Assembly: GCA_902779125.1 (NCBI GenBank) | Contig: CACZAC010000001.1 | Span: forward strand, 62,001-126,000 | DNA length: 64,000 nt | Direction: 5' to 3' | Source of the DNA: an uncultured Bacteroidales bacterium | Lineage (GTDB): Bacteria; Bacteroidota; Bacteroidia; Bacteroidales; Muribaculaceae | Part shown: positions 1 to 64,000 of the stretch, one piece after another | Layout of the letters: every line of letters begins with the position of its first letter | Position numbering within the stretch: position 1 is the first letter of the stretch | Notes under the pieces: model-generated | The model's database searches: none | Seen by the model: the letters and a program-made list of their open reading frames with translations, nothing else | What the model was told of the DNA's origin: nothing | Translations under genes and position numbers: made by a program

Positions 1-263
1 AACCACTGCAGCATCCCTTGCTCGGGTAGGGGCGCTTGCAGCCCCGCTTGGGCACAATTAATCTGCATGAGCATGAGCATGGGTTTGCCTTGTTCATCAA
101 CAGGATAATCTTTATCGACGGGCCAATAGGGTTTGCCGCCGATTTTGCTTCCAAGCGCCTCGGGCACGCGGTCCTCATTGAGAACCAGTCGGTAGTGGTC
201 ACGCTCACTCCTTTTCTTGACTTCATCGGCAATCCTTATTGCCATTTCACTTGCTTGTCCCAT
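1..263 (-). CDS. DUF1963 (YwqG-like) protein, partial
   Basis: This minus-strand gene starts at the ATG at 263 and its C-terminus lies beyond the left edge. The 87 visible codons read as a soluble protein with no signal peptide. A GSKIGGKPYWP segment is followed by a PMLMLMQINC segment, the pattern I associate with the N-terminal half of YwqG/DUF1963 proteins, whose biochemical role is not established. An AGAGG ribosome-binding site lies just upstream (about 268-274). It follows the fucosidase gene on the same strand across a 48-base gap that holds a 7-base tandem repeat. The family call is from motif recognition; the function is unknown. Confidence 0.75.
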   Translation of the reverse strand, partial: MGQASEMAIRIADEVKKRSERDHYRLVLNEDRVPEALGSKIGGKPYWPVDKDYPVDEQGKPMLMLMQINCAQAGLQAPLPEQGMLQW

Positions 264-295
264 ATAACCTCTTATTGATTCTCAAAAGCGCACAC

Positions 296-316
296 TTCTA
301 ACTCCTAACTCCTAAC
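296..316. repeat. 7-base tandem repeat, AACT class
   Basis: Three phased heptamers read TTCTAAC, TCCTAAC, TCCTAAC on the plus strand. The repeat overlaps the stop codon of the fucosidase gene (312-314, minus strand) and lies in the gap before the DUF1963 gene. It belongs to the same class as the repeats at 6304, 6957, 12201 and 13652. Confidence 0.75.
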
Positions 317-1766
317 TAGCAAAATAGCCCTCGATGTTGTTGATGCAGGGGCAGGCACGGCTGTCGAGGATGCGGATACGCCACTCTTTGGCCGTTTTCT
401 CGTGGAAACGCACGATACGCTTATAACCGATGGTTGTCGTTTCTTCATCGACAAGAACAGGTACCCATTTACCACAGCAAGTCTTATATTCGATGACAAA
501 CGACTTAACGCGCTGGCCCAGGGGAATATACTCTTGTAGCATAATCCGATTGAGGGTGACGTCCTTTTTGGTCTTGATTACAATGTCGGCAGTAAGGACA
601 CCGTCCTTGGGTGCCCAGTAAGTTTCCCAATTGCTATCACCAATCTTGCCGGCATTAAAAGATTTATTGCGCGTATCACTGGCTGTGAATTTGGCGCCCG
701 CCAACAGGTTAGTGCCTAATTCACGGGTAATCCGTTCATGCCATTGAACGGCAGTCGCCGAGTCGATAGGGTGGATAAGACCCTCGCGGTCAACGGGGAA
801 GTTGAGTAAGAATGTGCTATTGTGGCCCACGCTACGATAGTACAGGTCCATCAGTTGGTCAACACTTTTCACCTTATCGTCTTCATTCTTGTGGTAGAAC
901 CATCCTGGGCGAATTGAAGTGTCGCATTCGCTGGCACACCACGCGTCACCATCGGCATGACCAGATTGCAGTTCCTCGTATTGCGGATAGCCGGGATACA
1001 CCTCATTGATGCGCAAAAAAGCCCAATTCGTGGGGTTGGCAAACCCTTTTTCGTTGCCCACCCAACGGCATCCGGGACCTCCATCCGAGAAGATGACGGC
1101 ATCAGGCTGCAGGCGGTTGACAATGCCCCAAGCCTTGGGGTAGTTGTAATAGGTACTGCGGTCAATCTCGCGTTTCTCACTGGCTCCGCCATACCATCCG
1201 TCACCACCGTTTGCGCCGTCAAACCACACTTCAAAGATATCGCCATACTGTGTCATCAGTTCCTCCAGCTGATTATAGTAATAGGTCACATACTCTGCAG
1301 TGCCGTAGCTGGCCTGGTGTCTGTCCCATGGCGATAGATACACACCGAAGCGAATTCCGTACTTCTTGCAGGCATCGGACAATTCACGCACTACATCACG
1401 CTTAAAGGGAGAGTTGGCCACACTATAGTCGGTATATCGTGAGGGCCACAGGCAGAAACCGTCGTGGTGCTTGCAGGTGAGAATCACTCCTTTCATTCCC
1501 GCCTTGGAAAGGGTCTGCACCCACTGTTCACAATCGAGTCGGGTAGGGTTGAATGCTTCGGCAGGTGTGTCACCGTATCCCCATTCCTTGTCAGTAAAAG
1601 TATTAGGTCCGAAGTGGATAAACGCATACGTCTCCAACTGTTGCCATGCCACCTGCTGCGATGTCGGAACAGGATAACAAGGTTCTGGAGCCAAACTGTT
1701 ATCGGCCTTAACGATGCCCGTATTGAGCAGCAAGGCCATTCCCATTGTGATTATTAATCGTTTCAT
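312..1766 (-). CDS. secreted alpha-L-fucosidase, GH29
   Basis: The 484-residue protein begins with a signal peptide (about residues 1-21). It has GH29 landmarks: HFGPNTF at 51-57, TCKHHDGFCLWPS at 98-110, SPWD at 145-148, and EVWFDG at 179-184, whose Asp183 is the expected nucleophile. GH29 enzymes release terminal alpha-L-fucose from host or plant glycans. From about residue 355 a discoidin-like (F5/8 type C) carbohydrate-binding region follows, a usual GH29 arrangement in Bacteroidales. No SusC/SusD pair is nearby, so it is not in a visible utilization locus. Export to the periplasm or surface is inferred from the signal peptide. A TAAATTTG -7 box lies 32 bases upstream of the start. Confidence 0.93.
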   Translation of the reverse strand: MKRLIITMGMALLLNTGIVKADNSLAPEPCYPVPTSQQVAWQQLETYAFIHFGPNTFTDKEWGYGDTPAEAFNPTRLDCEQWVQTLSKAGMKGVILTCKHHDGFCLWPSRYTDYSVANSPFKRDVVRELSDACKKYGIRFGVYLSPWDRHQASYGTAEYVTYYYNQLEELMTQYGDIFEVWFDGANGGDGWYGGASEKREIDRSTYYNYPKAWGIVNRLQPDAVIFSDGGPGCRWVGNEKGFANPTNWAFLRINEVYPGYPQYEELQSGHADGDAWCASECDTSIRPGWFYHKNEDDKVKSVDQLMDLYYRSVGHNSTFLLNFPVDREGLIHPIDSATAVQWHERITRELGTNLLAGAKFTASDTRNKSFNAGKIGDSNWETYWAPKDGVLTADIVIKTKKDVTLNRIMLQEYIPLGQRVKSFVIEYKTCCGKWVPVLVDEETTTIGYKRIVRFHEKTAKEWRIRILDSRACPCINNIEGYFAS

Positions 1767-1797
1767 TTTGATGATTGTATTGATTATGTTGTTTTTG

Positions 1798-1805
1798 CAA
1801 ATTTA
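1798..1805 (-). promoter_or_regulatory. -7 box for the fucosidase gene
   Basis: TAAATTTG on the minus strand matches the Bacteroidetes TAnnTTTG -7 consensus, 32 bases before the fucosidase start. No clean TTTG -33 box is seen. It diverges from the promoter of the dockerin-phosphoesterase gene. Confidence 0.6.
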
Positions 1806-1848
1806 CGCAGTTTTTCTGACAATAAGCAGGACATTGGTCTTTTTTTTG

Positions 1849-1856
1849 TATTTTTG
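1849..1856 (+). promoter_or_regulatory. -7 box for the dockerin-phosphoesterase gene
   Basis: TATTTTTG matches TAnnTTTG, 63 bases before the ATG at 1920. The upstream half is T-rich and lacks an exact TTTG -33 box. Confidence 0.5.
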
Positions 1857-1919
1857 CAACTATACCAGCGCCATGAACCATGTGTTGTAAAGGTGCTCAT
1901 CACTGTTTTTTTCTAGAAT

Positions 1920-3347
1920 ATGACGAAATTGCTGGCATACTGCTTTTTAATGGTTCTGGCCATTTTACCCCTAGATGCTGAAGCGCACGCAATCAAGGGT
2001 GACGTGAATGGTGATGGAAAAGTAAGCATGGCTGATATCGCAATTCTAGTTGATTATCTATTGCTTCAAGACTCAACTGCAGAATTCATGGAATCGGCCG
2101 ACATCTACAGTGATGGCATAATCGACACTCGAGACTTAACGGATTTAATAGACATTGTGCTCCTTGAAGATTACGTCCAGCCTCTAGAGCCTGTGACTGT
2201 GTCGTTCACATTGCTTCATCTGAGCGATTCCCATGGATATGCAGCAGGACTCAATCAAGCTATAAGGGAACTTGAAGATAACAGCATAGATGCTATGTTG
2301 TTTACCGGGGACTGGACAAGGCACGCCATCGAAGGCCGGACCGCAATCACTACAACCGCGACAGCAACAGTTTTTAATGAGCTTAAATTGAAGTATGGAA
2401 ACCGTTTCCTCATGCTGGCTGGTAACCATGATGTTTATGACAATCAGACTGTCGGGAAAACGCAATCTGGTGCTACCGCTTCAATTAAAGGCTGGATGGC
2501 TAACAGTAACGTGAATTGGGGCGATAATAGTGGCGTTGCATCTTATTGGCACAAAGACTTTATTCTTTCATCATCCAGCAAGTTAAGAATCATTGCGCTT
2601 GACCAATATGAAACAACCAATGTTGGTAAACCGACAGGGAAATGGAACTATCAGCCCATATACTCTCAGGCGCAGATTGACTGGTTGATTGCGCGCTTGA
2701 AAGAGTTGTCTGCCAATGATTATCTGATTATTGCCTTGCATGAACCGGCATACAATGATACAACAGATGGTATAAATACTGTAGAAGCGCTCGCTATGGC
2801 AGACGATAACCTCTGGTGCAGTTCAGATTTATCCAAATTCAATTACCGTGGCTCAGAAGATTGCCGTAATCTGATGCCGAATATCATGCGTAACTATTTG
2901 AACAGCCAAACAGAATGCTGGCAACACATTAATTTGAACAAAGCTAAAACAACGATTACGGTCAATGCTGATTTCTATGGAAATACACCCTGCCATTTCC
3001 TGTTCTACATTGGTGGTCACCGTCATTGCGATTTTGTACACGAGTTGCCATTGGTGGACAATTATGGTGTTGCAACAGGCTTTGACAAACAGATGATGAT
3101 GCATATTGCCGCAGCCGACTGGACTGTGCAGTCAAGTAAGGACGACGACCTGCTGATAGAATATGAAGATGCAAGCCGATATGAAAAAACAGGCTATCTG
3201 AAAGCAGATGAGAATGACCCGGATTACCGCATCAATAAAGTTGTCATCAATTTCACGAGTCGTCGTGTGACATTGACGCGCATCGGCGCCACGCACACCC
3301 ATCATAGTACTGTGCGTGATGCTTTTGAATTCAGTTTCACAAACTGA
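1920..3347 (+). CDS. secreted dockerin-type protein with calcineurin-like phosphoesterase domain
   Basis: A signal peptide (about 1-24) is followed by a two-repeat dockerin module at about 25-83, with a first calcium loop DVNGDGKVSMAD and a second, degenerate one. A metallophosphoesterase domain follows: LHLSDSH at 99-105, GD at 130-131, GNHD at 168-171, LHEP at 273-276 and GGHRHCD at 365-371 are the expected two-metal ligands. The family hydrolyses phosphomonoesters or diesters; the substrate cannot be told. The dockerin-first order suggests an extracytoplasmic enzyme held in a protein assembly or simply stabilised by calcium. The next gene also encodes a secreted protein with a dockerin motif. 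Confidence 0.88.
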   Translation: MTKLLAYCFLMVLAILPLDAEAHAIKGDVNGDGKVSMADIAILVDYLLLQDSTAEFMESADIYSDGIIDTRDLTDLIDIVLLEDYVQPLEPVTVSFTLLHLSDSHGYAAGLNQAIRELEDNSIDAMLFTGDWTRHAIEGRTAITTTATATVFNELKLKYGNRFLMLAGNHDVYDNQTVGKTQSGATASIKGWMANSNVNWGDNSGVASYWHKDFILSSSSKLRIIALDQYETTNVGKPTGKWNYQPIYSQAQIDWLIARLKELSANDYLIIALHEPAYNDTTDGINTVEALAMADDNLWCSSDLSKFNYRGSEDCRNLMPNIMRNYLNSQTECWQHINLNKAKTTITVNADFYGNTPCHFLFYIGGHRHCDFVHELPLVDNYGVATGFDKQMMMHIAAADWTVQSSKDDDLLIEYEDASRYEKTGYLKADENDPDYRINKVVINFTSRRVTLTRIGATHTHHSTVRDAFEFSFTN

Positions 3348-3387
3348 AAATAACAATACATCGTTTTCATCATCAAAAGTATTATTG

Positions 3388-3395
3388 TATATTTG
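3388..3395 (+). promoter_or_regulatory. -7 box for the FGE-like gene
   Basis: TATATTTG matches TAnnTTTG, 41 bases before the ATG at 3437. This suggests the gene is transcribed separately from the phosphoesterase gene, which ends at 3347. Confidence 0.5.
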
Positions 3396-3436
3396 CAACT
3401 GGATAAAGTATAATCTTAACCATTATAGTATTTATT

Positions 3437-4357
3437 ATGAAACAAAGAATCTTTTTGTCATTTTTATTGTGTTTGACAGCAGTGTGCTTGTTATCGTTCA
3501 CTGCCGATGTCGAGTACCAACGTGGTGATGTAAATCATGATGGTAACGTGAGTGTAGCAGATGTATCTAGTTTAATAGATTATCTGGTGAGTGGAACATG
3601 GGACGATGAACCTGTTAATCCCAGCGAACCGCAAAAAGAGATATTTACTGTCAACGGAATATCATTCACGATGGTGACAGTTGAGGGTGGCACCTTTACC
3701 ATGGGTGCTACTGCTGAGCAAGGCGACGATGCCGACGTATTGGAATATCCTGCTCATGAGGTAACAGTGTCAAGTTTCAGCATTGGGCAAACCGAAGTGA
3801 CGCAAGCCCTGTGGCAGGCAGTGATGGGAAACAACCCGAGCGACTTTGCGGATAATCCTCAACGCCCCGTTGAATGCGTATCATGGTATGACTGCCAGAC
3901 TTTCATCTCCAATCTGAATCAACTGACCGGCAAGTCTTTCCGCCTGCCCACCGAGGCAGAGTGGGAGTTTGCCGCCCGTGGTGGAAACATGAGCCGAGGC
4001 TATAAATATGCCGGCAGCAACAACATTGATGACGTCGCATGGTATTGGGACAACATTCCCTCGTATCAAAGCGGCACAGCAGGCTATGGAACACAGACAG
4101 TTGCAACTAAGTTACCTAACGAGTTGGGTCTCTATGACATGTCAGGTAATGTTTTTGAATGGTGTCAGGACAGGTATGGCAATTATGGTGGCGAGGAACC
4201 GACTGACACAATAGTAGAACCTCTTCCTAATGGTTACCTACAGGTGGAACGTGGTGGTAGCTGGCGTGCCCTTGAAAGAGGCTGTCGTGTGTTTTATCGG
4301 AGTTACGATTTTCAGAACGAAACAGTTAATGTTGTTGGGTTGCGTCTAGCCCTGTAA
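3437..4357 (+). CDS. secreted protein with half-dockerin and FGE-sulfatase (SUMF1) fold
   Basis: The 306-residue protein has a signal peptide (about 1-23), a single dockerin-like calcium repeat (GDVNHDGNVSVADVSSLIDYL, about 30-50), then an FGE/SUMF1 domain from about 70 to the end. FGE landmarks are GGTFTMG at 84-90, RLPTEAEWEFAARGG at 169-183, MSGNVFEW at 235-242, RGGSW at 272-276 and a terminal GLRLAL. In true formylglycine-generating enzymes two cysteines follow GGS five residues apart; here the first is Ala278 and only Cys283 remains. Oxidase activity is therefore doubtful and a binding or structural role is more likely. No sulfatase gene is adjacent. It precedes a strong bidirectional terminator. 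Confidence 0.85.
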   Translation: MKQRIFLSFLLCLTAVCLLSFTADVEYQRGDVNHDGNVSVADVSSLIDYLVSGTWDDEPVNPSEPQKEIFTVNGISFTMVTVEGGTFTMGATAEQGDDADVLEYPAHEVTVSSFSIGQTEVTQALWQAVMGNNPSDFADNPQRPVECVSWYDCQTFISNLNQLTGKSFRLPTEAEWEFAARGGNMSRGYKYAGSNNIDDVAWYWDNIPSYQSGTAGYGTQTVATKLPNELGLYDMSGNVFEWCQDRYGNYGGEEPTDTIVEPLPNGYLQVERGGSWRALERGCRVFYRSYDFQNETVNVVGLRLAL

Positions 4358-4394
4358 AACACAGGGTATATTGCTATATCCTAAGTACGATTAT

Positions 4395-4437
4395 AAACCG
4401 CCCTCTGCTTTTTATCTTCAAGAGCAGAGGGCGGTTT
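4395..4437. terminator. bidirectional intrinsic terminator
   Basis: A perfect 15-bp stem (4395-4409 with 4423-4437) has a GC-rich core CCGCCCTCTGCT, a 13-base loop and A/T ends on both sides. It sits between the convergent FGE-like gene and the cvfB-like gene, so it can serve both. Confidence 0.9.
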
Positions 4438-4458
4438 GATATGATTTTGAAAGACGGG

Positions 4459-5286
4459 TTATACTTGTTTGACGGTGTCACCGAGGGTGACTTTCTGTTG
4501 CTTGTAGAGAAGGCCGAGGGCTTTCTTGAAGTCTTTCTTGCTGCAATTAAAGGTTTTGTTGATATCCTCGGGATCGCTCTTGTCGGTGAGCGCCATCTCG
4601 CCATTGTGGGCGCTAAGGTAGTCGAGGATGCGTTCAGCGAGGTCATCGACACGCATTTTCTCGATTTTGGCAAGGGTGACATCAATTTTGCCGTCGGGAC
4701 GCACCTGCTTGACAAACGCCGTGAAACGATCACCGATATTGACGTCCTGATAGGTCTCATTTTGGTAAATCTGTCCCCAATGGGCATTGTTGATAATGAC
4801 ACGGTATCCCAGGTCGCTACGCTGCACCACGAGTACATCCACTTTCTCGCGGTGGTAGTATTCAGGCTCGCTCTGGTTAAGGAACTTGGCAATCTTGGCG
4901 CTGGCAACGATACGTTGACTGGCAGGGTCTAGATAAACACGCACGATATAGCTGCGACCAGCCTGCATATCAACCCGTTGCTCGCTGAAAGGCACCAACA
5001 GGTCCTTGGCTGCCAGTCCCCAATCCAGGAAAGCGCCCACCTTGTTCACGGCCTTGACGCGCATCAGGGCAAAATCACCGACCACGGCATGAGGGGTTTC
5101 GGTAGTCGCAACAGGACGGTTCTCGCTGTCGTTATAGACAAAGACCTTGATGTTATCACCTACTTTCATCTCGGGCGTAAGATAACGCTTTGGCAATAAC
5201 ACCTCGTGGGTATCCTCGTCAATGAGGTAAGCGCCAAAATCCACCATGCGATTGATGCGTAGGTTATTATATTCTCCTATCTTCAT
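4459..5286 (-). CDS. cvfB: S1-domain RNA-binding protein, CvfB/YitL family
   Basis: The 275-residue cytoplasmic protein has tandem S1-like beta-barrels. The first starts near residue 10 (RINRMVDFGAYLID), the second near 72 (LMRVKAVNKVGAFLDWGL) and the third near 150 (YRVIINNAHWGQIYQNE). A winged-helix-like tail follows (LDYLSAHNGEMALTDKSDP). This layout and length fit CvfB, an RNA-binding protein linked to virulence-factor regulation in Staphylococcus; its role in Bacteroidales is not established. It ends before the shared terminator and diverges from the DUF3298 lipoprotein gene. Confidence 0.85.
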   Translation of the reverse strand: MKIGEYNNLRINRMVDFGAYLIDEDTHEVLLPKRYLTPEMKVGDNIKVFVYNDSENRPVATTETPHAVVGDFALMRVKAVNKVGAFLDWGLAAKDLLVPFSEQRVDMQAGRSYIVRVYLDPASQRIVASAKIAKFLNQSEPEYYHREKVDVLVVQRSDLGYRVIINNAHWGQIYQNETYQDVNIGDRFTAFVKQVRPDGKIDVTLAKIEKMRVDDLAERILDYLSAHNGEMALTDKSDPEDINKTFNCSKKDFKKALGLLYKQQKVTLGDTVKQV

Positions 5287-5448
5287 AATTATTGTTTGTT
5301 GTTTTTAGTTGGCAGAAGATGCTTCAGACGACTTACAACTGGCAACTTTTTTGCAAAGTTCGTCAAAAAAATCCATTTATCAAGTTGGTTTTCGCCAAAT
5401 TTGTACTACCTTAGCAAAATTAATCCAGACACATTAAGCGAAAAGACG

Positions 5449-6297
5449 ATGAAAACCAAGGCTTTTACACTATTTATAATGTTGTCATTCACGATGTTAT
5501 TGATTTCGTGCGGCAAGAATTCATCTAACACCAATGGTGATGGCAAACCTGCTGTGACCGTGAAATCTTTAAAGCTGAATGACTCTTCGGCGTTCACAAT
5601 GTCTAATGGCGAACGCTGTACCATCGTTGCCGATGCCACAATAGAATATCCTGTCAGTGCGGGTGAGGGTGTTGCTGTGGATAGCTTGAAGCGTCTGTTT
5701 GCGACATACGTTTTGGAGTCCGGTGATTCGTTGTCCTTGCAGGAGGCTATGCGCCAGGTGGTCACCAACAGCATGCACCAATATGATTTCATGGCAGAAC
5801 CCGTGAGTGCCGATGAAGCTGACGAGGCGCCAAATGCGGACCAAACCACGCTCAAATATGCGACCAGCACGCGCATCACACCCGTCTATAACAAGAATGG
5901 CGTAGTGACCTTTGAACGTGTTGATGTGGTGAAGAAGAATGAAAAGGTAACCTCGGTGACCCATCGCTACTATAGCTTTGATGCCGAGACCCAGACCTAT
6001 ATCGACCTGAACCGTTTGTTCCGTGACGATGCTATTACCGATGTATGTCAGTTGCTTAAACAACAGTTACTCAAGCAGAACAATGCCACGGGCAACGAGC
6101 AGTTGAATGACCTGGGCTACTTCAATGTGGAGAATATATCAGTGACACGCAATTTCTACTTCGATGACAAGGGTGTGACCTGGAGCTATCTGCCCAACGA
6201 ACTGGCCGTCGAGGCTGTGGGTGAACCCAGAATCACGATTCCCTATAGCGACTTAAAGGATTACCTGTGTGACGAGAGCATCATTCAAAAGCTATAA
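5449..6297 (+). CDS. DUF3298 (RsiV-like) lipoprotein
   Basis: The ATG at 5449 was chosen because it gives a lipoprotein signal with lipobox LISC (Cys21); in-frame ATGs further upstream run through non-coding sequence. The mature part of this 282-residue protein ends with a DUF3298-like region (LNRLFRDD, YFNVENISVTRNFYFDDKG, ITIPYSDLKDYL). That domain also occurs in RsiV, the lysozyme-binding anti-sigma factor, but there is no N-terminal anti-sigma helix or sigma gene here. It is likely a periplasm-facing membrane-anchored protein of unknown ligand. A degenerate -7 box (TACCTTAG) lies near 5407-5414. Confidence 0.8.
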   Translation: MKTKAFTLFIMLSFTMLLISCGKNSSNTNGDGKPAVTVKSLKLNDSSAFTMSNGERCTIVADATIEYPVSAGEGVAVDSLKRLFATYVLESGDSLSLQEAMRQVVTNSMHQYDFMAEPVSADEADEAPNADQTTLKYATSTRITPVYNKNGVVTFERVDVVKKNEKVTSVTHRYYSFDAETQTYIDLNRLFRDDAITDVCQLLKQQLLKQNNATGNEQLNDLGYFNVENISVTRNFYFDDKGVTWSYLPNELAVEAVGEPRITIPYSDLKDYLCDESIIQKL

Positions 6298-6303
6298 TGC
6301 CAA

Positions 6304-6338
6304 AAACTAGAAACTAGGGACTAGAAACTAGAAACTAA
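6304..6338. repeat. 7-base tandem repeat abutting the rsmG start
   Basis: Five phased heptamers read AAACTAG, AAACTAG, GGACTAG, AAACTAG, AAACTAA, and the rsmG ATG begins at the very next base (6339). The repeat therefore occupies the whole ribosome-binding region, and no Shine-Dalgarno motif is present. Confidence 0.9.
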
Positions 6339-6959
6339 ATGGAACATATCCTGAAATATTTTCCAGAACTGACCGAGACCCAACGCAACCAGATGGCTGC
6401 TCTGGAAACCCTGTATCCCGAGTGGAACGCCAAAATCAACGTCATCTCCCGCAAGGACATCGATAACCTTGAGGTTAACCACATCCTGCACTCATTGGGA
6501 CTGGTTAAGTTCGTCAAGTTCATGCCGGATACCCGTATTTTGGATTTCGGGACGGGTGGGGGACTGCCCGGCATTCCACTGGCTATTTATTACCCCGAAG
6601 TGACCTTCCATCTTGTGGACCGCATCGGCAAGAAGCTGAAAGTGGCTCAGGACATTGCCGAGCGCATCGGGTTGACCAATGTGACTTTTCAGCATGGTGA
6701 CATCAAGGAGGTAAAAGGCAAGTTTGACTTCGTGGTGAGCCGCGCCGTGATGGACTTGGGCGACATGGTGCCGCTAGTGAAACGCTTTATCGACAGTGAG
6801 GATCGTAATGCTATTCCCAACGGCTTGCTCTGCCTCAAAGGGGGCGACCTGACTGGCGAGGTGCAGAAATACAAAAAACAAGTCCTCATCGACGAGCTAT
6901 CCAGCTATTTCAAGGAAGATTTCTTCAAAACCAAGAAAATCCTCTATCTCCCTCTTTAA
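6339..6959 (+). CDS. rsmG: 16S rRNA (guanine(527)-N(7))-methyltransferase
   Basis: The 206-residue protein is the usual length for RsmG (GidB). It carries the SAM-binding motif ILDFGTGGGLPGIPLAI at about 68-84, an HLVDRIGKK acidic-loop motif, and the family's N-terminal NVISRKDI segment. It methylates N7 of G527 in 16S rRNA; loss is known to give low-level streptomycin resistance in other bacteria. Heptamer tandem repeats lie on both sides: one ends at its ATG and one begins inside its stop codon and runs to the next gene, so it is probably co-transcribed with the MBL-fold gene. Confidence 0.96.
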   Translation: MEHILKYFPELTETQRNQMAALETLYPEWNAKINVISRKDIDNLEVNHILHSLGLVKFVKFMPDTRILDFGTGGGLPGIPLAIYYPEVTFHLVDRIGKKLKVAQDIAERIGLTNVTFQHGDIKEVKGKFDFVVSRAVMDLGDMVPLVKRFIDSEDRNAIPNGLLCLKGGDLTGEVQKYKKQVLIDELSSYFKEDFFKTKKILYLPL

Positions 6960-6984
6960 ACTCTAAACTGTAAACTTTAAACTG
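6957..6984. repeat. 7-base tandem repeat bridging rsmG stop and next ATG
   Basis: Four phased heptamers read TAAACTC, TAAACTG, TAAACTT, TAAACTG. The first unit begins with the TAA stop of rsmG (6957-6959), and only one base separates the last unit from the ATG at 6986. The entire intergenic gap is repeat. Confidence 0.9.
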
Positions 6985-6985
6985 C

Positions 6986-7624
6986 ATGAATGCGACAATG
7001 ATGACCGTCAATCCGTTTGGCGAAAATATGTATATCCTATGGGACGAGGCTTCGCACGAAGCAGTGGTTGTTGACCCTGGCATGATGCGTGACAGTGAAC
7101 GGGATATGGTGACCAAGTTCATTGAAGAGCACAACTTGAGTGTGAAGTACATCCTGTTAACCCATCTGCATGTCGATCACATCACCAGTGCTCGATGGCT
7201 TGCCGACAAAACTGGTGCCGACGTGTGCGGCAGCGTCTTAGACAATCCATTGGGAAAGGAACTGCCCGAGCAGGTGGAACATTTCCGCATTAATGTCGAG
7301 GTGGAGCCCTTGACTGTTGACCGGAACTTGGCCGACGGTGATACATTACAGTTGGGCGAGGAGACCATTCAGGTGCTCCACGTTCCGGGCCATAGCCCTG
7401 GAGGACTGGCATTTTATTTGCCCGAGAGTGCGCTGCTCATCAGTGGTGACACCATCTTCAACGGCAGTGTGGGGCGCACCGACCTGTGGGGCGGCGACAT
7501 GGCGCAGCTGCTCGACAGCATCCGTGAGAAAATCTTCCCGCTCCCCGACGAGACCGTCATCGCCTCGGGCCACGGCCCCACAACCACCGTCGCCGACGAG
7601 AAACGCTTCAATCCCTTCATGTAA
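6986..7624 (+). CDS. MBL-fold metallo-hydrolase (glyoxalase II-like)
   Basis: The 212-residue cytoplasmic protein has the metallo-beta-lactamase metal motif HLHVDH at 60-65. Later ligands are HVPGHSPGG, the Asp in SGDTIFNGSVGRTDL, and the His in SGHGPTT. The short length and the SVGRTDL segment resemble hydroxyacylglutathione hydrolase-like (GloB/YcbL type) thioesterases, but it lacks the long C-terminal glutathione-binding domain of true glyoxalase II. The substrate is therefore unknown. It follows rsmG across a gap made only of tandem repeat and ends before a hairpin terminator. Confidence 0.9.
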   Translation: MNATMMTVNPFGENMYILWDEASHEAVVVDPGMMRDSERDMVTKFIEEHNLSVKYILLTHLHVDHITSARWLADKTGADVCGSVLDNPLGKELPEQVEHFRINVEVEPLTVDRNLADGDTLQLGEETIQVLHVPGHSPGGLAFYLPESALLISGDTIFNGSVGRTDLWGGDMAQLLDSIREKIFPLPDETVIASGHGPTTTVADEKRFNPFM

Positions 7625-7646
7625 CCGAAGGTACTGAAATATACAG

Positions 7647-7681
7647 AAACGGGGAATCCCACTAAGTAGGATTCTCCGTTT
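7647..7681. terminator. bidirectional hairpin terminator
   Basis: A 13-bp stem (7647-7659 with 7669-7681) with one G-T wobble and a 9-base loop has A-rich and T-rich flanks. It lies between the convergent MBL-fold gene and the minus-strand outer-membrane protein gene. Confidence 0.85.
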
Positions 7682-7709
7682 TATCCGTATTCCAAGTAAC
7701 CTCAGTATA

Positions 7710-8567
7710 TTACAAGGCAATGGCAACGCCCAGCATCCAAGTGTTTTTAATCTCGGGACCAAAGCCCTTCTTGAACAAGTTACAGGGGCTATAGCGGCAG
7801 TAAATGCCAAAGCGATTATAGGACAAAGCGCCATAGACATCAAAGGTCAACTTGTTCTGTTTGATACCGCGATAGGAAACGTCATGGTGGGTCTTGTTGA
7901 CCTTGTAATGTGTGTTGCACTTGGCATACACATTCCAGTTCATGGTCCCACCCAGTGTGATATGGAAATCTTTACCTATGAACTGCTGGAATTGGAGCGG
8001 GAACTGGATGGCCCTAACCGAGAGGACCGATGAACGGTCAACGGAGCCTTCTGGATAAGAATCGATGCCCACAATGTTGGTCATTTCGTCCATGGCAAAA
8101 CAGTTGGGGCGCTTGAGCGAGAAACGCTTGTTGTCATAGCCCACGCCAATCGAGAATTGTTGCCCATGCAGGGTGTTGTAATTGAGGCTGGCGATATTAA
8201 GGATACCCCAGTTGAAGCTGTTATTGACCAGGTCATAGGAAGTGCCGAGTCCTGCTCCGAAATATAATCCTGAACAAACGACGCTCCAGTGGTACTCTTT
8301 ATTACTGCTCTTCATGAACGGCAGATTCAGCTCCCAGTCAGTGGACTGCGAAGTGTGAACAGTATCGTTTCCAGAGTGTTGCATCGTATAGGTGTAACTA
8401 TAATCCTCTTTTTCTTTTGAACCAATCACCTTTACCAGTGAGCCTGTTGGTGTCTCGGTGATGATGACCTGGTTGGGCTGTTCGATAACGGTCACCGTAT
8501 CGGGGGCAGTGGCGTGTGCTTGTGTTACGGCAAGCATTGTAGCGAATAAAAGTGCAATTTTTTTCAT
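7710..8567 (-). CDS. outer-membrane beta-barrel protein (paralogue A)
   Basis: The 285-residue protein has a signal peptide (about 1-19), then a low-complexity TVTVIEQPNQVIITETP linker. From about residue 90 alternating aromatic/hydrophobic stretches are typical of a small beta-barrel. The C-terminal 40 residues (ALSYNRFGIYCRYSP, GPEIKNTW, ending in AIAL) closely match the protein encoded at 10156-10935, so the two are paralogues. It is the last gene of a sigma / anti-sigma / DUF6108-like set, only 23 bases after the preceding gene. It could be an effector or sensor of that circuit. No ligand or substrate can be named. Confidence 0.75.
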   Translation of the reverse strand: MKKIALLFATMLAVTQAHATAPDTVTVIEQPNQVIITETPTGSLVKVIGSKEKEDYSYTYTMQHSGNDTVHTSQSTDWELNLPFMKSSNKEYHWSVVCSGLYFGAGLGTSYDLVNNSFNWGILNIASLNYNTLHGQQFSIGVGYDNKRFSLKRPNCFAMDEMTNIVGIDSYPEGSVDRSSVLSVRAIQFPLQFQQFIGKDFHITLGGTMNWNVYAKCNTHYKVNKTHHDVSYRGIKQNKLTFDVYGALSYNRFGIYCRYSPCNLFKKGFGPEIKNTWMLGVAIAL

Positions 8568-8590
8568 TTCTTTATTCTTTTGTTTAGTGA

Positions 8591-9037
8591 TTATTTACGA
8601 ATGAGTTTCTTGATTTTGTCGGCACTGGCTTCACCTTCCATATAGATGAGCGTGACGATGTTTTTGGGAGATTTGCGAGCCAGATTCTGATTCAAGTAGA
8701 AGATGTAACGATTGTCGCGTTTACCCTTTTTCATTGTGTAAAAGCCGTAATAGAGTTGCCCGTTGCGGTATTCCACTTCTTTGTCGACAGCCTGCACTCC
8801 GTCTTTTACAACCAGCCCCTCTACAAGTTCGGCCTGGCTCTTGTCTGTCACGCTCAGGCTGTGATAGACGGTCAATCCGATTTCACGGGCCTGAACTCCG
8901 GTGACGATAATCTCGGTGGCGCCAGCCGCTTTTTTGTATCGTCCGTCAAACAGGCGGTTGATGTTCAAGCCAGTTTGTGCCATGGCTGCCATTGTGGTCA
9001 ACAGGAAAGCTAGGGTGATGATGGTGATTCGTTTCAT
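8591..9037 (-). CDS. DUF6108-like secreted protein
   Basis: I chose the ATG at 9037 because it gives a clean signal peptide ending AMAQ. An in-frame ATG at 9067 would overlap the upstream gene by 14 bases and add ten polar residues. The mature protein of about 130 residues has the segments ATEIIVTGVQAREIGLTVYHS and NRYIFYLNQNLAR, which I associate with the uncharacterised DUF6108 family of Bacteroidales. It lies between the putative anti-sigma gene and outer-membrane paralogue A, so a periplasmic role in the same circuit is reasonable but unproven. Confidence 0.7.
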   Translation of the reverse strand: MKRITIITLAFLLTTMAAMAQTGLNINRLFDGRYKKAAGATEIIVTGVQAREIGLTVYHSLSVTDKSQAELVEGLVVKDGVQAVDKEVEYRNGQLYYGFYTMKKGKRDNRYIFYLNQNLARKSPKNIVTLIYMEGEASADKIKKLIRK

Positions 9038-9053
9038 ATCTGTTGTCGATTTT

Positions 9054-9515
9054 TTATTCGTTGTCAAGTTCTAGGGCTTCGCCCAGGCTGGAGAGTTGAT
9101 TTGTCATGGCTTTAGAGGCATTGTCCATCTTGCTCAAGTCATCGGCGACAAGTGCCATGACCTTATCATCGTCCTGCACAATCTGTCCGTTAACATAGGC
9201 AATGCACACGCCAGCCGATTGTTGCTGATGCCATAGGGCATATCCACCAGCCGCAAGGATGATGGCTATCGAGGCTGCGATGCCGATGAGCTTGCGGCGG
9301 TTGTTCTTTTTCGCAACGCGCTCGGTCTCCTGGCAGTGGGCGGCAAAGTAGCCCATAGTGAAGCGTGCATCGTCAATCACCTCGCTGCTCCAGGGGCAGT
9401 CCGCGAGGGTTACGCGCAGCAACTGTTCCTCCTGAACGCTGGTCTCACCGTCAAAATAGCGCTTGATGAGTTGCTCCAGCTCGGCTTGGTCAGATATTTG
9501 ATAATTCTTGTTCAT
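9054..9515 (-). CDS. putative membrane anti-sigma factor
   Basis: This 153-residue protein has a cytoplasmic N-terminal part of about 75 residues, one membrane helix (about 76-95, LIGIAASIAIILAAGGYALW) after a basic KKNNRRK stretch, and a periplasmic tail of about 58 residues. It lacks the zinc HxxxCxxC motif of classical anti-sigma domains. The anti-sigma assignment rests on position: its start overlaps the end of the ECF sigma gene by 4 bases, implying translational coupling. The tail segment AYVNGQIVQDDDKV recurs in small Bacteroidales membrane proteins, to my recollection. Confidence 0.65.
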   Translation of the reverse strand: MNKNYQISDQAELEQLIKRYFDGETSVQEEQLLRVTLADCPWSSEVIDDARFTMGYFAAHCQETERVAKKNNRRKLIGIAASIAIILAAGGYALWHQQQSAGVCIAYVNGQIVQDDDKVMALVADDLSKMDNASKAMTNQLSSLGEALELDNE

Positions 9516-10021
9516 AATGTCTTCTCCATGTTTCTTGATTGGTAAATCTCACGCACACGTCGGCGTGCCCGGCTCAGTTCCACACGCACGTTGGCGGCGG
9601 TCATGTTCATTCGGTTTGCAATGTCCTCAAACTCCAATCCTTCAATCTCCCTCAGGTCGATAATCATTCGTTGGTTGTTTGACAAGTCATTATCTATAAT
9701 GTAGCGCACTTGCCTATAAGCAAGGCTGCGTTCGTTGTCGCTCACGTCCTCAATGGGGTCGGTGACCTGGTCGATGCTGACGTCAGTACGGTGGCTGTTG
9801 CGGCGTGCCATGTCGATGCTTGTGGTGCGCACGGCTGTCATTCCGGCGCCTCGGGCATGGCTGGCGCTCTCGTAGCGTCCACGCTGCTGCCACAATTTCA
9901 CAAAGGCGTCCTGTACCGCATCGGCAGCGTCGTCACGATTGCCGGTAATGCGTTCGGCCAGCGAGAGCATCTGCTCTCTCAAGGCGGTGAATGCTGTTGT
10001 TATGCGGTCAGTTTGCTTCAT
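9512..10021 (-). CDS. ECF-type RNA polymerase sigma factor
   Basis: The 169-residue protein has region 2 (DDAADAVQDAFVKLWQQ, about 31-47) and region 4 (LREIEGLEFEDIANRMNMTAANVRVELSRARRRVRE), spaced as in sigma-70 family ECF factors. It should recruit core RNA polymerase to a small regulon when its anti-sigma partner releases it. It is first in a tight minus-strand set: sigma, membrane protein (4-base overlap), DUF6108-like protein, outer-membrane protein. A terminator separates it from the upstream paralogous outer-membrane protein gene. Confidence 0.92.
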   Translation of the reverse strand: MKQTDRITTAFTALREQMLSLAERITGNRDDAADAVQDAFVKLWQQRGRYESASHARGAGMTAVRTTSIDMARRNSHRTDVSIDQVTDPIEDVSDNERSLAYRQVRYIIDNDLSNNQRMIIDLREIEGLEFEDIANRMNMTAANVRVELSRARRRVREIYQSRNMEKTL

Positions 10022-10080
10022 TATGATTGCCTGTTCTATTCAATAAACGCAGAAAGCAGTCATTTGTAACAAAAAAAGAA

Positions 10081-10117
10081 GAAAAAAAATCGGAGAGCCC
10101 TGAAAATGGGTTCTCCG
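10081..10117 (-). terminator. intrinsic terminator after paralogue B
   Basis: A 10-bp stem (10091-10100 with 10108-10117, one wobble) is followed on the minus strand by a long T-rich tract. It ends transcription of the outer-membrane protein gene at 10156-10935 and insulates the ECF sigma operon. Confidence 0.9.
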
Positions 10118-10155
10118 ACCTCGGTTAAATCTGTTTTATCCGTTATCTCAGTCAA

Positions 10156-10935
10156 TTATAAGCCGAGGGTGATGCCAAGGCTCCAGGTGTTCTTGATTTC
10201 GGGACCATAACCATCCTTGAAGAACTTGCTGGGGCTGTAGCGGCAGTAGACACCGAACGAACCGTATGAGAGGGCGCCCATGAAGTCGAAGTTCACCTTG
10301 TTCTGCTTGAGGCCCTTGAACTTGGTGTCATGCTCCACCTTATTCATCTCATAGTGGTTGTCCACACGTGCCAAGAAGTTCCAGTCGAGGATACCGGCAA
10401 CAGTGATGTCCAATTTCTTGACAATCCTCTGGGAGAACATCAAGGGGAATTGAACGCTCCAAATGTTCAAGTTAGAAGAGCGGTTTTTGATTTTGTCGGC
10501 ATCAATGCTGGGATAGGCACCCAAGACGACTGCATTAGCGACATCGTCACGCACGAGCATGCCAGGGCGCTTCATGCTATAGGAGCGGTGGTGGATACCG
10601 GCACCCAGCGAGATATTCTGGCCGTGCAGGCTGTTGTAGTTAACACCAATAGCATTGAGCAAACCGACTTCAAAGCTGTTGTTGATGGCGTCCCAGTTGT
10701 GCTTTACGCCCAAACCAACATAAAAACCGTTGGTCACAATGGCCCAGTGCTTGGTGCTTTCGTCATTGCTCTTGAAGGGATGCTGATAAGCAGGTTCGGT
10801 GTCATCATCACCTGCAGGGGTCGCAGCAGCAACTTCGGCTTTATCGGCTTCAGCGTTAGCGGCGGTTTCGGGAGTTGCCGCATTCATTTGCGCCATAGCG
10901 AGCATGGCAACAAAAAATAATGTAATCTTCTTCAT
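10156..10935 (-). CDS. outer-membrane beta-barrel protein (paralogue B)
   Basis: The 259-residue protein has a signal peptide (about 1-19), an Ala/Glu/Asp-rich linker to about residue 50, then barrel-like strands. The C-terminal part (ALSYGSFGVYCRYSP, GPEIKNTW, ending in TLGL) aligns with paralogue A at 7710-8567. Both share LHGQ and SMKRP/SLKRP segments in the middle. It is transcribed alone from its own TTTG / TACTTTTG promoter and ends at its own terminator. It sits just upstream of the ECF sigma operon and may be a target of that sigma factor, but this is inference. Confidence 0.75.
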   Translation of the reverse strand: MKKITLFFVAMLAMAQMNAATPETAANAEADKAEVAAATPAGDDDTEPAYQHPFKSNDESTKHWAIVTNGFYVGLGVKHNWDAINNSFEVGLLNAIGVNYNSLHGQNISLGAGIHHRSYSMKRPGMLVRDDVANAVVLGAYPSIDADKIKNRSSNLNIWSVQFPLMFSQRIVKKLDITVAGILDWNFLARVDNHYEMNKVEHDTKFKGLKQNKVNFDFMGALSYGSFGVYCRYSPSKFFKDGYGPEIKNTWSLGITLGL

Positions 10936-10989
10936 TGGTTATAAGTTATTTAGACATAAAAAATTACTTTCGCACAAAAATATCGGGCG

Positions 10990-11021
10990 CAAAAGTAGTT
11001 ATTTTTCCTTAAATGGACAAA
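10990..11021 (-). promoter_or_regulatory. Bacteroidales promoter of paralogue B
   Basis: On the minus strand TTTG (11018-11021) is followed after 20 bases by TACTTTTG (10990-10997). This is a full match to the TTTG-N19/20-TAnnTTTG housekeeping promoter, about 54 bases before the start codon. Confidence 0.75.
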
Positions 11022-11030
11022 AATAATATA

Positions 11031-12161
11031 TTAATCGTCAATATTGATGACTTTGGCAAAACGCACCTGACTCCCGAAAACGGGAAAACTCATGGTCAGG
11101 ATGACACCGTTTTCGATAGTGGCCTGGACATCCTTGTCGATGGGTTCCTGTGTTGCATCAATCCAAGTGGCGTCATAATTGCCCGTGAACATGGTTTTTG
11201 TAATGTGACCCTTGAGCATGCCCGTTTGCCATTGGGATTTCTTTACCTGGGCGCCATTGATATAGATGAGGTCATAACCGTCATCGGCACGGACCACTGC
11301 TAAGGTGTAACGTCCTCCCAGACGCAGCCACTCGTCCTTCATGTCACGGTCCAAATATTTCCAGTAACCCTCCACTGGGTCATGACTGTTGGCAAAGTAC
11401 TCGTCTAGAGCTTCACGGGTCCATCGGGTAGTCGTGGCAATCTGTTTTTCGTTGTCGATGGTGAGTACTGCTCGTTCAAGCGACACACTAGCTCCGGGTC
11501 CAACGAGATAACCCACTTGGACGGCACCAACCGGACGGGCTAAACTGGTCTCGATTACCTGATTCAACTCGTTTTTCCCAATCGAGACAATGACGTTGCG
11601 CTCATCAACATCCACACACAAGGTGTTCATATCATCTTCAAGTGAAACGCCTTTAGTCAAAGAGGCTTTTGCCAGTTCAATGCTTTTCCCGTCTTGACGC
11701 TTGATTAAGGTTACGAGCATAGTCCTATGGTCGGTAATGTCGTCAAATGGAGCGCTGTTATCGCAGCTCAGCACCACTGCACAGTAATTGCCCTGCTCGT
11801 CATAGTTAAATACCAGTCCCCACTCAGAGCGGGTGACGGTAGTTTTTTCGCCCGTCATCGGATTCTTGATGGAGCGGGTCTTTCCCTGCTTATTATTGTG
11901 GTTAGCTAGACGCAACTGGTAGCGGTAGGCCGTGCTGTGGATTATCATGGTGTCTATACCCACAGCGGTCGCCAGGGTGGCGTTCTCATCAACCAGACAG
12001 TCTTCCTCTATGGCCTTGTAACGGCCCTGCATTCTCATTCCAGGATGAGGAAAAAGCCCACCAAAACCGTTGCTGACTGAGTTATAATAGGACTTGCCCA
12101 TGCCATCCAGCGAAGTCCCAATCAGCAATAATATCATCAGGTATAATAAGCCACGTTTCAT
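11031..12161 (-). CDS. secreted protein of unknown function
   Basis: I do not recognise a family with certainty. The ATG at 12161 was preferred over 12167 because it begins directly with a signal peptide (MKRGLLYLMILLLIGTSLDG). The 376-residue product has beta-rich segments such as EWGLVFNYDEQGNYCAVVLS and GAVQVGYLVGPGASVSLERA, which resemble a concanavalin/LamG-type jelly-roll. Near the C-terminus is a second beta-rich part (GRYTLAVVRADDGYDLIYING). A sugar-binding or structural role is possible but not shown. It lies 64 bases downstream of rlmH, separated by a heptamer repeat. Confidence 0.6.
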   Translation of the reverse strand: MKRGLLYLMILLLIGTSLDGMGKSYYNSVSNGFGGLFPHPGMRMQGRYKAIEEDCLVDENATLATAVGIDTMIIHSTAYRYQLRLANHNNKQGKTRSIKNPMTGEKTTVTRSEWGLVFNYDEQGNYCAVVLSCDNSAPFDDITDHRTMLVTLIKRQDGKSIELAKASLTKGVSLEDDMNTLCVDVDERNVIVSIGKNELNQVIETSLARPVGAVQVGYLVGPGASVSLERAVLTIDNEKQIATTTRWTREALDEYFANSHDPVEGYWKYLDRDMKDEWLRLGGRYTLAVVRADDGYDLIYINGAQVKKSQWQTGMLKGHITKTMFTGNYDATWIDATQEPIDKDVQATIENGVILTMSFPVFGSQVRFAKVINIDD

Positions 12162-12200
12162 AATCAATAACGCTCTAAAAAAAATTATTGGTCATCAAAA

Positions 12201-12235
12201 ACCATTAACTATTAACTATTAACCATTAACTATGA
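12201..12235. repeat. 7-base tandem repeat at rlmH stop
   Basis: Four full phased heptamers read ACCATTA, ACTATTA, ACTATTA, ACCATTA, with a fifth degraded unit (ACTATGA). The repeat contains the rlmH stop codon (12226-12228, minus strand) and runs into the gap before the next minus-strand gene. Confidence 0.85.
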
Positions 12236-12699
12236 TGATAGGGCTTGTGCCGCAAGATGGTGAAAGCCCTGTATAGTTGCTCAACAAAGACCAGGCGCAC
12301 CAGTTCATGAGGGAATGTCATCTTGCTCAAGGAAATCTTCTCGTTGGCACGGTCATATACCTCGGGCGAGAATCCGTAGGGGCCGCCAACGACAAAAACG
12401 ACGCGCTTGCTGCCACTGGCCATGCGACGCTGCAGCCACACGCTGAAGTCCATCGAGGTGCGCTCGGTACCGTGCTCATCGAGCAGCACCACATGGTCAC
12501 TGCTCTCGAGAGCGGCAAGCAGTTGTTTGCCCTCAGCGACCTTCTGCTGTGCTTCGCTCATGTTGCGGGTGCCTTTCACATCTCCGATATACTGGATATT
12601 GAACTGCACATAGTGCTGCAGGCGTTTCACATATTCCTCTATGCCTTGCCTAACGAAACCGACCTCGGTTTTGCCAATAACGGCGAGAGTTATCTTCAT
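12226..12699 (-). CDS. rlmH: 23S rRNA (pseudouridine(1915)-N(3))-methyltransferase
   Basis: The 157-residue protein matches RlmH in length and in SPOUT-fold motifs: FVVGGPYGFS near 105-114, then ISLSKMTFPHELVRLVFVEQLYRA and a C-terminal HKPYHH. RlmH methylates the pseudouridine at position 1915 of helix 69 in mature 70S ribosomes. It diverges from nadC across a 99-base gap with back-to-back -7 boxes. Confidence 0.96.
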   Translation of the reverse strand: MKITLAVIGKTEVGFVRQGIEEYVKRLQHYVQFNIQYIGDVKGTRNMSEAQQKVAEGKQLLAALESSDHVVLLDEHGTERTSMDFSVWLQRRMASGSKRVVFVVGGPYGFSPEVYDRANEKISLSKMTFPHELVRLVFVEQLYRAFTILRHKPYHHS

Positions 12700-12728
12700 T
12701 TTTCACTTCGTTTTGACGTTTATTGCCA

Positions 12729-12765
12729 CAAAATTAGCAAATCCGCCGAAATATCCGTAATTTTG
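12729..12765. promoter_or_regulatory. divergent rlmH / nadC promoter region
   Basis: On the minus strand TAATTTTG (12729-12736) faces rlmH; on the plus strand TAATTTTG (12758-12765) faces nadC. Both match TAnnTTTG, at 29 and 33 bases from their start codons. Exact -33 TTTG boxes are not evident. Confidence 0.55.
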
Positions 12766-12798
12766 TAGTCGGGAAATTACACTAACAACTGAAATAAT

Positions 12799-13647
12799 AT
12801 GAAAACAAGAGAAGAACTGATTGACGAGTTAATCGACCTGGCGTTTGCCGAAGACATCGGTGACGGTGACGCTACAACCCTGTGCTGCATTCCTGCCGAC
12901 GAGATGGGTCGTCAACGCCTGATTGTGAAAGAAGAAGGCATCCTAGCCGGTGTAGAGATTGCTCGCCGTGTGTTTGAGAAATTTGACCCTGAATTGCAGA
13001 TGGAGGTCATGATTGAGGATGGTGCCCATGTCAAGCCCGGTGACATCGCCTTTGTGGTGACCGGCAAGGTTCGCTCCCTGTTACAGACCGAGCGTCTGAT
13101 GCTCAACATCATGCAGCGCATGAGTGGCGTGGCTACCACCACAGCCCGTTATGCCAAGTGCCTGGAGGGACTCAAAACCCGCGTCTTGGACACCCGCAAG
13201 ACAACGCCTGGCATGCGCATGCTCGAGAAAGAAGCAGTCAAGATTGGTGGCGGCTGCAACCACCGTATCGGTCTGTTCGACATGATTCTGCTCAAGGACA
13301 ACCATGTGGACTTTGCCGGCGGTATTGTTCCTGCCATCGAAAATGCCCACAAGTGGTGCAAGGAGAACGGCAAGAACCTTAAGATTGAGATTGAGGTGCG
13401 CAATTTCGATGAGTTGCAGCAGGTGCTCGACCATGGTGGCGTTGACCGCGTGATGCTCGACAATTTCTCGGTCGAGAACACCCGCAAGGCTGTTGAAATC
13501 ATCAATGGCAGGGTAGAGACCGAGTCCAGCGGAGGCATCACCATCGACACACTCAGAGCATACGGAGAGTGTGGCGTGGACTACATCTCGGTGGGCGCCT
13601 TGACGCATTCCATCAAGTCGCTCGACATGAGCTTTAAAGCCTGCTGA
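12799..13647 (+). CDS. nadC: nicotinate-nucleotide pyrophosphorylase (carboxylating)
   Basis: The 282-residue protein is full length for NadC (quinolinate phosphoribosyltransferase), which turns quinolinate and PRPP into nicotinate mononucleotide in de novo NAD synthesis. Diagnostic segments are LNIMQRMSGVAT, DTRKTTPG, the GGGCNHRIGLFD motif, LKDNHV, EVRNFDEL, and SSGGITIDTLRAYGECGVDYISVGALTHS. nadA and nadB are not in the window. The following gap is almost wholly heptamer repeat leading to the DAHP synthase start. Confidence 0.97.
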   Translation: MKTREELIDELIDLAFAEDIGDGDATTLCCIPADEMGRQRLIVKEEGILAGVEIARRVFEKFDPELQMEVMIEDGAHVKPGDIAFVVTGKVRSLLQTERLMLNIMQRMSGVATTTARYAKCLEGLKTRVLDTRKTTPGMRMLEKEAVKIGGGCNHRIGLFDMILLKDNHVDFAGGIVPAIENAHKWCKENGKNLKIEIEVRNFDELQQVLDHGGVDRVMLDNFSVENTRKAVEIINGRVETESSGGITIDTLRAYGECGVDYISVGALTHSIKSLDMSFKAC

Positions 13648-13651
13648 TGTA

Positions 13652-13714
13652 AGTCAGGAGTTAGGAGTTAGAAGTCAGGAGTTAAAGACTAGAAACTAGG
13701 GACTAGAAACTCAT
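13652..13714. repeat. nine-unit 7-base tandem repeat with inverted halves
   Basis: Nine perfectly phased heptamers fill the gap between nadC and the next ATG at 13716. The first five are of the AGTTAGG / AGTCAGG type and the last four of the GACTAGA / AACTAGG type. The AACT core thus lies on the minus strand in the first half and on the plus strand in the second. Confidence 0.9.
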
Positions 13715-13715
13715 A

Positions 13716-14810
13716 ATGGAATTACAGCAGATCCAGCCACTCTCGTTTCCGGGCATTGATGCAGGTTCACCCTTCATCATCGCTGGGCCGTGCAGTGCCG
13801 AGACCGAACAACAGACGCTTGACGCCGCCCGTGCTTTGAGCGCCATCGGTGTGAAGGTGTTCAGGGCTGGCATCTGGAAACCGCGCACCATGCCTGGCGG
13901 TTTTGAGGGCGTGGGAGATTGTGGCTTAAGCTGGTTGCAAAAGGTTAAACGTGAGACGGGCATGGCAGTGGCTACCGAGGTGGCTACAGTCGAGCATGTG
14001 CAAGCCGCACTCAATGCCGGTATCGATATCCTATGGGTGGGAGCACGCACTACCGCCAACCCGTTTGCCGTACAGGATATTGCAGATGCATTAAAAGGCC
14101 ATGACGAGGTGGCTGTACTGGTCAAAAATCCGGTTAATCCCGACTTGGATTTGTGGCTCGGCGCCCTCCAGCGCATGATTGGTGCTGGTATTACTCGATT
14201 GGGAGCGGTGCATCGTGGATTCAGTTCTGCTGGCGCCCACATGTACCGCAACGACCCGCAGTGGCACATCCCGTTCGAACTGCGCCGTCATGCACCCTCA
14301 ATGACTATCCTGTGTGACCCGTCCCATATCGGTGGTAAACGGGAATATGTAAAGACACTGTCCCAGATTGCTCTTGACACTGGTTTTGACGGCTTGATGA
14401 TTGAGAGTCATTGTAATCCTGACCAAGCCTTGAGCGATAGCGCCCAGCAGATAACGCCAAGTGATTTGGGCGCTATGCTGAGCCGTCTGGTCATCCGTTC
14501 AGGCAAACCGATTGAGGATGAATTGACGTTATTACGGCAACAGATTGACGACTGTGACCATGAACTGCTGGCAGTACTTGCTCGTCGCATGAGCGTGGCA
14601 CGCGAAATCGGTCTTTTCAAGAAGGCTCACAACCTGCGTGTAGTACAGCCTGCACGATATCAAGACGTCATGAAAGCCCGACTTGCCGAGGGCCGCATGC
14701 TGGGATTGCCCGAGGACTTCACCCAGCAGATTGTACAAGCAATCCATGAGGAAAGCGTACGCCAGCAACTCGACCTTTTATCAAACAACAACACGAGTGA
14801 CAAGTCATGA
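13716..14810 (+). CDS. bifunctional DAHP synthase / chorismate mutase
   Basis: The 364-residue protein fuses two steps of aromatic amino-acid synthesis. Residues 1 to about 265 are a class I-beta (KDO8P synthase-like) DAHP synthase, with IIAGPCSAET, RAGIWKPRT, KNPVNPDLDLWLGALQR and the metal-binding CDPSHIGGKR and ESHCNPD. From about 268 an AroQ-type chorismate mutase follows (LRQQIDDCDHELLAVLARRM, REIGLFKKAHN). Such C-terminal mutase fusions are common in Bacteroidetes and give feedback control by prephenate in characterised cases. No other shikimate genes are nearby. Confidence 0.95.
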   Translation: MELQQIQPLSFPGIDAGSPFIIAGPCSAETEQQTLDAARALSAIGVKVFRAGIWKPRTMPGGFEGVGDCGLSWLQKVKRETGMAVATEVATVEHVQAALNAGIDILWVGARTTANPFAVQDIADALKGHDEVAVLVKNPVNPDLDLWLGALQRMIGAGITRLGAVHRGFSSAGAHMYRNDPQWHIPFELRRHAPSMTILCDPSHIGGKREYVKTLSQIALDTGFDGLMIESHCNPDQALSDSAQQITPSDLGAMLSRLVIRSGKPIEDELTLLRQQIDDCDHELLAVLARRMSVAREIGLFKKAHNLRVVQPARYQDVMKARLAEGRMLGLPEDFTQQIVQAIHEESVRQQLDLLSNNNTSDKS

Positions 14811-14859
14811 CGGCAAATGCTGTCATGACTTTTTTACTTTGTCAAGAAATAGCAGGAAG

Positions 14860-15582
14860 ATGAAAAAAGTGATTATCATCGGTGCCTCTTCGGGCATGGG
14901 AATGGAAGTGTCAAAACTGTTTCTCGAGCAAGGCTGCCGCTTGGGCATTGCTGCGCGCCGTGAGGACCGTCTGCAGGCAATCAAGCAACTGGCGCCCGAT
15001 AGGGTAGAGGTGATGACGATTGACGTGAATGATGAGAATGCTACACACCGCCTGCGGGAACTGATGGACCGCTTGGGTGGCATGGACCTGTTCTTCTATT
15101 CCTCGGGCATCGGTAAGCAGAACCGTACACTGGCGCCCGACATAGAACTCAATACGGTGAACACCAATGGCCTGGGCTTCACCCGCATGATAGGGGAGGC
15201 CTACCGCTACTTTGCTGAACGTGGCGAGGGCCACATTGCCGCCATCACCTCGATTGCCGGTACAAAGGGTCTCGGTCCCGCTCCGTCCTATTCTGCTACT
15301 AAGGCATTTCAGAACGTCTATCTCCAAGCCCTGGAACAGCAGGCCAATGCCCGTGGACTGAAAATCCGTTTCACCGACATCCGTCCTGGTTTCGTCGATA
15401 CCGACCTGCTCAGCGGAGACTTCCGTTACCCCATGATGCTCAAACCCGAAAAAGTCGCCCGCCAAATCGTCAAAGCCATCAACAACAAACGCCACATCCA
15501 GGTCATCGACTGGCGCTACACCATCCTGACCGCCCTCTGGCGCCGTCTCCCACGCCCCCTCTGGCGCCACCTAAAACTCTAA
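14860..15582 (+). CDS. SDR family NAD(P)-dependent oxidoreductase
   Basis: The ATG at 14860 is preceded by an AGGA ribosome-binding motif and gives the expected Rossmann start (KKVIIIGASSGMGMEV). The 240-residue protein has the SDR glycine motif at 8-14, a DVND cofactor segment, a catalytic Ser in AAITSIAG, and YSATK for the YxxxK pair. It ends in a basic, proline-rich tail (WRRLPRPLWRHLKL) typical of one Bacteroidales SDR clade. The substrate is unknown. It starts 49 bases after the DAHP synthase gene and may be co-transcribed. Confidence 0.88.
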   Translation: MKKVIIIGASSGMGMEVSKLFLEQGCRLGIAARREDRLQAIKQLAPDRVEVMTIDVNDENATHRLRELMDRLGGMDLFFYSSGIGKQNRTLAPDIELNTVNTNGLGFTRMIGEAYRYFAERGEGHIAAITSIAGTKGLGPAPSYSATKAFQNVYLQALEQQANARGLKIRFTDIRPGFVDTDLLSGDFRYPMMLKPEKVARQIVKAINNKRHIQVIDWRYTILTALWRRLPRPLWRHLKL

Positions 15583-15650
15583 CCACATAAAAAAGGCACC
15601 TAGTAAAAAAGACGACAGAGTCCTTCAATTCGTTAGCAATCTTAGGATTA

Positions 15651-16310
15651 TTATACTCTCAACAATGTATCTATAAGTATAGCAACATCGGCGATGGAGA
15701 TATTGTTATCATCATCCATATCGCCATTTTCGGTGTTGAAGATATCGAAATAGGAACCAAGCAAATAGTCGATAAGTAAACTAACATCTGCTATACCCAC
15801 ATTTCCATCATCATCCACATCACCTTTCAAAGCTGAATTAGGAATGGTAACAAGGCATTCTTCATCACCAAACGCTATCTCTACACCTGCTGTTGTAATG
15901 AGCAAAATGGTTTTCATCCAGATAGTGGCGTGTCCTTTGAAGTCATTGTCAGCTGACACTTGAAACGTCACTAGTGGACCGTTGTTGCCGCTATATGCCT
16001 TGATACTGGGCGAATAAGACATAACACGAATTGCTCCGTCAATCTGCAGTTGTGATGCGATATTGTGGTCACGTCCCTTGCGGTTTGTTAAGTCAAATAT
16101 GTACTCCCCATCCTCCTGTTCAATGGTCAACCCTACAGGCATGTAGATATCAGATTGGAAAGCAGTATAGGCAGTTTCATTATTTAGCATAATGCTCACT
16201 GTGCGCGTCTCACCAGGTGCTATGCTGAAATCCTCAATATATAAACGGTCTTGAGCACTGCCAACTAGTGCCGTGATAGCAGTTATCATCATGAAAACAA
16301 TCTTTTTCAT
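15651..16310 (-). CDS. secreted cohesin-like plus dockerin protein
   Basis: The 219-residue protein has a signal peptide (about 1-19, ending GSAQ), a cohesin-like beta-sandwich (about 22-150) and a C-terminal two-repeat dockerin (about 155-219) with calcium loops DVDDDGNVGIAD and DMDDDNNISIAD. The cohesin-like part (NETAYTAFQSDIYMPVGL, GAIRVMSYSPSIKAYSG) is clearly related to two domains of the neighbouring 1036-residue LRR protein. Carrying both module types in one chain allows intra- or intermolecular pairing in principle. Binding has not been shown, and many such Bacteroidales proteins are not part of cellulosomes. Confidence 0.82.
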   Translation of the reverse strand: MKKIVFMMITAITALVGSAQDRLYIEDFSIAPGETRTVSIMLNNETAYTAFQSDIYMPVGLTIEQEDGEYIFDLTNRKGRDHNIASQLQIDGAIRVMSYSPSIKAYSGNNGPLVTFQVSADNDFKGHATIWMKTILLITTAGVEIAFGDEECLVTIPNSALKGDVDDDGNVGIADVSLLIDYLLGSYFDIFNTENGDMDDDNNISIADVAILIDTLLRV

Positions 16311-16336
16311 AGTCTTATCCCTTTTTTAGATAAAAA

Positions 16337-16427
16337 GAAAACAATAAATACAACATACACAATCACTTGATTCCAGAAACAGTCTAAGGTGCTCATGCCA
16401 TTTTATTACATCGTATTTATTGTTTTC
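16337..16427. repeat. 15-bp inverted repeat between two dockerin-protein genes
   Basis: GAAAACAATAAATAC (16337-16351) is exactly inverted at 16413-16427, with a 61-base spacer. It fills the gap between the LRR gene and the smaller cohesin-like gene. It could be a long-loop hairpin or an insertion scar; no T-tract terminator form is evident. Confidence 0.6.
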
Positions 16428-16440
16428 ATTATATATTATC

Positions 16441-19400
16441 TTATTTGATGACCTTGCTAGTAGTGCGGGTACCGTCGGTGTAGGTTGTAACCACGAGGGT
16501 CACGCCATTCTCAGGACTGTCAATCTGCTGACCTGCTATGTTGAAGTAATTAACACGGGCTATCGTTTTGCCAGCGGACAGTTCGTTGACTACACTAGCA
16601 TTGTTCACACCGATGGCGAAGCCGTCAAGTTTCACGCTTTGGCATCCTGTGGTCACCAATTCGATGCCGTCAACACTGATGTCACCATTCACTAATCTCA
16701 TCGAGGTCACGTCAAACGTCAGCAGAACACCCTCATGGCCACCGATTGCGGTCAACACGGGCGAATAGCAAAGGACCCGCATCATGCCGCTCTCCAGCAT
16801 GTTGATGTCAAAGGCATGGCTGTCGGCACGGTCTGTTAGACTGAAGTTGTTGGCCGTCAGGCCTTCGGGCAGGTTCAGGTCTAGCTGGAAAGCAGTGTAT
16901 GCCATCTCGTTGTCAAGAGTGATGCTCACCTTGCGGGTTTCGCCAGGCATTAGGCTGATGCTCTCTCCGCTCATGCGGTCACAGTTATTCCACAGGGCAG
17001 GTGCACGCATTGGTGCATACGCAGTGGGATTGAGTACCATCCAGGCGATGCGAGCCACATCAGCCACTGTGATATAGCTGTCCTCGTTTACGTCGGCAGC
17101 CTCAAAGTTGAATGGCTGGGGATTAAGTTCCAGAACAGACTGTGCCGTGACGACAACATCGCCCACAGTCACAGTACCGCTGTCGTTGGCGTCACCTGGC
17201 AGATAGGCCTTCACATTGATTGTGGCAGCCACATCGGGAGCAGCAATGTCAACAAAGTCCGTATTGGTGAGCAGCGTGTTCTTCAGCGCAATCGTGTAGT
17301 CGCCCTTGGCATCATCAGCCACCTTGACGGTTATGAAGAACAGCTCGTCACCGCTCTCACCAGTGAAGGGCTTGTAGTTCGACGAGTAGCACAGCACACG
17401 GATTGCTCCATTGGATACGTCACTGCTCATGATGCTATGCGTGCGTGTCATGCGTTCCGAAGGATCGATGATGTACTCGCCGTCCTCCTGAAGCGCTTCC
17501 AAGCCTTCGGGCAAGAAAATGTCTGTCTGGAAAGCCGTGATGTTGGCAGCATTGGTCATTCTCACGGGAATCACAATCGTGTCGCCATGGAATGCTTCAA
17601 CATCTGTCAGCGACAAGTAATCACTATACTGTGACATGTCATTAAAGACTTCAACTATGCACGAAGCACCCAAGTTACTGCCATCAGTGGTCATGACAGT
17701 AATCGTCGCCGTTCCAGGAGCAATAGTAGTTACCAGACCATCGTTTACAGTTGCAACAGCGCTGTTGCTCGTAGACCATGCCACAGACTTGTTGGTAGTA
17801 TTTTCAGGAAGAACAATAGCCATTAATTGCATTGTTTCACCCGCTGTTATCGAAGCATTAGTTTTATTAAGACCAATTGATGTCGCATTGATCGGATCCA
17901 TTTCTACTATAAAACCAAAATACTGACTCCATCTTGTGTCGGCTTGATAGTCTGCGGACATACCGTTAGGAACATACAACGTAGTGCTGCTATATTTTCC
18001 ATATTCGCCAAAGACATGATCCCCCATTGATAAGTTAGGCAAGTCAGTAATATAACTATACACTTCTTTTAGCCCACTGCATCCATAGAACGCACCCTCG
18101 CCGATGTAAGTGACGTAATTGGGAATGGTAACACTCGTTAGACCACTGCAGTTACAGAATGCATTGTCTCCAATTGAAGTGACGGAATTGGGAATCTCGA
18201 TGTTTGTCAAACCGCCGCAGCTATGGAACGCATCGTTACCTATAGTAGTGACGGAATTGGGAATCTCGATGTTTGTCAAACCGTTGCAGCTATGGAACGC
18301 ACCGCTACCTATAGTAGTGACGGAATTGGGAATCTCGATGTTTGTCAAACCGTTGCAGCCAGAGAACGCATCGAAGCCTATGGCAGTGACGGAATTGGGA
18401 ATAAAAGAGTTTTTACAACCCATAATCAAACTATTTGTCGCTGTTTCAATAATCGCATTGCAGTTTTCTCGTGAATCGTAATAGGGATTTTCACTATCAA
18501 CAGTAATTGTCTCCAGTTCATTGCAGCCAATGAACGCATCACGTAATGAAGATAATGAAGACCCAATAGCAATGCTCATCAGTCCACTGCATTCATAGAA
18601 CGCACCTACGTTTATGGAAGTGACGGAATTGGGAATCTCAATGTTTGTCAAACCGCTGCATTCATAGAACGCACCATCGCCAATGTGCGTGACGGAATTG
18701 GGAATCTCAATGTTTGTCAAACTGCGGCAGCCACAGAACGCATAACTGCCTATGGTTGTGACGGAATTGGGAATAAAAGATTTTTTGCAACCCACAATCA
18801 AACTATTTGTCGCTGTTTCAATAATCGCATTGCAGTTTTCTCGTGAATCGTAAATGGGATTATCACTATCTATAGTAATAGCAGTCAGTTTGTTGCAGCC
18901 ATAGAACATAAAGCTGCCTATAGTAGTGACGGAGTTGGGAATGTTGACACTCGTTAGCCCGCCGCAGCTATGGAACGCACCGCTACCTATAGTAGTGACG
19001 GTATTGGGAATCTCAATGTTTGTCAAACCGTTGCAGCCAATGAATGCATAGCCTGCAATGCCTTTTGTCCCGTCTCGCAAAGTAATATTTGTTCCTGTGG
19101 GCATAGTACCTTTGTATTTATAAGCCACAAGTCCAGCATAGATTAATCCGTCTTGCTGATTGTTATACCATGATGTGCCCTCGAACACATTGTCTGCGAT
19201 GTACGTAACGGTATTGGGAATGATGACACTCGTTAGACCACTGCAGTTATAGAACGCATAGCTGCCTATAGTAGTGACGGTATTGGGAATGATGACACTC
19301 GTTAGACCACTGCAGTTATAGAACGCATAGCCTTCGATAGACGTGACGATATAGTTTTTCCCATTGTAATAGACCGATGAGGGAATATCTACTGAGCCAG

Positions 19401-19551
19401 AGTAAGAATCATAAGATGTTCCCGTGGTTACCGATACTTCATTGCCGTTGATCTGATAATAGATGCCGTCGACCTCAAAATCATAGGAGAATGCGGTGGC
19501 AGGCAACAGAAGTACCAGAAGGAATAGTGTGAGTTTTAGTTGTTGTTTCAT
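16441..19551 (-). CDS. secreted BspA-type LRR protein with Ig-like, cohesin-like and dockerin modules
   Basis: The 1036-residue surface protein has these regions in order: signal peptide (1-22); BspA-type leucine-rich repeats (about 65-500) built on a 23-residue unit with GLTNIEIPNSVT and IGSGAF cores; a BIG_2 Ig-like domain (about 556-635); a first cohesin-like domain (about 645-780); a dockerin (about 785-842); a second cohesin-like domain (about 862-985); and a C-terminal tail (FNIAGQQIDSPENGVTLVV, ending KVIK) resembling a type IX secretion sorting signal. BspA-like proteins bind host matrix proteins or other bacteria in oral Bacteroidales. Ligand, and whether the dockerin binds its own cohesin-like partners, are unknown. 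Confidence 0.88.
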   Translation of the reverse strand: MKQQLKLTLFLLVLLLPATAFSYDFEVDGIYYQINGNEVSVTTGTSYDSYSGSVDIPSSVYYNGKNYIVTSIEGYAFYNCSGLTSVIIPNTVTTIGSYAFYNCSGLTSVIIPNTVTYIADNVFEGTSWYNNQQDGLIYAGLVAYKYKGTMPTGTNITLRDGTKGIAGYAFIGCNGLTNIEIPNTVTTIGSGAFHSCGGLTSVNIPNSVTTIGSFMFYGCNKLTAITIDSDNPIYDSRENCNAIIETATNSLIVGCKKSFIPNSVTTIGSYAFCGCRSLTNIEIPNSVTHIGDGAFYECSGLTNIEIPNSVTSINVGAFYECSGLMSIAIGSSLSSLRDAFIGCNELETITVDSENPYYDSRENCNAIIETATNSLIMGCKNSFIPNSVTAIGFDAFSGCNGLTNIEIPNSVTTIGSGAFHSCNGLTNIEIPNSVTTIGNDAFHSCGGLTNIEIPNSVTSIGDNAFCNCSGLTSVTIPNYVTYIGEGAFYGCSGLKEVYSYITDLPNLSMGDHVFGEYGKYSSTTLYVPNGMSADYQADTRWSQYFGFIVEMDPINATSIGLNKTNASITAGETMQLMAIVLPENTTNKSVAWSTSNSAVATVNDGLVTTIAPGTATITVMTTDGSNLGASCIVEVFNDMSQYSDYLSLTDVEAFHGDTIVIPVRMTNAANITAFQTDIFLPEGLEALQEDGEYIIDPSERMTRTHSIMSSDVSNGAIRVLCYSSNYKPFTGESGDELFFITVKVADDAKGDYTIALKNTLLTNTDFVDIAAPDVAATINVKAYLPGDANDSGTVTVGDVVVTAQSVLELNPQPFNFEAADVNEDSYITVADVARIAWMVLNPTAYAPMRAPALWNNCDRMSGESISLMPGETRKVSITLDNEMAYTAFQLDLNLPEGLTANNFSLTDRADSHAFDINMLESGMMRVLCYSPVLTAIGGHEGVLLTFDVTSMRLVNGDISVDGIELVTTGCQSVKLDGFAIGVNNASVVNELSAGKTIARVNYFNIAGQQIDSPENGVTLVVTTYTDGTRTTSKVIK
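18100..19350 (-). repeat. near-identical 69-bp repeats encoding LRR units
   Basis: Within the LRR gene the 23-codon unit recurs with very few base changes, most strikingly at about 18180-18390, 18610-18770 and 19205-19330. A longer block with no LRR core (FIPN.. / NCNAIIETATNSLI, about 110 bp) is also duplicated at about 18400-18510 and 18770-18880. Such conserved DNA repeats can recombine and change repeat number. Confidence 0.85.
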
Positions 19552-19740
19552 TGTCGTTGTGGTTTTATTTGCTTGAATTGTTATCTAGTTTTATTGAATA
19601 TGGTCAAAGAACACCTGCAAATTTACTCATTATTGTCGAAATCCTGTGCTATTTATCAACAAATTTATTTGCCCACATACTCGTTTCCAATGCAAAGTGG
19701 TAAATATGCGGCTTTGAACTAACATGTATATGCCGATGCT

Positions 19741-19881
19741 AATTAATGTGAGTTCGACAAAATAATTCTTAATCTCAGCGAGTAAGCTATCTGAGGACTT
19801 GTAGAGACGCAAAATTTTGCGTCCCTACATATCTGATCAATTGTTCATCAAGACACAATTTTTATCGAACTCACGTTAATT
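19741..19881. mobile_element. MITE-like element with terminal inverted repeats
   Basis: Non-coding stretch of 141 bases. The left end AATTAATGTGAGTTCGACAA (19741-19760) is inverted at the right end (about 19860-19881), matching at about 20 of 22 positions. A near-perfect 28-base palindrome lies in the middle (19801-19828, GTAGAGACGC..GCGTCCCTAC). A GCTAATTAAT motif borders both ends. It has no ORF and no transposase. The 419-base gap that holds it (19552-19970) otherwise shows only a short TTAGCG-type tandem at about 19924-19947. Confidence 0.65.
19801..19828. repeat. 28-base palindrome (REP-like hairpin)
   Basis: GTAGAGACGCAAAA pairs with TTTTGCGTCCCTAC with a single mismatch/wobble. Palindromes of this GACGCAAAATTTTGCGTC type are, to my recollection, dispersed in several bacterial genomes, including Bacteroidetes and cyanobacteria. 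Here it sits at the centre of the inverted-repeat element. Confidence 0.75.
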
Positions 19882-19970
19882 CGATTAATTAGCTGATAGT
19901 AAATAAGCTGCTGCTAAAAATGCTTTGCGACTTAGCGGCTTAGCGTGAGGTGGAGAACTGTGATGGAGTA

Positions 19971-20606
19971 TTAGTTGGGGCGGGTGGTGACGCGGGCAGC
20001 GGAATGGAAGTGGGTGGCGTAGTAGTTCTGGCGGAGGTCATCGACGGTAACGCCACGGGACGAGGATGCGTGGACAAACTTGTTGTCCTTGAGGTAGATA
20101 CCGACGTGGGACACGTGGCCATCGCTGCTGGTAACGAAAAAGACCAGGTCGCCCTCGCGCAGGTCATCCAAGTCGATGACACTGCAGTTCAGTTCAAGCA
20201 TTTTGGCGCTGTTGCGGTGCAACTTAATGCCATAGACCTCCTGATAGACCTCCATGACCATGCCTGAACAATCGGTACCCTCGCCACAGGTGTGTTCAGC
20301 ATAAGCGTAGGGAGTGCCCAGCCAGCGCTTGAGTTCCTTGTAGAGTTTCTTGTTGTCTTTCCTGCCCAGCTTGATGTCAAGTCGTGCCCACTCGTCACTG
20401 ACGAGTCCATGTGCTTCCTGGGCTATGGGTTTCTTCTTCTCGGTCGTGGCAGTTGTGTTGTTGTCATCGTTGCCGCCACGGTTGCGACGTTCATGGTAGG
20501 GGCGATAGGTGTGTGTGTTATGGTCAGTAGTACGGCACGATACCACTGGCAGCGACAAGAGTATCGCCGCTGCCAGATAAAGTACCGATTTGCCTTTAAC
20601 AGCCAT
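19971..20606 (-). CDS. NlpC/P60 family lipoprotein, putative murein endopeptidase
   Basis: The 211-residue protein has a signal with lipobox VVSC (Cys24), a polar linker with a poly-Asn/Asp patch (about 30-60), then an NlpC/P60 domain. The catalytic triad is visible: Cys113 in TDCSGMV, His167 in VSHVGIY, and His179 in FVHASSS. Members cut D-Glu/mDAP bonds in peptidoglycan stems. Its ATG shares a base with the stop codon of the DUF5606 gene (TAATG), so it is translationally coupled and is the last gene of the nusB-to-NlpC run. Confidence 0.92.
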   Translation of the reverse strand: MAVKGKSVLYLAAAILLSLPVVSCRTTDHNTHTYRPYHERRNRGGNDDNNTTATTEKKKPIAQEAHGLVSDEWARLDIKLGRKDNKKLYKELKRWLGTPYAYAEHTCGEGTDCSGMVMEVYQEVYGIKLHRNSAKMLELNCSVIDLDDLREGDLVFFVTSSDGHVSHVGIYLKDNKFVHASSSRGVTVDDLRQNYYATHFHSAARVTTRPN

Positions 20607-21055
20607 TAAGCTTCTGGCTCTTGCTTGTTTTCTTCGGGCTGGGCTTCTTCTTCGGTTTCTTCTTCCTGGATGGAGAAGTCGGTAATGCCTGCACCGATGA
20701 GGATGTTATACCACGAAATGATTTTCTTGATATCACTGTTGTGGACGCGCTCATCATCCCAGTTCTCCAGAACACCGTTCATGAACTCATGCAATTGGTC
20801 GGGAGTGGTATAAGCCTTGGCATCCAGAGCCTTGTTTTCATATTTTTTGCCCACGTTTTCAAACACTTGTGACAAGGGAATATCCTCGCCAGTGGTGAAA
20901 ATGGAAATGTCACCTAATGACATCACGCGCTCGCGTGAATGAACGGGGAAACGGTGGCTGTCGGTGAGACCTTCGACCAGCAGCATGTTCTTACCGTATG
21001 AAACGAGTTTGTAAAGTCCGGGACGTCCCGAGATGGATAAAATTTTCTTCAGCAT
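20606..21055 (-). CDS. DUF5606 family protein
   Basis: The 149-residue soluble protein begins LKKILSISGRPGLYKLVSYGKNMLLVEGL. This N-terminal barrel-like part is the hallmark of the conserved Bacteroidetes family DUF5606. It ends in a very acidic Glu/Gln-rich tail (about 128-149). Function is unknown. Its position between coaE and the NlpC lipoprotein is, to my recollection, widely conserved in Bacteroidales, which suggests a core role. Confidence 0.85.
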   Translation of the reverse strand: MLKKILSISGRPGLYKLVSYGKNMLLVEGLTDSHRFPVHSRERVMSLGDISIFTTGEDIPLSQVFENVGKKYENKALDAKAYTTPDQLHEFMNGVLENWDDERVHNSDIKKIISWYNILIGAGITDFSIQEEETEEEAQPEENKQEPEA

Positions 21056-21104
21056 AGTTGTAATTGAAAATGTTGATTGAGTTATTTAATAATGATTGTT
21101 AATT

Positions 21105-21686
21105 TCACATTTTACTAAGCAGCCTCGACACTTGAGGCAACAGTGCGGCGACATTGTCATTGACAATGACCTGCTCACCTGGAGCTACAGCTTCCTCGAT
21201 ACGTTGTGCCTCCATGCGGTCACGAACCTGCTGCTCGCTGAGGCCACTACGGGTCATGACACGCTGGACACGCACATCGGCAGGAGCTGTCACATGCCAC
21301 ACGTCATCCACAATGCGGTCCAGTCCCGAAGTGCGCAGGATAGCGGTCTCGACAAAAGCGGCACTTGCCCCGATAGATGCCAAGTGGTCGGCCCAACGAA
21401 GGATGTCATTGGCTGTGGCGGGATGCACGATGGCATTTAGGCGAGCCCTGGCTTCATCGTTACTGAACGCTACTGTACTCAGATGCTGTCGGTTCAGCGT
21501 GCCATCAGCCAGATATGTCTCGGCTCCGAATTCCGCTATCAATTGCCCGCGCACGGTTTCATCATCAGTCATGAGTTGCTTTGCGCGCGAATCACAGTCA
21601 TAGACCTGATAGCCCATGACTTGCAACATGCGCGAGACAACACTCTTGCCGCTGCCAATGCCTCCGGTAAGCGCAACCAGTTTCAT
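21105..21686 (-). CDS. coaE: dephospho-CoA kinase
   Basis: The ATG at 21686 was chosen because it opens directly on MKLVALTGGIGSGKS, the P-loop of CoaE; the longer frame start at 21725 would overlap the upstream gene. The 193-residue length fits the family. Other CoaE segments are YDCDSRAKQLM and FVETAILRTSGLD. It phosphorylates dephospho-CoA at the 3'-hydroxyl in the last step of CoA synthesis. It follows the YbbR-domain gene by 7 bases. coaBC, which acts earlier in the pathway, lies 6 kb away in the same orientation. Confidence 0.95.
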   Translation of the reverse strand: MKLVALTGGIGSGKSVVSRMLQVMGYQVYDCDSRAKQLMTDDETVRGQLIAEFGAETYLADGTLNRQHLSTVAFSNDEARARLNAIVHPATANDILRWADHLASIGASAAFVETAILRTSGLDRIVDDVWHVTAPADVRVQRVMTRSGLSEQQVRDRMEAQRIEEAVAPGEQVIVNDNVAALLPQVSRLLSKM

Positions 21687-21693
21687 CGCCTTG

Positions 21694-22662
21694 TCATTTG
21701 GATTTCTCGAGGATGTACTCCACACTATCTTGGGACAGTTTCACATCCTGATAGGCAGCTGGCATCTCACCGATAAGGACTTTGACCTTATTACTCGACG
21801 AATTGAAATCCACTGAATTGTAATCGACCACAGCCGTGATTCCTGAATCGTTGTCACTGATGCGGCTCACCGGCGAACGGTAGGAAACCACAACATCGCT
21901 CGGGAACAGCAGCATTCTCACACCATGGGGCGCATTGCGCACCGAAATCTTTATGGTACGGGTCTGTGACTTGAGTTTCTCGATAGGAACCATGATGTCG
22001 ATGGAACGAGGCTCGATAACGGCTCCGTTAATGGGAGCAATCGAAACCCGGCGACGCAATGTGTCGGTCAAGTCGGTCTCCTCGACATGAAAGGTGAAAA
22101 CTTCATTGATTTCACTCAAGGTCTTGGCATCACTGAATACCAGCACCGAGTCCTGACTTTGAATCAATGCCCCATATTGAGCATAGTTCTCACGAGGATC
22201 GACAATGATATCGGTCTTGAGGGGCACCTTTTTGCCGGGCAGGTCGGTATATCGGATGTTGATGGACTGTGGCAGGACGTTCACGATGGTCGTGTGCTTG
22301 TTCAGTACCGAGGCAATCTCTTTCTTCAAGTGGTCCTGATCGACCTTGAAGGTGTTGATGCCGTCGCTGTAATCACTGAACCGCAGTGTGAGCGTCGGTG
22401 ATTTGTGGAACAGATAGGAGAAAAAGCGGTAGCCGCGGTCGCTGACGGTGACCGAAAGGGTATCGGGCAATTTGGAAAGCAGATGTACATTATTGGGCAT
22501 CGTCACCTTCAGGGGCATCTCGATATCCATTTTCACTTGATTGTTGAAAGTCAAGAACCCCCAAAATATCGCCGAAATGAAGACAAACACAAGGTACAGG
22601 AGAATCGACCTCGTGCGAGGTGACTCCTGTAGCCTTTCCTGTATCTTGTCCCAAAGCTTCAT
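21694..22662 (-). CDS. YbbR/CdaR-like domain protein
   Basis: The 322-residue protein has one N-terminal membrane helix (about 20-40, LLYLVFVFISAIFWGFLTF), then YbbR-like repeats outside the membrane (for example NNVHLLSKLPDTLSVTVSDRG and GVRMLLFPSDVVVSYRSP). In Firmicutes CdaR of this family regulates the diadenylate cyclase CdaA; no such gene is in this window. It is co-oriented and tightly packed with yajC and coaE. Confidence 0.82.
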   Translation of the reverse strand: MKLWDKIQERLQESPRTRSILLYLVFVFISAIFWGFLTFNNQVKMDIEMPLKVTMPNNVHLLSKLPDTLSVTVSDRGYRFFSYLFHKSPTLTLRFSDYSDGINTFKVDQDHLKKEIASVLNKHTTIVNVLPQSINIRYTDLPGKKVPLKTDIIVDPRENYAQYGALIQSQDSVLVFSDAKTLSEINEVFTFHVEETDLTDTLRRRVSIAPINGAVIEPRSIDIMVPIEKLKSQTRTIKISVRNAPHGVRMLLFPSDVVVSYRSPVSRISDNDSGITAVVDYNSVDFNSSSNKVKVLIGEMPAAYQDVKLSQDSVEYILEKSK

Positions 22663-22707
22663 GCTGCCTATACCCTCAGTCGCAGGTGCAGGAACCTGTT
22701 ATCGCGC

Positions 22708-23043
22708 TTATTTCTTCACGTTGCCACCGGTCTCTACAACATCCTGCATAGACTGGTAGATAGAATTCTTGTCAATCTTGATGCTAACGCCATTGTCAAT
22801 CTCGAGGATGACGGTGCTGTCCTTCACCTCACGGATACGGCCGTAGATGCCGCCAGCAGTCATCACCTTGTCACCGTTTCTGAGGCTGTCGCGGAAAGCA
22901 TTCAGTTTCTTCTGTTTTTTCTGCTGCGGAGCAATCATTGTGAAGTAAATGATGGCAAAGAACAAACCGAAGAAGAGCAGGGTAGTCATCCAGCTATTAC
23001 CACCGGCGCCACCGGCTGCTTGCAATAAAATCATGTTAAGCAT
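22708..23043 (-). CDS. yajC: preprotein translocase subunit YajC
   Basis: The 111-residue protein has a single membrane helix (about 20-38, LLFFGLFFAIIYFTMIAPQQKKQKK) followed by the conserved FRDSLRNGDKVMTAGGIYGRI motif, both diagnostic for YajC. It associates with SecDF and the Sec translocon. The gene lies between nusB and the YbbR gene, an arrangement common in Bacteroidales. Confidence 0.95.
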   Translation of the reverse strand: MLNMILLQAAGGAGGNSWMTTLLFFGLFFAIIYFTMIAPQQKKQKKLNAFRDSLRNGDKVMTAGGIYGRIREVKDSTVILEIDNGVSIKIDKNSIYQSMQDVVETGGNVKK

Positions 23044-23094
23044 AATTGTCTCTGTTGTTTAATATTAATAATGTATGTTAGTTTTTATTTGGTG

Positions 23095-24027
23095 TCAAGG
23101 TTTTTGCAGTTTGCCCTCATGGCGCAGTTGCTTGACGGCGCTATTGAGAATGCCGTTCACAAACTGTCCACTGCCGGCAGTGCTGAAATTCTTGGCAAGT
23201 TCGATATACTCGTTCATCGTGACAGCAGTGGGAATCTTGTCAAAGGTGGTTAACTCGGCCAATGCTGTGCACATAATGATGCGGTCCATCAGCACAATGC
23301 GGTCCTTATCCCATCGGCTGACGTGAACCAACTCATCAATGAGCGTGTTGTTCTGCGCCATCTGAGTTACTGTGGCACTGAAGAGTTGCTTGCCGAAGTT
23401 GCCGTCTTCCTCATCTTTGAACATAGGCAGGATAGCATCATCGTCCCCCTCGGCTAAGCGTCTAAAGGTCTTGCACACGAACTGTACCATCAGGTCCATA
23501 TCGTCCTCGGTCCAGAAGAGTGAACGTTGTTCTATGGCATCTGCCATATTTTCGTCGGGCAGGATCACATGCTTCATGAGCTGCTGCCACAACAGGCTGT
23601 CGGCTGTCATGTTATCCTCACTATCAGCCATATAGTCTTTGTACAGGTCGCTGTTGATGACCTTTTCGAGCATCAGGCGCTCAAATATGGGGTCATCGTT
23701 CCATGTGATGGTGTGGTCCTGAGCAAATTGCTGTAACTGCTCATTAGACGCAATGGCTGCAACGAGGCGATTGTTGACGAACTTCATGTTGGGATTGCGT
23801 TCTTCTTCGGTGGGCAGGTATTTGTTGCGTGCCTCATCGATGCGCATCTCCTGGATGTGGGTCAATTCCACGGGCAGGCGCATGAGATAGTGATACAACT
23901 CATAGGTCTTGTCAAGACACGCATCCAAATCCTTAAGCGCATTGTCCAACGTGCGTTCAGGACGCGTCAGCATATATGAGTACAGATTCTGTACTACTTT
24001 TGTTCGGATTAAAACTCGATTTATCAT
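23095..24027 (-). CDS. nusB: transcription antitermination factor NusB (long form)
   Basis: The ATG at 24027 starts with MINRVLIRTKVVQNLYSYM, the usual Bacteroidetes NusB opening; the frame start at 24078 lies in the promoter region. At 310 residues it is about twice the length of E. coli NusB. The canonical NusB helices are in the C-terminal part (DRIVLMDRIIMCTALAEL, PTAVTMNEYIELAKNFSTAGSGQFVNGILN). The long N-terminal part is typical of the phylum. NusB binds boxA with S10 during rRNA transcription. Confidence 0.93.
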   Translation of the reverse strand: MINRVLIRTKVVQNLYSYMLTRPERTLDNALKDLDACLDKTYELYHYLMRLPVELTHIQEMRIDEARNKYLPTEEERNPNMKFVNNRLVAAIASNEQLQQFAQDHTITWNDDPIFERLMLEKVINSDLYKDYMADSEDNMTADSLLWQQLMKHVILPDENMADAIEQRSLFWTEDDMDLMVQFVCKTFRRLAEGDDDAILPMFKDEEDGNFGKQLFSATVTQMAQNNTLIDELVHVSRWDKDRIVLMDRIIMCTALAELTTFDKIPTAVTMNEYIELAKNFSTAGSGQFVNGILNSAVKQLRHEGKLQKP

Positions 24028-24090
24028 AATGTCAATGTTTGAAGTTGCAAAATTAGCGAAAAAAGGTGGCTCTAGCAACTAATAAAGCAC

Positions 24091-24849
24091 TTATTCGATT
24101 TCCTGATTGTCGTTGAGGCGCTGGCGCACTACTTCATAGATCATGATACCACCGGCAACCGACACGTTCAGCGAATTGATATGACCGAACTCGGGAATGT
24201 ACACCTGGGTGTCACATAATTTCATGATCTCGGGTGAAATGCCTTTATCCTCAGCACCAAGCACGATAGCAACAGGACCAGTATAATCAGCGCTGGTATA
24301 GGACGTCTTGCTCTTGTCGCTCGTGCCCACGACCCTGAAACCACTGTCACGCAACAGCTTAACAGCGTTCACCAGGTTGTGCTCACGGCAGACGGGCAGG
24401 TAATTCAAGGCTCCCGCCGAAGTCTTTACAGCATCGGCATTGGCACTCACGCTCTCACGGTCGGGGATAACAATGGCACTCACGCCGGCACATTCACAGG
24501 TGCGGGCTACAGCCCCGAAGTTGCGCACGTCAGTAACACCGTCAAGAACAACAATGAACGGATTCTCGCCGTCGTCAAACATCTGGGGCACCATATCCTC
24601 CAGATGGTAATAGGTGACAGCAGACATGAGCGCCAGCACGCCCTGATGGTTGCGGCGGGTAATGCGGTCAATCTTCTGCACGGGCACTCGTTGTACAGGC
24701 ACATGCAAAGCGCGGGCACGATTGCTGATTTCTTGGGCCGTCTCGTTGTTGAGCGTTTTGCTCAAGAAGATTTTATCGATGTCCTTACCTGCATCAATAG
24801 CCTCGAGTACGGCATGGATACCATAGATGTATTGGTTCTTGTCAATCAT
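24091..24849 (-). CDS. rlmB: 23S rRNA (guanosine(2251)-2'-O)-methyltransferase
   Basis: The 252-residue protein has the SpoU/TrmH methyltransferase motifs: NFGAVARTCECAGV, IVLGAEDKGIS and INSLNVSVAGGIMIYEVVRQR. An N-terminal substrate-binding part starts YIYGIHAVLEAI, as in RlmB. It 2'-O-methylates G2251 of 23S rRNA or a related site; TrmH-family specificity cannot be fixed from motifs alone. Its start overlaps the recN stop by 4 bases. Confidence 0.9.
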   Translation of the reverse strand: MIDKNQYIYGIHAVLEAIDAGKDIDKIFLSKTLNNETAQEISNRARALHVPVQRVPVQKIDRITRRNHQGVLALMSAVTYYHLEDMVPQMFDDGENPFIVVLDGVTDVRNFGAVARTCECAGVSAIVIPDRESVSANADAVKTSAGALNYLPVCREHNLVNAVKLLRDSGFRVVGTSDKSKTSYTSADYTGPVAIVLGAEDKGISPEIMKLCDTQVYIPEFGHINSLNVSVAGGIMIYEVVRQRLNDNQEIE

Positions 24850-26522
24850 GATGTTATGCTTGGATTATTGTTTCTGATCAGTGATTTGGCGTTCTCTATC
24901 GCAGCTTGATTCAAATCCTTGCCGCTGAGCATGCGCGCAATTTCAAGAATATGTTCCTGTTCGTCAAGCTGCTCCACTTGTGTTAGCGTCTCGGCAGTTG
25001 TATCGGTCTTGAATACGCGCAGGTGGTGAGCGCCATGGGCAGCCACCTGCGGCAGGTGAGTAATGGTGATGACCTGGATGGACTGTGCAATGTCGGCCAT
25101 CATCTCGCCAATCATATTGGCAATATCGCCGCTCACACCCGTGTCTACCTCGTCAAAGATGATGCTGGGCAGCTTCATGTGGCGAGCAATAATGGTCTTG
25201 ACACACAACATCACACGGGAGATTTCTCCGCCAGATGCAGTGTCCTTGATAGGCATGAGGCGCTGGTTCTTGTTGAACGCCATTCTGAATTCTACGCTGT
25301 CGGTGCCGTTGGGTGTCAGGTCAACTTGATTGAATGCCACGTCAAAGGCGATATTCTTCATGCCTAATGGCGTTGCCAGTGCCAGCAATTCTTTCACGAA
25401 ACGATTGGCCGCCTCTTGACGGTTCTTGGAAAGAACTGCAGCCAGCTCGAAGGCGGCACTTCGGGTTGTGGACACACGCGACTTGAGTTCCTCGATGATA
25501 TCGTCGTTATGCTCGATTTCGCCCAACTGGCGCTCATAGTCATGCTGTATGTCAATCAGATGGTTGACATCACGGGCATTGTGTTTCCGCTCGAGGGAAT
25601 AGATGGAGTTCAAGCGCTCCTCAATGCGAGCGAGTTCGGCCGGGTCATCGTTCAAGGTGTCCATGATGGAACTAACGCTTTGCGCGATGTCCTTCAGGTC
25701 GATGAGCGCCGTCGAAATTCTCTCAGCCATACCCTCAACGTCATTGAGGTTGCGTTCGGCCTCTACAAGCCGTTGGGAAATTGCCTTGAGGCGTTCCAAA
25801 ATGTTGTTCTCGTCACCGTTTAACTCATTTTCAACACTCCAAAGCGCCTCTTTGAGTTCAGTCACATTGCTCAACTTGCTTTGCAGCGCTTCCAACTGTT
25901 GGTCCTCATCAGGCTGCAACTGCATGGTCTGCAATTGGTCCAGTTGGAATCGGATATAGTCCTCGTTCTGACGCAACTGCTCAATGGCTTTCTGTGTCGT
26001 TTCCAGCTCCTGAAGGGCTTCACGGTAAGCACGATATATCTTCTGGTATTCCTCCAAGTGTTTCCCATTGTGTGAGATACTATCAAGGATAGACAGTTGG
26101 AATGCAGGCATGGACAACAGCATATTGCTGTGTTGCGAGTGAATGTCAAGCAGTTGTGTGCTCAACTCCCGCAATTGGTTGAGCTGAACGGGTGTGTCGT
26201 TGATAAACGCACGGGAACGACCGTTGGGCGACAATTCACGCCTCACCAGGCACTCTTGCTCGTTCCAGTCAATATCATTGATATCAAAAAATGGCTGCAG
26301 ATTGTATCCCTTGATGTCAAATGTCACCTCGACAACCGTTTTAGTCGAAGTGTCACGTATCGCTTTGGTGTCGGCACGTTCACCCAGGATGAGTGACAAT
26401 GCGCCCAAAATAATTGATTTACCAGCACCCGTCTCGCCTGTAATGATTGTCAACCCCTCGTTGAAATCGATATCAAGTTTGTCGATTAGGGCGTAGTTTG
26501 AGATGTGCAGTTGTTTGATCAT
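24846..26522 (-). CDS. recN: DNA repair protein RecN
   Basis: The 558-residue protein is full length for RecN, an SMC-like ATPase that helps hold broken DNA ends. It has a Walker A GETGAGKS at 29-36, a long central coiled coil (about 155-370), the ABC signature region (DTASGGEISRVMLCVKTI), and a Walker B SIIFDEVDTGVSG. It lies between porD and rlmB, overlapping the latter by 4 bases. Confidence 0.97.
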   Translation of the reverse strand: MIKQLHISNYALIDKLDIDFNEGLTIITGETGAGKSIILGALSLILGERADTKAIRDTSTKTVVEVTFDIKGYNLQPFFDINDIDWNEQECLVRRELSPNGRSRAFINDTPVQLNQLRELSTQLLDIHSQHSNMLLSMPAFQLSILDSISHNGKHLEEYQKIYRAYREALQELETTQKAIEQLRQNEDYIRFQLDQLQTMQLQPDEDQQLEALQSKLSNVTELKEALWSVENELNGDENNILERLKAISQRLVEAERNLNDVEGMAERISTALIDLKDIAQSVSSIMDTLNDDPAELARIEERLNSIYSLERKHNARDVNHLIDIQHDYERQLGEIEHNDDIIEELKSRVSTTRSAAFELAAVLSKNRQEAANRFVKELLALATPLGMKNIAFDVAFNQVDLTPNGTDSVEFRMAFNKNQRLMPIKDTASGGEISRVMLCVKTIIARHMKLPSIIFDEVDTGVSGDIANMIGEMMADIAQSIQVITITHLPQVAAHGAHHLRVFKTDTTAETLTQVEQLDEQEHILEIARMLSGKDLNQAAIENAKSLIRNNNPSITS

Positions 26523-26552
26523 TACTCAATTTAGAACACACCTGCCGGGGGA

Positions 26553-27473
26553 TTAATAGCTTGGCTTCTTAATATCGTCGAGACGTTTGGTCTCACTGGG
26601 ATATAGCTGATAAAGCATTTCATAGACTGACTCTTTCTCAGACATGTTGGCTTTGCTATAGATGTTGACAAGTTCATCAAGCTTAGCATCTTTGAACATT
26701 GTCAGGCAAACCGATAAGGGGGCCACCTCATAAATCTTTTTCAGATTTTCCAATGTATGGGTTATAGTGGAGCGTCCCTTGTCCACAGTAACCACCATCT
26801 GGTCTAGACCCATACGGTGATAGTCATACAGTATTTGACGGATAGCAGAGGTGGCATTGTCGGTAAAGGCACTCAAGACCGCACTGCGGTTGTTGTTGTC
26901 CTCAAAGGCCTTCCAACCGGTCTCGTTGGTGCTCTGCGCCAAACGCACAACCTGGGCAGCTCGTTCATAGTATGGGTCGCCACCTTTCAATTCAAAGGTA
27001 TCAAAATCCATACCGATAATCATGTAGGCCCAAAAGTTGAGAATGGCCGTCAGGTTGTCTTCCATCGTCATCTCCGAGAATGTGAGCGACATTCCGGTTT
27101 CATAGTTGAAGTTGATCTTAGTATCCTTGAAGTTGATGACTGTAGTAGTATAGGAACTATTATAAACAGGGCGTGAAGACTGAATTTGCAGTTCTCCCTG
27201 CATAGCGCCTGTATTGTTGTCCCAAGAACTGAGTATGAAGACTAAATTGCAGTGTATCTTCTCGTTGGTGCCAAATGTTGCATTGGTCCACTTGGTCATG
27301 TTCATGTAATCGCTCACAGCTTGCTTGAACTGGGCGAATACATCCTTGCTACCATTTGTAATCTTATCGAAATTGACAGTTACGTCACAGAGAAGTTCCG
27401 TAGCCTCCTCTTGAGCAACTACATTAAAGGCAGAAATGATAGTCAATAGTAATGCAAATAGAGTTTTCTTCAT
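26553..27473 (-). CDS. porD: type IX secretion system protein PorD (DUF4835)
   Basis: The 306-residue protein has a signal peptide (about 1-20, ending VVAQ) and the DUF4835 pattern: LLCDVTVNFDKITN, IHCNLVFILSSW, MQGELQIQSSRPVYNSSY and ILNFWAYMIIGMDFDTFELKGGDPYY. PorD is a component of the Por (type IX) secretion machinery of Bacteroidetes. Its start overlaps the coaBC stop by 4 bases, a gene order conserved in the group. Its presence supports reading the tail of the LRR protein as a sorting signal. Confidence 0.92.
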   Translation of the reverse strand: MKKTLFALLLTIISAFNVVAQEEATELLCDVTVNFDKITNGSKDVFAQFKQAVSDYMNMTKWTNATFGTNEKIHCNLVFILSSWDNNTGAMQGELQIQSSRPVYNSSYTTTVINFKDTKINFNYETGMSLTFSEMTMEDNLTAILNFWAYMIIGMDFDTFELKGGDPYYERAAQVVRLAQSTNETGWKAFEDNNNRSAVLSAFTDNATSAIRQILYDYHRMGLDQMVVTVDKGRSTITHTLENLKKIYEVAPLSVCLTMFKDAKLDELVNIYSKANMSEKESVYEMLYQLYPSETKRLDDIKKPSY

Positions 27474-28678
27474 TGTATAGTAATGTACTTGTGTAAAACA
27501 TCAACAATGTCACGGGCTACATCTCGCTTGGATTTGCACTCACCCTCAATGATTTCGCCTTTGTCAGTAAAAATGGTTACTTTATTGGTGTCGACCTGGA
27601 ATCCTGAATTCTTGTCACGCAAGGAGTTCATCACGATGAAATTCAACTTTTTACGCTCCAATTTTCCTTGTGCATTGACTTGTTCATTGTCAGTTTCCAG
27701 TGCAAAACCCACACTCACCTGATCGGCTCGCTTGTTCTGACCCACTGCTTTGGCGATATCGGGATTAGGCGTGAGATGTAGCACAGGGGCTGCGTCTTTT
27801 TCACGTTTAATTTTCTTTTCGGCAACATCAGCAACCCTGTAATCGGCCACAGCGGCACACAGGATGATGGCGTCACTTTGGGGCAAAGAATGCATCACGG
27901 CATCATACATCTCCATGGCAGTGGTGACATCGATGCGTGTAATATTGGCATTCTCCGTTTTTAATGAGACTGGTCCAGCTACCAGAGTCACCAACGCACC
28001 ACGGCGTGCACATTCTTCGGCAAGAGCAAAACCCATTTTGCCTGAAGAAAAATTACTGATAAAGCGCACGGGGTCAATTTTCTCGACGGTGGGACCGGCT
28101 GTAATAAGCACACGCTTGCCTTGCAGGTCACCACTTGACGAGAAAAAGTCGTCAAGGGCTTTGACAATGTTCTCAGGCTCTTCCATGCGTCCCTTGCCGA
28201 TGAGATGGCTGGCTAACTCGCCGGCAGTTGGCTCAATGATGTGATTGCCATAGCTGCGCAGCAAGTCCAGATTACGCACTGTGCTGGGATGCTTCATCAT
28301 ATCCAAGTCCATTGCCGGAGCGACAAACACCGGAGCCTTTGCCGACAGATAGGTCGTCACCAGCATGTTGTCGGCAACACCGTTGGCCATCTTGCCAATG
28401 GTCGATGCCGTGGCAGGAGCGATAATGAGGGCATCGGCCCACAGACCCAAGTCCACATGGCTGTTCCATTGCCCGGTGTTGGCAGTGAAGAATTCACTGA
28501 TGACCGGTTTCCCGCTCAATGTCGAGAGTGTCAACGGCTGAATGAACTGTTTGGCGTTAGGTGTCATGATGACCTGTACCTCGGCACCAGCCTTAACAAG
28601 CAGGCGGGTGAGAGTGGCACACTTATAGGCAGCGATGCCACCCGTTATTCCCAGTATGATGTGTTTGCCTTTCAACAT
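27470..28678 (-). CDS. coaBC: bifunctional phosphopantothenoylcysteine decarboxylase / phosphopantothenate-cysteine ligase
   Basis: The ATG at 28678 gives the normal start MLKGKHIILGITGGIAAYK; the longer frame from 28717 overlaps the upstream gene. The 402-residue fusion has an N-terminal flavin-dependent decarboxylase (GITGGIAAYK, PAMDLDMMKHPS) and, from about residue 180, a CoaB ligase (VLITAGPTVEKIDPVRFISNFSSGKMG, ILCAAVADY). It carries out two consecutive steps of CoA synthesis. It lies between the exonuclease gene and porD. Confidence 0.96.
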   Translation of the reverse strand: MLKGKHIILGITGGIAAYKCATLTRLLVKAGAEVQVIMTPNAKQFIQPLTLSTLSGKPVISEFFTANTGQWNSHVDLGLWADALIIAPATASTIGKMANGVADNMLVTTYLSAKAPVFVAPAMDLDMMKHPSTVRNLDLLRSYGNHIIEPTAGELASHLIGKGRMEEPENIVKALDDFFSSSGDLQGKRVLITAGPTVEKIDPVRFISNFSSGKMGFALAEECARRGALVTLVAGPVSLKTENANITRIDVTTAMEMYDAVMHSLPQSDAIILCAAVADYRVADVAEKKIKREKDAAPVLHLTPNPDIAKAVGQNKRADQVSVGFALETDNEQVNAQGKLERKKLNFIVMNSLRDKNSGFQVDTNKVTIFTDKGEIIEGECKSKRDVARDIVDVLHKYITIQ

Positions 28679-28697
28679 GATGCGCAATTGTGCGGTT

Positions 28698-29480
28698 TTA
28701 TTTCTTTTTGTACTCAATATAGAGTTTGGTGATGACTTGCTTGGTGTTCTCGGCGAAGTTGCTCTTCATCATCCAGTCATAATAGCCCAGGTCTAGCTTG
28801 GTAAACACGTCTTTGACAAGTTTGCCCTTGTGCTTGCCGAAGTTGAACACGGGCTCACGGTTTTCATTGTAGATAATGCGACCGGCCAGGTCCACGTTGC
28901 GGTTGTGCGACGAGTATTGTGACAGGAATTCAACGTCGTTGTGAAGCGGCTCGGGGTCGTTGGCATAGTGGTCCAACTGTGCCTTGAGCACTTCAAGCGT
29001 GGTCTTGGCGTCATCGGCTGCCGAATGATGGTTCTCCATCGGGTGGCCGCAATAGAATTGGCAAGCAGCCTCCAAGTCACGTTTCTCGCGCTTGTGGTAA
29101 ATGGTCTGGACGTCGATGAACCTGTGTTGGCTGGGGTCGAAAATGACACCAGCCTTGCTCATCTCCTGTGCCAACAAAGGAATGTCAAAGTGGTTGCTAT
29201 TGAAACCAGCGATGTCGCTACCCTCAAAGATGCGGGCAATGTCATGGGCCCGCTCCTTGAAAGTGGGCTCATTGACCAGATCCTCGTTGGTGATATGATG
29301 TACATCAATAGCCTGCTGAGGAATGACTTTCTCGGGGTTGAAGCGATAAGTCCTGGACTCCTCGCGGCCATCAGGATACACCTTAACGTAGGACAGCTCA
29401 ATGATGCGGTCCTCGGTGATATTCAGTCCTGTGGACTCCAGGTCAAAGACCACCAGCGGACGTTTCAGGTTAAGTTCCAT
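28698..29480 (-). CDS. DnaQ-like 3'-5' exonuclease
   Basis: The 260-residue protein has the DEDDh exonuclease signatures: VVFDLESTGLN (Asp and Glu of Exo I, about 10-20), GFNSNHFDIPLLAQEM (Exo II) and HHSAADDAKTTLEVL (Exo III). A C-terminal part (VFNFGKHKGKLVKDVF) is also found in Bacteroidetes homologues. It may act as a proofreading subunit or a repair exonuclease; the position right after dnaN supports a replication link. Confidence 0.9.
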   Translation of the reverse strand: MELNLKRPLVVFDLESTGLNITEDRIIELSYVKVYPDGREESRTYRFNPEKVIPQQAIDVHHITNEDLVNEPTFKERAHDIARIFEGSDIAGFNSNHFDIPLLAQEMSKAGVIFDPSQHRFIDVQTIYHKREKRDLEAACQFYCGHPMENHHSAADDAKTTLEVLKAQLDHYANDPEPLHNDVEFLSQYSSHNRNVDLAGRIIYNENREPVFNFGKHKGKLVKDVFTKLDLGYYDWMMKSNFAENTKQVITKLYIEYKKK

Positions 29481-29528
29481 GATTCCTTCTCTTTGGCTGT
29501 TTAGGTTTTAATGCCTAATACCGATTCA

Positions 29529-30650
29529 TCAGATCATCATGGGCATTTGCAGGACGACAAGGTCCTCGCCTGCTTCTTGCTCACTGGGAACAAAAACACC
29601 TGCACGAGCGGGGTCGAGCAGCTTGAGGTAAACGCCATCACTGTTGATGTTATTGATAACATCGATGACATCTGCGCTCTTGAAGCCGATATTCATGGGC
29701 TCACCGTTGTAATCACAAGCGATGGTTTCCTCGGCCGAAGTCGAGTGGTCCACATCTTGGGCAGTAAGTACTACCGATGATGCTGTGAGATCAAGGCGAA
29801 CAAGACCTCCAACGTTGGCAAACACCGCTACACGGCGCACAGCGTTCAGCAGTGTCATGCGGTCAACTGCCATGGTGTAGGGGTTATCCTCGGGGATTAC
29901 CGAGTTATAGTTGGGATAACGACCATTGATGAAGCGGCAAGAGAGCTGATAATCAGCGTTCTCAAAGGTGGCGCTGCTCTCATCGAGCGTAATGTTGATG
30001 TTCTCCTCGCTGGTTTGGCTGATAATGCTGGCAAGAATGCCGGCGGGCTTAGCGGGAAGAATGAATGAGCGTTCAAAGTTGGGCGCAACATTGCTCTGGC
30101 GGTAACGCACCAGTTTGTAGGAGTCGCTAGCAACAAAGACAATCATGTCGGGCTTGATGTCCCAGTAGATACCCATGAACTGAGGATGCAAGGGATCATT
30201 ACCTACTGCAAAAAGGGTGTGGTTGATACCTGATGCAATGTGCTTGGCGGGAAGTGAAAAAGACTTCACGTCACTGGCATTGGCGGCTTTCTCTGGATAC
30301 TCGTCACCATTGAGTGCCACTGCGTCATAATAACCGTTCAGATAGGTCACTTTGACAGCATAGGTCTCGTCATTGATTTCAAACGACAAGGCGGTGTCAG
30401 GAAGTTCCTTGAGTGAATTGATGGTGCGCTTAACATCAAGGGCGAATTTGCCGCTGCCTTCGGCATTCTGTACCTCGATGTTAGTGGTCAGGCGGGTTTC
30501 CATGTCACTACCCGTAATAACGAGGCGGTCACCACGCAGTTCAAACAAGAAGTTGTCGAGAATGGCGTACGCGTTCTTGCTGCTGTTTACCACTCTGCTC
30601 ACGGCGTTTAACCTAGTGAGCAATAATTTACTTTGGACGTTGAATTTCAT
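29529..30650 (-). CDS. dnaN: DNA polymerase III beta subunit (sliding clamp)
   Basis: The 373-residue protein is full length for DnaN with its three clamp domains: an N-terminal MKFNVQSKLLLTRLNAVSRVV, a middle GINHTLFAVGNDPLHPQFMGIYW and a third-domain IGFKSADVIDVINN. The C-terminus reads VLQMPMMI, the expected pattern. It starts the run dnaN, exonuclease, coaBC, porD, recN, rlmB. dnaA is not adjacent. A TATATTTG -7 box lies about 54 bases upstream. Confidence 0.97.
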   Translation of the reverse strand: MKFNVQSKLLLTRLNAVSRVVNSSKNAYAILDNFLFELRGDRLVITGSDMETRLTTNIEVQNAEGSGKFALDVKRTINSLKELPDTALSFEINDETYAVKVTYLNGYYDAVALNGDEYPEKAANASDVKSFSLPAKHIASGINHTLFAVGNDPLHPQFMGIYWDIKPDMIVFVASDSYKLVRYRQSNVAPNFERSFILPAKPAGILASIISQTSEENINITLDESSATFENADYQLSCRFINGRYPNYNSVIPEDNPYTMAVDRMTLLNAVRRVAVFANVGGLVRLDLTASSVVLTAQDVDHSTSAEETIACDYNGEPMNIGFKSADVIDVINNINSDGVYLKLLDPARAGVFVPSEQEAGEDLVVLQMPMMI

Positions 30651-30703
30651 ACAGTTATGTCTCTTTATAGTGTGATTAATTTTTTGTTTTATCTTTTAAC
30701 CTA

Positions 30704-30711
30704 CAAATATA
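30704..30711 (-). promoter_or_regulatory. -7 box of the dnaN operon
   Basis: TATATTTG on the minus strand matches TAnnTTTG, 53 bases before the dnaN start. No exact TTTG is found at -33. Confidence 0.55.
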
Positions 30712-30756
30712 GTGATTTTTTTGCTTATAGGGAGCAGTTGTTAATAAAAAAACGAA

Positions 30757-30791
30757 AAAAAGCGTCATCGATTGCCTCGATAACGCTTTTT
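30757..30791 (-). terminator. intrinsic terminator after the DUF1015 gene
   Basis: A hairpin pairs 30757-30771 with 30777-30791 (AAAAAGCGT .. ACGCTTTTT with an inner ATCGA stem and one internal mismatch). On the minus strand it is followed by a run of T residues. It lies between the DUF1015 gene and the dnaN promoter. Confidence 0.9.
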
Positions 30792-30841
30792 AAGGATTTT
30801 CAGTCTTCAGTAACCGGAAAACCTCCGATTGTCAACTGAAA

Positions 30842-32086
30842 TTAGTCGAGTTTGTGGATGATGAGACCCGAACGCAGTTTGGGCTCAAACCATGTGGCCT
30901 TGGGAGGCATGATCTTGCCGCTGTCAGCAATGTCGATGATCTGCTTCATGGTCACGGGATAGAGAGCCAGAGCCATCTTCATCTCACCACTGTCAACACG
31001 CTGCTTCAATTCGCCCAAACCGCGAATGCCACCAACGAAGTCGATGCGCTTATCGGTACGCAGGTCGGTGATGCCCAGGATGTCGCGCAGGATGTAATCA
31101 CTGCTGATGGTCACGTCGAGCACGCCGATGGGGTCATTGTCATCATAGGTGCCTTCCTTAGCGGTCAGCGAGTACCACTTGCCACCCAGATAGAGTGAGA
31201 AGTTGTGCAGCTTGGCAGGTTTATAAATCTCGGTGCCCTTTTCCTCGACGATGAATTTCTCGCGCAGTTTTTCCAAGAATTGCTCCTCGGTGTTGCCGTT
31301 CAGGTCAACAACAACGCGGTTGTAGTCCATCACCTTGAGGTGAGACTGCGGGAAGCAAACAGCCAGCAAGTAGTTATATTCCTCGGTGCCGTTGTGGTTA
31401 GGATCAGCCTTTGCCTTTTCTTCGCCCACATGTGCGGCAGCAGCGGTGCGGTGGTGACCGTCGGCAATGTAGAGGTAAGGAATCTCACTGAACTCACGGG
31501 TAATGGTGTCGATGGTCTCCTTGTCCTTGATAACCCACAGGGTGTGGCCGATACCATCCTCGCTCACGAAGTCATATTCGGGAGTGGTCTGAGCGGTGCG
31601 GTCAATGATATCCTCCAGGGTGCTGTTATCGGGGAAGGCCAGGAATACCGGCTCGATGTTGGCATTATTGATTTCAATGTGGTGCATACGGTCGGCTTCT
31701 TTCTCACGACGGGTGAGCTCATGCTTCTTGATGCGACCGGTGAGGTAATCCTCAACGCTGGCACCGACAACAAATCCGTACTGAGTGCGGCCATCCATGG
31801 TCTGAGCGTAGATATAGTAGCAGTCCTGATCGTCCTGTACAAGCCAACCTTTGTCTTGGAACTTCTTGAAGTTCTCAACAGCCTTGTCATAGACCTTGGG
31901 CTCATGTTCGCCAGTACCGGGTTCAAAATCGATTTCGGGCTTAATGATGTGGTACAGACACATCTCGTTGTCGCCAGCTTCGGCACGTGCCTCTTCACTT
32001 GAGAGGACGTCATAGGGCTTGGATGCAACTTTTTCTACATACTCTTTCGGCGGTCTTACGCCACGGAACGGTTTTACTTTAGCCAT
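30842..32086 (-). CDS. DUF1015 family protein
   Basis: The 414-residue cytoplasmic protein matches DUF1015 from its start (KPFRGVRPPKEYVEKVASKPYDVLSSEEA). Other features are IADGHHRTAAAAHVGEE (about 210-227), LGVLDVTI, DKRIDFVGGIRGLGELKQRVDSGE and PPKATWFEPKLRSGLIIHKL at the end. DUF1015 resembles a ParB-like nuclease/kinase fold, and some relatives have been linked to serine metabolism; the exact reaction is not established. It is 50 bases downstream of fur on the same strand and may be co-transcribed with it. Confidence 0.9.
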   Translation of the reverse strand: MAKVKPFRGVRPPKEYVEKVASKPYDVLSSEEARAEAGDNEMCLYHIIKPEIDFEPGTGEHEPKVYDKAVENFKKFQDKGWLVQDDQDCYYIYAQTMDGRTQYGFVVGASVEDYLTGRIKKHELTRREKEADRMHHIEINNANIEPVFLAFPDNSTLEDIIDRTAQTTPEYDFVSEDGIGHTLWVIKDKETIDTITREFSEIPYLYIADGHHRTAAAAHVGEEKAKADPNHNGTEEYNYLLAVCFPQSHLKVMDYNRVVVDLNGNTEEQFLEKLREKFIVEEKGTEIYKPAKLHNFSLYLGGKWYSLTAKEGTYDDNDPIGVLDVTISSDYILRDILGITDLRTDKRIDFVGGIRGLGELKQRVDSGEMKMALALYPVTMKQIIDIADSGKIMPPKATWFEPKLRSGLIIHKLD

Positions 32087-32135
32087 GATAAATGAACGGT
32101 TTTAAAAGTGTTAATAAGTTCTTTATATCTAAAAG

Positions 32136-32648
32136 TTATTGATGTTTTTTCTTTGTGTTGTCTTTGGACGGCTGCCGCGAACGCTTGAGCTTTCGGGCAC
32201 AGGTACTGCAGGTGCCATAGACATACAGGCTATAATGATCGGTATTAAACGCATTAAAGCGACGGGCATTCATGAATGCAGCGAAATTGGGGTCTCTCAC
32301 CTCCTTGACCTTACCACAGTTAGTGCATATCAGATGGGTGTGAGGCAGGGTAATGCGTTCATACTGGGCCTGCATTCCTTCAAACACATGACGCCGCAGC
32401 ATCTTGGCATCCATTAGCAGCTCTACGGTATTGTACACAGTGGAGCGGCTGACGCGAAAACCGTCATCATTAATGATCTGCTGCAGTTCCTCGATGGTGA
32501 AGTGGCCGTTGATGTTCAGGATATGGCTCAAAATGGCATAGCGCTCAGTTGTCTTGCGCATGCCGTGAGCATCCAGATAATCACTGAACTGACGCACAAT
32601 AGGATTATTGCTGGCTGCAAAATCTTCAATATTTGGATCGGTTTTCAT
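32136..32648 (-). CDS. Fur family transcriptional regulator
   Basis: The ATG at 32648 was chosen because the -7 box lies at 32657-32664, upstream of it; a longer frame from 32687 would place its start inside the promoter. The 170-residue protein has a winged helix (TIEELQQIINDDGFRVSRSTVYNTVELL) and two CxxC structural zinc motifs (CTNCG, CSTCARK), with an HTHLIC metal-site segment. Sensor type (Fe, peroxide, Zn) cannot be told. The promoter region has TTGCAA motifs that could be an operator. Confidence 0.92.
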   Translation of the reverse strand: MKTDPNIEDFAASNNPIVRQFSDYLDAHGMRKTTERYAILSHILNINGHFTIEELQQIINDDGFRVSRSTVYNTVELLMDAKMLRRHVFEGMQAQYERITLPHTHLICTNCGKVKEVRDPNFAAFMNARRFNAFNTDHYSLYVYGTCSTCARKLKRSRQPSKDNTKKKHQ

Positions 32649-32656
32649 CGATGTGA

Positions 32657-32688
32657 CAAAAGTACAACCAATTTTGCAATCAAGCAAA
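32657..32688 (-). promoter_or_regulatory. fur promoter with possible TTGCAA operator
   Basis: TTTG (32685-32688) and TACTTTTG (32657-32664) on the minus strand are 20 bases apart, a full Bacteroidales promoter only nine bases before the ATG. Two TTGCAA palindromes 12 bases apart overlap the promoter, which would suit autoregulation. Confidence 0.7.
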
Positions 32689-32723
32689 GTTTTGCAACAA
32701 TAAAACTAATAAATGCACTTGTT

Positions 32724-33374
32724 TTATCGGTGGCAATGAATGACTTGTTCCAGAGTCAACTCATTGACAGCGCCGACTGTAATGTCACTCAGAGTGGCGA
32801 CCTCGCTCGCGCTTAGCGTGGTAGCGATACCAATGACCCTTGCTCCCGATTTACGGGCAGCAATCAAGCCATTGCGCGAGTCCTCAAACACAATGCAGTC
32901 CTTGATGTCAATGCCAATCTGTTGGGCTGCCAGAACGAAGCATTCGGGGTCTGGCTTAGCATGGGTCACCATGTCACCTGTAATAACCTTGTCAAAAAGT
33001 GCGGGGAATTCGGGGTACTGACTGTATAGTGATTGCATCTTCTTGCGGTCGCTCGACGTGACAATGGCCATGGGGATGCCGGCTTCCCGCAGCCGTTGGA
33101 TAAAATCAAGCGCGCCAGGGAAAAACTCGTATTTCATGTTGCGCTCAAAATCAATCAGCCTGTCAACTATATTTTGACGCACCTCATCACTCTTGAAATA
33201 GCCTAGGATGCGCGCCAGGTGCATGCCCTTGATGTAGTGGGCAAAGTCAGGAATACCGGTCTTGTACTCCTCTTCCATAGCACCCCAAAAGATGGTGTAC
33301 TGTCCCTCGCTGTCAAGCAGCACGCCGTCGAGGTCAAACAGCACGCCGCAGTTTTTCTTTGTATTTTCGCTCAT
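32724..33374 (-). CDS. HAD family phosphatase (beta-phosphoglucomutase-like)
   Basis: The ATG at 33374 gives an N-terminus with the HAD nucleophile motif GVLFDLDGVLLDSE; the longer frame from 33458 crosses the promoter. The 216-residue protein has motif II (AIVTSSDRKK), and motifs III/IV (KPDPECFVLAA, CIVFEDSRNGLIAARKSGARVIG). The cap domain fits the PGMB/YcjU group acting on phosphosugars. It diverges from the FAD oxidoreductase gene. The substrate is unknown. Confidence 0.9.
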   Translation of the reverse strand: MSENTKKNCGVLFDLDGVLLDSEGQYTIFWGAMEEEYKTGIPDFAHYIKGMHLARILGYFKSDEVRQNIVDRLIDFERNMKYEFFPGALDFIQRLREAGIPMAIVTSSDRKKMQSLYSQYPEFPALFDKVITGDMVTHAKPDPECFVLAAQQIGIDIKDCIVFEDSRNGLIAARKSGARVIGIATTLSASEVATLSDITVGAVNELTLEQVIHCHR

Positions 33375-33404
33375 GATTGGTCGATGTATTGACAAATTAA
33401 GTTG

Positions 33405-33443
33405 CAAATGTAGCGAAAACTCATGAAAAATGATGTAATTTTG
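33405..33443. promoter_or_regulatory. divergent promoters of HAD and FAD oxidoreductase genes
   Basis: TACATTTG on the minus strand (33405-33412) and TAATTTTG on the plus strand (33436-33443) match TAnnTTTG. They are about 30 and 25 bases from their start codons. Confidence 0.55.
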
Positions 33444-33468
33444 TGCGACAAAATACATTTAATCTTTT

Positions 33469-35031
33469 ATGATCCAGGAATTGCAATTGCGCGTCAGTCC
33501 GCGCACAGCGGCAAGCATGAGCGAAATCATTCGTCACCTTGACAAATACGATGACATTCCCGCCTCAAGTGTCAAGGGCATCAGAATCTTGAAACGCTCT
33601 ATCGACGCCCGCCAACGCAACGTGGTGGTCAACCTAAAGGTGCGTGTTTATATCGATGAGCCGATGACACGTGACTACCTGGTGCCGCCCATCAATTATC
33701 AACCCGTTGATGGCAAGCGTCAGGCTGTTGTCGTGGGCATGGGTCCTGGGGGACTGTTTGCGGCGTTACGACTCATTGAACTGGGCATCAAGCCCATTGT
33801 GCTGGAGCGCGGAAAGGACGTGATGAAACGGCGTGTTGACGCTTCACGCATTCAGCGTGAGGGTATTGTAGACCCCGAGAGTAATTACTGCTTCGGCGAG
33901 GGTGGGGCAGGAGCCTACAGTGACGGCAAGCTATATACCCGCAGCAAGAAACGCGGTTCGGTGGACCGTGTATTAGGCATTTTTGTACAGCATGGCGCTC
34001 GGGAAGATATCCTTATCGACGCCCATCCGCATATCGGTAGCGATAAACTGCCTGCAGTCATTAAAGCAATGCGAGAGACCATCCTGCGCTGTGGTGGGGA
34101 GGTGCACTTCGAGACCAGGGTGACCCGGCTTATTGTGGAGGATGGCAAAGTCACTGGTGTGGAAACCAAAACAGGAGAGCAATTTGAAGGTCCTGTCATC
34201 CTTGCAACAGGCCATTCGGCTCGAGATGTCTATCAGATGCTGTATGATAGCGGCATTACTGTCGAGGCTAAGGGTATTGCTGTGGGCGTGCGCTTGGAGC
34301 ACCCTCAACGCATCATCGACCAAATCCAATACCACAGTGTTCTCGGTAGGGGCGACTACCTGCCAGCCGCCGAATACAATTTTGTCACTCAGGTGGATCA
34401 TCGAGGGGTATATTCATTCTGTATGTGTCCAGGCGGGTTTGTTGTACCGGCTGTGAGCGAGACAGATGGGCTCGTAGTCAACGGAATGTCACCAAGTAAC
34501 CGTGGCTCACACTGGGCAAACTCAGGTATGGTTGTTGAATTGCATCCTGAAGACTTGCCGGAACAGTATAATAAATATGGTGTGTTGGCCATGATGCGTT
34601 TCCAGCAGGACATGGAACGTCGCGCCTTTGAAGAGGCAGGAAAAACCCTCATTGCCGGAGCACAACGCATGAAGGACTTTGTCGATGGCAAACCATCGCG
34701 CAACATTCCTCCTTCCTCTTATCTGCCTGGCGTACAACCCTCTAGACTTGACATGTGGATGCCGCCGTTTGTTGCTAACCGTCTGCGTAAGGGTTTTATG
34801 ACTTTCGGCAAGAATGCGCGTGGTTTCCTGACTAACGACGCCACCGTCATCGGTGTCGAGACACGCACGTCATCCCCTCTGCGCATTCCCCGTGACAATG
34901 GGTTATTACACCACATAGCCCTTGAAGGACTGTATCCCTGCGGTGAAGGAGCGGGCTATGCCGGCGGTATTGTTTCCAGTGCCATCGATGGTGAACGTTG
35001 TGCTGAAGCCCTCGCCACAGCCGCTTCATGA
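33469..35031 (+). CDS. FAD-dependent NAD(P)-type oxidoreductase
   Basis: The 520-residue protein has a short N-terminal alpha/beta part (about 1-85), then an FAD-binding Rossmann motif (VVVGMGPGGLFAALRLIELG, about 88-107). It also has the FGEGGAGAYSDGKLYTR segment, and a C-terminal GLYPCGEGAGYAGGIVSSAIDGERCAEAL that closes the FAD site. It belongs to a widespread uncharacterised flavoprotein family often labelled FAD-dependent dehydrogenase. The substrate is unknown and no partner gene is adjacent. Confidence 0.88.
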   Translation: MIQELQLRVSPRTAASMSEIIRHLDKYDDIPASSVKGIRILKRSIDARQRNVVVNLKVRVYIDEPMTRDYLVPPINYQPVDGKRQAVVVGMGPGGLFAALRLIELGIKPIVLERGKDVMKRRVDASRIQREGIVDPESNYCFGEGGAGAYSDGKLYTRSKKRGSVDRVLGIFVQHGAREDILIDAHPHIGSDKLPAVIKAMRETILRCGGEVHFETRVTRLIVEDGKVTGVETKTGEQFEGPVILATGHSARDVYQMLYDSGITVEAKGIAVGVRLEHPQRIIDQIQYHSVLGRGDYLPAAEYNFVTQVDHRGVYSFCMCPGGFVVPAVSETDGLVVNGMSPSNRGSHWANSGMVVELHPEDLPEQYNKYGVLAMMRFQQDMERRAFEEAGKTLIAGAQRMKDFVDGKPSRNIPPSSYLPGVQPSRLDMWMPPFVANRLRKGFMTFGKNARGFLTNDATVIGVETRTSSPLRIPRDNGLLHHIALEGLYPCGEGAGYAGGIVSSAIDGERCAEALATAAS

Positions 35032-35072
35032 CCGATAATGACATAAAAAAACAACAAAAACAATTTTTTTGC

Positions 35073-35080
35073 TAGTTTTG
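35073..35080 (+). promoter_or_regulatory. -7 box of the SIMPL-domain gene
   Basis: TAGTTTTG matches TAnnTTTG, 68 bases upstream of the ATG at 35149. The preceding bases are A-rich without an exact TTTG. Confidence 0.5.
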
Positions 35081-35148
35081 CACAATATGGCGCATGATTT
35101 GCAGTTATTGATGCGATTATGGTTTTTATTTAAACATTTAAGACTATT

Positions 35149-35850
35149 ATGAAAGAGAGAATGATTATTTCGTCAGCCCTTATCGCATTGAGCGTATTCT
35201 GTCTGGGCTGGTTCATCAAGGCTGGTATTGATGATTTTGCAAGCAAGGACCGCAAGGTCAGCGTCAAGGGTCTCGCTGAGCAGGAAGTGAAGGCCGACAA
35301 AGTGACATGGCCCATCGTTTCTAAGGAAGTGGGTAATGACCTGCCGGGCCTCTATGACCGCATTGGTGCCACGCAAGCCAAAATCAAGGCATTTTTGATT
35401 AAGGGTGGCGTTAAAGAAGAGGAAATCAGCCTCAACGCTCCTCAAGTAGTCGATTTGACAGCTCGCGAGTATGAGGTCAACAAGGCCTATCGCTACATCG
35501 TGACATCGGTCGTTACTGTGACATCCAAGAATGTGGACCAAGTGCGCCAACTCATTGCCAAACAGGGCGACCTGCTGCGTGAGGGCGTGGCCATCACTGG
35601 CGACAGTTATGACAACCAGATACAGTATGAATTTGTCGCCTTTAAGGAGATGAAACCCAAGATGATGCAGGAGGCCATCGAGAACGCCCAAGTCACTGCC
35701 GAACAGTTTGCCAATAACTCTCACAGCAAGCTCAACAAGATTGTGAACGCCGATCAGGGCCAGTTCTCCATCGAGAACCGTGATGAGTACACCCCGTGGA
35801 TTAAGAAGGTGCGTGTCGTTACCACCGTCACCTATTCTCTCAAGGACTAA
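35149..35850 (+). CDS. SIMPL domain-containing (DUF541) protein
   Basis: The 233-residue protein has one N-terminal membrane helix or signal anchor (about 5-27) and then a SIMPL domain outside the membrane. It shows [21 protein letters not shown] at the start, [19 protein letters not shown] in the middle and [27 protein letters not shown] at the end. SIMPL proteins form ring-like assemblies (BP26 and relatives) of unclear role. It stands alone and ends before a perfect hairpin terminator shared with typA. Confidence 0.9.
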
Positions 35851-35877
35851 CCAACAAGTATTTTTTAAATTTATACA

Positions 35878-35906
35878 AAATAGCCAGTTGCATTGACTGG
35901 CTATTT
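35878..35906. terminator. bidirectional terminator
   Basis: A perfect 11-bp stem AAATAGCCAGT / ACTGGCTATTT (35878-35888 with 35896-35906) has a 7-base loop between the convergent SIMPL gene and typA. Confidence 0.92.
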
Positions 35907-35929
35907 CTGTATTATATCATTTATATTGT

Positions 35930-37747
35930 TTAATCCTCGTCTTGGCCGTTCTGCTTGGCAATGCGCTTGCGTTCAAGTTCATCAAGGACAATTTTGCGCA
36001 TACGGATGTGGTTGGGTGTGATTTCCACATATTCATCCGCCTTGATATATTCAAGTGCTTCTTCCAGACTGAATACGATGGGAGGTACAATCTTCACCTT
36101 ATCGTCGGCGCCACTTGCGCGCATGTTGGTGAGTTTCTTAGACTTGGTGACATTGATGACCAGGTCTTTTTCTTTGGTATGCTCACCGACGACTTGACCA
36201 CCATATACTTCCTCCTGTGGAAATATGAAGAAGCGGCCACGGTCCTGGAGTTTGTCAATGGCATAGGCATAGGCAGTACCACCTTCCATAGCAACAAGCG
36301 AGCCATTGGTGCGCCTGGAAATATCACCTTTCCAGGGTTCATAATCCAGAAAGCGGTGTGACATAATCGCCTCACCGGCACTAGCAGTGAGCACGTTGGT
36401 GCGCAAGCCAATAATTCCACGCGACGGAATCTTGAATTCGAGATGGATGCGGTCGTTCTGGGTCTCCATCATAGTCATCTCGCCTTTGCGACGGGTAACC
36501 ATGTCAATCATTTTACTGGAGTATTCCTCAGGCACATTTATACTGAGTTCTTCAATCGGTTCACATTTCACACCATCTATGTGTTTGATAATAACCTGAG
36601 GCTGGCCCACCTGGAGTTCATAGCCTTCACGACGCATCTCCTCGATGAGCACCGACAGGTGCAGCACACCACGGCCAAACACGTTCCAAGCGTCCTCATT
36701 CTCGGTACGCTCGACGCGCAGAGCCAGGTTCTTATCTAATTCTCGCTGCAGGCGGTCCCAGATGTGACGCGAGGTCACATACTTTCCGTCCTTGCCAAAG
36801 AAAGGAGAATCATTGATGCAGAAACGCATTGACATTGTGGGCTCATCAATCGCAATGCGAGGCAGAGCCTCGGGGTTAGTCGGCAGAGTCACCGTATCAC
36901 CGATTTCAAAGCCTTCCAGTCCGATGATAGCGCAGATATCACCGCTGCTCACACTCTCGACATGCTTCTGTCCCATACCCTCAAAAGTGCGCAACTCTTT
37001 GATTTTCTGCTTCACGACCTCACCATCACGCTTACACAAGGCGACCTCCATGCCATCCTTCAGGGTGCCACGGTGAACACGACCCACAGCGATACGGCCC
37101 ACATAGCTGCTGTAGTCCAGCGACGTGATGAGCATCTGGGCGTCACCCTCAAGCATTTCGGGTTCAGGAATATACTTAATGATGGCATCAAGAACGGCCG
37201 TAATATTGTCGGTGGGTTGTTGCCAGTCCTCGCTCATCCAGCCTTCCTTGGCCGAACCGAAGATTGTCGGGAAATCCAACTGATCCTCATTGGCATCCAG
37301 GTTGCACATCAGGTCAAAGACCATTTCCTGCACTTCATCAGGACGGCAATTGGGTTTGTCTACCTTATTAATGACTACAATGGGTTTGAGACCAAGTTGA
37401 AGGGCTTTCTGCAACACAAAACGAGTCTGGGGCATGGGACCTTCAAAGGCATCCACCAGCAACAGGCAGCCGTCTGCCATATTGAGCACACGTTCTACCT
37501 CACCGCCGAAGTCGCTATGCCCCGGGGTATCAATGATATTGATTTTATAACCATTATAGGAGATAGATACATTCTTGGACAAAATTGTAATGCCGCGCTC
37601 GCGCTCCAAGTCATTGCTGTCCAGGATTTGAGTACCCATGTTTTGGTTATCGCGGAACAGGTTACCTGCCGCTAACATCTTATCTACCAGAGTTGTTTTG
37701 CCATGATCGACATGAGCGATGATGGCCACATTGCGGATGTTTTGCAT
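35930..37747 (-). CDS. typA: translational GTPase TypA/BipA
   Basis: The 605-residue protein is full length for TypA/BipA. It has G1 [12 protein letters not shown] at 11-22, G3 [12 protein letters not shown]4 NKVDK, an EF-G-like domain V, and the family-specific C-terminal domain (EDKVIN..-type region ending [21 protein letters not shown]). It binds ribosomes and supports 50S assembly and stress adaptation. It converges with the SIMPL gene. Confidence 0.97.
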
Positions 37748-37769
37748 ATTGCCTACTTAAATTTGGGCG

Positions 37770-37777
37770 CAAAGTTA
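37770..37777 (-). promoter_or_regulatory. -7 box of typA
   Basis: TAACTTTG on the minus strand matches TAnnTTTG, 23 bases before the typA start codon. Confidence 0.55.
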
Positions 37778-37891
37778 CTAAAAAGTTGTCATTGTTATGC
37801 TATTTATGCTCTGTTTTTGGACTATGCGATGTTGATTTGACCATGGATGCAAGATACCAACCTGTTGTTTTTTTGATAATTTTTACCTTTA

Positions 37892-37926
37892 TTTGTTGTA
37901 TTTATCAGAAATTTTCTTTAGATTTG
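37892..37926 (+). promoter_or_regulatory. promoter of the transglutaminase-like gene
   Basis: TTTG (37892-37895) and TAGATTTG (37919-37926) have a 23-base spacer, longer than the usual 19-20, so the -33 assignment is uncertain. The -7 box lies 54 bases before the ATG at 37980. Confidence 0.45.
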
Positions 37927-37979
37927 CAGCAATTTATAGAAGTATCATATCACTTACATTTATTTGTTAATACATTATT

Positions 37980-39323
37980 ATGAAATCTACACATAAATAC
38001 CGATTATGTTTATCGGTCATCATCATTTTGATGGCCACACTCTCTGCTACACCTCAAGGAAATATCTGTCTTGCTTCTTCAGTGAACAGTATCTCTCATG
38101 TTCAAGATAATGAATTGGTTTTCTCGTTTTATGGCAAGTCGCTGCAAGCTGCCAAGATAAAGACCATCAAGGTAAAATCTACTAACGAGTTTGATGTGGC
38201 TCAGGCATGGCAGAACTACAAGAGAGTTGAAGTGGAAAAGGTTTGTAGTTCATTGAGGTCGCTGGCAACAGAATTAGGCTTGAACGATTGGTTTATTTTA
38301 GAGTTGGTTCGTAGTTATGTCGACGAGCTGTTAATTAGCGGAAGTCCCATGGACAGGGTAGTGCTGGAGCATTACCTGCTTGTCGCAATGGGCTATGACG
38401 TGAGGATTGCACGCACTGAGCATCAATTGTTGCTGTTAGTACCCATCATACAACAGATTTATGAACACGGTTTCGTGAGAGCTGATGGAAAGGAGTATTA
38501 CTTGTTTTTTGATGACTTGGAAGACCATGCGGATGATGTGACTTTCATCCAACCGTGTGACCCTTCAAAGAATGACGTTGGCAAAGGACAATCGTTTAGC
38601 CTGTTGTTTGATAATACGACCTTGAATGTCAGATACGGTGAAGACTACACCTGCGTACTTGATGACGGTAATATCAGCGTCACTTATTCTGTAAACGAAG
38701 GTGTCATGGAGATGTTGCGCAACTATCCGTTGATGGATCCCCAGAGTTATGTCACTTCGGTCGTTATTCCACAATTCCAGCATTCCATTTTGGAGCAGTT
38801 GAAGCCACAGATTGAGGATTTGTCCCAATGTGAAGCCGCTAATGCCCTGTTGCATTTTGTGCAAAACGCGTTTGAGTATGAAAATGACCGTGACTCTTAT
38901 GGACAAGAGAAACTCAATTTTATCGAGGAGAACTTTTTTTACAGCAAGAATGACTGTGATGACCGTTCCATCCTGTTTGCATTCCTCGTTCACTCCCTGT
39001 TGGGACTCGATGTCCAGATAGTGGAATATCCAGGTCATGAGTGTACCGGTGTCCGTTTCACCGATTGTCTAAGCTACGGTAACGGCTACTATTTTGGTGA
39101 TGACTATTACCTCATTTGTGACCCTTCATATGTTGGTGCAGGAATAGGTAAGTGCATGCCAAAATACCGTTCGGTAAGTCCTCGAGTGTACGTTATGAAC
39201 ACGTCAACCGTTAATCAGAACAACAACTCTCCTTTAAAACCTGTATTGGAAAAGGCTATCAGTATTCCCGAAATCACGATACAGACCATCGACCTGTCAC
39301 CTGAATCACAATCGGGCATTTAA
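37980..39323 (+). CDS. secreted transglutaminase-like protein, orphan
   Basis: The 447-residue protein has a signal peptide (about 1-25) and no domain I can name in its first 270 residues. Around residues 320-370 it has NDCDDRSILFAFLVHSLLG followed by VEYPGHECTGVRF, with a further Asp in CDPSYVGAG. This is the Cys-His-Asp order of the transglutaminase/cysteine-peptidase superfamily. A separate upstream segment (VVLEHYLLVAMGYDVRIARTEHQLLLLVPI) resembles the same fold's helix and strands, hinting at an internal degenerate copy. It is probably an extracytoplasmic peptidase or cross-linking enzyme; the substrate is unknown. Confidence 0.7.
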   Translation: MKSTHKYRLCLSVIIILMATLSATPQGNICLASSVNSISHVQDNELVFSFYGKSLQAAKIKTIKVKSTNEFDVAQAWQNYKRVEVEKVCSSLRSLATELGLNDWFILELVRSYVDELLISGSPMDRVVLEHYLLVAMGYDVRIARTEHQLLLLVPIIQQIYEHGFVRADGKEYYLFFDDLEDHADDVTFIQPCDPSKNDVGKGQSFSLLFDNTTLNVRYGEDYTCVLDDGNISVTYSVNEGVMEMLRNYPLMDPQSYVTSVVIPQFQHSILEQLKPQIEDLSQCEAANALLHFVQNAFEYENDRDSYGQEKLNFIEENFFYSKNDCDDRSILFAFLVHSLLGLDVQIVEYPGHECTGVRFTDCLSYGNGYYFGDDYYLICDPSYVGAGIGKCMPKYRSVSPRVYVMNTSTVNQNNNSPLKPVLEKAISIPEITIQTIDLSPESQSGI

Positions 39324-39404
39324 CACGATATAACACATCTTATTATTAATACTCATTTGCCTAGGTGAGTATGCTGTTTTGTTGCTTTTGTGGATAGAAT
39401 GTTG

Positions 39405-39412
39405 TACCTTTG
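39405..39412 (+). promoter_or_regulatory. -7 box of the SDR gene
   Basis: TACCTTTG followed by GCA matches TAnnTTTG, 22 bases before the ATG at 39435. TTTG motifs occur upstream but with spacers of 14 or 23 bases. Confidence 0.55.
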
Positions 39413-39434
39413 CAGCAACCATTTTAACTGAATA

Positions 39435-40196
39435 ATGACAATGAAGAAAATAGCATTAGTGACTGGCGCAACAAGTGGCATTGGAGAGGCTTGTGCGCGC
39501 AAACTGGCCCTTATCGGCTACAACATGATCATTACGGGCCGCAAGGCCGACCGTCTGGATGCACTTGCCAGGGAGCTGTCTGCTCTAGGCGTGGGTGTGA
39601 TAACGCTCGAGTTCGACGTGCGCGACCGAGAAGCGGCTACAACAGCCATTAATAGTCTGCCCCCTGAGTGGCAAGAAATCGATGTGCTGGTGAATAATGC
39701 TGGAGGAGCATGGGGACTGGAACCCGAATACACCGGCAGCTATGAGGATTGGGATACGATGATTGACACCAACATCAAGGGTCTGTTGACGATGACACGT
39801 CTCATTGTCCCTGGCATGGTCGAACGTAATCGTGGTCACGTGGTGAACATCGGCAGTGTGGCGGGCGATGCAGCTTACGCTGGCGGTAACGTCTATTGCG
39901 CCACCAAGTCGGCCGTCAAAGCCCTGAGCGACGGTCTGCGCATCGACGTGGCACACACCAGTGTGCGTGTGACCAATATCAAGCCAGGTCTGGTTGAGAC
40001 CAACTTCTCGGTCATCCGTTTCCACGGTGACAAGGAAAAGGCTGACAACGTCTATAAGGGCATTCAGCCGCTCACGGGCGATGATATCGCCGAGTGCGTC
40101 GCTTTTGCCGTGAGCGCTCCTGCCCACGTCCAGGTTGCCGAGTTGCTCGTCCTGGCCACCCATCAAGCCAGCGGCAGCGTCATCCACCGCGAGTAA
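39435..40196 (+). CDS. SDR family NAD(P)-dependent oxidoreductase (YdfG-like)
   Basis: The 253-residue protein has the SDR cofactor motif TGATSGIGEACA (about 9-20), NNAGGAW, and the catalytic Ser and YxxxK (YCATKSAVK). The ending (FAVSAPAHVQVAELLVLATHQASG) fits YdfG-type NADP-dependent 3-hydroxy acid dehydrogenases that act on L-allo-threonine or serine. A second ATG two codons in (39441) is also possible. Its last codons (SVIHRE) are repeated almost exactly at 43012-43031, on the far side of the acyltransferase genes. Confidence 0.9.
   Translation: MTMKKIALVTGATSGIGEACARKLALIGYNMIITGRKADRLDALARELSALGVGVITLEFDVRDREAATTAINSLPPEWQEIDVLVNNAGGAWGLEPEYTGSYEDWDTMIDTNIKGLLTMTRLIVPGMVERNRGHVVNIGSVAGDAAYAGGNVYCATKSAVKALSDGLRIDVAHTSVRVTNIKPGLVETNFSVIRFHGDKEKADNVYKGIQPLTGDDIAECVAFAVSAPAHVQVAELLVLATHQASGSVIHRE
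40176..40190 (+). repeat. 15-bp direct repeat, left copy
   Basis: AGCGTCATCCACCGC at the 3' end of the SDR gene (codons for SVIHR) recurs exactly at 43012-43026. The two copies bracket the AT-rich acyltransferase pair. Confidence 0.85.
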
Positions 40197-40218
40197 TACT
40201 TCCTTCAACGATATTTCC

Positions 40219-40299
40219 TCAAACAACTTGAACAACAAGGAACAACCAAAACAACAATTAATGTTGTTGATGTTGTTTTAAGTTGTTCAAGTTGTTTGA
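40219..40299. repeat. perfect 18-bp inverted repeat (long hairpin)
   Basis: TCAAACAACTTGAACAAC (40219-40236) is exactly inverted at 40282-40299, and the 45-base interior contains further AACAAC / GTTGTT pairs. It lies between the convergent SDR and SGNH genes at the left edge of the AT-rich insert. It may act as a bidirectional terminator or be an element end. Confidence 0.85.
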
Positions 40300-40416
40300 T
40301 AATGTCCAGTTGTCTGTTTGGTCCGATTAGAAGTTAGTTGCTTTGTCTGCTTGTCACCCTTGTGACAAAAGAATTGTTGAATAGTTGAGAGGTGCTCTTA
40401 AAAAGAACAAATGATT

Positions 40417-41421
40417 CTAATGATTATAGATGTAATTCATTATATCTGAAGCGACTTCACGTCTGTAGTGGGAATCTTCGTAGTAGTTATGATAATCTGA
40501 TGTGTATTTATTAACACCTGAAAAATCATATACGTTTTCATTACCAAAAACGGTTCGTAAAAACTGCAAATCTTTTGGGTTTATCTTCACTTGGTTATAT
40601 AGAGGACTAATAATTATTCTATAGTTAGTTCGATGCTTAGCTAAAATACTTTTCATTTCTTTAATGCTTCTAATCTTTTCTTTATCATTCAATAGTTCTT
40701 CAGAGAATCTTGGGTGCTGTTTGTCTTCAAAAACTGCTAATTTCTTTTTATCATAAAAAGCTCCGATAGCAATTAGACTATCTTGAACATGATTTGGCTC
40801 TTCATTAGTAATAGGGTTATAATATTTATAGTTTGTGCCTTTTGCTATGTATTGTTCCATACCTTGCTCAAAATTGCCTGTCAATTTAAATTTTGTCCAA
40901 TAGAAGAAAAAACGAGGATTGAACCATTGGAATAAAAATTGTCGATGAAATTTTAGGAAATTTTGATTATTAGTTAGTGCGGGAGGCATTATTGATACAA
41001 TTCCCTCATGCTCTTGATTTATTTGACTTAGTAGGTCGATGTCGATTATGAAAAGAGCGTTATTAACCTTTTCATTTAATGAGTCGATTAATCTTAGTTT
41101 ATATAGAACGCCATGTATGGAACCTCCAGACTCCGAGAAATGATAACACTCGCTCTCATTGGGTATATAGTTTTTCCAGTCATCGATCATATAAAACAAA
41201 CTTCGCGAATTGCCAAAGATAAATGAGTCGTAATGATATTTATCTTTCTTATTCAAATAATTCATTGTCGATACAAAATTCCTGTTTAATGCCCCACCAA
41301 TATTGCAGTGATAATTATCATAATGCCAAATCACCTTGAATGGGTCACATACAAAATAGAGACAAACTAATAGAATGAAGGGAAAAGAAAACGCGACAAT
41401 ATATTTAATAAAACGAGCCAT
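40417..41421 (-). CDS. SGNH/DltD-AlgX-like partner of MBOAT O-acyltransferase
   Basis: The ATG at 41421 gives a single N-terminal membrane helix (about 3-25); the longer frame from 41514 overlaps the MBOAT gene. The 334-residue protein then has an extracytoplasmic part with FGNSRS at 69-74, the Ser-bearing block of SGNH-type acyl hydrolases, and a C-terminal DSHYR (block V Asp-His). This layout matches AlgJ/AlgX- or DltD-like partners that receive acyl groups from an MBOAT protein and place them on a polysaccharide. It follows the MBOAT gene by 11 bases. Confidence 0.78.
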   Translation of the reverse strand: MARFIKYIVAFSFPFILLVCLYFVCDPFKVIWHYDNYHCNIGGALNRNFVSTMNYLNKKDKYHYDSFIFGNSRSLFYMIDDWKNYIPNESECYHFSESGGSIHGVLYKLRLIDSLNEKVNNALFIIDIDLLSQINQEHEGIVSIMPPALTNNQNFLKFHRQFLFQWFNPRFFFYWTKFKLTGNFEQGMEQYIAKGTNYKYYNPITNEEPNHVQDSLIAIGAFYDKKKLAVFEDKQHPRFSEELLNDKEKIRSIKEMKSILAKHRTNYRIIISPLYNQVKINPKDLQFLRTVFGNENVYDFSGVNKYTSDYHNYYEDSHYRREVASDIMNYIYNH

Positions 41422-41432
41422 AAAACAAACAC

Positions 41433-42878
41433 TTAAAACTGAAAATAAATAAATGTCTGACTTGCACCAGTGCAAAGTGCTATTATTATGATAATAGTGT
41501 AGTATATGCACCAACGTACTGTCCTATAACAAAAAGGTTTACTCGTGGGAAACTGGAGTGCATGTTGTTTGTCCCGTTGTACCCATTCAATAAGTAGTAA
41601 TAAGATCCCAAACACGAGATAAATCTTACCATATAATGCAGATGAGTCAAAAAACTTGTTATTAACCATTGATGCGAAATAGTCGATTGATTGGATAATG
41701 GACTCGGCTCTGAAGATTATCCAGCCAATCACCGCAAGAAGAAAGGTTAATGACATCTGAAACAGTTCCTTCAAATTTGGTAAATAACGATTATGAGCAA
41801 CGATATGTTCATGCTTAGTCGTTAGTCCCAGAATGTTATATCCAGCAAGGAGTGTGGCGTGGAAAAGGCCCCAACATATAAATGTCCAGTTTGCCCCATG
41901 CCAAAGGCCACTAATTGCCCAAACAATGAATATATTGAGTATTATTTTCCGCTTAGAGCATCTGCTGCCGCCAAGGGGAAAATATACATAGTCGCGGAAC
42001 CAAGTCATTAATGAAATGTGCCAGCGTCGCCAAAACTCTGGAATGCTTCTTGAAAAATAGGGATAATTAAAGTTACGCATCAAATTAAAACCAAATAAAC
42101 GGGCGCAACCGATGGCAATATCACTATATCCAGAGAAGTCGCAATATATTTGAAAGGTGAATAACACGCCTAGAATAAATAGCGTGAAACCAGGTAATTC
42201 GTGATACTGTCCCCAATATTCGTTTACGACAGATGCACAATTATCGGCAACAACTAATTTTTTTAGAAATCCCCAAAGCATCTGCCTTAAGCCATCAACT
42301 GCTTTTGAATAGTCAAATTGGCGATTCTTTTGAAATTGAGGTAACAGATTAGTGGCTCTTTCAATAGGTCCAGCAACGAGTTGAGGGAAGAAACTGATAT
42401 AAGCTGAAAATTCAACAATATCATGTGTGGCCTTGATGTTGCCACGATACACATCTATGCTGTAGCTTAATGCTTGGAATGTGTAAAAACTGATACCAAC
42501 AGGAAGGATGATATCTAAAGTTACTCTGTCTAGTTGGTATCCAAGTGTTGAAAACAATAAGGTTTCAAAATTCTCAACAAAGAAATTGAAGTATTTAAAA
42601 ACACATAGAACACCTAGGTTTAGTATGATGTTACATGCACTTACGATCTTCTGCTTTTTTCTTTGGTCTGCAAAGTTCTCAATAAGGATACCGCTTCCAT
42701 AACTGCACAATGTTGTAAAAGCAATGAGTAAGAGGAAACGCCAATCCCACCATCCGTAGAAAACATAACTGGCAATAACAATCAATAAATTTTGCCAGTG
42801 TCGTCCGCGGAAGACGAACCAATAGAGCAAGAAAACTATCGGTAAGAAAACTAGGAATTCAAATGAATTAAAAAGCAT
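41433..42878 (-). CDS. MBOAT family O-acyltransferase (AlgI/DltB-like)
   Basis: The 481-residue polytopic membrane protein carries the MBOAT core: FFPQLVAGPIERATNLLPQ, FQIYCDFSGYSDIAIG, FWRRWHISLMTWFRDYVYFPLGGS and GLWHGANWTFICWGLFHA, with the conserved His. The family moves acyl (usually acetyl) groups across the membrane for transfer to secreted polysaccharides. With the adjacent SGNH-like gene it forms a two-gene system. The pair is much richer in A/T than the genes on either side, and a 15-bp direct repeat surrounds it. Confidence 0.93.
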   Translation of the reverse strand: MLFNSFEFLVFLPIVFLLYWFVFRGRHWQNLLIVIASYVFYGWWDWRFLLLIAFTTLCSYGSGILIENFADQRKKQKIVSACNIILNLGVLCVFKYFNFFVENFETLLFSTLGYQLDRVTLDIILPVGISFYTFQALSYSIDVYRGNIKATHDIVEFSAYISFFPQLVAGPIERATNLLPQFQKNRQFDYSKAVDGLRQMLWGFLKKLVVADNCASVVNEYWGQYHELPGFTLFILGVLFTFQIYCDFSGYSDIAIGCARLFGFNLMRNFNYPYFSRSIPEFWRRWHISLMTWFRDYVYFPLGGSRCSKRKIILNIFIVWAISGLWHGANWTFICWGLFHATLLAGYNILGLTTKHEHIVAHNRYLPNLKELFQMSLTFLLAVIGWIIFRAESIIQSIDYFASMVNNKFFDSSALYGKIYLVFGILLLLIEWVQRDKQHALQFPTSKPFCYRTVRWCIYYTIIIIIALCTGASQTFIYFQF

Positions 42879-43011
42879 ATAGATTATGAAGCTAAGTCAA
42901 CTAATGCTTGCTTAAACTAACTCAGTGAAAAGTATTAGAAAGATTCCCTATTGATAAAGAGAAAAGATAAATAACACGCTAATTGTTTTACTTTTGAGCC
43001 ATAAATGCATG

Positions 43012-43026
43012 AGCGTCATCCACCGC
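43012..43026 (+). repeat. 15-bp direct repeat, right copy
   Basis: Exact copy of AGCGTCATCCACCGC from the SDR gene end, here followed by AAT TAA, so it would encode SVIHRN then stop in the same frame. It lies two bases from the stop codon of the minus-strand MFS gene. Confidence 0.85.
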
Positions 43027-43028
43027 AA

Positions 43029-44393
43029 TTAAGTAATGTTGGGGCTTTCAAGGCCGTAGTGGCGCTTGCGGTCCATCCACAGCAGCAGGGTCGCGGTGAC
43101 GATGGCACACACGCCGATAACGCCGAAGATGATGAGCGAGAGGGTGTAGTCCACCTGTTCGCCGACGGTGTTGCGCTCCAGCACCTTGCCGATGAGCACG
43201 GGGATGAGCATCAGGCCTATGTTCTGGATGTAATAGATGATGGAATAGGAGGTGCCCAACTGCTTCATAGGCACGATTTTGGGCACTGCGGGCCACAGGG
43301 CGGCGGGCAGCAGCGAGAAGGCGATGCCAAGAACACACATGAGTGTCACGGCTATCCAACTCGAGTTGAGCGGCATGGCGAACACAAACAGGGTAATGGT
43401 CAGCAACACGCTGCCGATGACCATCATGGTGGCGCCACGGCCCTTGTTGTCAAACCAGGCACCGAACAACGGTGTCAACACGATGCTGGTGTAGGGGAGA
43501 ATAGATGGAATGGCACCGGCAAGGCTTGCCTCGACGCCATACTTGGAAATCATCAGTTTGGTGGCGAAGTCCAGAAAGGGATAGAGTGCCGAGTAATAGA
43601 ACAGGCACAGCAGCGTGATGAGCCAGAAGCCGGGATTCTTGATGGTGATTTTCATGTCCGAGAAATGGAATTTCTCGTCGTCGCCTTGAGTGGTGTCTTG
43701 CTTGCCTTGCTCCTTATCCAGGCGGCGGTCCATGGTGCAGTAATAGAGGTAGGCAATGAGTCCCACGCCCACGCAGAATACACCGATAAGCAACGGCTTA
43801 GGAAGTCCCCAGTTCAATGCGATAGGAAGACTGAAGTTGAGCGCCAGTGCAGTGCCCAGACGAGCCATAGCCACCTGCAAACCCATCGCCAAGGCCATTT
43901 CCTTGCCCGAGAACCAGCGCACCACGACCTTGGACACCGTGATGCCGCACATCTCATAGCCAATGCCAAAGAAAGCAAACCCCAGTGCTGCCAGCGCCAC
44001 CTGACGCTTAATCGTGCCTAGCAGGGGCACGTTCCACATCGGGTCGGGCGAAGTGTAGGTGATGACACCATAAACGGCAGCTGCTCCGGTCAGCATCAAC
44101 ACACACGAGAGGATGCCCGTGAAGCGCACACCCATCTTGTCGAGGATGATACCACCCACAAAGAGCATCAATAGGAACACGTTGAAGAAGCCGCGTGAAC
44201 CGGCAAAAATGCCAAATTCTCCACTGGTCCAGCCCACGCCACCATCCTGAGTTGCCTTCTCAAGCATAAACTGCAATGGGGACATTTCTTTGGCAACAAC
44301 ATAGCCTGCCATCATCGTGAATGATACAATAGCAAGCACAGTCCAACGCGCCCACGCCTTGGTCGCAATCGTGTTTCTTATCTCGTCTCTCAT
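43029..44393 (-). CDS. MFS transporter (paralogue 1)
   Basis: The 454-residue protein has about 12 membrane helices of the major facilitator superfamily. Family motifs include GGIILDKMGVRFTGILS in the loop between helices 2 and 3 and a matching loop in the second half (TPLFGAWFDNKGRGATMMVIG). It is paralogous to the adjacent gene at 44481-46142 and shares its C-terminal DRKRHYGLESPNI ending. The substrate is unknown; some relatives are annotated as organic-anion transporters, but I cannot confirm this. Confidence 0.9.
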   Translation of the reverse strand: MRDEIRNTIATKAWARWTVLAIVSFTMMAGYVVAKEMSPLQFMLEKATQDGGVGWTSGEFGIFAGSRGFFNVFLLMLFVGGIILDKMGVRFTGILSCVLMLTGAAAVYGVITYTSPDPMWNVPLLGTIKRQVALAALGFAFFGIGYEMCGITVSKVVVRWFSGKEMALAMGLQVAMARLGTALALNFSLPIALNWGLPKPLLIGVFCVGVGLIAYLYYCTMDRRLDKEQGKQDTTQGDDEKFHFSDMKITIKNPGFWLITLLCLFYYSALYPFLDFATKLMISKYGVEASLAGAIPSILPYTSIVLTPLFGAWFDNKGRGATMMVIGSVLLTITLFVFAMPLNSSWIAVTLMCVLGIAFSLLPAALWPAVPKIVPMKQLGTSYSIIYYIQNIGLMLIPVLIGKVLERNTVGEQVDYTLSLIIFGVIGVCAIVTATLLLWMDRKRHYGLESPNIT

Positions 44394-44410
44394 GTGTTTC
44401 AGTTAAATAA

Positions 44411-44446
44411 TAGGGACCTTAAAGTCTAATGTCCTTAAGGTCCCTA
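44411..44446. repeat. hairpin with 9-base periodic repeat between MFS genes
   Basis: A perfect 12-bp stem TAGGGACCTTAA / TTAAGGTCCCTA (44411-44422 with 44435-44446) lies in a stretch that also reads as roughly 9-base tandem units starting with TA (TAGGGACCT, TAATGTCCT, TAAGGTCCC, TAAAGTCCT; 44411-44453). It separates the two MFS genes and lacks a T tract. Confidence 0.75.
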
Positions 44447-44480
44447 AAGTCCTTATTAATTTCTAATAGCTAACAGCAGA

Positions 44481-46142
44481 TTATGCCTCAGGCTTGATGT
44501 TGGGCTCCTCGAGGCCGAGGTGCTTCTGACGGTCAACGACCTTGAGGTACAAACCGATGAGCAGAGCGGCAACGCCCAAGCATGCGAGCATCACGAGGGG
44601 CCAGGTGTAGTTATAGGAAACTGCAGCCTGTTCGGCCTCGATGGTACCGTTAGCAAGACCTTGAACGATGTCGGGGTTAGTGCTGTCGAGCACCTTGCCG
44701 ATGAGGATGGGGAAGAGCCACAGACCAATGTTCTGAATCCAGAAAATCAGTGCATAGGCACTACCGATAATCTTGGAGTCCACCAGCTTGGGAACGCTGG
44801 GCCACAAGGCTGCGGGAACAAGCGAGAACGACGAACCCAGAACAAGAATGGTCAGATAAGCTACAACGAAGCCGGTGGCAGCGCTACCCTTGAACATGGG
44901 CAGGATGAAGGCGAACGTCAAGTGGCAGGCAATCAGCAGCAGCGAGCCCAACACGAGCATCGAAGCAGCTTTACCCTTGTGGTCAACATAGTTGCCCAAA
45001 ATGGGGGTGATACCCACAGCCAGCAGGGGGAATACGGCGAAGACGCTCTCGGCGCTCTGACGCATGTAACCCATGTAGCAATAGCAAATCAGCGCGATGA
45101 CCGACAAACACAGCAGACCATACTTGGCGCCCTTGTTCTTCATGAAGTTGCTCATAAAGGCGGTGGCGGCAACAACAAGCATCACGATATACTGGTAGAT
45201 AGTCAGACTCTCGCTGGCCCAGAACGAGTTGGGGTCAACGGGCGAGAACGACAGGTTGCATTGCAACATGTTCACGGCATACTTCTGGAAGGGGAAGATG
45301 GCGCTGTAGTACAGTACGCACAGCAGCGATACCAGCCAGAAACCCTTGTTGGTCAAAATCTTGCCAATGTCGCTCACCTTGAACGGGTCGTCCTTCTCCT
45401 CGGCCTCGCCAGTCTGCTTGTCAAGCTTGCTGTCCATGAAGAAGTAAACGATGAACATAATCAGGGCGATACACATCAGTACGACACCGAAGGCCACCGA
45501 ACGAGAAACGTCGATAGAACCGCCCAACTTGGCAAAATAGGGCGAGAAAATCATACAGGTGGCAACACCCAGGCGGGCCAGTGCCATCTCGCTACCCATG
45601 GCCAATGCCATCTCGCGGCCCTTGAACCACTTCACGATACCACGGCTAACAGTGATACCAGCCATCTCGACACCGCAACCAAAGATCATGAAGCCGATAG
45701 CAGCCAACTTTGCGCTAGCAGGCATGCCCTGATAGAAGGGGGACACGCCCAGCTCGTCGAACAAGGGGATGTAGTTCAGGTTGTTGGTGAACCAGGTCTC
45801 AAGACCGGTACCGATAAAGCCGTCGGTCACGGCATACCACTTAATGCAGGCACCAACAAGCATCACAGCGCCAGAGAGCAGCGCGGTGAAGCGCACCCCC
45901 ATCTTGTCGAGGATGATGCCGGCAAAAATAAGGAAGAATACAAACACGTTGAGGAATACCTCAGCGCCTTCCTCGGTACCGAATGCTGATGAACTCCAAC
46001 CGCGGGTTGACTCCATCAAGTCCTTGATGGGCGACAGGATGTCCATGAAAATGTAGCTGCAGAACATGCCCAATGCGAGCAACAGAAGCGCTGTCCAGCG
46101 CATTCCTGCAGAGTCTCTTAAAGTCTGAATCTTTTCTGACAT
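44481..46142 (-). CDS. MFS transporter (paralogue 2)
   Basis: The 553-residue MFS protein is about 100 residues longer than its neighbour. The excess lies mainly in a larger extracytoplasmic loop after helix 3 (about 105-140) and a longer central region around residues 300-345. GIILDKMGVRFTALLSG, ILGNYVDHKGKAASMLVLGS and the ending DRQKHLGLEEPNI parallel paralogue 1. Substrate unknown. It is 53 bases downstream of the phosphohexomutase gene on the same strand. Confidence 0.9.
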   Translation of the reverse strand: MSEKIQTLRDSAGMRWTALLLLALGMFCSYIFMDILSPIKDLMESTRGWSSSAFGTEEGAEVFLNVFVFFLIFAGIILDKMGVRFTALLSGAVMLVGACIKWYAVTDGFIGTGLETWFTNNLNYIPLFDELGVSPFYQGMPASAKLAAIGFMIFGCGVEMAGITVSRGIVKWFKGREMALAMGSEMALARLGVATCMIFSPYFAKLGGSIDVSRSVAFGVVLMCIALIMFIVYFFMDSKLDKQTGEAEEKDDPFKVSDIGKILTNKGFWLVSLLCVLYYSAIFPFQKYAVNMLQCNLSFSPVDPNSFWASESLTIYQYIVMLVVAATAFMSNFMKNKGAKYGLLCLSVIALICYCYMGYMRQSAESVFAVFPLLAVGITPILGNYVDHKGKAASMLVLGSLLLIACHLTFAFILPMFKGSAATGFVVAYLTILVLGSSFSLVPAALWPSVPKLVDSKIIGSAYALIFWIQNIGLWLFPILIGKVLDSTNPDIVQGLANGTIEAEQAAVSYNYTWPLVMLACLGVAALLIGLYLKVVDRQKHLGLEEPNIKPEA

Positions 46143-46195
46143 AAAATGTTGTTTTTAAAATTGTTTGTTATTTGGTTGATATTAATGGTTTCTAA

Positions 46196-47947
46196 TTATG
46201 CAATGCCCAAGGACTCACAGATGCGGTCAATCTTGGCATCTGCCCACTCGTTCTTGGCGTCGTAATTCTCCTTCTTGTCGAGGGTGTCATGTGCCTCGAT
46301 GTAGAACTTGATTTTGGGCTCGGTGCCCGAGGGACGGATAGATACCTTGGTGCCGTCCTCGGTGTAGTACTGCAGCACGTTGCTGGTGGCGGGCATGACG
46401 AGTTTGGTCACCTCGCCGGTGCGCATGTCGCGCTGCTCAAGTTTCTGGAAGTCTTTGATGAGCACTACGGGCGAGCCATCAATGGTCTGCTGCGGGTTCT
46501 CGCGGAAATTGACCATCATCTGGGCAATCTCGTCGGCACCAGTCTTGCCGGGGCGAACGACGCTGATGCCGCGCTCCTTGCTGTAGCCGTAGTGGATATA
46601 AAGGTCGATGAACAGGTCGTTGAGAGTCATGCCCTTGTCCTTGGCCCATGCAGCAATCTCGCACATCAGGGGGATGGACGATACAGCGTCCTTGTCACGA
46701 ACAAACGTCTCGGGCAGGAAGCCGTAGCTCTCCTCGCCACCGCCCAGATAGCGTCCCTTGCCTTCCATCTCGCGCATCACGGTAGCAATCCACTTGAAGC
46801 CGGTGAAGCAGTCAAACATCTTGATGTTTTCCTTACGGGCAATCTTGGCGATGGTCTCGCTGGTAACGATGGTCTTAACGATGTACTCGTCGCCGGTCAA
46901 GCGGCCCAACTCACGGTTGCGCACCATCAGGTAGTAGAGGAAGATGATCTGAATCTGGTTTCCGTTCACGAGCTCATATTTGCCCTTGGTATTCTTGATG
47001 ACCAAGCCGATGCGGTCGGCATCGGGGTCACTGGCAAGTACCACGTCGGCATCCACTTCCTCGGCCTTCTTGATAGCCATGGCCATAGCACTGGGCATCT
47101 CGGGGTTGGGGGAATCAACAGTGGGGAAGTCGCCACTCATTACGTCCTGTTCGGGAACGTGGATGATGTTGTCAAATCCCCAACGCTCGATTGAGCGAGG
47201 GATGATGTAGCGTCCTACGCCATGGATAGGAGTATAAACAATCTTCAGGTCGTGATGGCGCTTGCACACATCGGGGCTCAGCGACAGGGTATGGATTTCC
47301 TCGATGTAGGGACCATCCACGTCCTCACCGATAATCTGAATCAGGTCAGGATTACCTTTAAACTTGATTTCGCTGACGTCCTTGATGGCATTGACGTAAT
47401 TGATGATGTTCACGTCGTGGGGAGCCACCACCTGGGCACCATCATCCCAATAGGCTTTGTAGCCGTTGTAAATTTTGGGGTTGTGAGAAGCCGTGATGTT
47501 CACACCGCTCTGGCATCCCAAGCGACGGATGGCATAGCTCACCTCGGGAGTGGGGCGGGGACCCTCAAACAGATACACCTTGATGCCGTTGGCGCTGAAG
47601 ATGTTGGCAACGGTCTCGGCAAACAGGCGACTATTGTTGCGCACGTCATGACCCACAACCACCGAAATCTGGTCCAGGTCCTTGAAGGCTTCGTTTAGGT
47701 AGTTGGCCAAGCCTTGTGTGGCACTGCCCACCGTGTAGATGTTCATGCGGTTACAGCCGGCACCCATGATGCCACGCAGGCCACCGGTACCGAATTCGAG
47801 CGTTTTGTAGAATGACTCTACCAGTTCGGTTTTGTCCTCGTTGTCGAGCATGGCTTGAACTTCAGCTCTCGTCTGCTCGTCATAACTCTCACTAAGCCAC
47901 GTCTGGGCCTTTGCGGTCACTTCCTGTAATAATTTCTCGTCGTACAT
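46196..47947 (-). CDS. phosphoglucomutase/phosphomannomutase family protein
   Basis: The 583-residue protein is full length for the large phosphohexomutase group. It has the phosphoserine loop TASHNP (Ser154), a metal loop DPDADR, sugar loop GGEESYG and phosphate-binding RPSGTEPKIKFYIE near the end. It interconverts hexose-6- and hexose-1-phosphates (or pentose equivalents), feeding NDP-sugar synthesis for the polysaccharide locus 2 kb away. Choice of sugar is not fixed by motif. A full Bacteroidales promoter lies upstream. Confidence 0.93.
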   Translation of the reverse strand: MYDEKLLQEVTAKAQTWLSESYDEQTRAEVQAMLDNEDKTELVESFYKTLEFGTGGLRGIMGAGCNRMNIYTVGSATQGLANYLNEAFKDLDQISVVVGHDVRNNSRLFAETVANIFSANGIKVYLFEGPRPTPEVSYAIRRLGCQSGVNITASHNPKIYNGYKAYWDDGAQVVAPHDVNIINYVNAIKDVSEIKFKGNPDLIQIIGEDVDGPYIEEIHTLSLSPDVCKRHHDLKIVYTPIHGVGRYIIPRSIERWGFDNIIHVPEQDVMSGDFPTVDSPNPEMPSAMAMAIKKAEEVDADVVLASDPDADRIGLVIKNTKGKYELVNGNQIQIIFLYYLMVRNRELGRLTGDEYIVKTIVTSETIAKIARKENIKMFDCFTGFKWIATVMREMEGKGRYLGGGEESYGFLPETFVRDKDAVSSIPLMCEIAAWAKDKGMTLNDLFIDLYIHYGYSKERGISVVRPGKTGADEIAQMMVNFRENPQQTIDGSPVVLIKDFQKLEQRDMRTGEVTKLVMPATSNVLQYYTEDGTKVSIRPSGTEPKIKFYIEAHDTLDKKENYDAKNEWADAKIDRICESLGIA

Positions 47948-48000
47948 ACTTGGTTCGGTTTATAAGGTTGATGTTACATTGTTTTATCTTTTTAAACTGC

Positions 48001-48031
48001 CAAAGATACACTAAAATCCCCAATTGCCAAA
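48001..48031 (-). promoter_or_regulatory. promoter of the phosphohexomutase gene
   Basis: On the minus strand TTTG (48028-48031) and TATCTTTG (48001-48008) have a 19-base spacer, a full match to the Bacteroidales consensus, 53 bases before the start codon. Confidence 0.75.
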
Positions 48032-48430
48032 ATAAAATCTTACTTTTGGCAAAAAAGAGGGGTTTTTATGTCCTATTCTATCTGTTTTTATGTTACATCC
48101 ACGCTAATGCCACATCATCGGGAAGCATAGCAATTTGCTAGAGAAGCCCGTGTTCTGGCAAGGATTTCTATCAATTATGAGGTTACATAAAAAAAGCGCC
48201 TCGTCTCACGACGAAGCTGCCTTGCTAGGAAAAAAGTATCATATTGCTGCAAAATTATAACCTTGATTCGATTTGTGCAAATTTTTTAGATAAAAAATTG
48301 TTTATTTAATGCAAATAAACGCAAATCCTACCGATTTCAAAGAGATTTCTGATTCGTTTTGAATAGCTATTGCAAATATACGGAAAGCAATAAATAGTAC
48401 ATGAATGATTCGTGGTTCATATTTTTTATT
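48032..48430. other. AT-rich non-coding gap
   Basis: About 400 bases between divergent genes with no ORF I can support. It holds a short imperfect stem near 48195-48225 (GCCTCGTCTCACGACGAAGC) preceded by an A run. Otherwise nothing recognisable is seen. Confidence 0.5.
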
Positions 48431-48438
48431 TACATTTG
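48431..48438 (+). promoter_or_regulatory. -7 box of the small secreted protein gene
   Basis: TACATTTG matches TAnnTTTG and is 18 bases before the first ATG of the gene (48457). Confidence 0.55.
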
Positions 48439-48456
48439 CAGCATCAAACAAAACAA

Positions 48457-48915
48457 ATGACTGAGATGAAAAAATTTTTTTTGACTTTTATTACGCTGAT
48501 TGCGTTGATGTTTGTAGATCCTAACGCACAAGCAGCAGAATGGTTTGACGTGTTGTCTAACGGTGGTGAGACCCTTGCTATAAATCCCGACATAACTACT
48601 AATGATAACGGTGTGAGCTACCTAGTTTGGGTTCGCAATTCGTACAACCTCCCTGAGAGTCGCGCCAATTATACGAGAGAACGTGGCTACAATGAAACCG
48701 TGGCTTATAAACTGACTCTTTACAAATTCACAGACAATTGGAACAAATTCAACATCGTCCAAGTCTCTGTTTACGGAGAGAATGGCAACATCATCGACCA
48801 GTATGCTAATCCAGATATTGCCTCAACTGAAAGTGAGATACCATCAGGCTCACCCATTGAGACAATTGCCGAAAACGCCAAAGTAATCTACGAAATCACT
48901 ACCAACCCGGAATAA
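48457..48915 (+). CDS. small secreted protein of unknown function
   Basis: Two starts are possible: 48457 (MTEMKK) or 48466 (MKKFF); the second gives the neater signal peptide (ending about AQA). The mature protein of about 130 residues has a central YTRERGYNETVAYKLTLYKFTDNWNKF segment and looks beta-rich. I do not recognise a family. It stands alone with its own promoter and a perfect hairpin terminator, in an AT-rich stretch between the phosphohexomutase gene and the polysaccharide locus. Confidence 0.65.
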   Translation: MTEMKKFFLTFITLIALMFVDPNAQAAEWFDVLSNGGETLAINPDITTNDNGVSYLVWVRNSYNLPESRANYTRERGYNETVAYKLTLYKFTDNWNKFNIVQVSVYGENGNIIDQYANPDIASTESEIPSGSPIETIAENAKVIYEITTNPE

Positions 48916-48946
48916 ACTCTTAAATAATTAAATAAACAACTCATAT

Positions 48947-48978
48947 AATAATATCCGCACACAAATGCGGATATTATT
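48947..48978 (+). terminator. intrinsic terminator
   Basis: A perfect 13-bp stem AATAATATCCGCA / TGCGGATATTATT (48947-48959 with 48966-48978) has a 6-base loop and is followed by TTCATTATT. It ends the small secreted protein gene. Confidence 0.88.
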
Positions 48979-49769
48979 TCATTATTATGACATTCATACT
49001 GTATGTAATTGTATAATGATTTGCTTCAGAATTCTCATTAATTGTGAGATGGCATATCCATATATGCCGCCCAGAAATACAAATTTCATCTAAGAAGAAA
49101 CAAGACGTTGTACTGCTACTTAAATCTAGCCACAATCACAAGGCGCACTGTTTCCAATCGGGTGATATGTATTCAAAACAGCCTATAGTATCACTTTAGA
49201 TTATTAATCTTTCACATTTGATTTACATAACAATAAATTACTATTATATTAATCTCCAATGGTATGCCAAGCAAATGAGTCCATTGTGATTATTGTGACT
49301 TAATTTTTCCATAACTCGAACATCAATTGCACTCGTTAACTAATCAAACAGCATCTTTAGACTAAAGAGGTATCAACTGTAAGTCTTCTTGCTCAAGGTC
49401 ATTTCTTTGTTGGCTTTTAAAACGTATAAATATCGAAATATTCGAGCTGTCTGATTTAACCATTATGTGACAACATCGTTGAATTGGGCATTGGGTCTAT
49501 TCTATTACATTTCATGTAAAATTGACTTTTAATTTGTCCAAGTGCGAGAAATTCATTAATTTTGCAAGTTGAATGTTGTTCTGTGAGTACCACTTTGAGG
49601 CACTCGTTAGAATGACCATAAATTGACATAGAAAGGTAACTTGCTGATAATGACTACTGAGATAGTGTCTGCAGCTTTGCCAGCGATACTCCAATTCGCT
49701 AGTTCCATTAGAACTGGTGACCCTTGTTATATCATTAGCTTTGCTAATTTTTGACCTTTGGCTTCTCGG
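48979..49769. other. AT-rich non-coding leader before the polysaccharide locus
   Basis: About 790 bases with no credible coding frame (a 60-codon minus-strand frame at 49512-49694 lacks support). No upxY-like antiterminator gene and no clear invertible-promoter repeats were seen. The start codon of the first glycosyltransferase is preceded by TAATTTTTG at 49745-49753, one base off the -7 consensus. Confidence 0.5.
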
Positions 49770-50750
49770 ATGATATCCGTTATCGTGACCATATACAAAG
49801 TGGAGCGTTTTCTCAAGGATTGTGTTGGCAGCATCCTTCGTTCTACCTACCGAGATATCGAGGTTATACTTGTTGAGGACGGGTCACCTGATGGTTCCGG
49901 TGCTATATGCGATGATTTTGCATCGCGAGATGGTCGAGTACGAGTAATTCACAAGGAAAATGCCGGTGTTTCAGAGGCACGAAATAGCGGCATAAATGCA
50001 GCTAAGGGCGACTATATCTTGTTTGTTGATGGCGATGACGTGGTACACCCTCGCATGATAGAGGTACTGCTCGATGGCATCGAGAGCGGTGACTATGATT
50101 TTGCGATGGTCAACGTTGTCCCAATCACGGAAAATGGCTATCACGAGAAGATAAACGACATGGATATAGACACCTCGTCTCGTCGAGTGCTAGAGCAGTC
50201 ATACTGTGTGCGTCGGCTGTTGGATGTCGGGGCAGCATCGTTGCAGTTCCATGTACCAATCAACAAGCTAATCAAGAGGTCCTTGGTTAAGGATATGTTT
50301 TTTAAAACAACAGGTGGTGAGGACTTCGAATGGAATTTGCGCATGTTTCTCAGATCACGGCAGGGCATAGCTATAGATGCCAATCTGTACTATTATATCC
50401 AGCATGAGGCATCGATGACCCATAGCGGAATCAATTCAACCTATATTGACCGGATACGTTCCTACTACCTGTGTTTGAACGATATACCTGCCGACAACCG
50501 CACCTACCGCGCCCAGTGTCTCAAGGCAATGTACTCGATGTTGCTGGGCGTGCGGTATGCTTCCCGCGGCACATCCTTTTACCAAGAAGCTAAAGAATGT
50601 GGCAAAAAAATATATAACAAAACCAAGGACGAACTCTTGGCAAGCGACCTTAGCTGGTCAAGGAAAATGCGTTTCCTGTGCTTGTACCACATGCCGTGGA
50701 TGTACACGTTCCTGATAAACTTTGTTTATGGATTTTTGCGCCGCTCGTGA
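49770..50750 (+). CDS. GT2 family glycosyltransferase
   Basis: The ATG at 49770 gives MISVIVTIYKVERFL, the standard GT2 start. The 326-residue protein has the GT-A nucleotide-binding fold with EDGSPDGSG (about 37-45), NAGVSEARNSGINAAKGDYILFVDGDD (DxD-type metal motif) and GGEDFEW in the acceptor half. It adds one sugar to a growing polysaccharide unit; donor and linkage are unknown. It is the first gene of a plus-strand locus that continues to the window end. The next gene starts 10 bases later. Confidence 0.92.
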   Translation: MISVIVTIYKVERFLKDCVGSILRSTYRDIEVILVEDGSPDGSGAICDDFASRDGRVRVIHKENAGVSEARNSGINAAKGDYILFVDGDDVVHPRMIEVLLDGIESGDYDFAMVNVVPITENGYHEKINDMDIDTSSRRVLEQSYCVRRLLDVGAASLQFHVPINKLIKRSLVKDMFFKTTGGEDFEWNLRMFLRSRQGIAIDANLYYYIQHEASMTHSGINSTYIDRIRSYYLCLNDIPADNRTYRAQCLKAMYSMLLGVRYASRGTSFYQEAKECGKKIYNKTKDELLASDLSWSRKMRFLCLYHMPWMYTFLINFVYGFLRRS

Positions 50751-50760
50751 ATAATCAGTT

Positions 50761-51837
50761 ATGCGGATAGGCATAGTTACACAGCCGCTGGAAATGAATT
50801 ATGGCGGCATCATACAGAACTGGGCTTTGCAGCAGGTGTTGCGAGGTTTAGGACATGAGCCAATCACAATTGACGCCTATCAGCTTTACTCAACGCCCCA
50901 CATGCTGTACAACTATATCCACACCTGGTACAGGCATCGGCGTGGCAAGAAGTGGTATAATTACCCCAAGCGATATCGAGGAGCAATGCGCAACGAGTTG
51001 ATGGGGCGGTTCATTGAGGAACACATTTCAAAAACTCGGGTAATATGGCATTACAAGCGCAGCGTGGTAAAAAACTACCGGATGGATGCTTTGGTTGTTG
51101 GCAGCGACCAGGTTTGGCGTGTAGGGTACAACGAAAACCACATTGAGGACATGTTTCTCAAATTTGCTGCTGGTCTTCCATTAAAACGCGTTGCCTATGC
51201 AGCATCATTCGGTTTGGATAAATGGACTTATAACGAACAGCAGACTGCTGCATGCGCCACACTAGCCCAGCAAATGGACGCCATCTCGGTGCGCGAGCTC
51301 AGCGGAGTGGACCTGTGCCGTGATTATCTGGGAGTGAAGGCGTGTTGCACACTTGACCCCACATTATTGCTGGAATCAGGCGATTATGATAAAATCATCG
51401 ATGACGAATGGGATTGCTCCACTCCATACTTGGCCGTGTACTGCTTGGACATCACCAAGGCAAAAAAAGACTTCTTCAACCGCTTGGCAGCCGAGAGAAA
51501 CCTTAGTGTGCGCTATTTCTCTGCTGGCTGGAAAGCCGCTCTATCAATCGAACAATGGCTGGCAATGTTGAAGAATGCCTCAATGGTTGTTACCGATTCA
51601 TTCCATGGCACTGCGTTCAGTATTATCTTCAACAGGGAATTTTACACTCTTTGCAACTTTAAACGAGGCAATGCCCGTATTTCCGGCTTGTTAAATGAAC
51701 TGGGGCTTGGAGAACGCATGGTATCTGACTCTGAGCCTGTTGAACCTAAAGGACATGAAATAGATTGGGCAACCGTGCATTCACGTTTGGACGTTATGCG
51801 TGAAGAGAGCAAAGCTTTCCTGTCAAGCAGTTTGTAG
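50761..51837 (+). CDS. polysaccharide pyruvyltransferase family protein
   Basis: The 358-residue protein has the family marks MRIGIVTQPLEMNYGGIIQNWALQQVL at the start (NYGGxxQ..AL), VVGSDQVWR near 115-123, SVREL, and DSFHGTAFSIIFNREF near 280-295. Members transfer pyruvate from phosphoenolpyruvate to make ketal groups on surface polysaccharides, which adds negative charge; some members instead act as glycosyltransferase-like enzymes. Cytoplasmic and co-transcribed with the flanking genes. Confidence 0.92.
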   Translation: MRIGIVTQPLEMNYGGIIQNWALQQVLRGLGHEPITIDAYQLYSTPHMLYNYIHTWYRHRRGKKWYNYPKRYRGAMRNELMGRFIEEHISKTRVIWHYKRSVVKNYRMDALVVGSDQVWRVGYNENHIEDMFLKFAAGLPLKRVAYAASFGLDKWTYNEQQTAACATLAQQMDAISVRELSGVDLCRDYLGVKACCTLDPTLLLESGDYDKIIDDEWDCSTPYLAVYCLDITKAKKDFFNRLAAERNLSVRYFSAGWKAALSIEQWLAMLKNASMVVTDSFHGTAFSIIFNREFYTLCNFKRGNARISGLLNELGLGERMVSDSEPVEPKGHEIDWATVHSRLDVMREESKAFLSSSL

Positions 51838-51854
51838 CTCTATTATCAAAATCT

Positions 51855-52586
51855 ATGAGACCATTACATATTATCATGCCTATGGCGGGAGAAGGTTCCC
51901 GTTTTGCCAAAGCCGGGTGGACGACACCAAAGCCATTAATTGAGTTGCGGGGCATCCCTTTGTTCCAGCGTGCAATAGGCAGTGTTGCCCTGCCTGATGT
52001 AAAGATGAAATACAGTTTCATCGTCAGACAAGAACACATTGATAAACAACATATTGACCGACTTATTCAGAACATTCTGCCAGAGTCACAAATTTTTTCG
52101 GTTCTCAAGACCACAAGGGGTGCTGTCGAGACCTGCCTGGTGGCAGAGAACGCCATCGATGACGATGATGCCATAGTCGTTATAGATTGTGATTTGGAAT
52201 TCCGCAGCAAGGGCTATAACGAACTCGTGAAAGAGGCTTTGTCTCAACCAGCCAGTGAGGCTGATGGCGGTGCTTTAGTATCATTTGAATCAGTCAACCC
52301 GCGTTACAGTTATGCTCTTGTGGATGATGATGGTCGAGTATTACGAACGGCTGAAAAAGAACCGATTTCCAATCATGCTTTGTGCGGTGCTTACTTCTTC
52401 GGTAGTGGCAAGGATTTCAAGCGCATAGCTCATCAGTTGCTCTACGATGGCACCCACGGCAAGGCTGAATTTTACGTTTCGCTACTGTATAACTACCTGT
52501 TGGCCGAGGGCAAAGTAGTCCGATTGGCAACAATGGAAGAATACTATTCCTACGGCACTCCCGAGGAACTGAAAAACTACTTGTAG
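51855..52586 (+). CDS. sugar-phosphate-type nucleotidyltransferase
   Basis: The 243-residue protein begins with a nucleotidyltransferase signature (IIMPMAGEGSRFAKAGWTTPKPLIEL, about 6-31), then TRGAVETCLVAENAI, IDCDLEF (metal-binding Asp pair) and CGAYFFGS. Such enzymes join a phosphorylated sugar, polyol or amino-alcohol to an NTP. Relatives with the MPMAG..PKPLI start occur in capsule loci making unusual CDP-activated groups. The substrate is unknown. A second, more divergent protein of the same fold is encoded at 55067-55750. Confidence 0.82.
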   Translation: MRPLHIIMPMAGEGSRFAKAGWTTPKPLIELRGIPLFQRAIGSVALPDVKMKYSFIVRQEHIDKQHIDRLIQNILPESQIFSVLKTTRGAVETCLVAENAIDDDDAIVVIDCDLEFRSKGYNELVKEALSQPASEADGGALVSFESVNPRYSYALVDDDGRVLRTAEKEPISNHALCGAYFFGSGKDFKRIAHQLLYDGTHGKAEFYVSLLYNYLLAEGKVVRLATMEEYYSYGTPEELKNYL

Positions 52587-52596
52587 TATTTCTGCA

Positions 52597-53598
52597 ATGC
52601 GCGTAGCATTACCGACCGCCTTCACACGTGATGACACTTTGGCATTGAAGGGTCTCGCAGTATTACTGATGATCATGCATCACGTGCTAATCAGTGATTA
52701 TTATGATGATCCATCCGTCCTTCGCGAATCAAAGTTCCTATTCGATCGTTATCGTTTGATTGTACTGGGTAAAGTATGTGTCGGTTTGTTTATGTTTGTG
52801 ACTGCTTATGGGTATTCGCTGAAGAATAATCGCAGTTGGCATTACTCGTTTTCACACATCAAGCAATTGCTGGTTCGGTATTGGGCTTTGCTAGTTGTGT
52901 TTATCATTCTTGGAATTATAGCTGGAAATCAACCCAATGTGGAGATCGTCTTGCTCAATATGTTAGGCTTGTCCAGTACATACTCTTGTGCCAACTGGTA
53001 TGTTTACTTTTACATCTACGCTATGCTCATTTTGCCTATGCTTGTGCGATTGATCGATTCATATCGTGTATTCGCTCTCGCATTGAGTGTGGTGCTTTGT
53101 GGGATTGCTGCTCTGATACTAAGAACAGATAACCAATGGTTGGACATAGTACAACAATGCCTTTTTTATACTCCCGTCCTGACGATAGGTTGTTATATCG
53201 CCAGATGCGGTTTGCCGTCTATCCGATATCAATTCAACATATTTGAACTGATATTGATGTTAGTCATTCTATTGGTTGCCGGATGCTTTTCAAGGGACAT
53301 CGGTGGATTTTGCACTTATACTGTAATCATTCCTGCATTGGCATTTGTTCTCTCCATGCTTTTTCATTATAATGGCACTCAGACAATAAAGACTTGTCTG
53401 GTTTTCATGGGTAGTCTGTCATTGTATATGTGGTTTGTTCATACTGTGTTCTTCTCGATAATGACTCGCTCGCTGTTCCAGCAATCTAGTCTATGGCCAA
53501 ACAGTATTATGCTTATCTTCTTGCTAGTGTTCTTCTGCAGCCTGACCGTATCGTTCTTATTGTCACGTGCCGAGAGGGTCATTTTTAGAATTAGATAA
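52597..53598 (+). CDS. acyltransferase family (Acyl_transf_3-like) membrane protein
   Basis: The 333-residue protein has about ten membrane helices, beginning with LALKGLAVLLMIMHHVLISD near residue 15, where the conserved His of acyltransferase-3 proteins sits. It has a conserved RYW segment and an LYMWFVHTVFF near the C-terminal end. These proteins usually O-acetylate sugars on surface glycans. It differs from the acyltransferase at 57949-58941, so two separate modifications are likely. Confidence 0.82.
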   Translation: MRVALPTAFTRDDTLALKGLAVLLMIMHHVLISDYYDDPSVLRESKFLFDRYRLIVLGKVCVGLFMFVTAYGYSLKNNRSWHYSFSHIKQLLVRYWALLVVFIILGIIAGNQPNVEIVLLNMLGLSSTYSCANWYVYFYIYAMLILPMLVRLIDSYRVFALALSVVLCGIAALILRTDNQWLDIVQQCLFYTPVLTIGCYIARCGLPSIRYQFNIFELILMLVILLVAGCFSRDIGGFCTYTVIIPALAFVLSMLFHYNGTQTIKTCLVFMGSLSLYMWFVHTVFFSIMTRSLFQQSSLWPNSIMLIFLLVFFCSLTVSFLLSRAERVIFRIR

Positions 53599-53608
53599 TA
53601 ACTGCAAA

Positions 53609-54160
53609 ATGATAAAGGCAATAGTAACTGATTTTGACGGGACGCTTGTGGACACATTCCAAGCCAACTTCCATGCCTATCAGGAAGCGTTTAACCATGT
53701 TGGGCTGTCATTGAGTGAAGAGCAGTACCGCAAGTGTTATGGGCTGCGTTTCGATGGCTTCATGGACGAAATGGAAATCGTGGATTCCGATGTACGCAGG
53801 CGAATACGAACAGTTAAGGGCGAGTGTTATCCCAATCATTTCGCCATGTTGCGTGTCAATCAGCCACTATTAGACTTCATCAGGATGTTTCGTCGCTGTG
53901 GCGGTAAGACTGCGGTTGCATCTACCGCGAGAGGCAAGAATCTGTTAAATGCTCTCGCTCATATTGGTGCAACTGGGGACTTTGACCTGATACTTGCTGG
54001 AGAAGATGTAAAAGAAGGAAAACCATCTCCTGAGATTTACAATACAGTGATGCAGCGTTTGGGTGTATTGCCTGACGAGACATTAGTATTTGAAGATTCG
54101 TCAGTAGGGCTCCAGGCTGCTCAGGCGGCAGGTGCCAATTACATAAAGATTAACCTATAA
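53609..54160 (+). CDS. HAD family hydrolase
   Basis: The ATG at 53609 gives MIKAIVTDFDGTLVDTFQ, the HAD nucleophile motif; a frame start upstream overlaps the previous gene. The 183-residue protein has motif II in TAVASTARGKN and motif III/IV in GKPSPEIYNTVMQRLGV and VFEDSSVGLQAAQAAG. It is a phosphatase or phosphomutase of the PGMB type. Placed between nucleotidyltransferase and kinase-like genes it may produce or remove a phosphate in a precursor pathway. Confidence 0.9.
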   Translation: MIKAIVTDFDGTLVDTFQANFHAYQEAFNHVGLSLSEEQYRKCYGLRFDGFMDEMEIVDSDVRRRIRTVKGECYPNHFAMLRVNQPLLDFIRMFRRCGGKTAVASTARGKNLLNALAHIGATGDFDLILAGEDVKEGKPSPEIYNTVMQRLGVLPDETLVFEDSSVGLQAAQAAGANYIKINL

Positions 54161-54185
54161 TCCCAATAACTTATAGCCTAAAACT

Positions 54186-55070
54186 ATGAAACTTGACATT
54201 CAAGGGCATTCTGGTTGTGAAATCGCTATAGTCCATGAGGATAACGACCTGCATATTCATAAGAGTACTTATGATCCGGCTTATGTACCTCGGCTAATCA
54301 ACCAGGCAAACAAACAGATTGCCGCATCAAAAATAGCCTATCAGAACATTCGAGTTCCTAAAGTCTTTGAGGTCGTGCAGAATGAGAAAGATGCCACCAT
54401 CAAGATGGAATACATCTACTCCAAAAACTTTGTAGAATATTTTGAAAATGCTGGATTTGAGCAGATTAAGTATCTCATTGGAGCTATCAAGTATTTCATC
54501 GATTTGGAAATTGATGCATCAGAGATGAAGACCGTACCATCCTGCATTTTAACTGACAAGATGGCGGACGTTGCACGCAAGGTTCAGAATAATGTCCATT
54601 TAAAGAATGATAAAGTAGCTGTTGATCTTGTGATTCAGTCACAGGATATTATGAACAAAGTAGGGGATATGGTGATGCCAGTAGGCAGATGCCATGGAGA
54701 CCTTACATTCAGCAATATCCTGTTTAATGGCAACAACTATTACTTGATTGATTTTTTGGATTCGTTTATTGAATCACCATTATTGGATATTGTCAAGATT
54801 CGACAGGATACTGCTTATATGTGGTCAACTCTTATGTATAACAAGCCGTTTGATAAAGTCCGCTTAAGCATTATCAGTTCCAAGATTGATTCAGCAATAG
54901 ATGAGTATTTCAAAGAAAACTATGAGTGGTATAGACGGTATTATATGCCATTACAGTTGATGAATTTCCTTCGCATTCTGCAATACGCACATGAAGACCG
55001 TGTAATCTCATATCTCAAGAATGTGATTTCTAGCCAGTTATCTTTCATTAACAACCAAAAACCATCATGA
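54186..55070 (+). CDS. aminoglycoside/choline kinase-like phosphotransferase
   Basis: The 294-residue protein has the kinase-like catalytic loop HGDLTFSN (His170 to Asn177) and a metal-binding IDF (Asp189), as in APH/choline-kinase-like enzymes. A VPKVFEV and KMEYI segment mark the small lobe. The family phosphorylates small alcohols such as choline, ethanolamine or sugars. It overlaps the next, nucleotidyltransferase-like, gene by 4 bases, which suggests that its product is nucleotide-activated next. The acceptor is unknown. Confidence 0.82.
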   Translation: MKLDIQGHSGCEIAIVHEDNDLHIHKSTYDPAYVPRLINQANKQIAASKIAYQNIRVPKVFEVVQNEKDATIKMEYIYSKNFVEYFENAGFEQIKYLIGAIKYFIDLEIDASEMKTVPSCILTDKMADVARKVQNNVHLKNDKVAVDLVIQSQDIMNKVGDMVMPVGRCHGDLTFSNILFNGNNYYLIDFLDSFIESPLLDIVKIRQDTAYMWSTLMYNKPFDKVRLSIISSKIDSAIDEYFKENYEWYRRYYMPLQLMNFLRILQYAHEDRVISYLKNVISSQLSFINNQKPS

Positions 55071-55750
55071 TGACACTGATAGTACCTATTGCAGCAGATA
55101 AAGCTGAATACATTGAAAAACTGCCCCAGCCATTTCGTTTTGATGACAGGGGTACAATGTATTGCGTCAAGGCAATCACTGGTTTGCCTCTCAAAGAAAT
55201 CAGTGACATCTATTTTGTGATACTGCGAGCTCATGATAACCGTTTTATGCTCAGCGAACAACTCGCGATGCAGTTCAGAAAACAGAATCTGACGAATGCT
55301 CACGTTACGATTCTTGATGAGCCAACTACAAGCCAAGCCGAAACCGTTACGCGTGCCATAGAATTGAATAGCATAAAGGGAACCGTGTTCATCAAGGATG
55401 CCGACTGCTATTTTACAGCCGATGAGATCATGCCTCAAAACGGTGTGGCAATCTATGCTCTTGAAAACCTACCAATTGTTGACCCTCAACACAAGAGCTA
55501 TGTGTCTGTCGATGACATGTTCTATGTGACCAATATCATTGAGAAGCGGGTTGTAAGCCATTTCTTCAGTGCCGGTGGATACTGCTTCGAGGACGCAAGG
55601 GTCTTTTGTGATTATTATAACAAACTGAAAGATTACGCTCCATTGTATCTGTCTCACATCATCTATGCAATGTTGCTAGACAAACAGATATTCCGCCCTA
55701 TCGAAATCGATGATTACGAGGATTGGGGTGTAACTAGTAGCACCCGCTAA
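55067..55750 (+). CDS. divergent nucleotidyltransferase-like protein
   Basis: The 227-residue protein (start 55067, or 55070) lacks the GxGxR..PK signature. It keeps other features of the GT-A nucleotidyltransferase fold: DEPTTSQAETVTRAIE, FIKDADCYF (Asp pair) and SAGGYCFEDARVF. These parallel TRGAVETCLVAE, IDCDLEF and CGAYFFG of the protein at 51855-52586. It overlaps the kinase-like gene by 4 bases. It may be a nucleotidyltransferase or a glycosyltransferase; I favour the former because of its partner. Confidence 0.6.
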   Translation: MMTLIVPIAADKAEYIEKLPQPFRFDDRGTMYCVKAITGLPLKEISDIYFVILRAHDNRFMLSEQLAMQFRKQNLTNAHVTILDEPTTSQAETVTRAIELNSIKGTVFIKDADCYFTADEIMPQNGVAIYALENLPIVDPQHKSYVSVDDMFYVTNIIEKRVVSHFFSAGGYCFEDARVFCDYYNKLKDYAPLYLSHIIYAMLLDKQIFRPIEIDDYEDWGVTSSTR

Positions 55751-55791
55751 TGTGCTGTTTTCCGGACGAATTACAATACCAAAACCAATTT

Positions 55792-57000
55792 ATGAGAATA
55801 GTCTTTGTAAATCTTCATGGCAATGAGTTCTTAGTCAAGACCTTGAATAAATTTATTTTCAAGCAATCTGTGGCTATCAAGCATAAATACATTTTAGATT
55901 ACCTGCTATCTCGCGATGATATTGAAGTATGTTCCTACATCAATCATCGCGGATTGTCGTTATCTTATAGTACCAGAAACCGATTTCTTCAGTCATTTCG
56001 TTTTCTTGAACACCGAATCACCTTAAAGAAAAACGGCATACCGTACAACAAAATCAAGGTGCTCAAGAGCGAAGACGAATTAAGGCATGACGACCTGATT
56101 ATTGTGTATCAGCTCTTCGGACCGCAGTTGGAATTCAGGTGTCGCCCCGATGCATTCATTGCACTGAGTCAGCTGCACTTTACTGTGTCACAGGCTAAAG
56201 TGATGGAAAAAGTGGACCCTGACCTCATGTACAATGAGAGTGATATGCAAAAGCGATTCATTGCTTTCAATAAATACTTCGGTTGGTTCCACAAACAGTA
56301 TCTGGTCATCCCATTTGTGTTTGCTGAGCGATTTAAAGTGGTCAAGCCTTTTGCTGAACGCCAAAACAAAGCAGTCTCAGTTGGCACTATTACCTATCCA
56401 GATTATCTGATTCAGTATTATGGCCACAATTGCCTCCAACCTGCCCGCAAGCAGATATATGACAACGCCAAGAGTCTTGAACCATGGGTTGACTGTTTCA
56501 ACAGCGACTATCTAGAGGACGTAAAAACAGCCAAGAGCACATCTAATAAGTATTTAAGAACATTAAAACGCTTACACGATAAAATCTTTGTCGGTCATCA
56601 AAAGAAGTATTATTCTTTTGATATGGTAGAGAAATTCAATGACTACAAGATGTGCATTGTGGGCGAAGAAATAATTGGTCTTCCTGGAATTGGTTTTGTT
56701 GAAGGCATGGCATGTGGTTGTGCATATATTGGCCAAACCGTAGGGTATTATGAGGATTATGGAATGAAAGAGGGTGTTCATTATATCGGTTATGATGGCA
56801 CGCTTGATGACTTGAAAGCCAAAATCACTTATTACCAGCAATCAGAGCACCAAGAGGAATTGGAGACAATTGCCAAGACAGGCTGTGAGTATGTCCGATC
56901 ACACTTCAACAGCATGGCTGCAGCCGAAGCCCTTCTCAACAATTTACTTGAGGCACAACACCGATGGCTTGATTCACACCCACTGCACTCAATCAATTAA
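55792..57000 (+). CDS. glycosyltransferase, GT-B fold
   Basis: The ATG at 55792 gives MRIVFVNLHGNEFLV, a typical GT-B N-terminus; an upstream ATG at 55751 directly follows the previous stop codon but adds a poor leader. The 402-residue protein ends with a GT4-like donor-binding part (GEEIIGLPGIGFVEGMACGCAYIGQTVG, with conserved Glu residues) and a helical tail. The family within GT-B is uncertain. It probably transfers one sugar of the repeat unit. Confidence 0.78.
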   Translation: MRIVFVNLHGNEFLVKTLNKFIFKQSVAIKHKYILDYLLSRDDIEVCSYINHRGLSLSYSTRNRFLQSFRFLEHRITLKKNGIPYNKIKVLKSEDELRHDDLIIVYQLFGPQLEFRCRPDAFIALSQLHFTVSQAKVMEKVDPDLMYNESDMQKRFIAFNKYFGWFHKQYLVIPFVFAERFKVVKPFAERQNKAVSVGTITYPDYLIQYYGHNCLQPARKQIYDNAKSLEPWVDCFNSDYLEDVKTAKSTSNKYLRTLKRLHDKIFVGHQKKYYSFDMVEKFNDYKMCIVGEEIIGLPGIGFVEGMACGCAYIGQTVGYYEDYGMKEGVHYIGYDGTLDDLKAKITYYQQSEHQEELETIAKTGCEYVRSHFNSMAAAEALLNNLLEAQHRWLDSHPLHSIN

Positions 57001-57006
57001 TAATTC

Positions 57007-57930
57007 ATGGTCTCAATTCTCGTTCCTGTTTATAATTCAGCGGAATATTTGCAGAAGTGTGTTGAGTCTCTTACAGGACAGACATACACAGACCTGCAGA
57101 TAGTTCTAATTGATGACGGCTCAACTGATGAGTCATGGACAATCATGCAGGAACTAGCCCATAGTGATAAGCGAATAGAAGTTTATTCCCAACCCAATAG
57201 GGGAGTCGCTGCAACGCGTAATCAGTTACTTGACAAAATAAGAGGTGATTTCGTATTGTTCGTTGACAGTGACGACTGGATTGACCACAATACAATCGAG
57301 ATTTTGTTGAATAAACAACGAGAAAACGATTTTGATATTGTGGGCTTTCAGATGAAGGGAGTATTAATCAAGGACGAAAACTATTATAATCAAGAACAAA
57401 TAATCAAACTGTTTCTTGAGCATATCGTTTTTACAGGTTCTTTGTGCAATAAATTCATCAAAAGCCAATTATTTACTGGTCTAAGAATTGATGAGAACGT
57501 ATCTTATGGTGAGGATGCTTTATTAGTGTGGCAAGTGATACAGCATGTAAAAAGAGTAGCCACTATAAAAACGCAGCTTTACTATTATCGAATTAACAAA
57601 CAGAGCCTATCTCATCAGAAGTTTAATGGGAGGAAATGTACCGCTTATACTTCATGGGAAAGAATCTGTAGTGATACTGATTGTACATGGCCACAGTACA
57701 GTGATTTGGCCCATGCCCGATTCGCATGTGAGATGACTAAAATTTTACGTGACGCGATTATTTGTGGTTATAATAACAAGGCCAGTATTATGGTACTTCA
57801 AGATGAGATTCGCCGTGATGGTCATTTGATATATAAAACTAGAGTATCCTCGTTTAAGATGCAATTGTTCGCTTGGATAGTGTCGCATAGCTACAGTGCA
57901 GCCAAGTATCTCAGGCGCTATTTTCATTGA
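57007..57930 (+). CDS. GT2 family glycosyltransferase
   Basis: The 307-residue GT-A protein has VSILVPVYNSAEYL, LIDDGSTDESW (about 35-45), NRGVAATRNQLLDKIRGDFVLFVDSDDW and SYGEDALLVW. Six bases separate it from the previous gene. Sugar specificity unknown. Confidence 0.92.
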   Translation: MVSILVPVYNSAEYLQKCVESLTGQTYTDLQIVLIDDGSTDESWTIMQELAHSDKRIEVYSQPNRGVAATRNQLLDKIRGDFVLFVDSDDWIDHNTIEILLNKQRENDFDIVGFQMKGVLIKDENYYNQEQIIKLFLEHIVFTGSLCNKFIKSQLFTGLRIDENVSYGEDALLVWQVIQHVKRVATIKTQLYYYRINKQSLSHQKFNGRKCTAYTSWERICSDTDCTWPQYSDLAHARFACEMTKILRDAIICGYNNKASIMVLQDEIRRDGHLIYKTRVSSFKMQLFAWIVSHSYSAAKYLRRYFH

Positions 57931-57948
57931 CAATACACAAATTGCTTT

Positions 57949-58941
57949 ATGGACAAACGTGTTTTTGGATATGATGCGATGAAGGCTCTAGCTGCATTTT
58001 TTGTAGTACTTTTTCATCTTGGCGTTAATGAATTTGAATATCATGAAGGTGCGTTTTATTATCCATCACTTGCTCAAACATTAAGTCTTTTCACATCATG
58101 TGGTGTTCCTTTGTTCTTTGCAGTGAATGGCGCTTTAACGATTAACCGTAATTATAATTTCAAAAAAACGATAACCAAGGCTGTTCGTTTGTTATTGATA
58201 GCCCTGTTTTGGGGATTCGTTGCGAGATGTGTTTATGCAGTTAAATCAAATAGAATGCCTCAAATCTCATGGGAATCATTGCATTATTATTGGTTTTTGT
58301 TTTCGTTGGCCTATTTTTATATAATCAATTATTTTTTAAATCATTTTCCACGTTGGTGCAAATTGATCATCTTTTTCTCTCTACTGGTATTTCCGTTTAT
58401 CACAAATTATATTTGGAACGTTGTGGTCTTCATTAACCCATCTGTCTCTATGCCGAAATGGGGGCATATCGGAGTCTTTACTCTGTATGGTCTTGTTTAT
58501 ATGTATGTTGGGGATTATTTAGCCCATCATCAAATAAAAAAGTACATGTCCATATTTTGTATACTCCTTGGTTTAGCACTTTCTGTTTTTGAGGTCATTG
58601 CTGTCGTTAATTATCGTCATGTGCCTTATGCCGGAGCTAATTATGCGTTCCCAACACTTGGGGCTTTATTCATGACCATTGGTTTATTCATCTGGTTAAA
58701 GGAAGCTGACATTAAGAATCACGAAATAAAACGATTCGTCTCTTTCCTTGGAAATAATGCTTTAGGTATTTATATTTTCCATATGATTTTAATGGCGATA
58801 TCTAGTAGTGTTTTCCAATGGTCAAGTTTCTTGCCCCACAGCATATCTGTTCCATTATTAGCGATTGGGTATACTACTCTTTCTGCATTAATATCAGAAT
58901 TGATTCGTAAGTCTCCTATCGCTTTTCTTTTAAAATTATAG
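57949..58941 (+). CDS. acyltransferase 3 family membrane protein
   Basis: The 330-residue protein has about ten membrane helices. The start FGYDAMKALAAFFVVLFHLG carries the conserved His of acyltransferase-3 O-acetyltransferases, and NNALGIYIFHMILM lies near the end. It is likely to acetylate a sugar of the polysaccharide. It is followed by a 141-base AT-rich gap before the polymerase gene. Confidence 0.9.
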   Translation: MDKRVFGYDAMKALAAFFVVLFHLGVNEFEYHEGAFYYPSLAQTLSLFTSCGVPLFFAVNGALTINRNYNFKKTITKAVRLLLIALFWGFVARCVYAVKSNRMPQISWESLHYYWFLFSLAYFYIINYFLNHFPRWCKLIIFFSLLVFPFITNYIWNVVVFINPSVSMPKWGHIGVFTLYGLVYMYVGDYLAHHQIKKYMSIFCILLGLALSVFEVIAVVNYRHVPYAGANYAFPTLGALFMTIGLFIWLKEADIKNHEIKRFVSFLGNNALGIYIFHMILMAISSSVFQWSSFLPHSISVPLLAIGYTTLSALISELIRKSPIAFLLKL

Positions 58942-59082
58942 TAAAAGATAATCTTTACATACCGATAATTAATTGTTAAATCTATTATTTAAGCATATCA
59001 CTATTAAAATCGTTAATGTATATATGTAAGCGTCAAATCGAATGGATTACCAAATACATTAACAACCATAATTAAGATAAGT

Positions 59083-60261
59083 ATGGATGCAATTGAATTT
59101 ATAAAACCGTGGTATTACTCTACAGTATATTATTTTTTTCTGCTAGCGATAACCTGGACTACGGTGCTATATTATATGGGCTCAAACGGTCAAAAAATCT
59201 TACAGGCAGAAGACCAACCGTTCCAGATGAGTTCATTTTTGCTCACTCTTCTTTTTGGATTCTTTATGGGCCTAAGGCCTTTAGCAACTGAATTTGGAGA
59301 CACAATGGGCTATGCTCGCTTTTATAGTAATAGTGTTTCATCGTTTCAACCCATTAATATTCATACAGAATGGCTTTGGTATGACATCCAAGTAGTTTGT
59401 AAAAGCATAGGACTGAATGCACATGAGTTCTTATTATTTGTGGATCTCATTTATTACGGAGCTATGTATGTTTGCTCTGCAATTTTGATGCGCAAGAACA
59501 TATGGATAGCTTTATTATTCTTTTTAACTGCTTTTCAAACTTATACATATAGTGCGAATGGAATCCGCAATGGGTTTGCTTGTAGCCTTGAGCTCTTGGC
59601 TATCAGTTTGGTCTCAGGAACCAAGCCTCAACGATATTTCAGTTTTCTTCTTATGTTTATGGCCTTTAGTGTTCATCGCTCTACAATGATTCCAACTGCA
59701 GCAGTATTAATGACTTTATTTTATGTAAAGGACACTCACATGGCATTACGGTTTTGGTTAGCATCAATTGCAATATCACTTCTGGCCGGTCCTGTGGTAG
59801 AGCAAATATTTGTAGCATTAGGATTCGATGACCGTATGTCAGCATATATTGGAGGACAGAATAATGAGTATAACCAATCTCTTTTTTCATCGACTGGTTT
59901 TCGTTGGGATTTCTTGTTATACAGTTCAGCGCCAGTTGCAATGATATGGTATGTGACAAAATACCGCCGTTTCTCTGACCCTGAATATACAGCAGTCGCA
60001 AACGCATATCTTCTTTCAAATGCCTTCTGGATCATGGTAATTAGGGCATCATTCTCAAATAGATTTGCATATCTGTCGTGGTTCATTTATCCCATTGTGA
60101 TTGCGTATCCGTTATTAAGGATGAATGTATGGAAGGACCAGGACAGAAAAACAACAATTATTCTGTTCTTTTATTCAGCATTTACATTCTTTATGTTTTT
60201 CATTTATTATTTTGGGACCACCGGTTTTAGAGGCTTTGACCTCTACTGGTGGAGAGATTAA
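59083..60261 (+). CDS. EpsG-like polysaccharide polymerase (Wzy role)
   Basis: The 392-residue membrane protein has about ten helices. It shows the EpsG-type pattern: FGFFMGLRPLATEFGDTMGYARFY (about 62-85), then NGIRNGFACSLELLAI and AFSVHRSTMIP in the middle. EpsG proteins polymerise repeat units in exopolysaccharide and capsule loci. As the only polymerase candidate in the window, it suggests a Wzy-dependent pathway. No flippase gene is visible up to the window end. Confidence 0.85.
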   Translation: MDAIEFIKPWYYSTVYYFFLLAITWTTVLYYMGSNGQKILQAEDQPFQMSSFLLTLLFGFFMGLRPLATEFGDTMGYARFYSNSVSSFQPINIHTEWLWYDIQVVCKSIGLNAHEFLLFVDLIYYGAMYVCSAILMRKNIWIALLFFLTAFQTYTYSANGIRNGFACSLELLAISLVSGTKPQRYFSFLLMFMAFSVHRSTMIPTAAVLMTLFYVKDTHMALRFWLASIAISLLAGPVVEQIFVALGFDDRMSAYIGGQNNEYNQSLFSSTGFRWDFLLYSSAPVAMIWYVTKYRRFSDPEYTAVANAYLLSNAFWIMVIRASFSNRFAYLSWFIYPIVIAYPLLRMNVWKDQDRKTTIILFFYSAFTFFMFFIYYFGTTGFRGFDLYWWRD

Positions 60262-60272
60262 CACTACAGATA

Positions 60273-61175
60273 ATGGCCACATTAACCATTTTTACTCCTG
60301 CTTATAATCGGAGTCACACGATTGGGCGAACTTATGCCAGTCTGTGCCGACAAACCTGCAAGGATTTTTGTTGGTTAATCATTGATGACGGCTCTACCGA
60401 TAACACAAAAGAACTTGTAGATTGCTGGATTAATGAGGGAATTGTTGATATCACATATATCTATCAGCAAAACCAGGGAATGCATGGTGCCCACAACACT
60501 GCTTATCGCAACATCGAGACACCTTTAAACACATGTATCGACAGCGATGACTATATGCCAGATGATGCAGTTGAGAAAATCCTTAGCTGCTGGCGCACAT
60601 ACGGAAACAACAATGTTGCAGGTATCGTTGGGCTAGATGTCACACAAGATGGTGCAATTATCGGAACAAAGTTTCCGGAAGGATTGACAACCACCACACT
60701 TCAAGGTTTCTATCAAGCAGGAGGCAAAGGGGACAAGAAAATTGTTTATCGTACAGATATCATTAAACAATACCCTGAGTATCCTTTATTTGAGGGAGAG
60801 AAATATGTTGGATTGGCATATAAGTATATGCTTATTGATCAGGATTATGAATTGATTACGCTTAATGAGCCTCTCGTTATAGTTGAGTATCAATTGGATG
60901 GTTCCAGTTTCAATATGTTTAAGCAATACTGGAAAAATCCACGCGGATTTGCCTTCTTTAGAAAGGCAGAAATGCTGACAGCCAAGAGTCTGAAACGCAA
61001 ATTGCAGGTTTGCACACACTATGTATCAAGCTGCATTATAAGCCGCAATTGGCATTTTTTACAAGAAAGCCCTTTGAAATTATTAACATTGCTTTGTATT
61101 CCTAGCGGCATTGCATTGTTCCTATTAATTCGCCATAAGGTTAAAAATGACGCAAAAATGCAATTAAAGAAGTAG
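60273..61175 (+). CDS. GT2 family glycosyltransferase
   Basis: The ATG at 60273 gives MATLTIFTPAYNRSHT, the normal GT2 start. The 300-residue protein has IDDGSTDNT, NQGMHGAHNTAYRNIETPLNTCIDSDDYM and a hydrophobic segment near the C-terminus (LLTLLCIPSGIALFLLI) that may anchor it to the membrane. It begins 11 bases after the polymerase gene. Confidence 0.9.
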   Translation: MATLTIFTPAYNRSHTIGRTYASLCRQTCKDFCWLIIDDGSTDNTKELVDCWINEGIVDITYIYQQNQGMHGAHNTAYRNIETPLNTCIDSDDYMPDDAVEKILSCWRTYGNNNVAGIVGLDVTQDGAIIGTKFPEGLTTTTLQGFYQAGGKGDKKIVYRTDIIKQYPEYPLFEGEKYVGLAYKYMLIDQDYELITLNEPLVIVEYQLDGSSFNMFKQYWKNPRGFAFFRKAEMLTAKSLKRKLQVCTHYVSSCIISRNWHFLQESPLKLLTLLCIPSGIALFLLIRHKVKNDAKMQLKK

Positions 61176-61263
61176 TTCTTTTCAATAATCAACAAAAAGC
61201 AAAGATGCTTAGTTGATTATTAATCATTTACTTGCAATTTTGTTCAAATATAAAGAATCCGTC

Positions 61264-62346
61264 ATGAACAACAACCAGACTCAACCCAAAGTGAGTGTCT
61301 TGATTCCATTGTATAATCAGGAGCGATACATAGATGCGTGCCTCGATTCCATCTGCAACCAATCATATAAGAACCTCGAGATTGTCATTGTCAATGATGG
61401 TTCAACAGACCGCAGCCCATTAATGGCAAAGGAATGGGCCGCCCGTGATTCACGCATAAAAATTGTTGACAAGCAGAATGAGGGTCTAACCTTTGCCCGT
61501 CGTGATGGATTTAGAGAAGCTACAGGTGACTACATCGCCTTTGTGGACAGTGACGATATGTTAACGCCCAAGGCGATAGAGGTCCTTGTCCATCACATGC
61601 TGGACAAGGATGTAGACCTGGTATTGGGAGGGATTGTCCGCAAGCTTGGTTTCTTGAAGAAAAAAATCCGTAATCATGGCATTTTCCCTGTTAATCAAGT
61701 CGTAACCCAGCCCGAGTTATTTGATAAGTACTATGTTGGCTTTTTTGGCAAGAGTTGTTTCACGGTTTCGATGTGGGGACGCTTGTTCAAAAAAAGTATC
61801 ATCGATAAGGCACTTAAGGAAACTGAACTTTTTTCATCTGAAATTCGGTTCATGGGAGAAGATGAACATTTCAATGTGATGATTTTCCCATATTTGAATT
61901 CCATGTATATGACAGATGAAAACGTTTATTATTATCGCTATGGTGGAACGGCAGATAAGTATAACCGGTTTTTTCCAGAACTATTGAGTTTCTCTACCAA
62001 ACGACTAGGATTGCTTGATAAATATAATTACTCTGAAGGCTACCAGTACCTGTTTGCTGAGTATGTGGCCATTTTTTACCAGCAAGCCAAACAACTCATT
62101 GGCCACAATAAGGCTGATAAAAATGGTGTAATGGAGTATTTCAGAAATGAAATGGAAACCAATGAACTGGTTCCACGGCTAATCGAGTATTACACCCAAC
62201 AAACCACACAGAAACCGCAAGTTCAACTCATGATCAATCATGATTATGAAGGGATGTATGATTATGTTGTTGGATTGATAACAACTGGTCGGAAGAGCAT
62301 TCGATATAAGGTAAAAAAACTATTGTTTAAATTACTGAAGGCATAG
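61264..62346 (+). CDS. GT2 family glycosyltransferase (tandem paralogue 1)
   Basis: The ATG at 61264 gives MNNNQTQPKVSVLIPLYNQERY. The 360-residue protein has VNDGSTDRSPLMAKEW, FARRDGFREATGDYIAFVDSDDM, a SMWGRLFKKSIID acceptor-side block and FMGEDEHFN. It is clearly paralogous over its whole length to the gene at 62522-63607 and to the visible part of the one at 63643, indicating tandem duplication followed by divergence. Confidence 0.92.
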   Translation: MNNNQTQPKVSVLIPLYNQERYIDACLDSICNQSYKNLEIVIVNDGSTDRSPLMAKEWAARDSRIKIVDKQNEGLTFARRDGFREATGDYIAFVDSDDMLTPKAIEVLVHHMLDKDVDLVLGGIVRKLGFLKKKIRNHGIFPVNQVVTQPELFDKYYVGFFGKSCFTVSMWGRLFKKSIIDKALKETELFSSEIRFMGEDEHFNVMIFPYLNSMYMTDENVYYYRYGGTADKYNRFFPELLSFSTKRLGLLDKYNYSEGYQYLFAEYVAIFYQQAKQLIGHNKADKNGVMEYFRNEMETNELVPRLIEYYTQQTTQKPQVQLMINHDYEGMYDYVVGLITTGRKSIRYKVKKLLFKLLKA

Positions 62347-62521
62347 AAGTCCCATTCTCAAACAGCATGCCCTTATCTGTCTAAGATTCAAAAAATCAAT
62401 AGACTGTTACATTCATCTACTGTTTTTTAGTGTATGTCTTTCCACCCTGCAGCATTGAGTTAATCTTAAATTAAGACACGTCCCTATTACTCGTTATACA
62501 ACAGAAGAATAAGAATTATTA

Positions 62522-63607
62522 ATGGAAATGAATTCACAACCCAAGGTAAGCATATTGGTGCCTTTGTATAATAAAGAAAGATACTTTAAGGCCTTTATTC
62601 AATCCATAACAAACCAAACATATAGTAATTTTGAGGTGATTCTTGTCAATGATGGTTCAACAGATAAAAGCCCATTCATGGCAAGAAAATGGAGTTGTCG
62701 CGACAATCGTATATTTGTTATCGATAAACCTAATGAAGGTCCAGCACTCGCACGCCGAGATGGTTTAAAGAAAGCCCAAGGCGAATATATTATGTTTGCC
62801 GATAGCGATGACTTGCTACCACCAAGAGCTATTGAAATCTTGGTGACTAAGATTGTTGAACTTGACGCTGATTTAGTTATTGGTTCAAGTGATAAGAAAC
62901 TGGGGTTTATCACTCGCCATCATTTGGATAGCATATATTCTTTTCCTACCAATGTATTAATAAAGCAACCTGAACTATTTGAGAAGTATTATTTAGGTTT
63001 CTTTAGCAATACGATTCTGCCTGTGTCAATGTGGGGGCGTATTTACAGAAAGAGTGTGATTGATACCGCATTAAAAGAGAACACGATGTTCAGTGAGGAC
63101 ATTAATTTTATGGGAGAAGACCAGTATTTCAACTTATTGCTTTTTCCATATTTGCACTCTATGTATCGGACCAATGAAACTGTTTATATCTATCGATACG
63201 GTGGTTATACGCTTCATTTTAATCGTCATTTTACACAACTATTAGATCTGTCCAGCATTAGACATCATTTATTAGATAAATATAAATATTCTTCAGGATA
63301 TGGTCCTTTATACGATGAGTACATTGAATGTTTATATTATCATGCATCAGAATTGATTCACTATAAACAAACAGATCGTGAAGGTGTTATTGACTTTTTC
63401 GAACACGAATTGGATACACGGGATTTTATTCCAAGACTAAAGGACTACTATAAAAATGAGGTTCCATCTAATCCTGGAGCATTGCTGTTGATAGAGCAGA
63501 ACTATGATGGAATGTACCGACATGCAAGTAGAATTGCACATCAAAACCACAAAAATATAAAGAATATAATAAAACGATCCATTTTGGCTGTTATCGAACG
63601 CTTCTAA
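62522..63607 (+). CDS. GT2 family glycosyltransferase (tandem paralogue 2)
   Basis: The 361-residue protein matches tandem paralogue 1 throughout: VNDGSTDKSPFMARKW, LARRDGLKKAQGEYIMFADSDDL, SMWGRIYRKSVID and FMGEDQYFN. The C-terminal NYDGMYRHASRI parallels DYEGMYDYVVGL. A second in-frame ATG (62528) is possible. The 175 bases before it hold nothing I recognise. Confidence 0.92.
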   Translation: MEMNSQPKVSILVPLYNKERYFKAFIQSITNQTYSNFEVILVNDGSTDKSPFMARKWSCRDNRIFVIDKPNEGPALARRDGLKKAQGEYIMFADSDDLLPPRAIEILVTKIVELDADLVIGSSDKKLGFITRHHLDSIYSFPTNVLIKQPELFEKYYLGFFSNTILPVSMWGRIYRKSVIDTALKENTMFSEDINFMGEDQYFNLLLFPYLHSMYRTNETVYIYRYGGYTLHFNRHFTQLLDLSSIRHHLLDKYKYSSGYGPLYDEYIECLYYHASELIHYKQTDREGVIDFFEHELDTRDFIPRLKDYYKNEVPSNPGALLLIEQNYDGMYRHASRIAHQNHKNIKNIIKRSILAVIERF

Positions 63608-63642
63608 CAGTTTGCTTATCAAATCATTAATGCAACACAAAA

Positions 63643-64000
63643 ATGCATGTGACTGATATCATTACTAATCAAAACAAGGTGAGTATAGTTGTACCGCTGT
63701 ATAATCAGGAACGGTATCTAGATGCATGCTTGCGTTCCATCACAAACCAGACCTATAAAAACCTTGAGATAATCGTTGTAAATGACGGTTCAACAGATGG
63801 TAGTCTGGAAATTGCAGAAAAGTGGACGGAAAAAGATCATCGTATCAAAGTCATTAACAAGGCTAATGAAGGGGTAACCATGGCTCGACGTGATGGTTAT
63901 CTTAAAGCCACTGGCGAATTCATCGCTTTTGTCGATAGCGATGACCTGTTGCCACGACATGCACTTGAAAGCATGTTGGCGCACATTGTCAAACAGGATG
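63643..64000 (+). CDS. GT2 family glycosyltransferase (tandem paralogue 3), partial
   Basis: The ATG at 63643 opens an in-frame MHVTDIITNQNKVSIVVPLYNQERY, and the gene runs off the right edge after 119 codons. The visible part has VNDGSTDGSLEIAEKW, MARRDGYLKATGEFIAFVDSDDL, closely following paralogues 1 and 2. Overlapping ATGs in other frames (63630, 63647) do not lead into coding sequence. Confidence 0.88.
   Translation, partial: MHVTDIITNQNKVSIVVPLYNQERYLDACLRSITNQTYKNLEIIVVNDGSTDGSLEIAEKWTEKDHRIKVINKANEGVTMARRDGYLKATGEFIAFVDSDDLLPRHALESMLAHIVKQD

What the first reader, a model, noticed from the sequence alone, without database searches (positions are those of the whole stretch)
6304..6984. 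Phased 7-base tandem repeats that fill intergenic gaps and touch start and stop codons
Five gaps (296-316, 6304-6338, 6957-6984, 12201-12235, 13652-13714) consist of 3 to 9 exactly phased heptamers. The unit differs between loci (AAACTAG, TAAACTG, TAACTCC, ACTATTA, AGTTAGG) but all share an AACT core on one strand with a period of 7. Three overlap the stop codon of the upstream gene, and three end zero to two bases before the next ATG, where a ribosome-binding site would be expected. This is seen directly. A role in translation tuning, slippage-driven change of spacing, or an RNA structure is inference. I do not know of a formal description of this class.
Basis: partly seen in the sequence, partly recalled or inferred. 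Interest (0 to 1): 0.7.

Follow-up and report, generated by a model that had tools for sequence, protein, structure and literature searches.

The report
Two-sided heptamer linkers between operon genes
Many gaps between neighbouring same-strand genes of this rumen-type gut bacterium are filled by short 7-base repeats whose wording and direction depend on whether they sit behind one gene's end or in front of the next gene's start, and related species carry such spacers at some junctions where others have none.

Summary
AACT(N3)AACT(N3)AACT matches 258 times in the 3.35-Mb genome; the pattern read backwards matches once. In 854 kb sampled, 0 of 65 AACT chains lie inside a called gene; 56 lie between co-directional genes. 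Chains reading AACT in sense: 27 of 33 in the 3' half of the gap, 25 of 33 ending within 20 nt of the ATG. Chains reading AGTT in sense: 23 of 23 in the 5' half, behind or across the stop codon. In relatives some of the same junctions are stop/start overlaps without array, others carry arrays of other wording. Best reading: recurrently gained, slippage-edited intercistronic linkers, filtered so that the 3' end is an A-rich, AUG-poor, weakly paired leader, as suits SD-less Bacteroidota. An array-specific hairpin, a fixed phase to the ATG, and dependence on Y1 transposases gained no support. A one-word precedent is in print (MacGregor 2015). Function and the direction of change are inferred, not shown.

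The parts
294..317 (-). Stop-side array: in the sense of the minus-strand gene AGTTAGG-type, 3 units, and it contains that gene's stop codon
   Evidence: TRF; sequence; ORF 312-1766 minus ends inside it
6304..6338 (+). Start-side array, AACTAGA-type, about 5 units, next to the ATG of rsmG
   Evidence: nearest relative L087 has the same unit order with AACC in place of AACT in 3 units
6957..6984 (+). TAAACTN array, 4 units; its first TAA is the rsmG stop codon and it ends 1 nt before the next ATG
   Evidence: 14 of 28 genus loci have no insert here
12199..12233 (-). Stop-side array: in rlmH sense AGTTAAT-type, overlaps the rlmH stop codon
   Evidence: array also in the nearest relative, gap 64 vs 79 nt
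13651..13684 (+). Stop-side array behind nadC, AGTTAGG-type in sense
   Evidence: 15 of 23 genus loci have nadC and the next gene overlapping by 1 nt instead
13685..13714 (+). Start-side array, ACTAGAA-type, before the ATG at 13716 (TRF range 13686-13711; last unit degenerate)
6339..6959 (+). rsmG (GidB, 16S rRNA methyltransferase G), with arrays on both sides
   Evidence: Pfam PF02527, E 1.2e-30
6986..7624 (+). metallo-beta-lactamase-superfamily hydrolase gene downstream of rsmG
   Evidence: Pfam PF00753
12226..12699 (-). rlmH (SPOUT methyltransferase)
   Evidence: Pfam PF02590, E 4.9e-55
12799..13647 (+). nadC (quinolinate phosphoribosyltransferase)
   Evidence: Pfam PF01729 and PF02749
13716..14810 (+). 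DAHP synthase fused to chorismate mutase (called aroG in this report)
   Evidence: Pfam PF00793 and PF01817

Best explanation
The arrays are building blocks of intercistronic linkers. A short piece of repeat DNA, often two arms around a GGCATCCGC-like centre, comes to lie in the junction between two co-directional genes, in several cases one whose stop and start codons overlap in relatives. It then grows and shrinks largely by 7-nt units, and its words are homogenised in place. Selection keeps inserts whose 5' end leaves the upstream gene properly terminated and whose 3' end works as a Bacteroidota ribosome landing site: A-rich, AUG-poor, little paired. That filter makes the two ends use different words in opposite orientation, while the particular words drift or are replaced from species to species.

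Shown: the two-sided rule, array-bearing and array-free states of the same junctions among relatives, length and word changes, the leader composition. Inferred: that arrays are gained rather than lost, that the insert unlinks translation of the two genes, that selection on the leader causes the orientation bias, and how the DNA arrives.
For: Two-sided rule in 56 chains between co-directional genes: sense-AACT chains 27 in the 3' half and 6 in the 5' half, sense-AGTT chains 0 and 23, Fisher p = 1.6e-10. 25 of 33 end within 20 nt of the ATG; 19 of 23 start within 20 nt of the stop codon and 9 of 23 overlap it. Words follow side: AACTGAN units 61 start-side against 4 stop-side; AACTCCT, AACTTCT and AACTATT together 4 against 42 (tallied; units of one array are not independent).

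Word-independent form: A/T skew of lag-7 arrays, 5' half against 3' half of the gap: 0.00 (32) vs 0.43 (26), p = 1.6e-6 in this genome; 0.07 (25) vs 0.40 (25), p = 0.004 in six other genomes; -0.10 (6) vs 0.47 (12), p = 0.005 in two orthologous gaps of other species; 162 gaps without arrays 0.03 vs 0.12.

Genus-wide, over 101 genomes: an ATG 1-14 nt beyond the AACT end of a triple 2844 times, beyond the AGTT end 1571 times; of 69 genomes with at least 10 matches 61 go one way, 6 the other, 2 tie.

Junctions: nadC to aroG is a 1-nt overlap in 15 of 23 loci and array-bearing in 4 of the 23, plus L189; rsmG to the next gene has no insert in 14 of 28; the L066 gap is -1 or -4 nt in L234, L240, L241 and L242, while 15 of the 17 loci at 91% identity or more have 46-159 nt, 7 of these 15 with a lag-7 array. 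On an rsmG tree at least 6 (upstream) and 4 (downstream) changes of state are needed for 9 carriers each.

Leaders: A 0.50 vs 0.40, T 0.19 vs 0.295, ATG in 1 of 32 vs 46 of 295; mean pairing 0.36 vs 0.47 in 150 sampled others, p = 3e-5. Upstream adenines and low structure tune initiation in Flavobacterium johnsoniae, and AUG is under-represented near Bacteroidetes starts (PMC6847099, abstract and passages).
Against: Closure of all three frames by stop codons is not strand-specific on the stop side (sense 19 of 23, antisense 17 of 23; start side 27 vs 17 of 33), so 'carries stops' is weak as a selected property. Six of 33 sense-AACT chains lie in the 5' half and 8 of 65 chains are in divergent or convergent gaps. 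The L048 gap shows no overlapped state: 17 loci with the next gene found have 21-140 nt. In the G154 sample AGTT pairs are split, 2 of 4 in the 5' half (AACT pairs 13 of 16 in the 3' half). Six genomes show the opposite ATG bias. 9 of 146 lag-7 runs lie inside called genes (7 in G087, 1 in G069, 1 in this genome). In L094 the rsmG frame reads through its array to a later TAG (sequence). The compact state is taken as ancestral because it is common, not by a formal reconstruction. No expression data and no strain-level comparison were available. Gene starts come from my own codon-model caller on 20-kb stretches, not a standard annotation.
Confidence: 0.5

Rival explanations
1. Neutral simple-sequence slippage: heptamers expand wherever DNA is not coding; position and orientation reflect only where expansion is tolerated and the ordinary base composition near starts and stops.
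For: Heptamers are reported over-represented in many bacterial genomes (PMC4692102, passages). Array-gap lengths between this genome and its nearest relative differ by 8, 8, 15, 21, 0, 0 and 11 nt and, in two more gaps, by 21 and 7 nt; non-array gaps give 4 of 54 nonzero differences divisible by 7. Words differ within one clade at one gap.
Against: Same-order copies of whole multi-unit blocks occur at several loci (AACTAGAAACTAGGGACTAGAAACT 6 times, AACTCTAAACCCTAAACTCTAAACT 7 times in 854 kb), which local slippage alone would not be expected to make. The skew of start-side arrays (0.43) exceeds that of ordinary leaders (0.12). Arrays stand in junctions that have no spacer in relatives.
Confidence: 0.25
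2. RNA hairpin element: the mirrored arms AGTT..AACT pair in the mRNA and form an intercistronic stem that tunes mRNA stability or coupling.
For: Arms are mirror-worded; 15 gaps with both arms fold below their shuffles (mean z -2.7, t-test p = 0.002), three of them strongly (z -5.7, -7.4, -8.9 at L041 15715, L044 7580, L052 18972).
Against: The excess is not specific: both-arm gaps mean z -2.4 with 47% below -2, one-sided gaps -1.1 (27), 50 sampled gaps without arrays -1.85 with 46% below -2. Own arms pair no better than swapped arms (permutation p = 0.17), whereas halves of 60 sampled gaps without arrays do (0 of 5000 permutations).
Confidence: 0.12
3. Protein-binding repeats: a repeat-binding RNA or DNA protein reads the AACT core every 7 nt, as MacGregor proposed for TAACTGA.
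For: A shared AACT consensus in 61 of 77 lag-7 arrays of this genome; the C of the core is the least variable column (0.037; other columns 0.061-0.171).
Against: The core as a whole is not clearly more constant than the rest of the unit; congeners use different words in like places; the distance to the ATG is not fixed in phase.
Confidence: 0.13

Closest known systems
TAACTGA direct repeats of Beggiatoaceae, Cyanobacteria and some Bacteroidetes (MacGregor 2015, PMC4679880)
   Same: Heptamer direct repeats, mostly intergenic, mostly forward just upstream of start codons, some overlapping the end of the upstream gene, few with a Shine-Dalgarno; [quoted passage not shown]
   Different: Here many words share AACT, stop-side and start-side vocabularies differ, junctions are overlapped in some relatives, and congeners use other words; that paper found related heptamers rarely or never tandem in its main genome.
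Heptameric G-rich repeats GGGAATC (Xanthomonas) and GGGGA(C/T)T (Nostoc) (PMC4692102, passages)
   Same: Period 7, enriched between genes, about 180 loci in each of two Xanthomonas genomes, length variation between close species.
   Different: Those are G-rich and quadruplex-forming; these are A-rich or T-rich, with a side rule relative to genes.
REP/BIME-type intergenic repeats with Y1 (REP-associated) transposases (recalled, no paper read)
   Same: Dispersed, short, intergenic, in operon gaps; Y1_Tnp proteins exist in the genus.
   Different: No conserved single palindrome seen; arrays occur in genomes with no Y1_Tnp match.
Contingency-locus SSRs (phase variation; recalled)
   Same: Length change in unit steps near starts.
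   Different: Many loci at housekeeping genes; within-strain variation could not be tested.

Membership tests
TAACTGA repeats (MacGregor 2015) | Repeat unit TAACTGA | tested here: not met
   In this genome's chains CTA, GAA, GAC, ATT, AGA and CCT follow AACT most often; one AACTGAT unit in 65 chains. Some congeners do use AACTGAT (G006, G010)
TAACTGA repeats (MacGregor 2015) | Forward orientation within several nt upstream of a start codon | tested here: met
   25 of 33 sense-AACT chains end within 20 nt of the ATG
TAACTGA repeats (MacGregor 2015) | Related heptamers rarely or never tandem in the same genome | tested here: not met
   26 different N3 variants in the units of 65 chains, near-core units included
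Intergenic heptamer tandem repeats (general class) | Period 7 over-represented over neighbouring periods, outside genes | tested here: met
   77 lag-7 runs vs 29, 7 and 50 at lags 6, 8 and 9 in 854 kb; 72 vs 0.575 expected in intergenic DNA
REP/BIME elements | Conserved palindrome forming a hairpin | tested here: not met
   Folding of array gaps not clearly stronger than in gaps without arrays
REP/BIME elements | Associated Y1_Tnp (RAYT-type) gene | tested here: inconclusive
   Present in 92 of 101 genus genomes, but no match in G064 (99% complete, 111 AACT matches), G089 (83%, 157) and G013 (91%, 53)
Phase-variable SSR | Unit number differs within a population | not testable with these tools
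   One genome per species held; differences seen only between species

The most novel reading that the evidence does not exclude
A mobile, orientation-independent intercistronic linker. Because its two arms are mirror-worded and face outward (AGTT..centre..AACT, or TTTAGG..centre..CCTAAA in congeners), insertion in either orientation places a stop-tolerant T-rich arm behind the upstream gene and an A-rich, AUG-poor leader before the downstream gene. It can therefore enter overlapped stop/start junctions and turn coupled gene pairs into independently loaded ones across a whole genome, while each lineage rewrites its words.
Probability: 0.3. Interest if true: 0.8.

Novelty: new variant of a known kind. 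Interest (0 to 1): 0.55.

Why it matters
If right, it shows a repeat class that rewires operon junctions without breaking genes and that respects the SD-less translation rules of Bacteroidota. Overlapped and linker-bearing versions of the same gene pair in sister species form a natural experiment on translational coupling. It also makes testable why period 7 recurs in bacterial repeats, and gives gene-start predictors and MAG annotators a feature to use.

Tried and rejected
Fixed phase of arrays to the ATG: not found. Hairpin as common function: tested by folding against shuffles and by swapping arms, not supported as specific to arrays. Stop codons in every unit as the selected property: enriched over column-shuffled units (start side 20 of 31 vs mean 11; stop side 34 of 48 vs 23) but antisense is also high on the stop side (28 of 48), so demoted. 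AACT as a protected core: only its C is clearly less variable. Y1 transposase as required mover: not supported. Rfam: no match in the window at gathering thresholds. Wider phylum: 244 of 392 genomes have the AACT pattern, most rows under 40 matches by eye, and the reversed pattern is also common there. Two rich genomes outside the family (G674, G453) show, by eye in the listed places, mainly long runs; their loci overlap and were not analysed, so the side rule is not claimed there. G259 gave 4 lag-7 runs in 175 kb. G283 has no AACT pairs in 70 sampled tandem gaps and 11 AGTT pairs, all in the 5' half. Of the L048 set 13 of 30 loci, and of the L066 set 4 of 30, had no next orthologue, and one L066 locus ran off its end; 7 of 30 nadC loci had no aroG found.

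Labels set by eye: on the rsmG tree array states were assigned. L088 upstream and L092, L094 and L102 downstream were called by eye because the lag-7 scan did not list them; a weak run in L105 was not counted. 14 of 27 inner branches of that tree are poorly supported, and no shuffled-label control was read for it. L189 was read as array-bearing though one search did not find its aroG; L184 and L188 were read by eye. L178 (G082) carries exactly the G283 gap, so the two are treated as one lineage.

Full report
WHAT WAS CHECKED. The window is part of a 3.35-Mb draft genome in 97 contigs. Its nearest named relatives by RsmG are MAGs, many from rumen or other ruminant samples by their titles, filed as Muribaculaceae, Prevotellaceae or Bacteroidales bacterium; the closest is 93% identical (RUG14590, L087). 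The genes around the arrays are ordinary housekeeping genes and a fucosidase-like gene: rsmG, a metallo-hydrolase, rlmH, nadC and a DAHP synthase/chorismate mutase.

MORE THAN CHANCE. AACT(N3)AACT(N3)AACT: 130 forward and 128 reverse in the genome, 1 and 0 for the pattern read backwards. Overlapping matches of one array are counted separately. In 854 kb (window plus 40 stretches) lag-7 runs number 77, against 29, 7 and 50 at lags 6, 8 and 9 (6 and 9 are multiples of the codon length). In the intergenic part, 77 pattern matches against 0 in 40 simulations.

THE TWO-SIDED RULE. With my own codon-model gene calls (642 genes), 65 AACT chains were found and none lies inside a gene. Of these 56 are between co-directional genes, 6 in divergent gaps, 2 in convergent gaps, 1 at the edge of the sampled DNA. 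Chains reading AACT in the direction of the genes: 27 in the 3' half of the gap, 6 in the 5' half. Chains reading AGTT in that direction: 23 in the 5' half, none in the 3' half (Fisher p = 1.6e-10). Start-side words are mainly AACTGAA, AACTGAC and AACTAGA; stop-side words are mainly, in sense, AGTTAGG and AGTTAAT. 15 gaps of 45-220 nt hold both by a simple pair criterion, for example stop-AGTTAAT repeats-GGCATCCGC-AACTGAC repeats-ATG at L048 17105. 47 of 297 co-directional gaps of 30-400 nt carry arrays.

OTHER SPECIES, OTHER WORDS. The AACT pattern occurs in 93 of 101 genomes of the genus, from 0 to 634 matches, and in 87 of 198 genomes of the family, 22 of 30 genera. Congeners poor in AACT have period-7 arrays with other words in gene gaps: AATCTAT in G069; CGACTAA, TTCATAA, GTAGCAC and others in G087 and G021. 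A sample of a different genus (G154, 104 kb) shows AACTGAA and AACTAGA before starts and TTAATGG or AAGTTTAAGG behind stops; there AACT pairs are 13 of 16 in the 3' half, AGTT pairs 2 of 4 in the 5' half. The word-free statistic, A/T skew by half of the gap, holds in this genome, in six others together and in two orthologous gaps. Over the genus an ATG follows the AACT end within 14 nt 2844 times and the AGTT end 1571 times; 61 of 69 informative genomes agree, 6 go the other way, 2 tie. The AGTT count includes ATGs made inside units such as AGTTATG.

THE SAME JUNCTIONS IN RELATIVES. Between nadC and aroG, 15 of 23 genus loci have the 1-nt overlap TGATG; this genome has 68 nt, its nearest relative 89, two others 91 and 99 with AGTTAGG-type arms behind the stop, and four have spacers of 23-128 nt without heptamer arrays; L189, where aroG was not found by motif, has a 74-nt insert with AGTTTAG and GACAACT parts. 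Behind rsmG, 14 of 28 loci have no insert, 5 have other spacers and 9 carry heptamers, 6 of them in one clade whose words differ (TAAACTC, TAAACTA, TAACCAT with TAAACTT, TAACCTC), which I read as rewording in place. In L094 the rsmG frame runs on through its array to a later TAG. In the L066 gap, four loci have -1 or -4 nt; 15 of the 17 loci at 91% identity or more have 46-159 nt, 7 of them with lag-7 arrays of various words, including mirror pairs TTTTAGG / CCTAAAG and AGTTGTT / AACTAAG. The L048 gap gives no overlapped state: 21-140 nt in 17 loci, 7 with lag-7 arrays. Against the nearest relative (108 orthologues, median identity 93%), 86 gap pairs were compared: 79 have no array in either, 7 have one in at least one, 5 in both. 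That arrays were gained, rather than lost elsewhere, is inferred from how common and close-set the empty state is.

WHY THE ENDS DIFFER. Leaders made of arrays are more A-rich, poorer in T, with fewer ATGs, and less paired than other leaders of the genome. In Flavobacterium johnsoniae adenines upstream of the start and low structure tune initiation, SD sequences are lacking, and AUG is under-represented near Bacteroidetes starts (PMC6847099, abstract and passages). This fits a filter on the start side. On the stop side the evidence is thinner: arrays often contain the stop codon, but their frames are closed on both strands.

WHAT DID NOT HOLD. No fixed phase to the ATG. Both-arm gaps fold below their shuffles, but so do gaps without arrays, and arms show no preference for their own partner. 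No strict dependence on Y1_Tnp genes. The AACT core itself is not strongly protected.

THE JOINT. GCATCCGC occurs 31 times in 101 kb of this genome's intergenic DNA against 1.36 expected; 15 of 31 lie within 40 nt of a lag-7 array where 4.9% would be background. It also separates other dispersed modules, stands in both orientations in co-directional gaps, and is not enriched in the samples of G087, G069 or G154. It suggests that arrays travel as parts of a larger modular element; how is unknown.

PRIOR ART. MacGregor 2015 describes TAACTGA direct repeats upstream of starts in Beggiatoaceae, and in 15 cyanobacteria and 5 Bacteroidetes, notes stops in all frames, indels mostly in 7-nt steps between two Cyanothece strains, and one set behind a stop in reverse (abstract, passages, sections 9, 12, 23). 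G-rich heptamers are described for Xanthomonas and Nostoc (passages), heptamer-derived satellites in PMC6749651 (passages). Among the results listed by my searches I saw no paper on two-sided arrays or on such repeats in this genus; the lists were capped and the library lacks most subscription journals.

VERDICT. A real, widespread, oriented class; a new variant of a known kind; mechanism plausible but untested.

Noticed in passing
L031 11042-11127, 12515-12756, 17348-17642 (own genome): Intergenic mosaic of several dispersed modules (CACGCTAAGGCGCCAAGCCGCTAAG, GTAGGGCCTCGCCTTGGCGTGGCCG, GCTCGCTGCGCTCGCAGTTTAG) separated by GCATCCGC joints.
   Followed up: partly
window 40222-40297: 9-nt repeats AACAACAAG then GTTGTTCAA, an inverted pair with a different period; similar AACAAC stretches beside GCATCCGC at L032 1403-1470.
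   Followed up: no
window 18178-19352: 69-bp tandem repeats inside a 1036-aa minus-strand ORF (16441-19551), a repetitive coding region.
   Followed up: no
G087 samples, e.g. L166 5123-5195, L074 19168-19199: Heptamer runs with the word CGGTCAA lie inside called genes (7 inside runs in G087, against 1 of 76 placed runs in the window's genome).
   Followed up: no
L094 around 3616-3650: The rsmG reading frame continues through the heptamer array to a TAG about eight codons on, where relatives stop at its first unit.
   Followed up: no
101 genomes of the genus: Y1_Tnp (PF01797) matches in 92 of 101 genomes, up to 12 per genome.
   Followed up: partly
G017 C10 and C30: Arrays with AGTTATG units, which put an ATG in every such unit; six other genomes show the reverse ATG bias.
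   Followed up: no
G674, G453: Outside the family, long homogeneous AACT heptamer runs (AACTGCT, AACTTCC, AACTTCT), resembling ordinary satellites by eye in the listed places.
   Followed up: no
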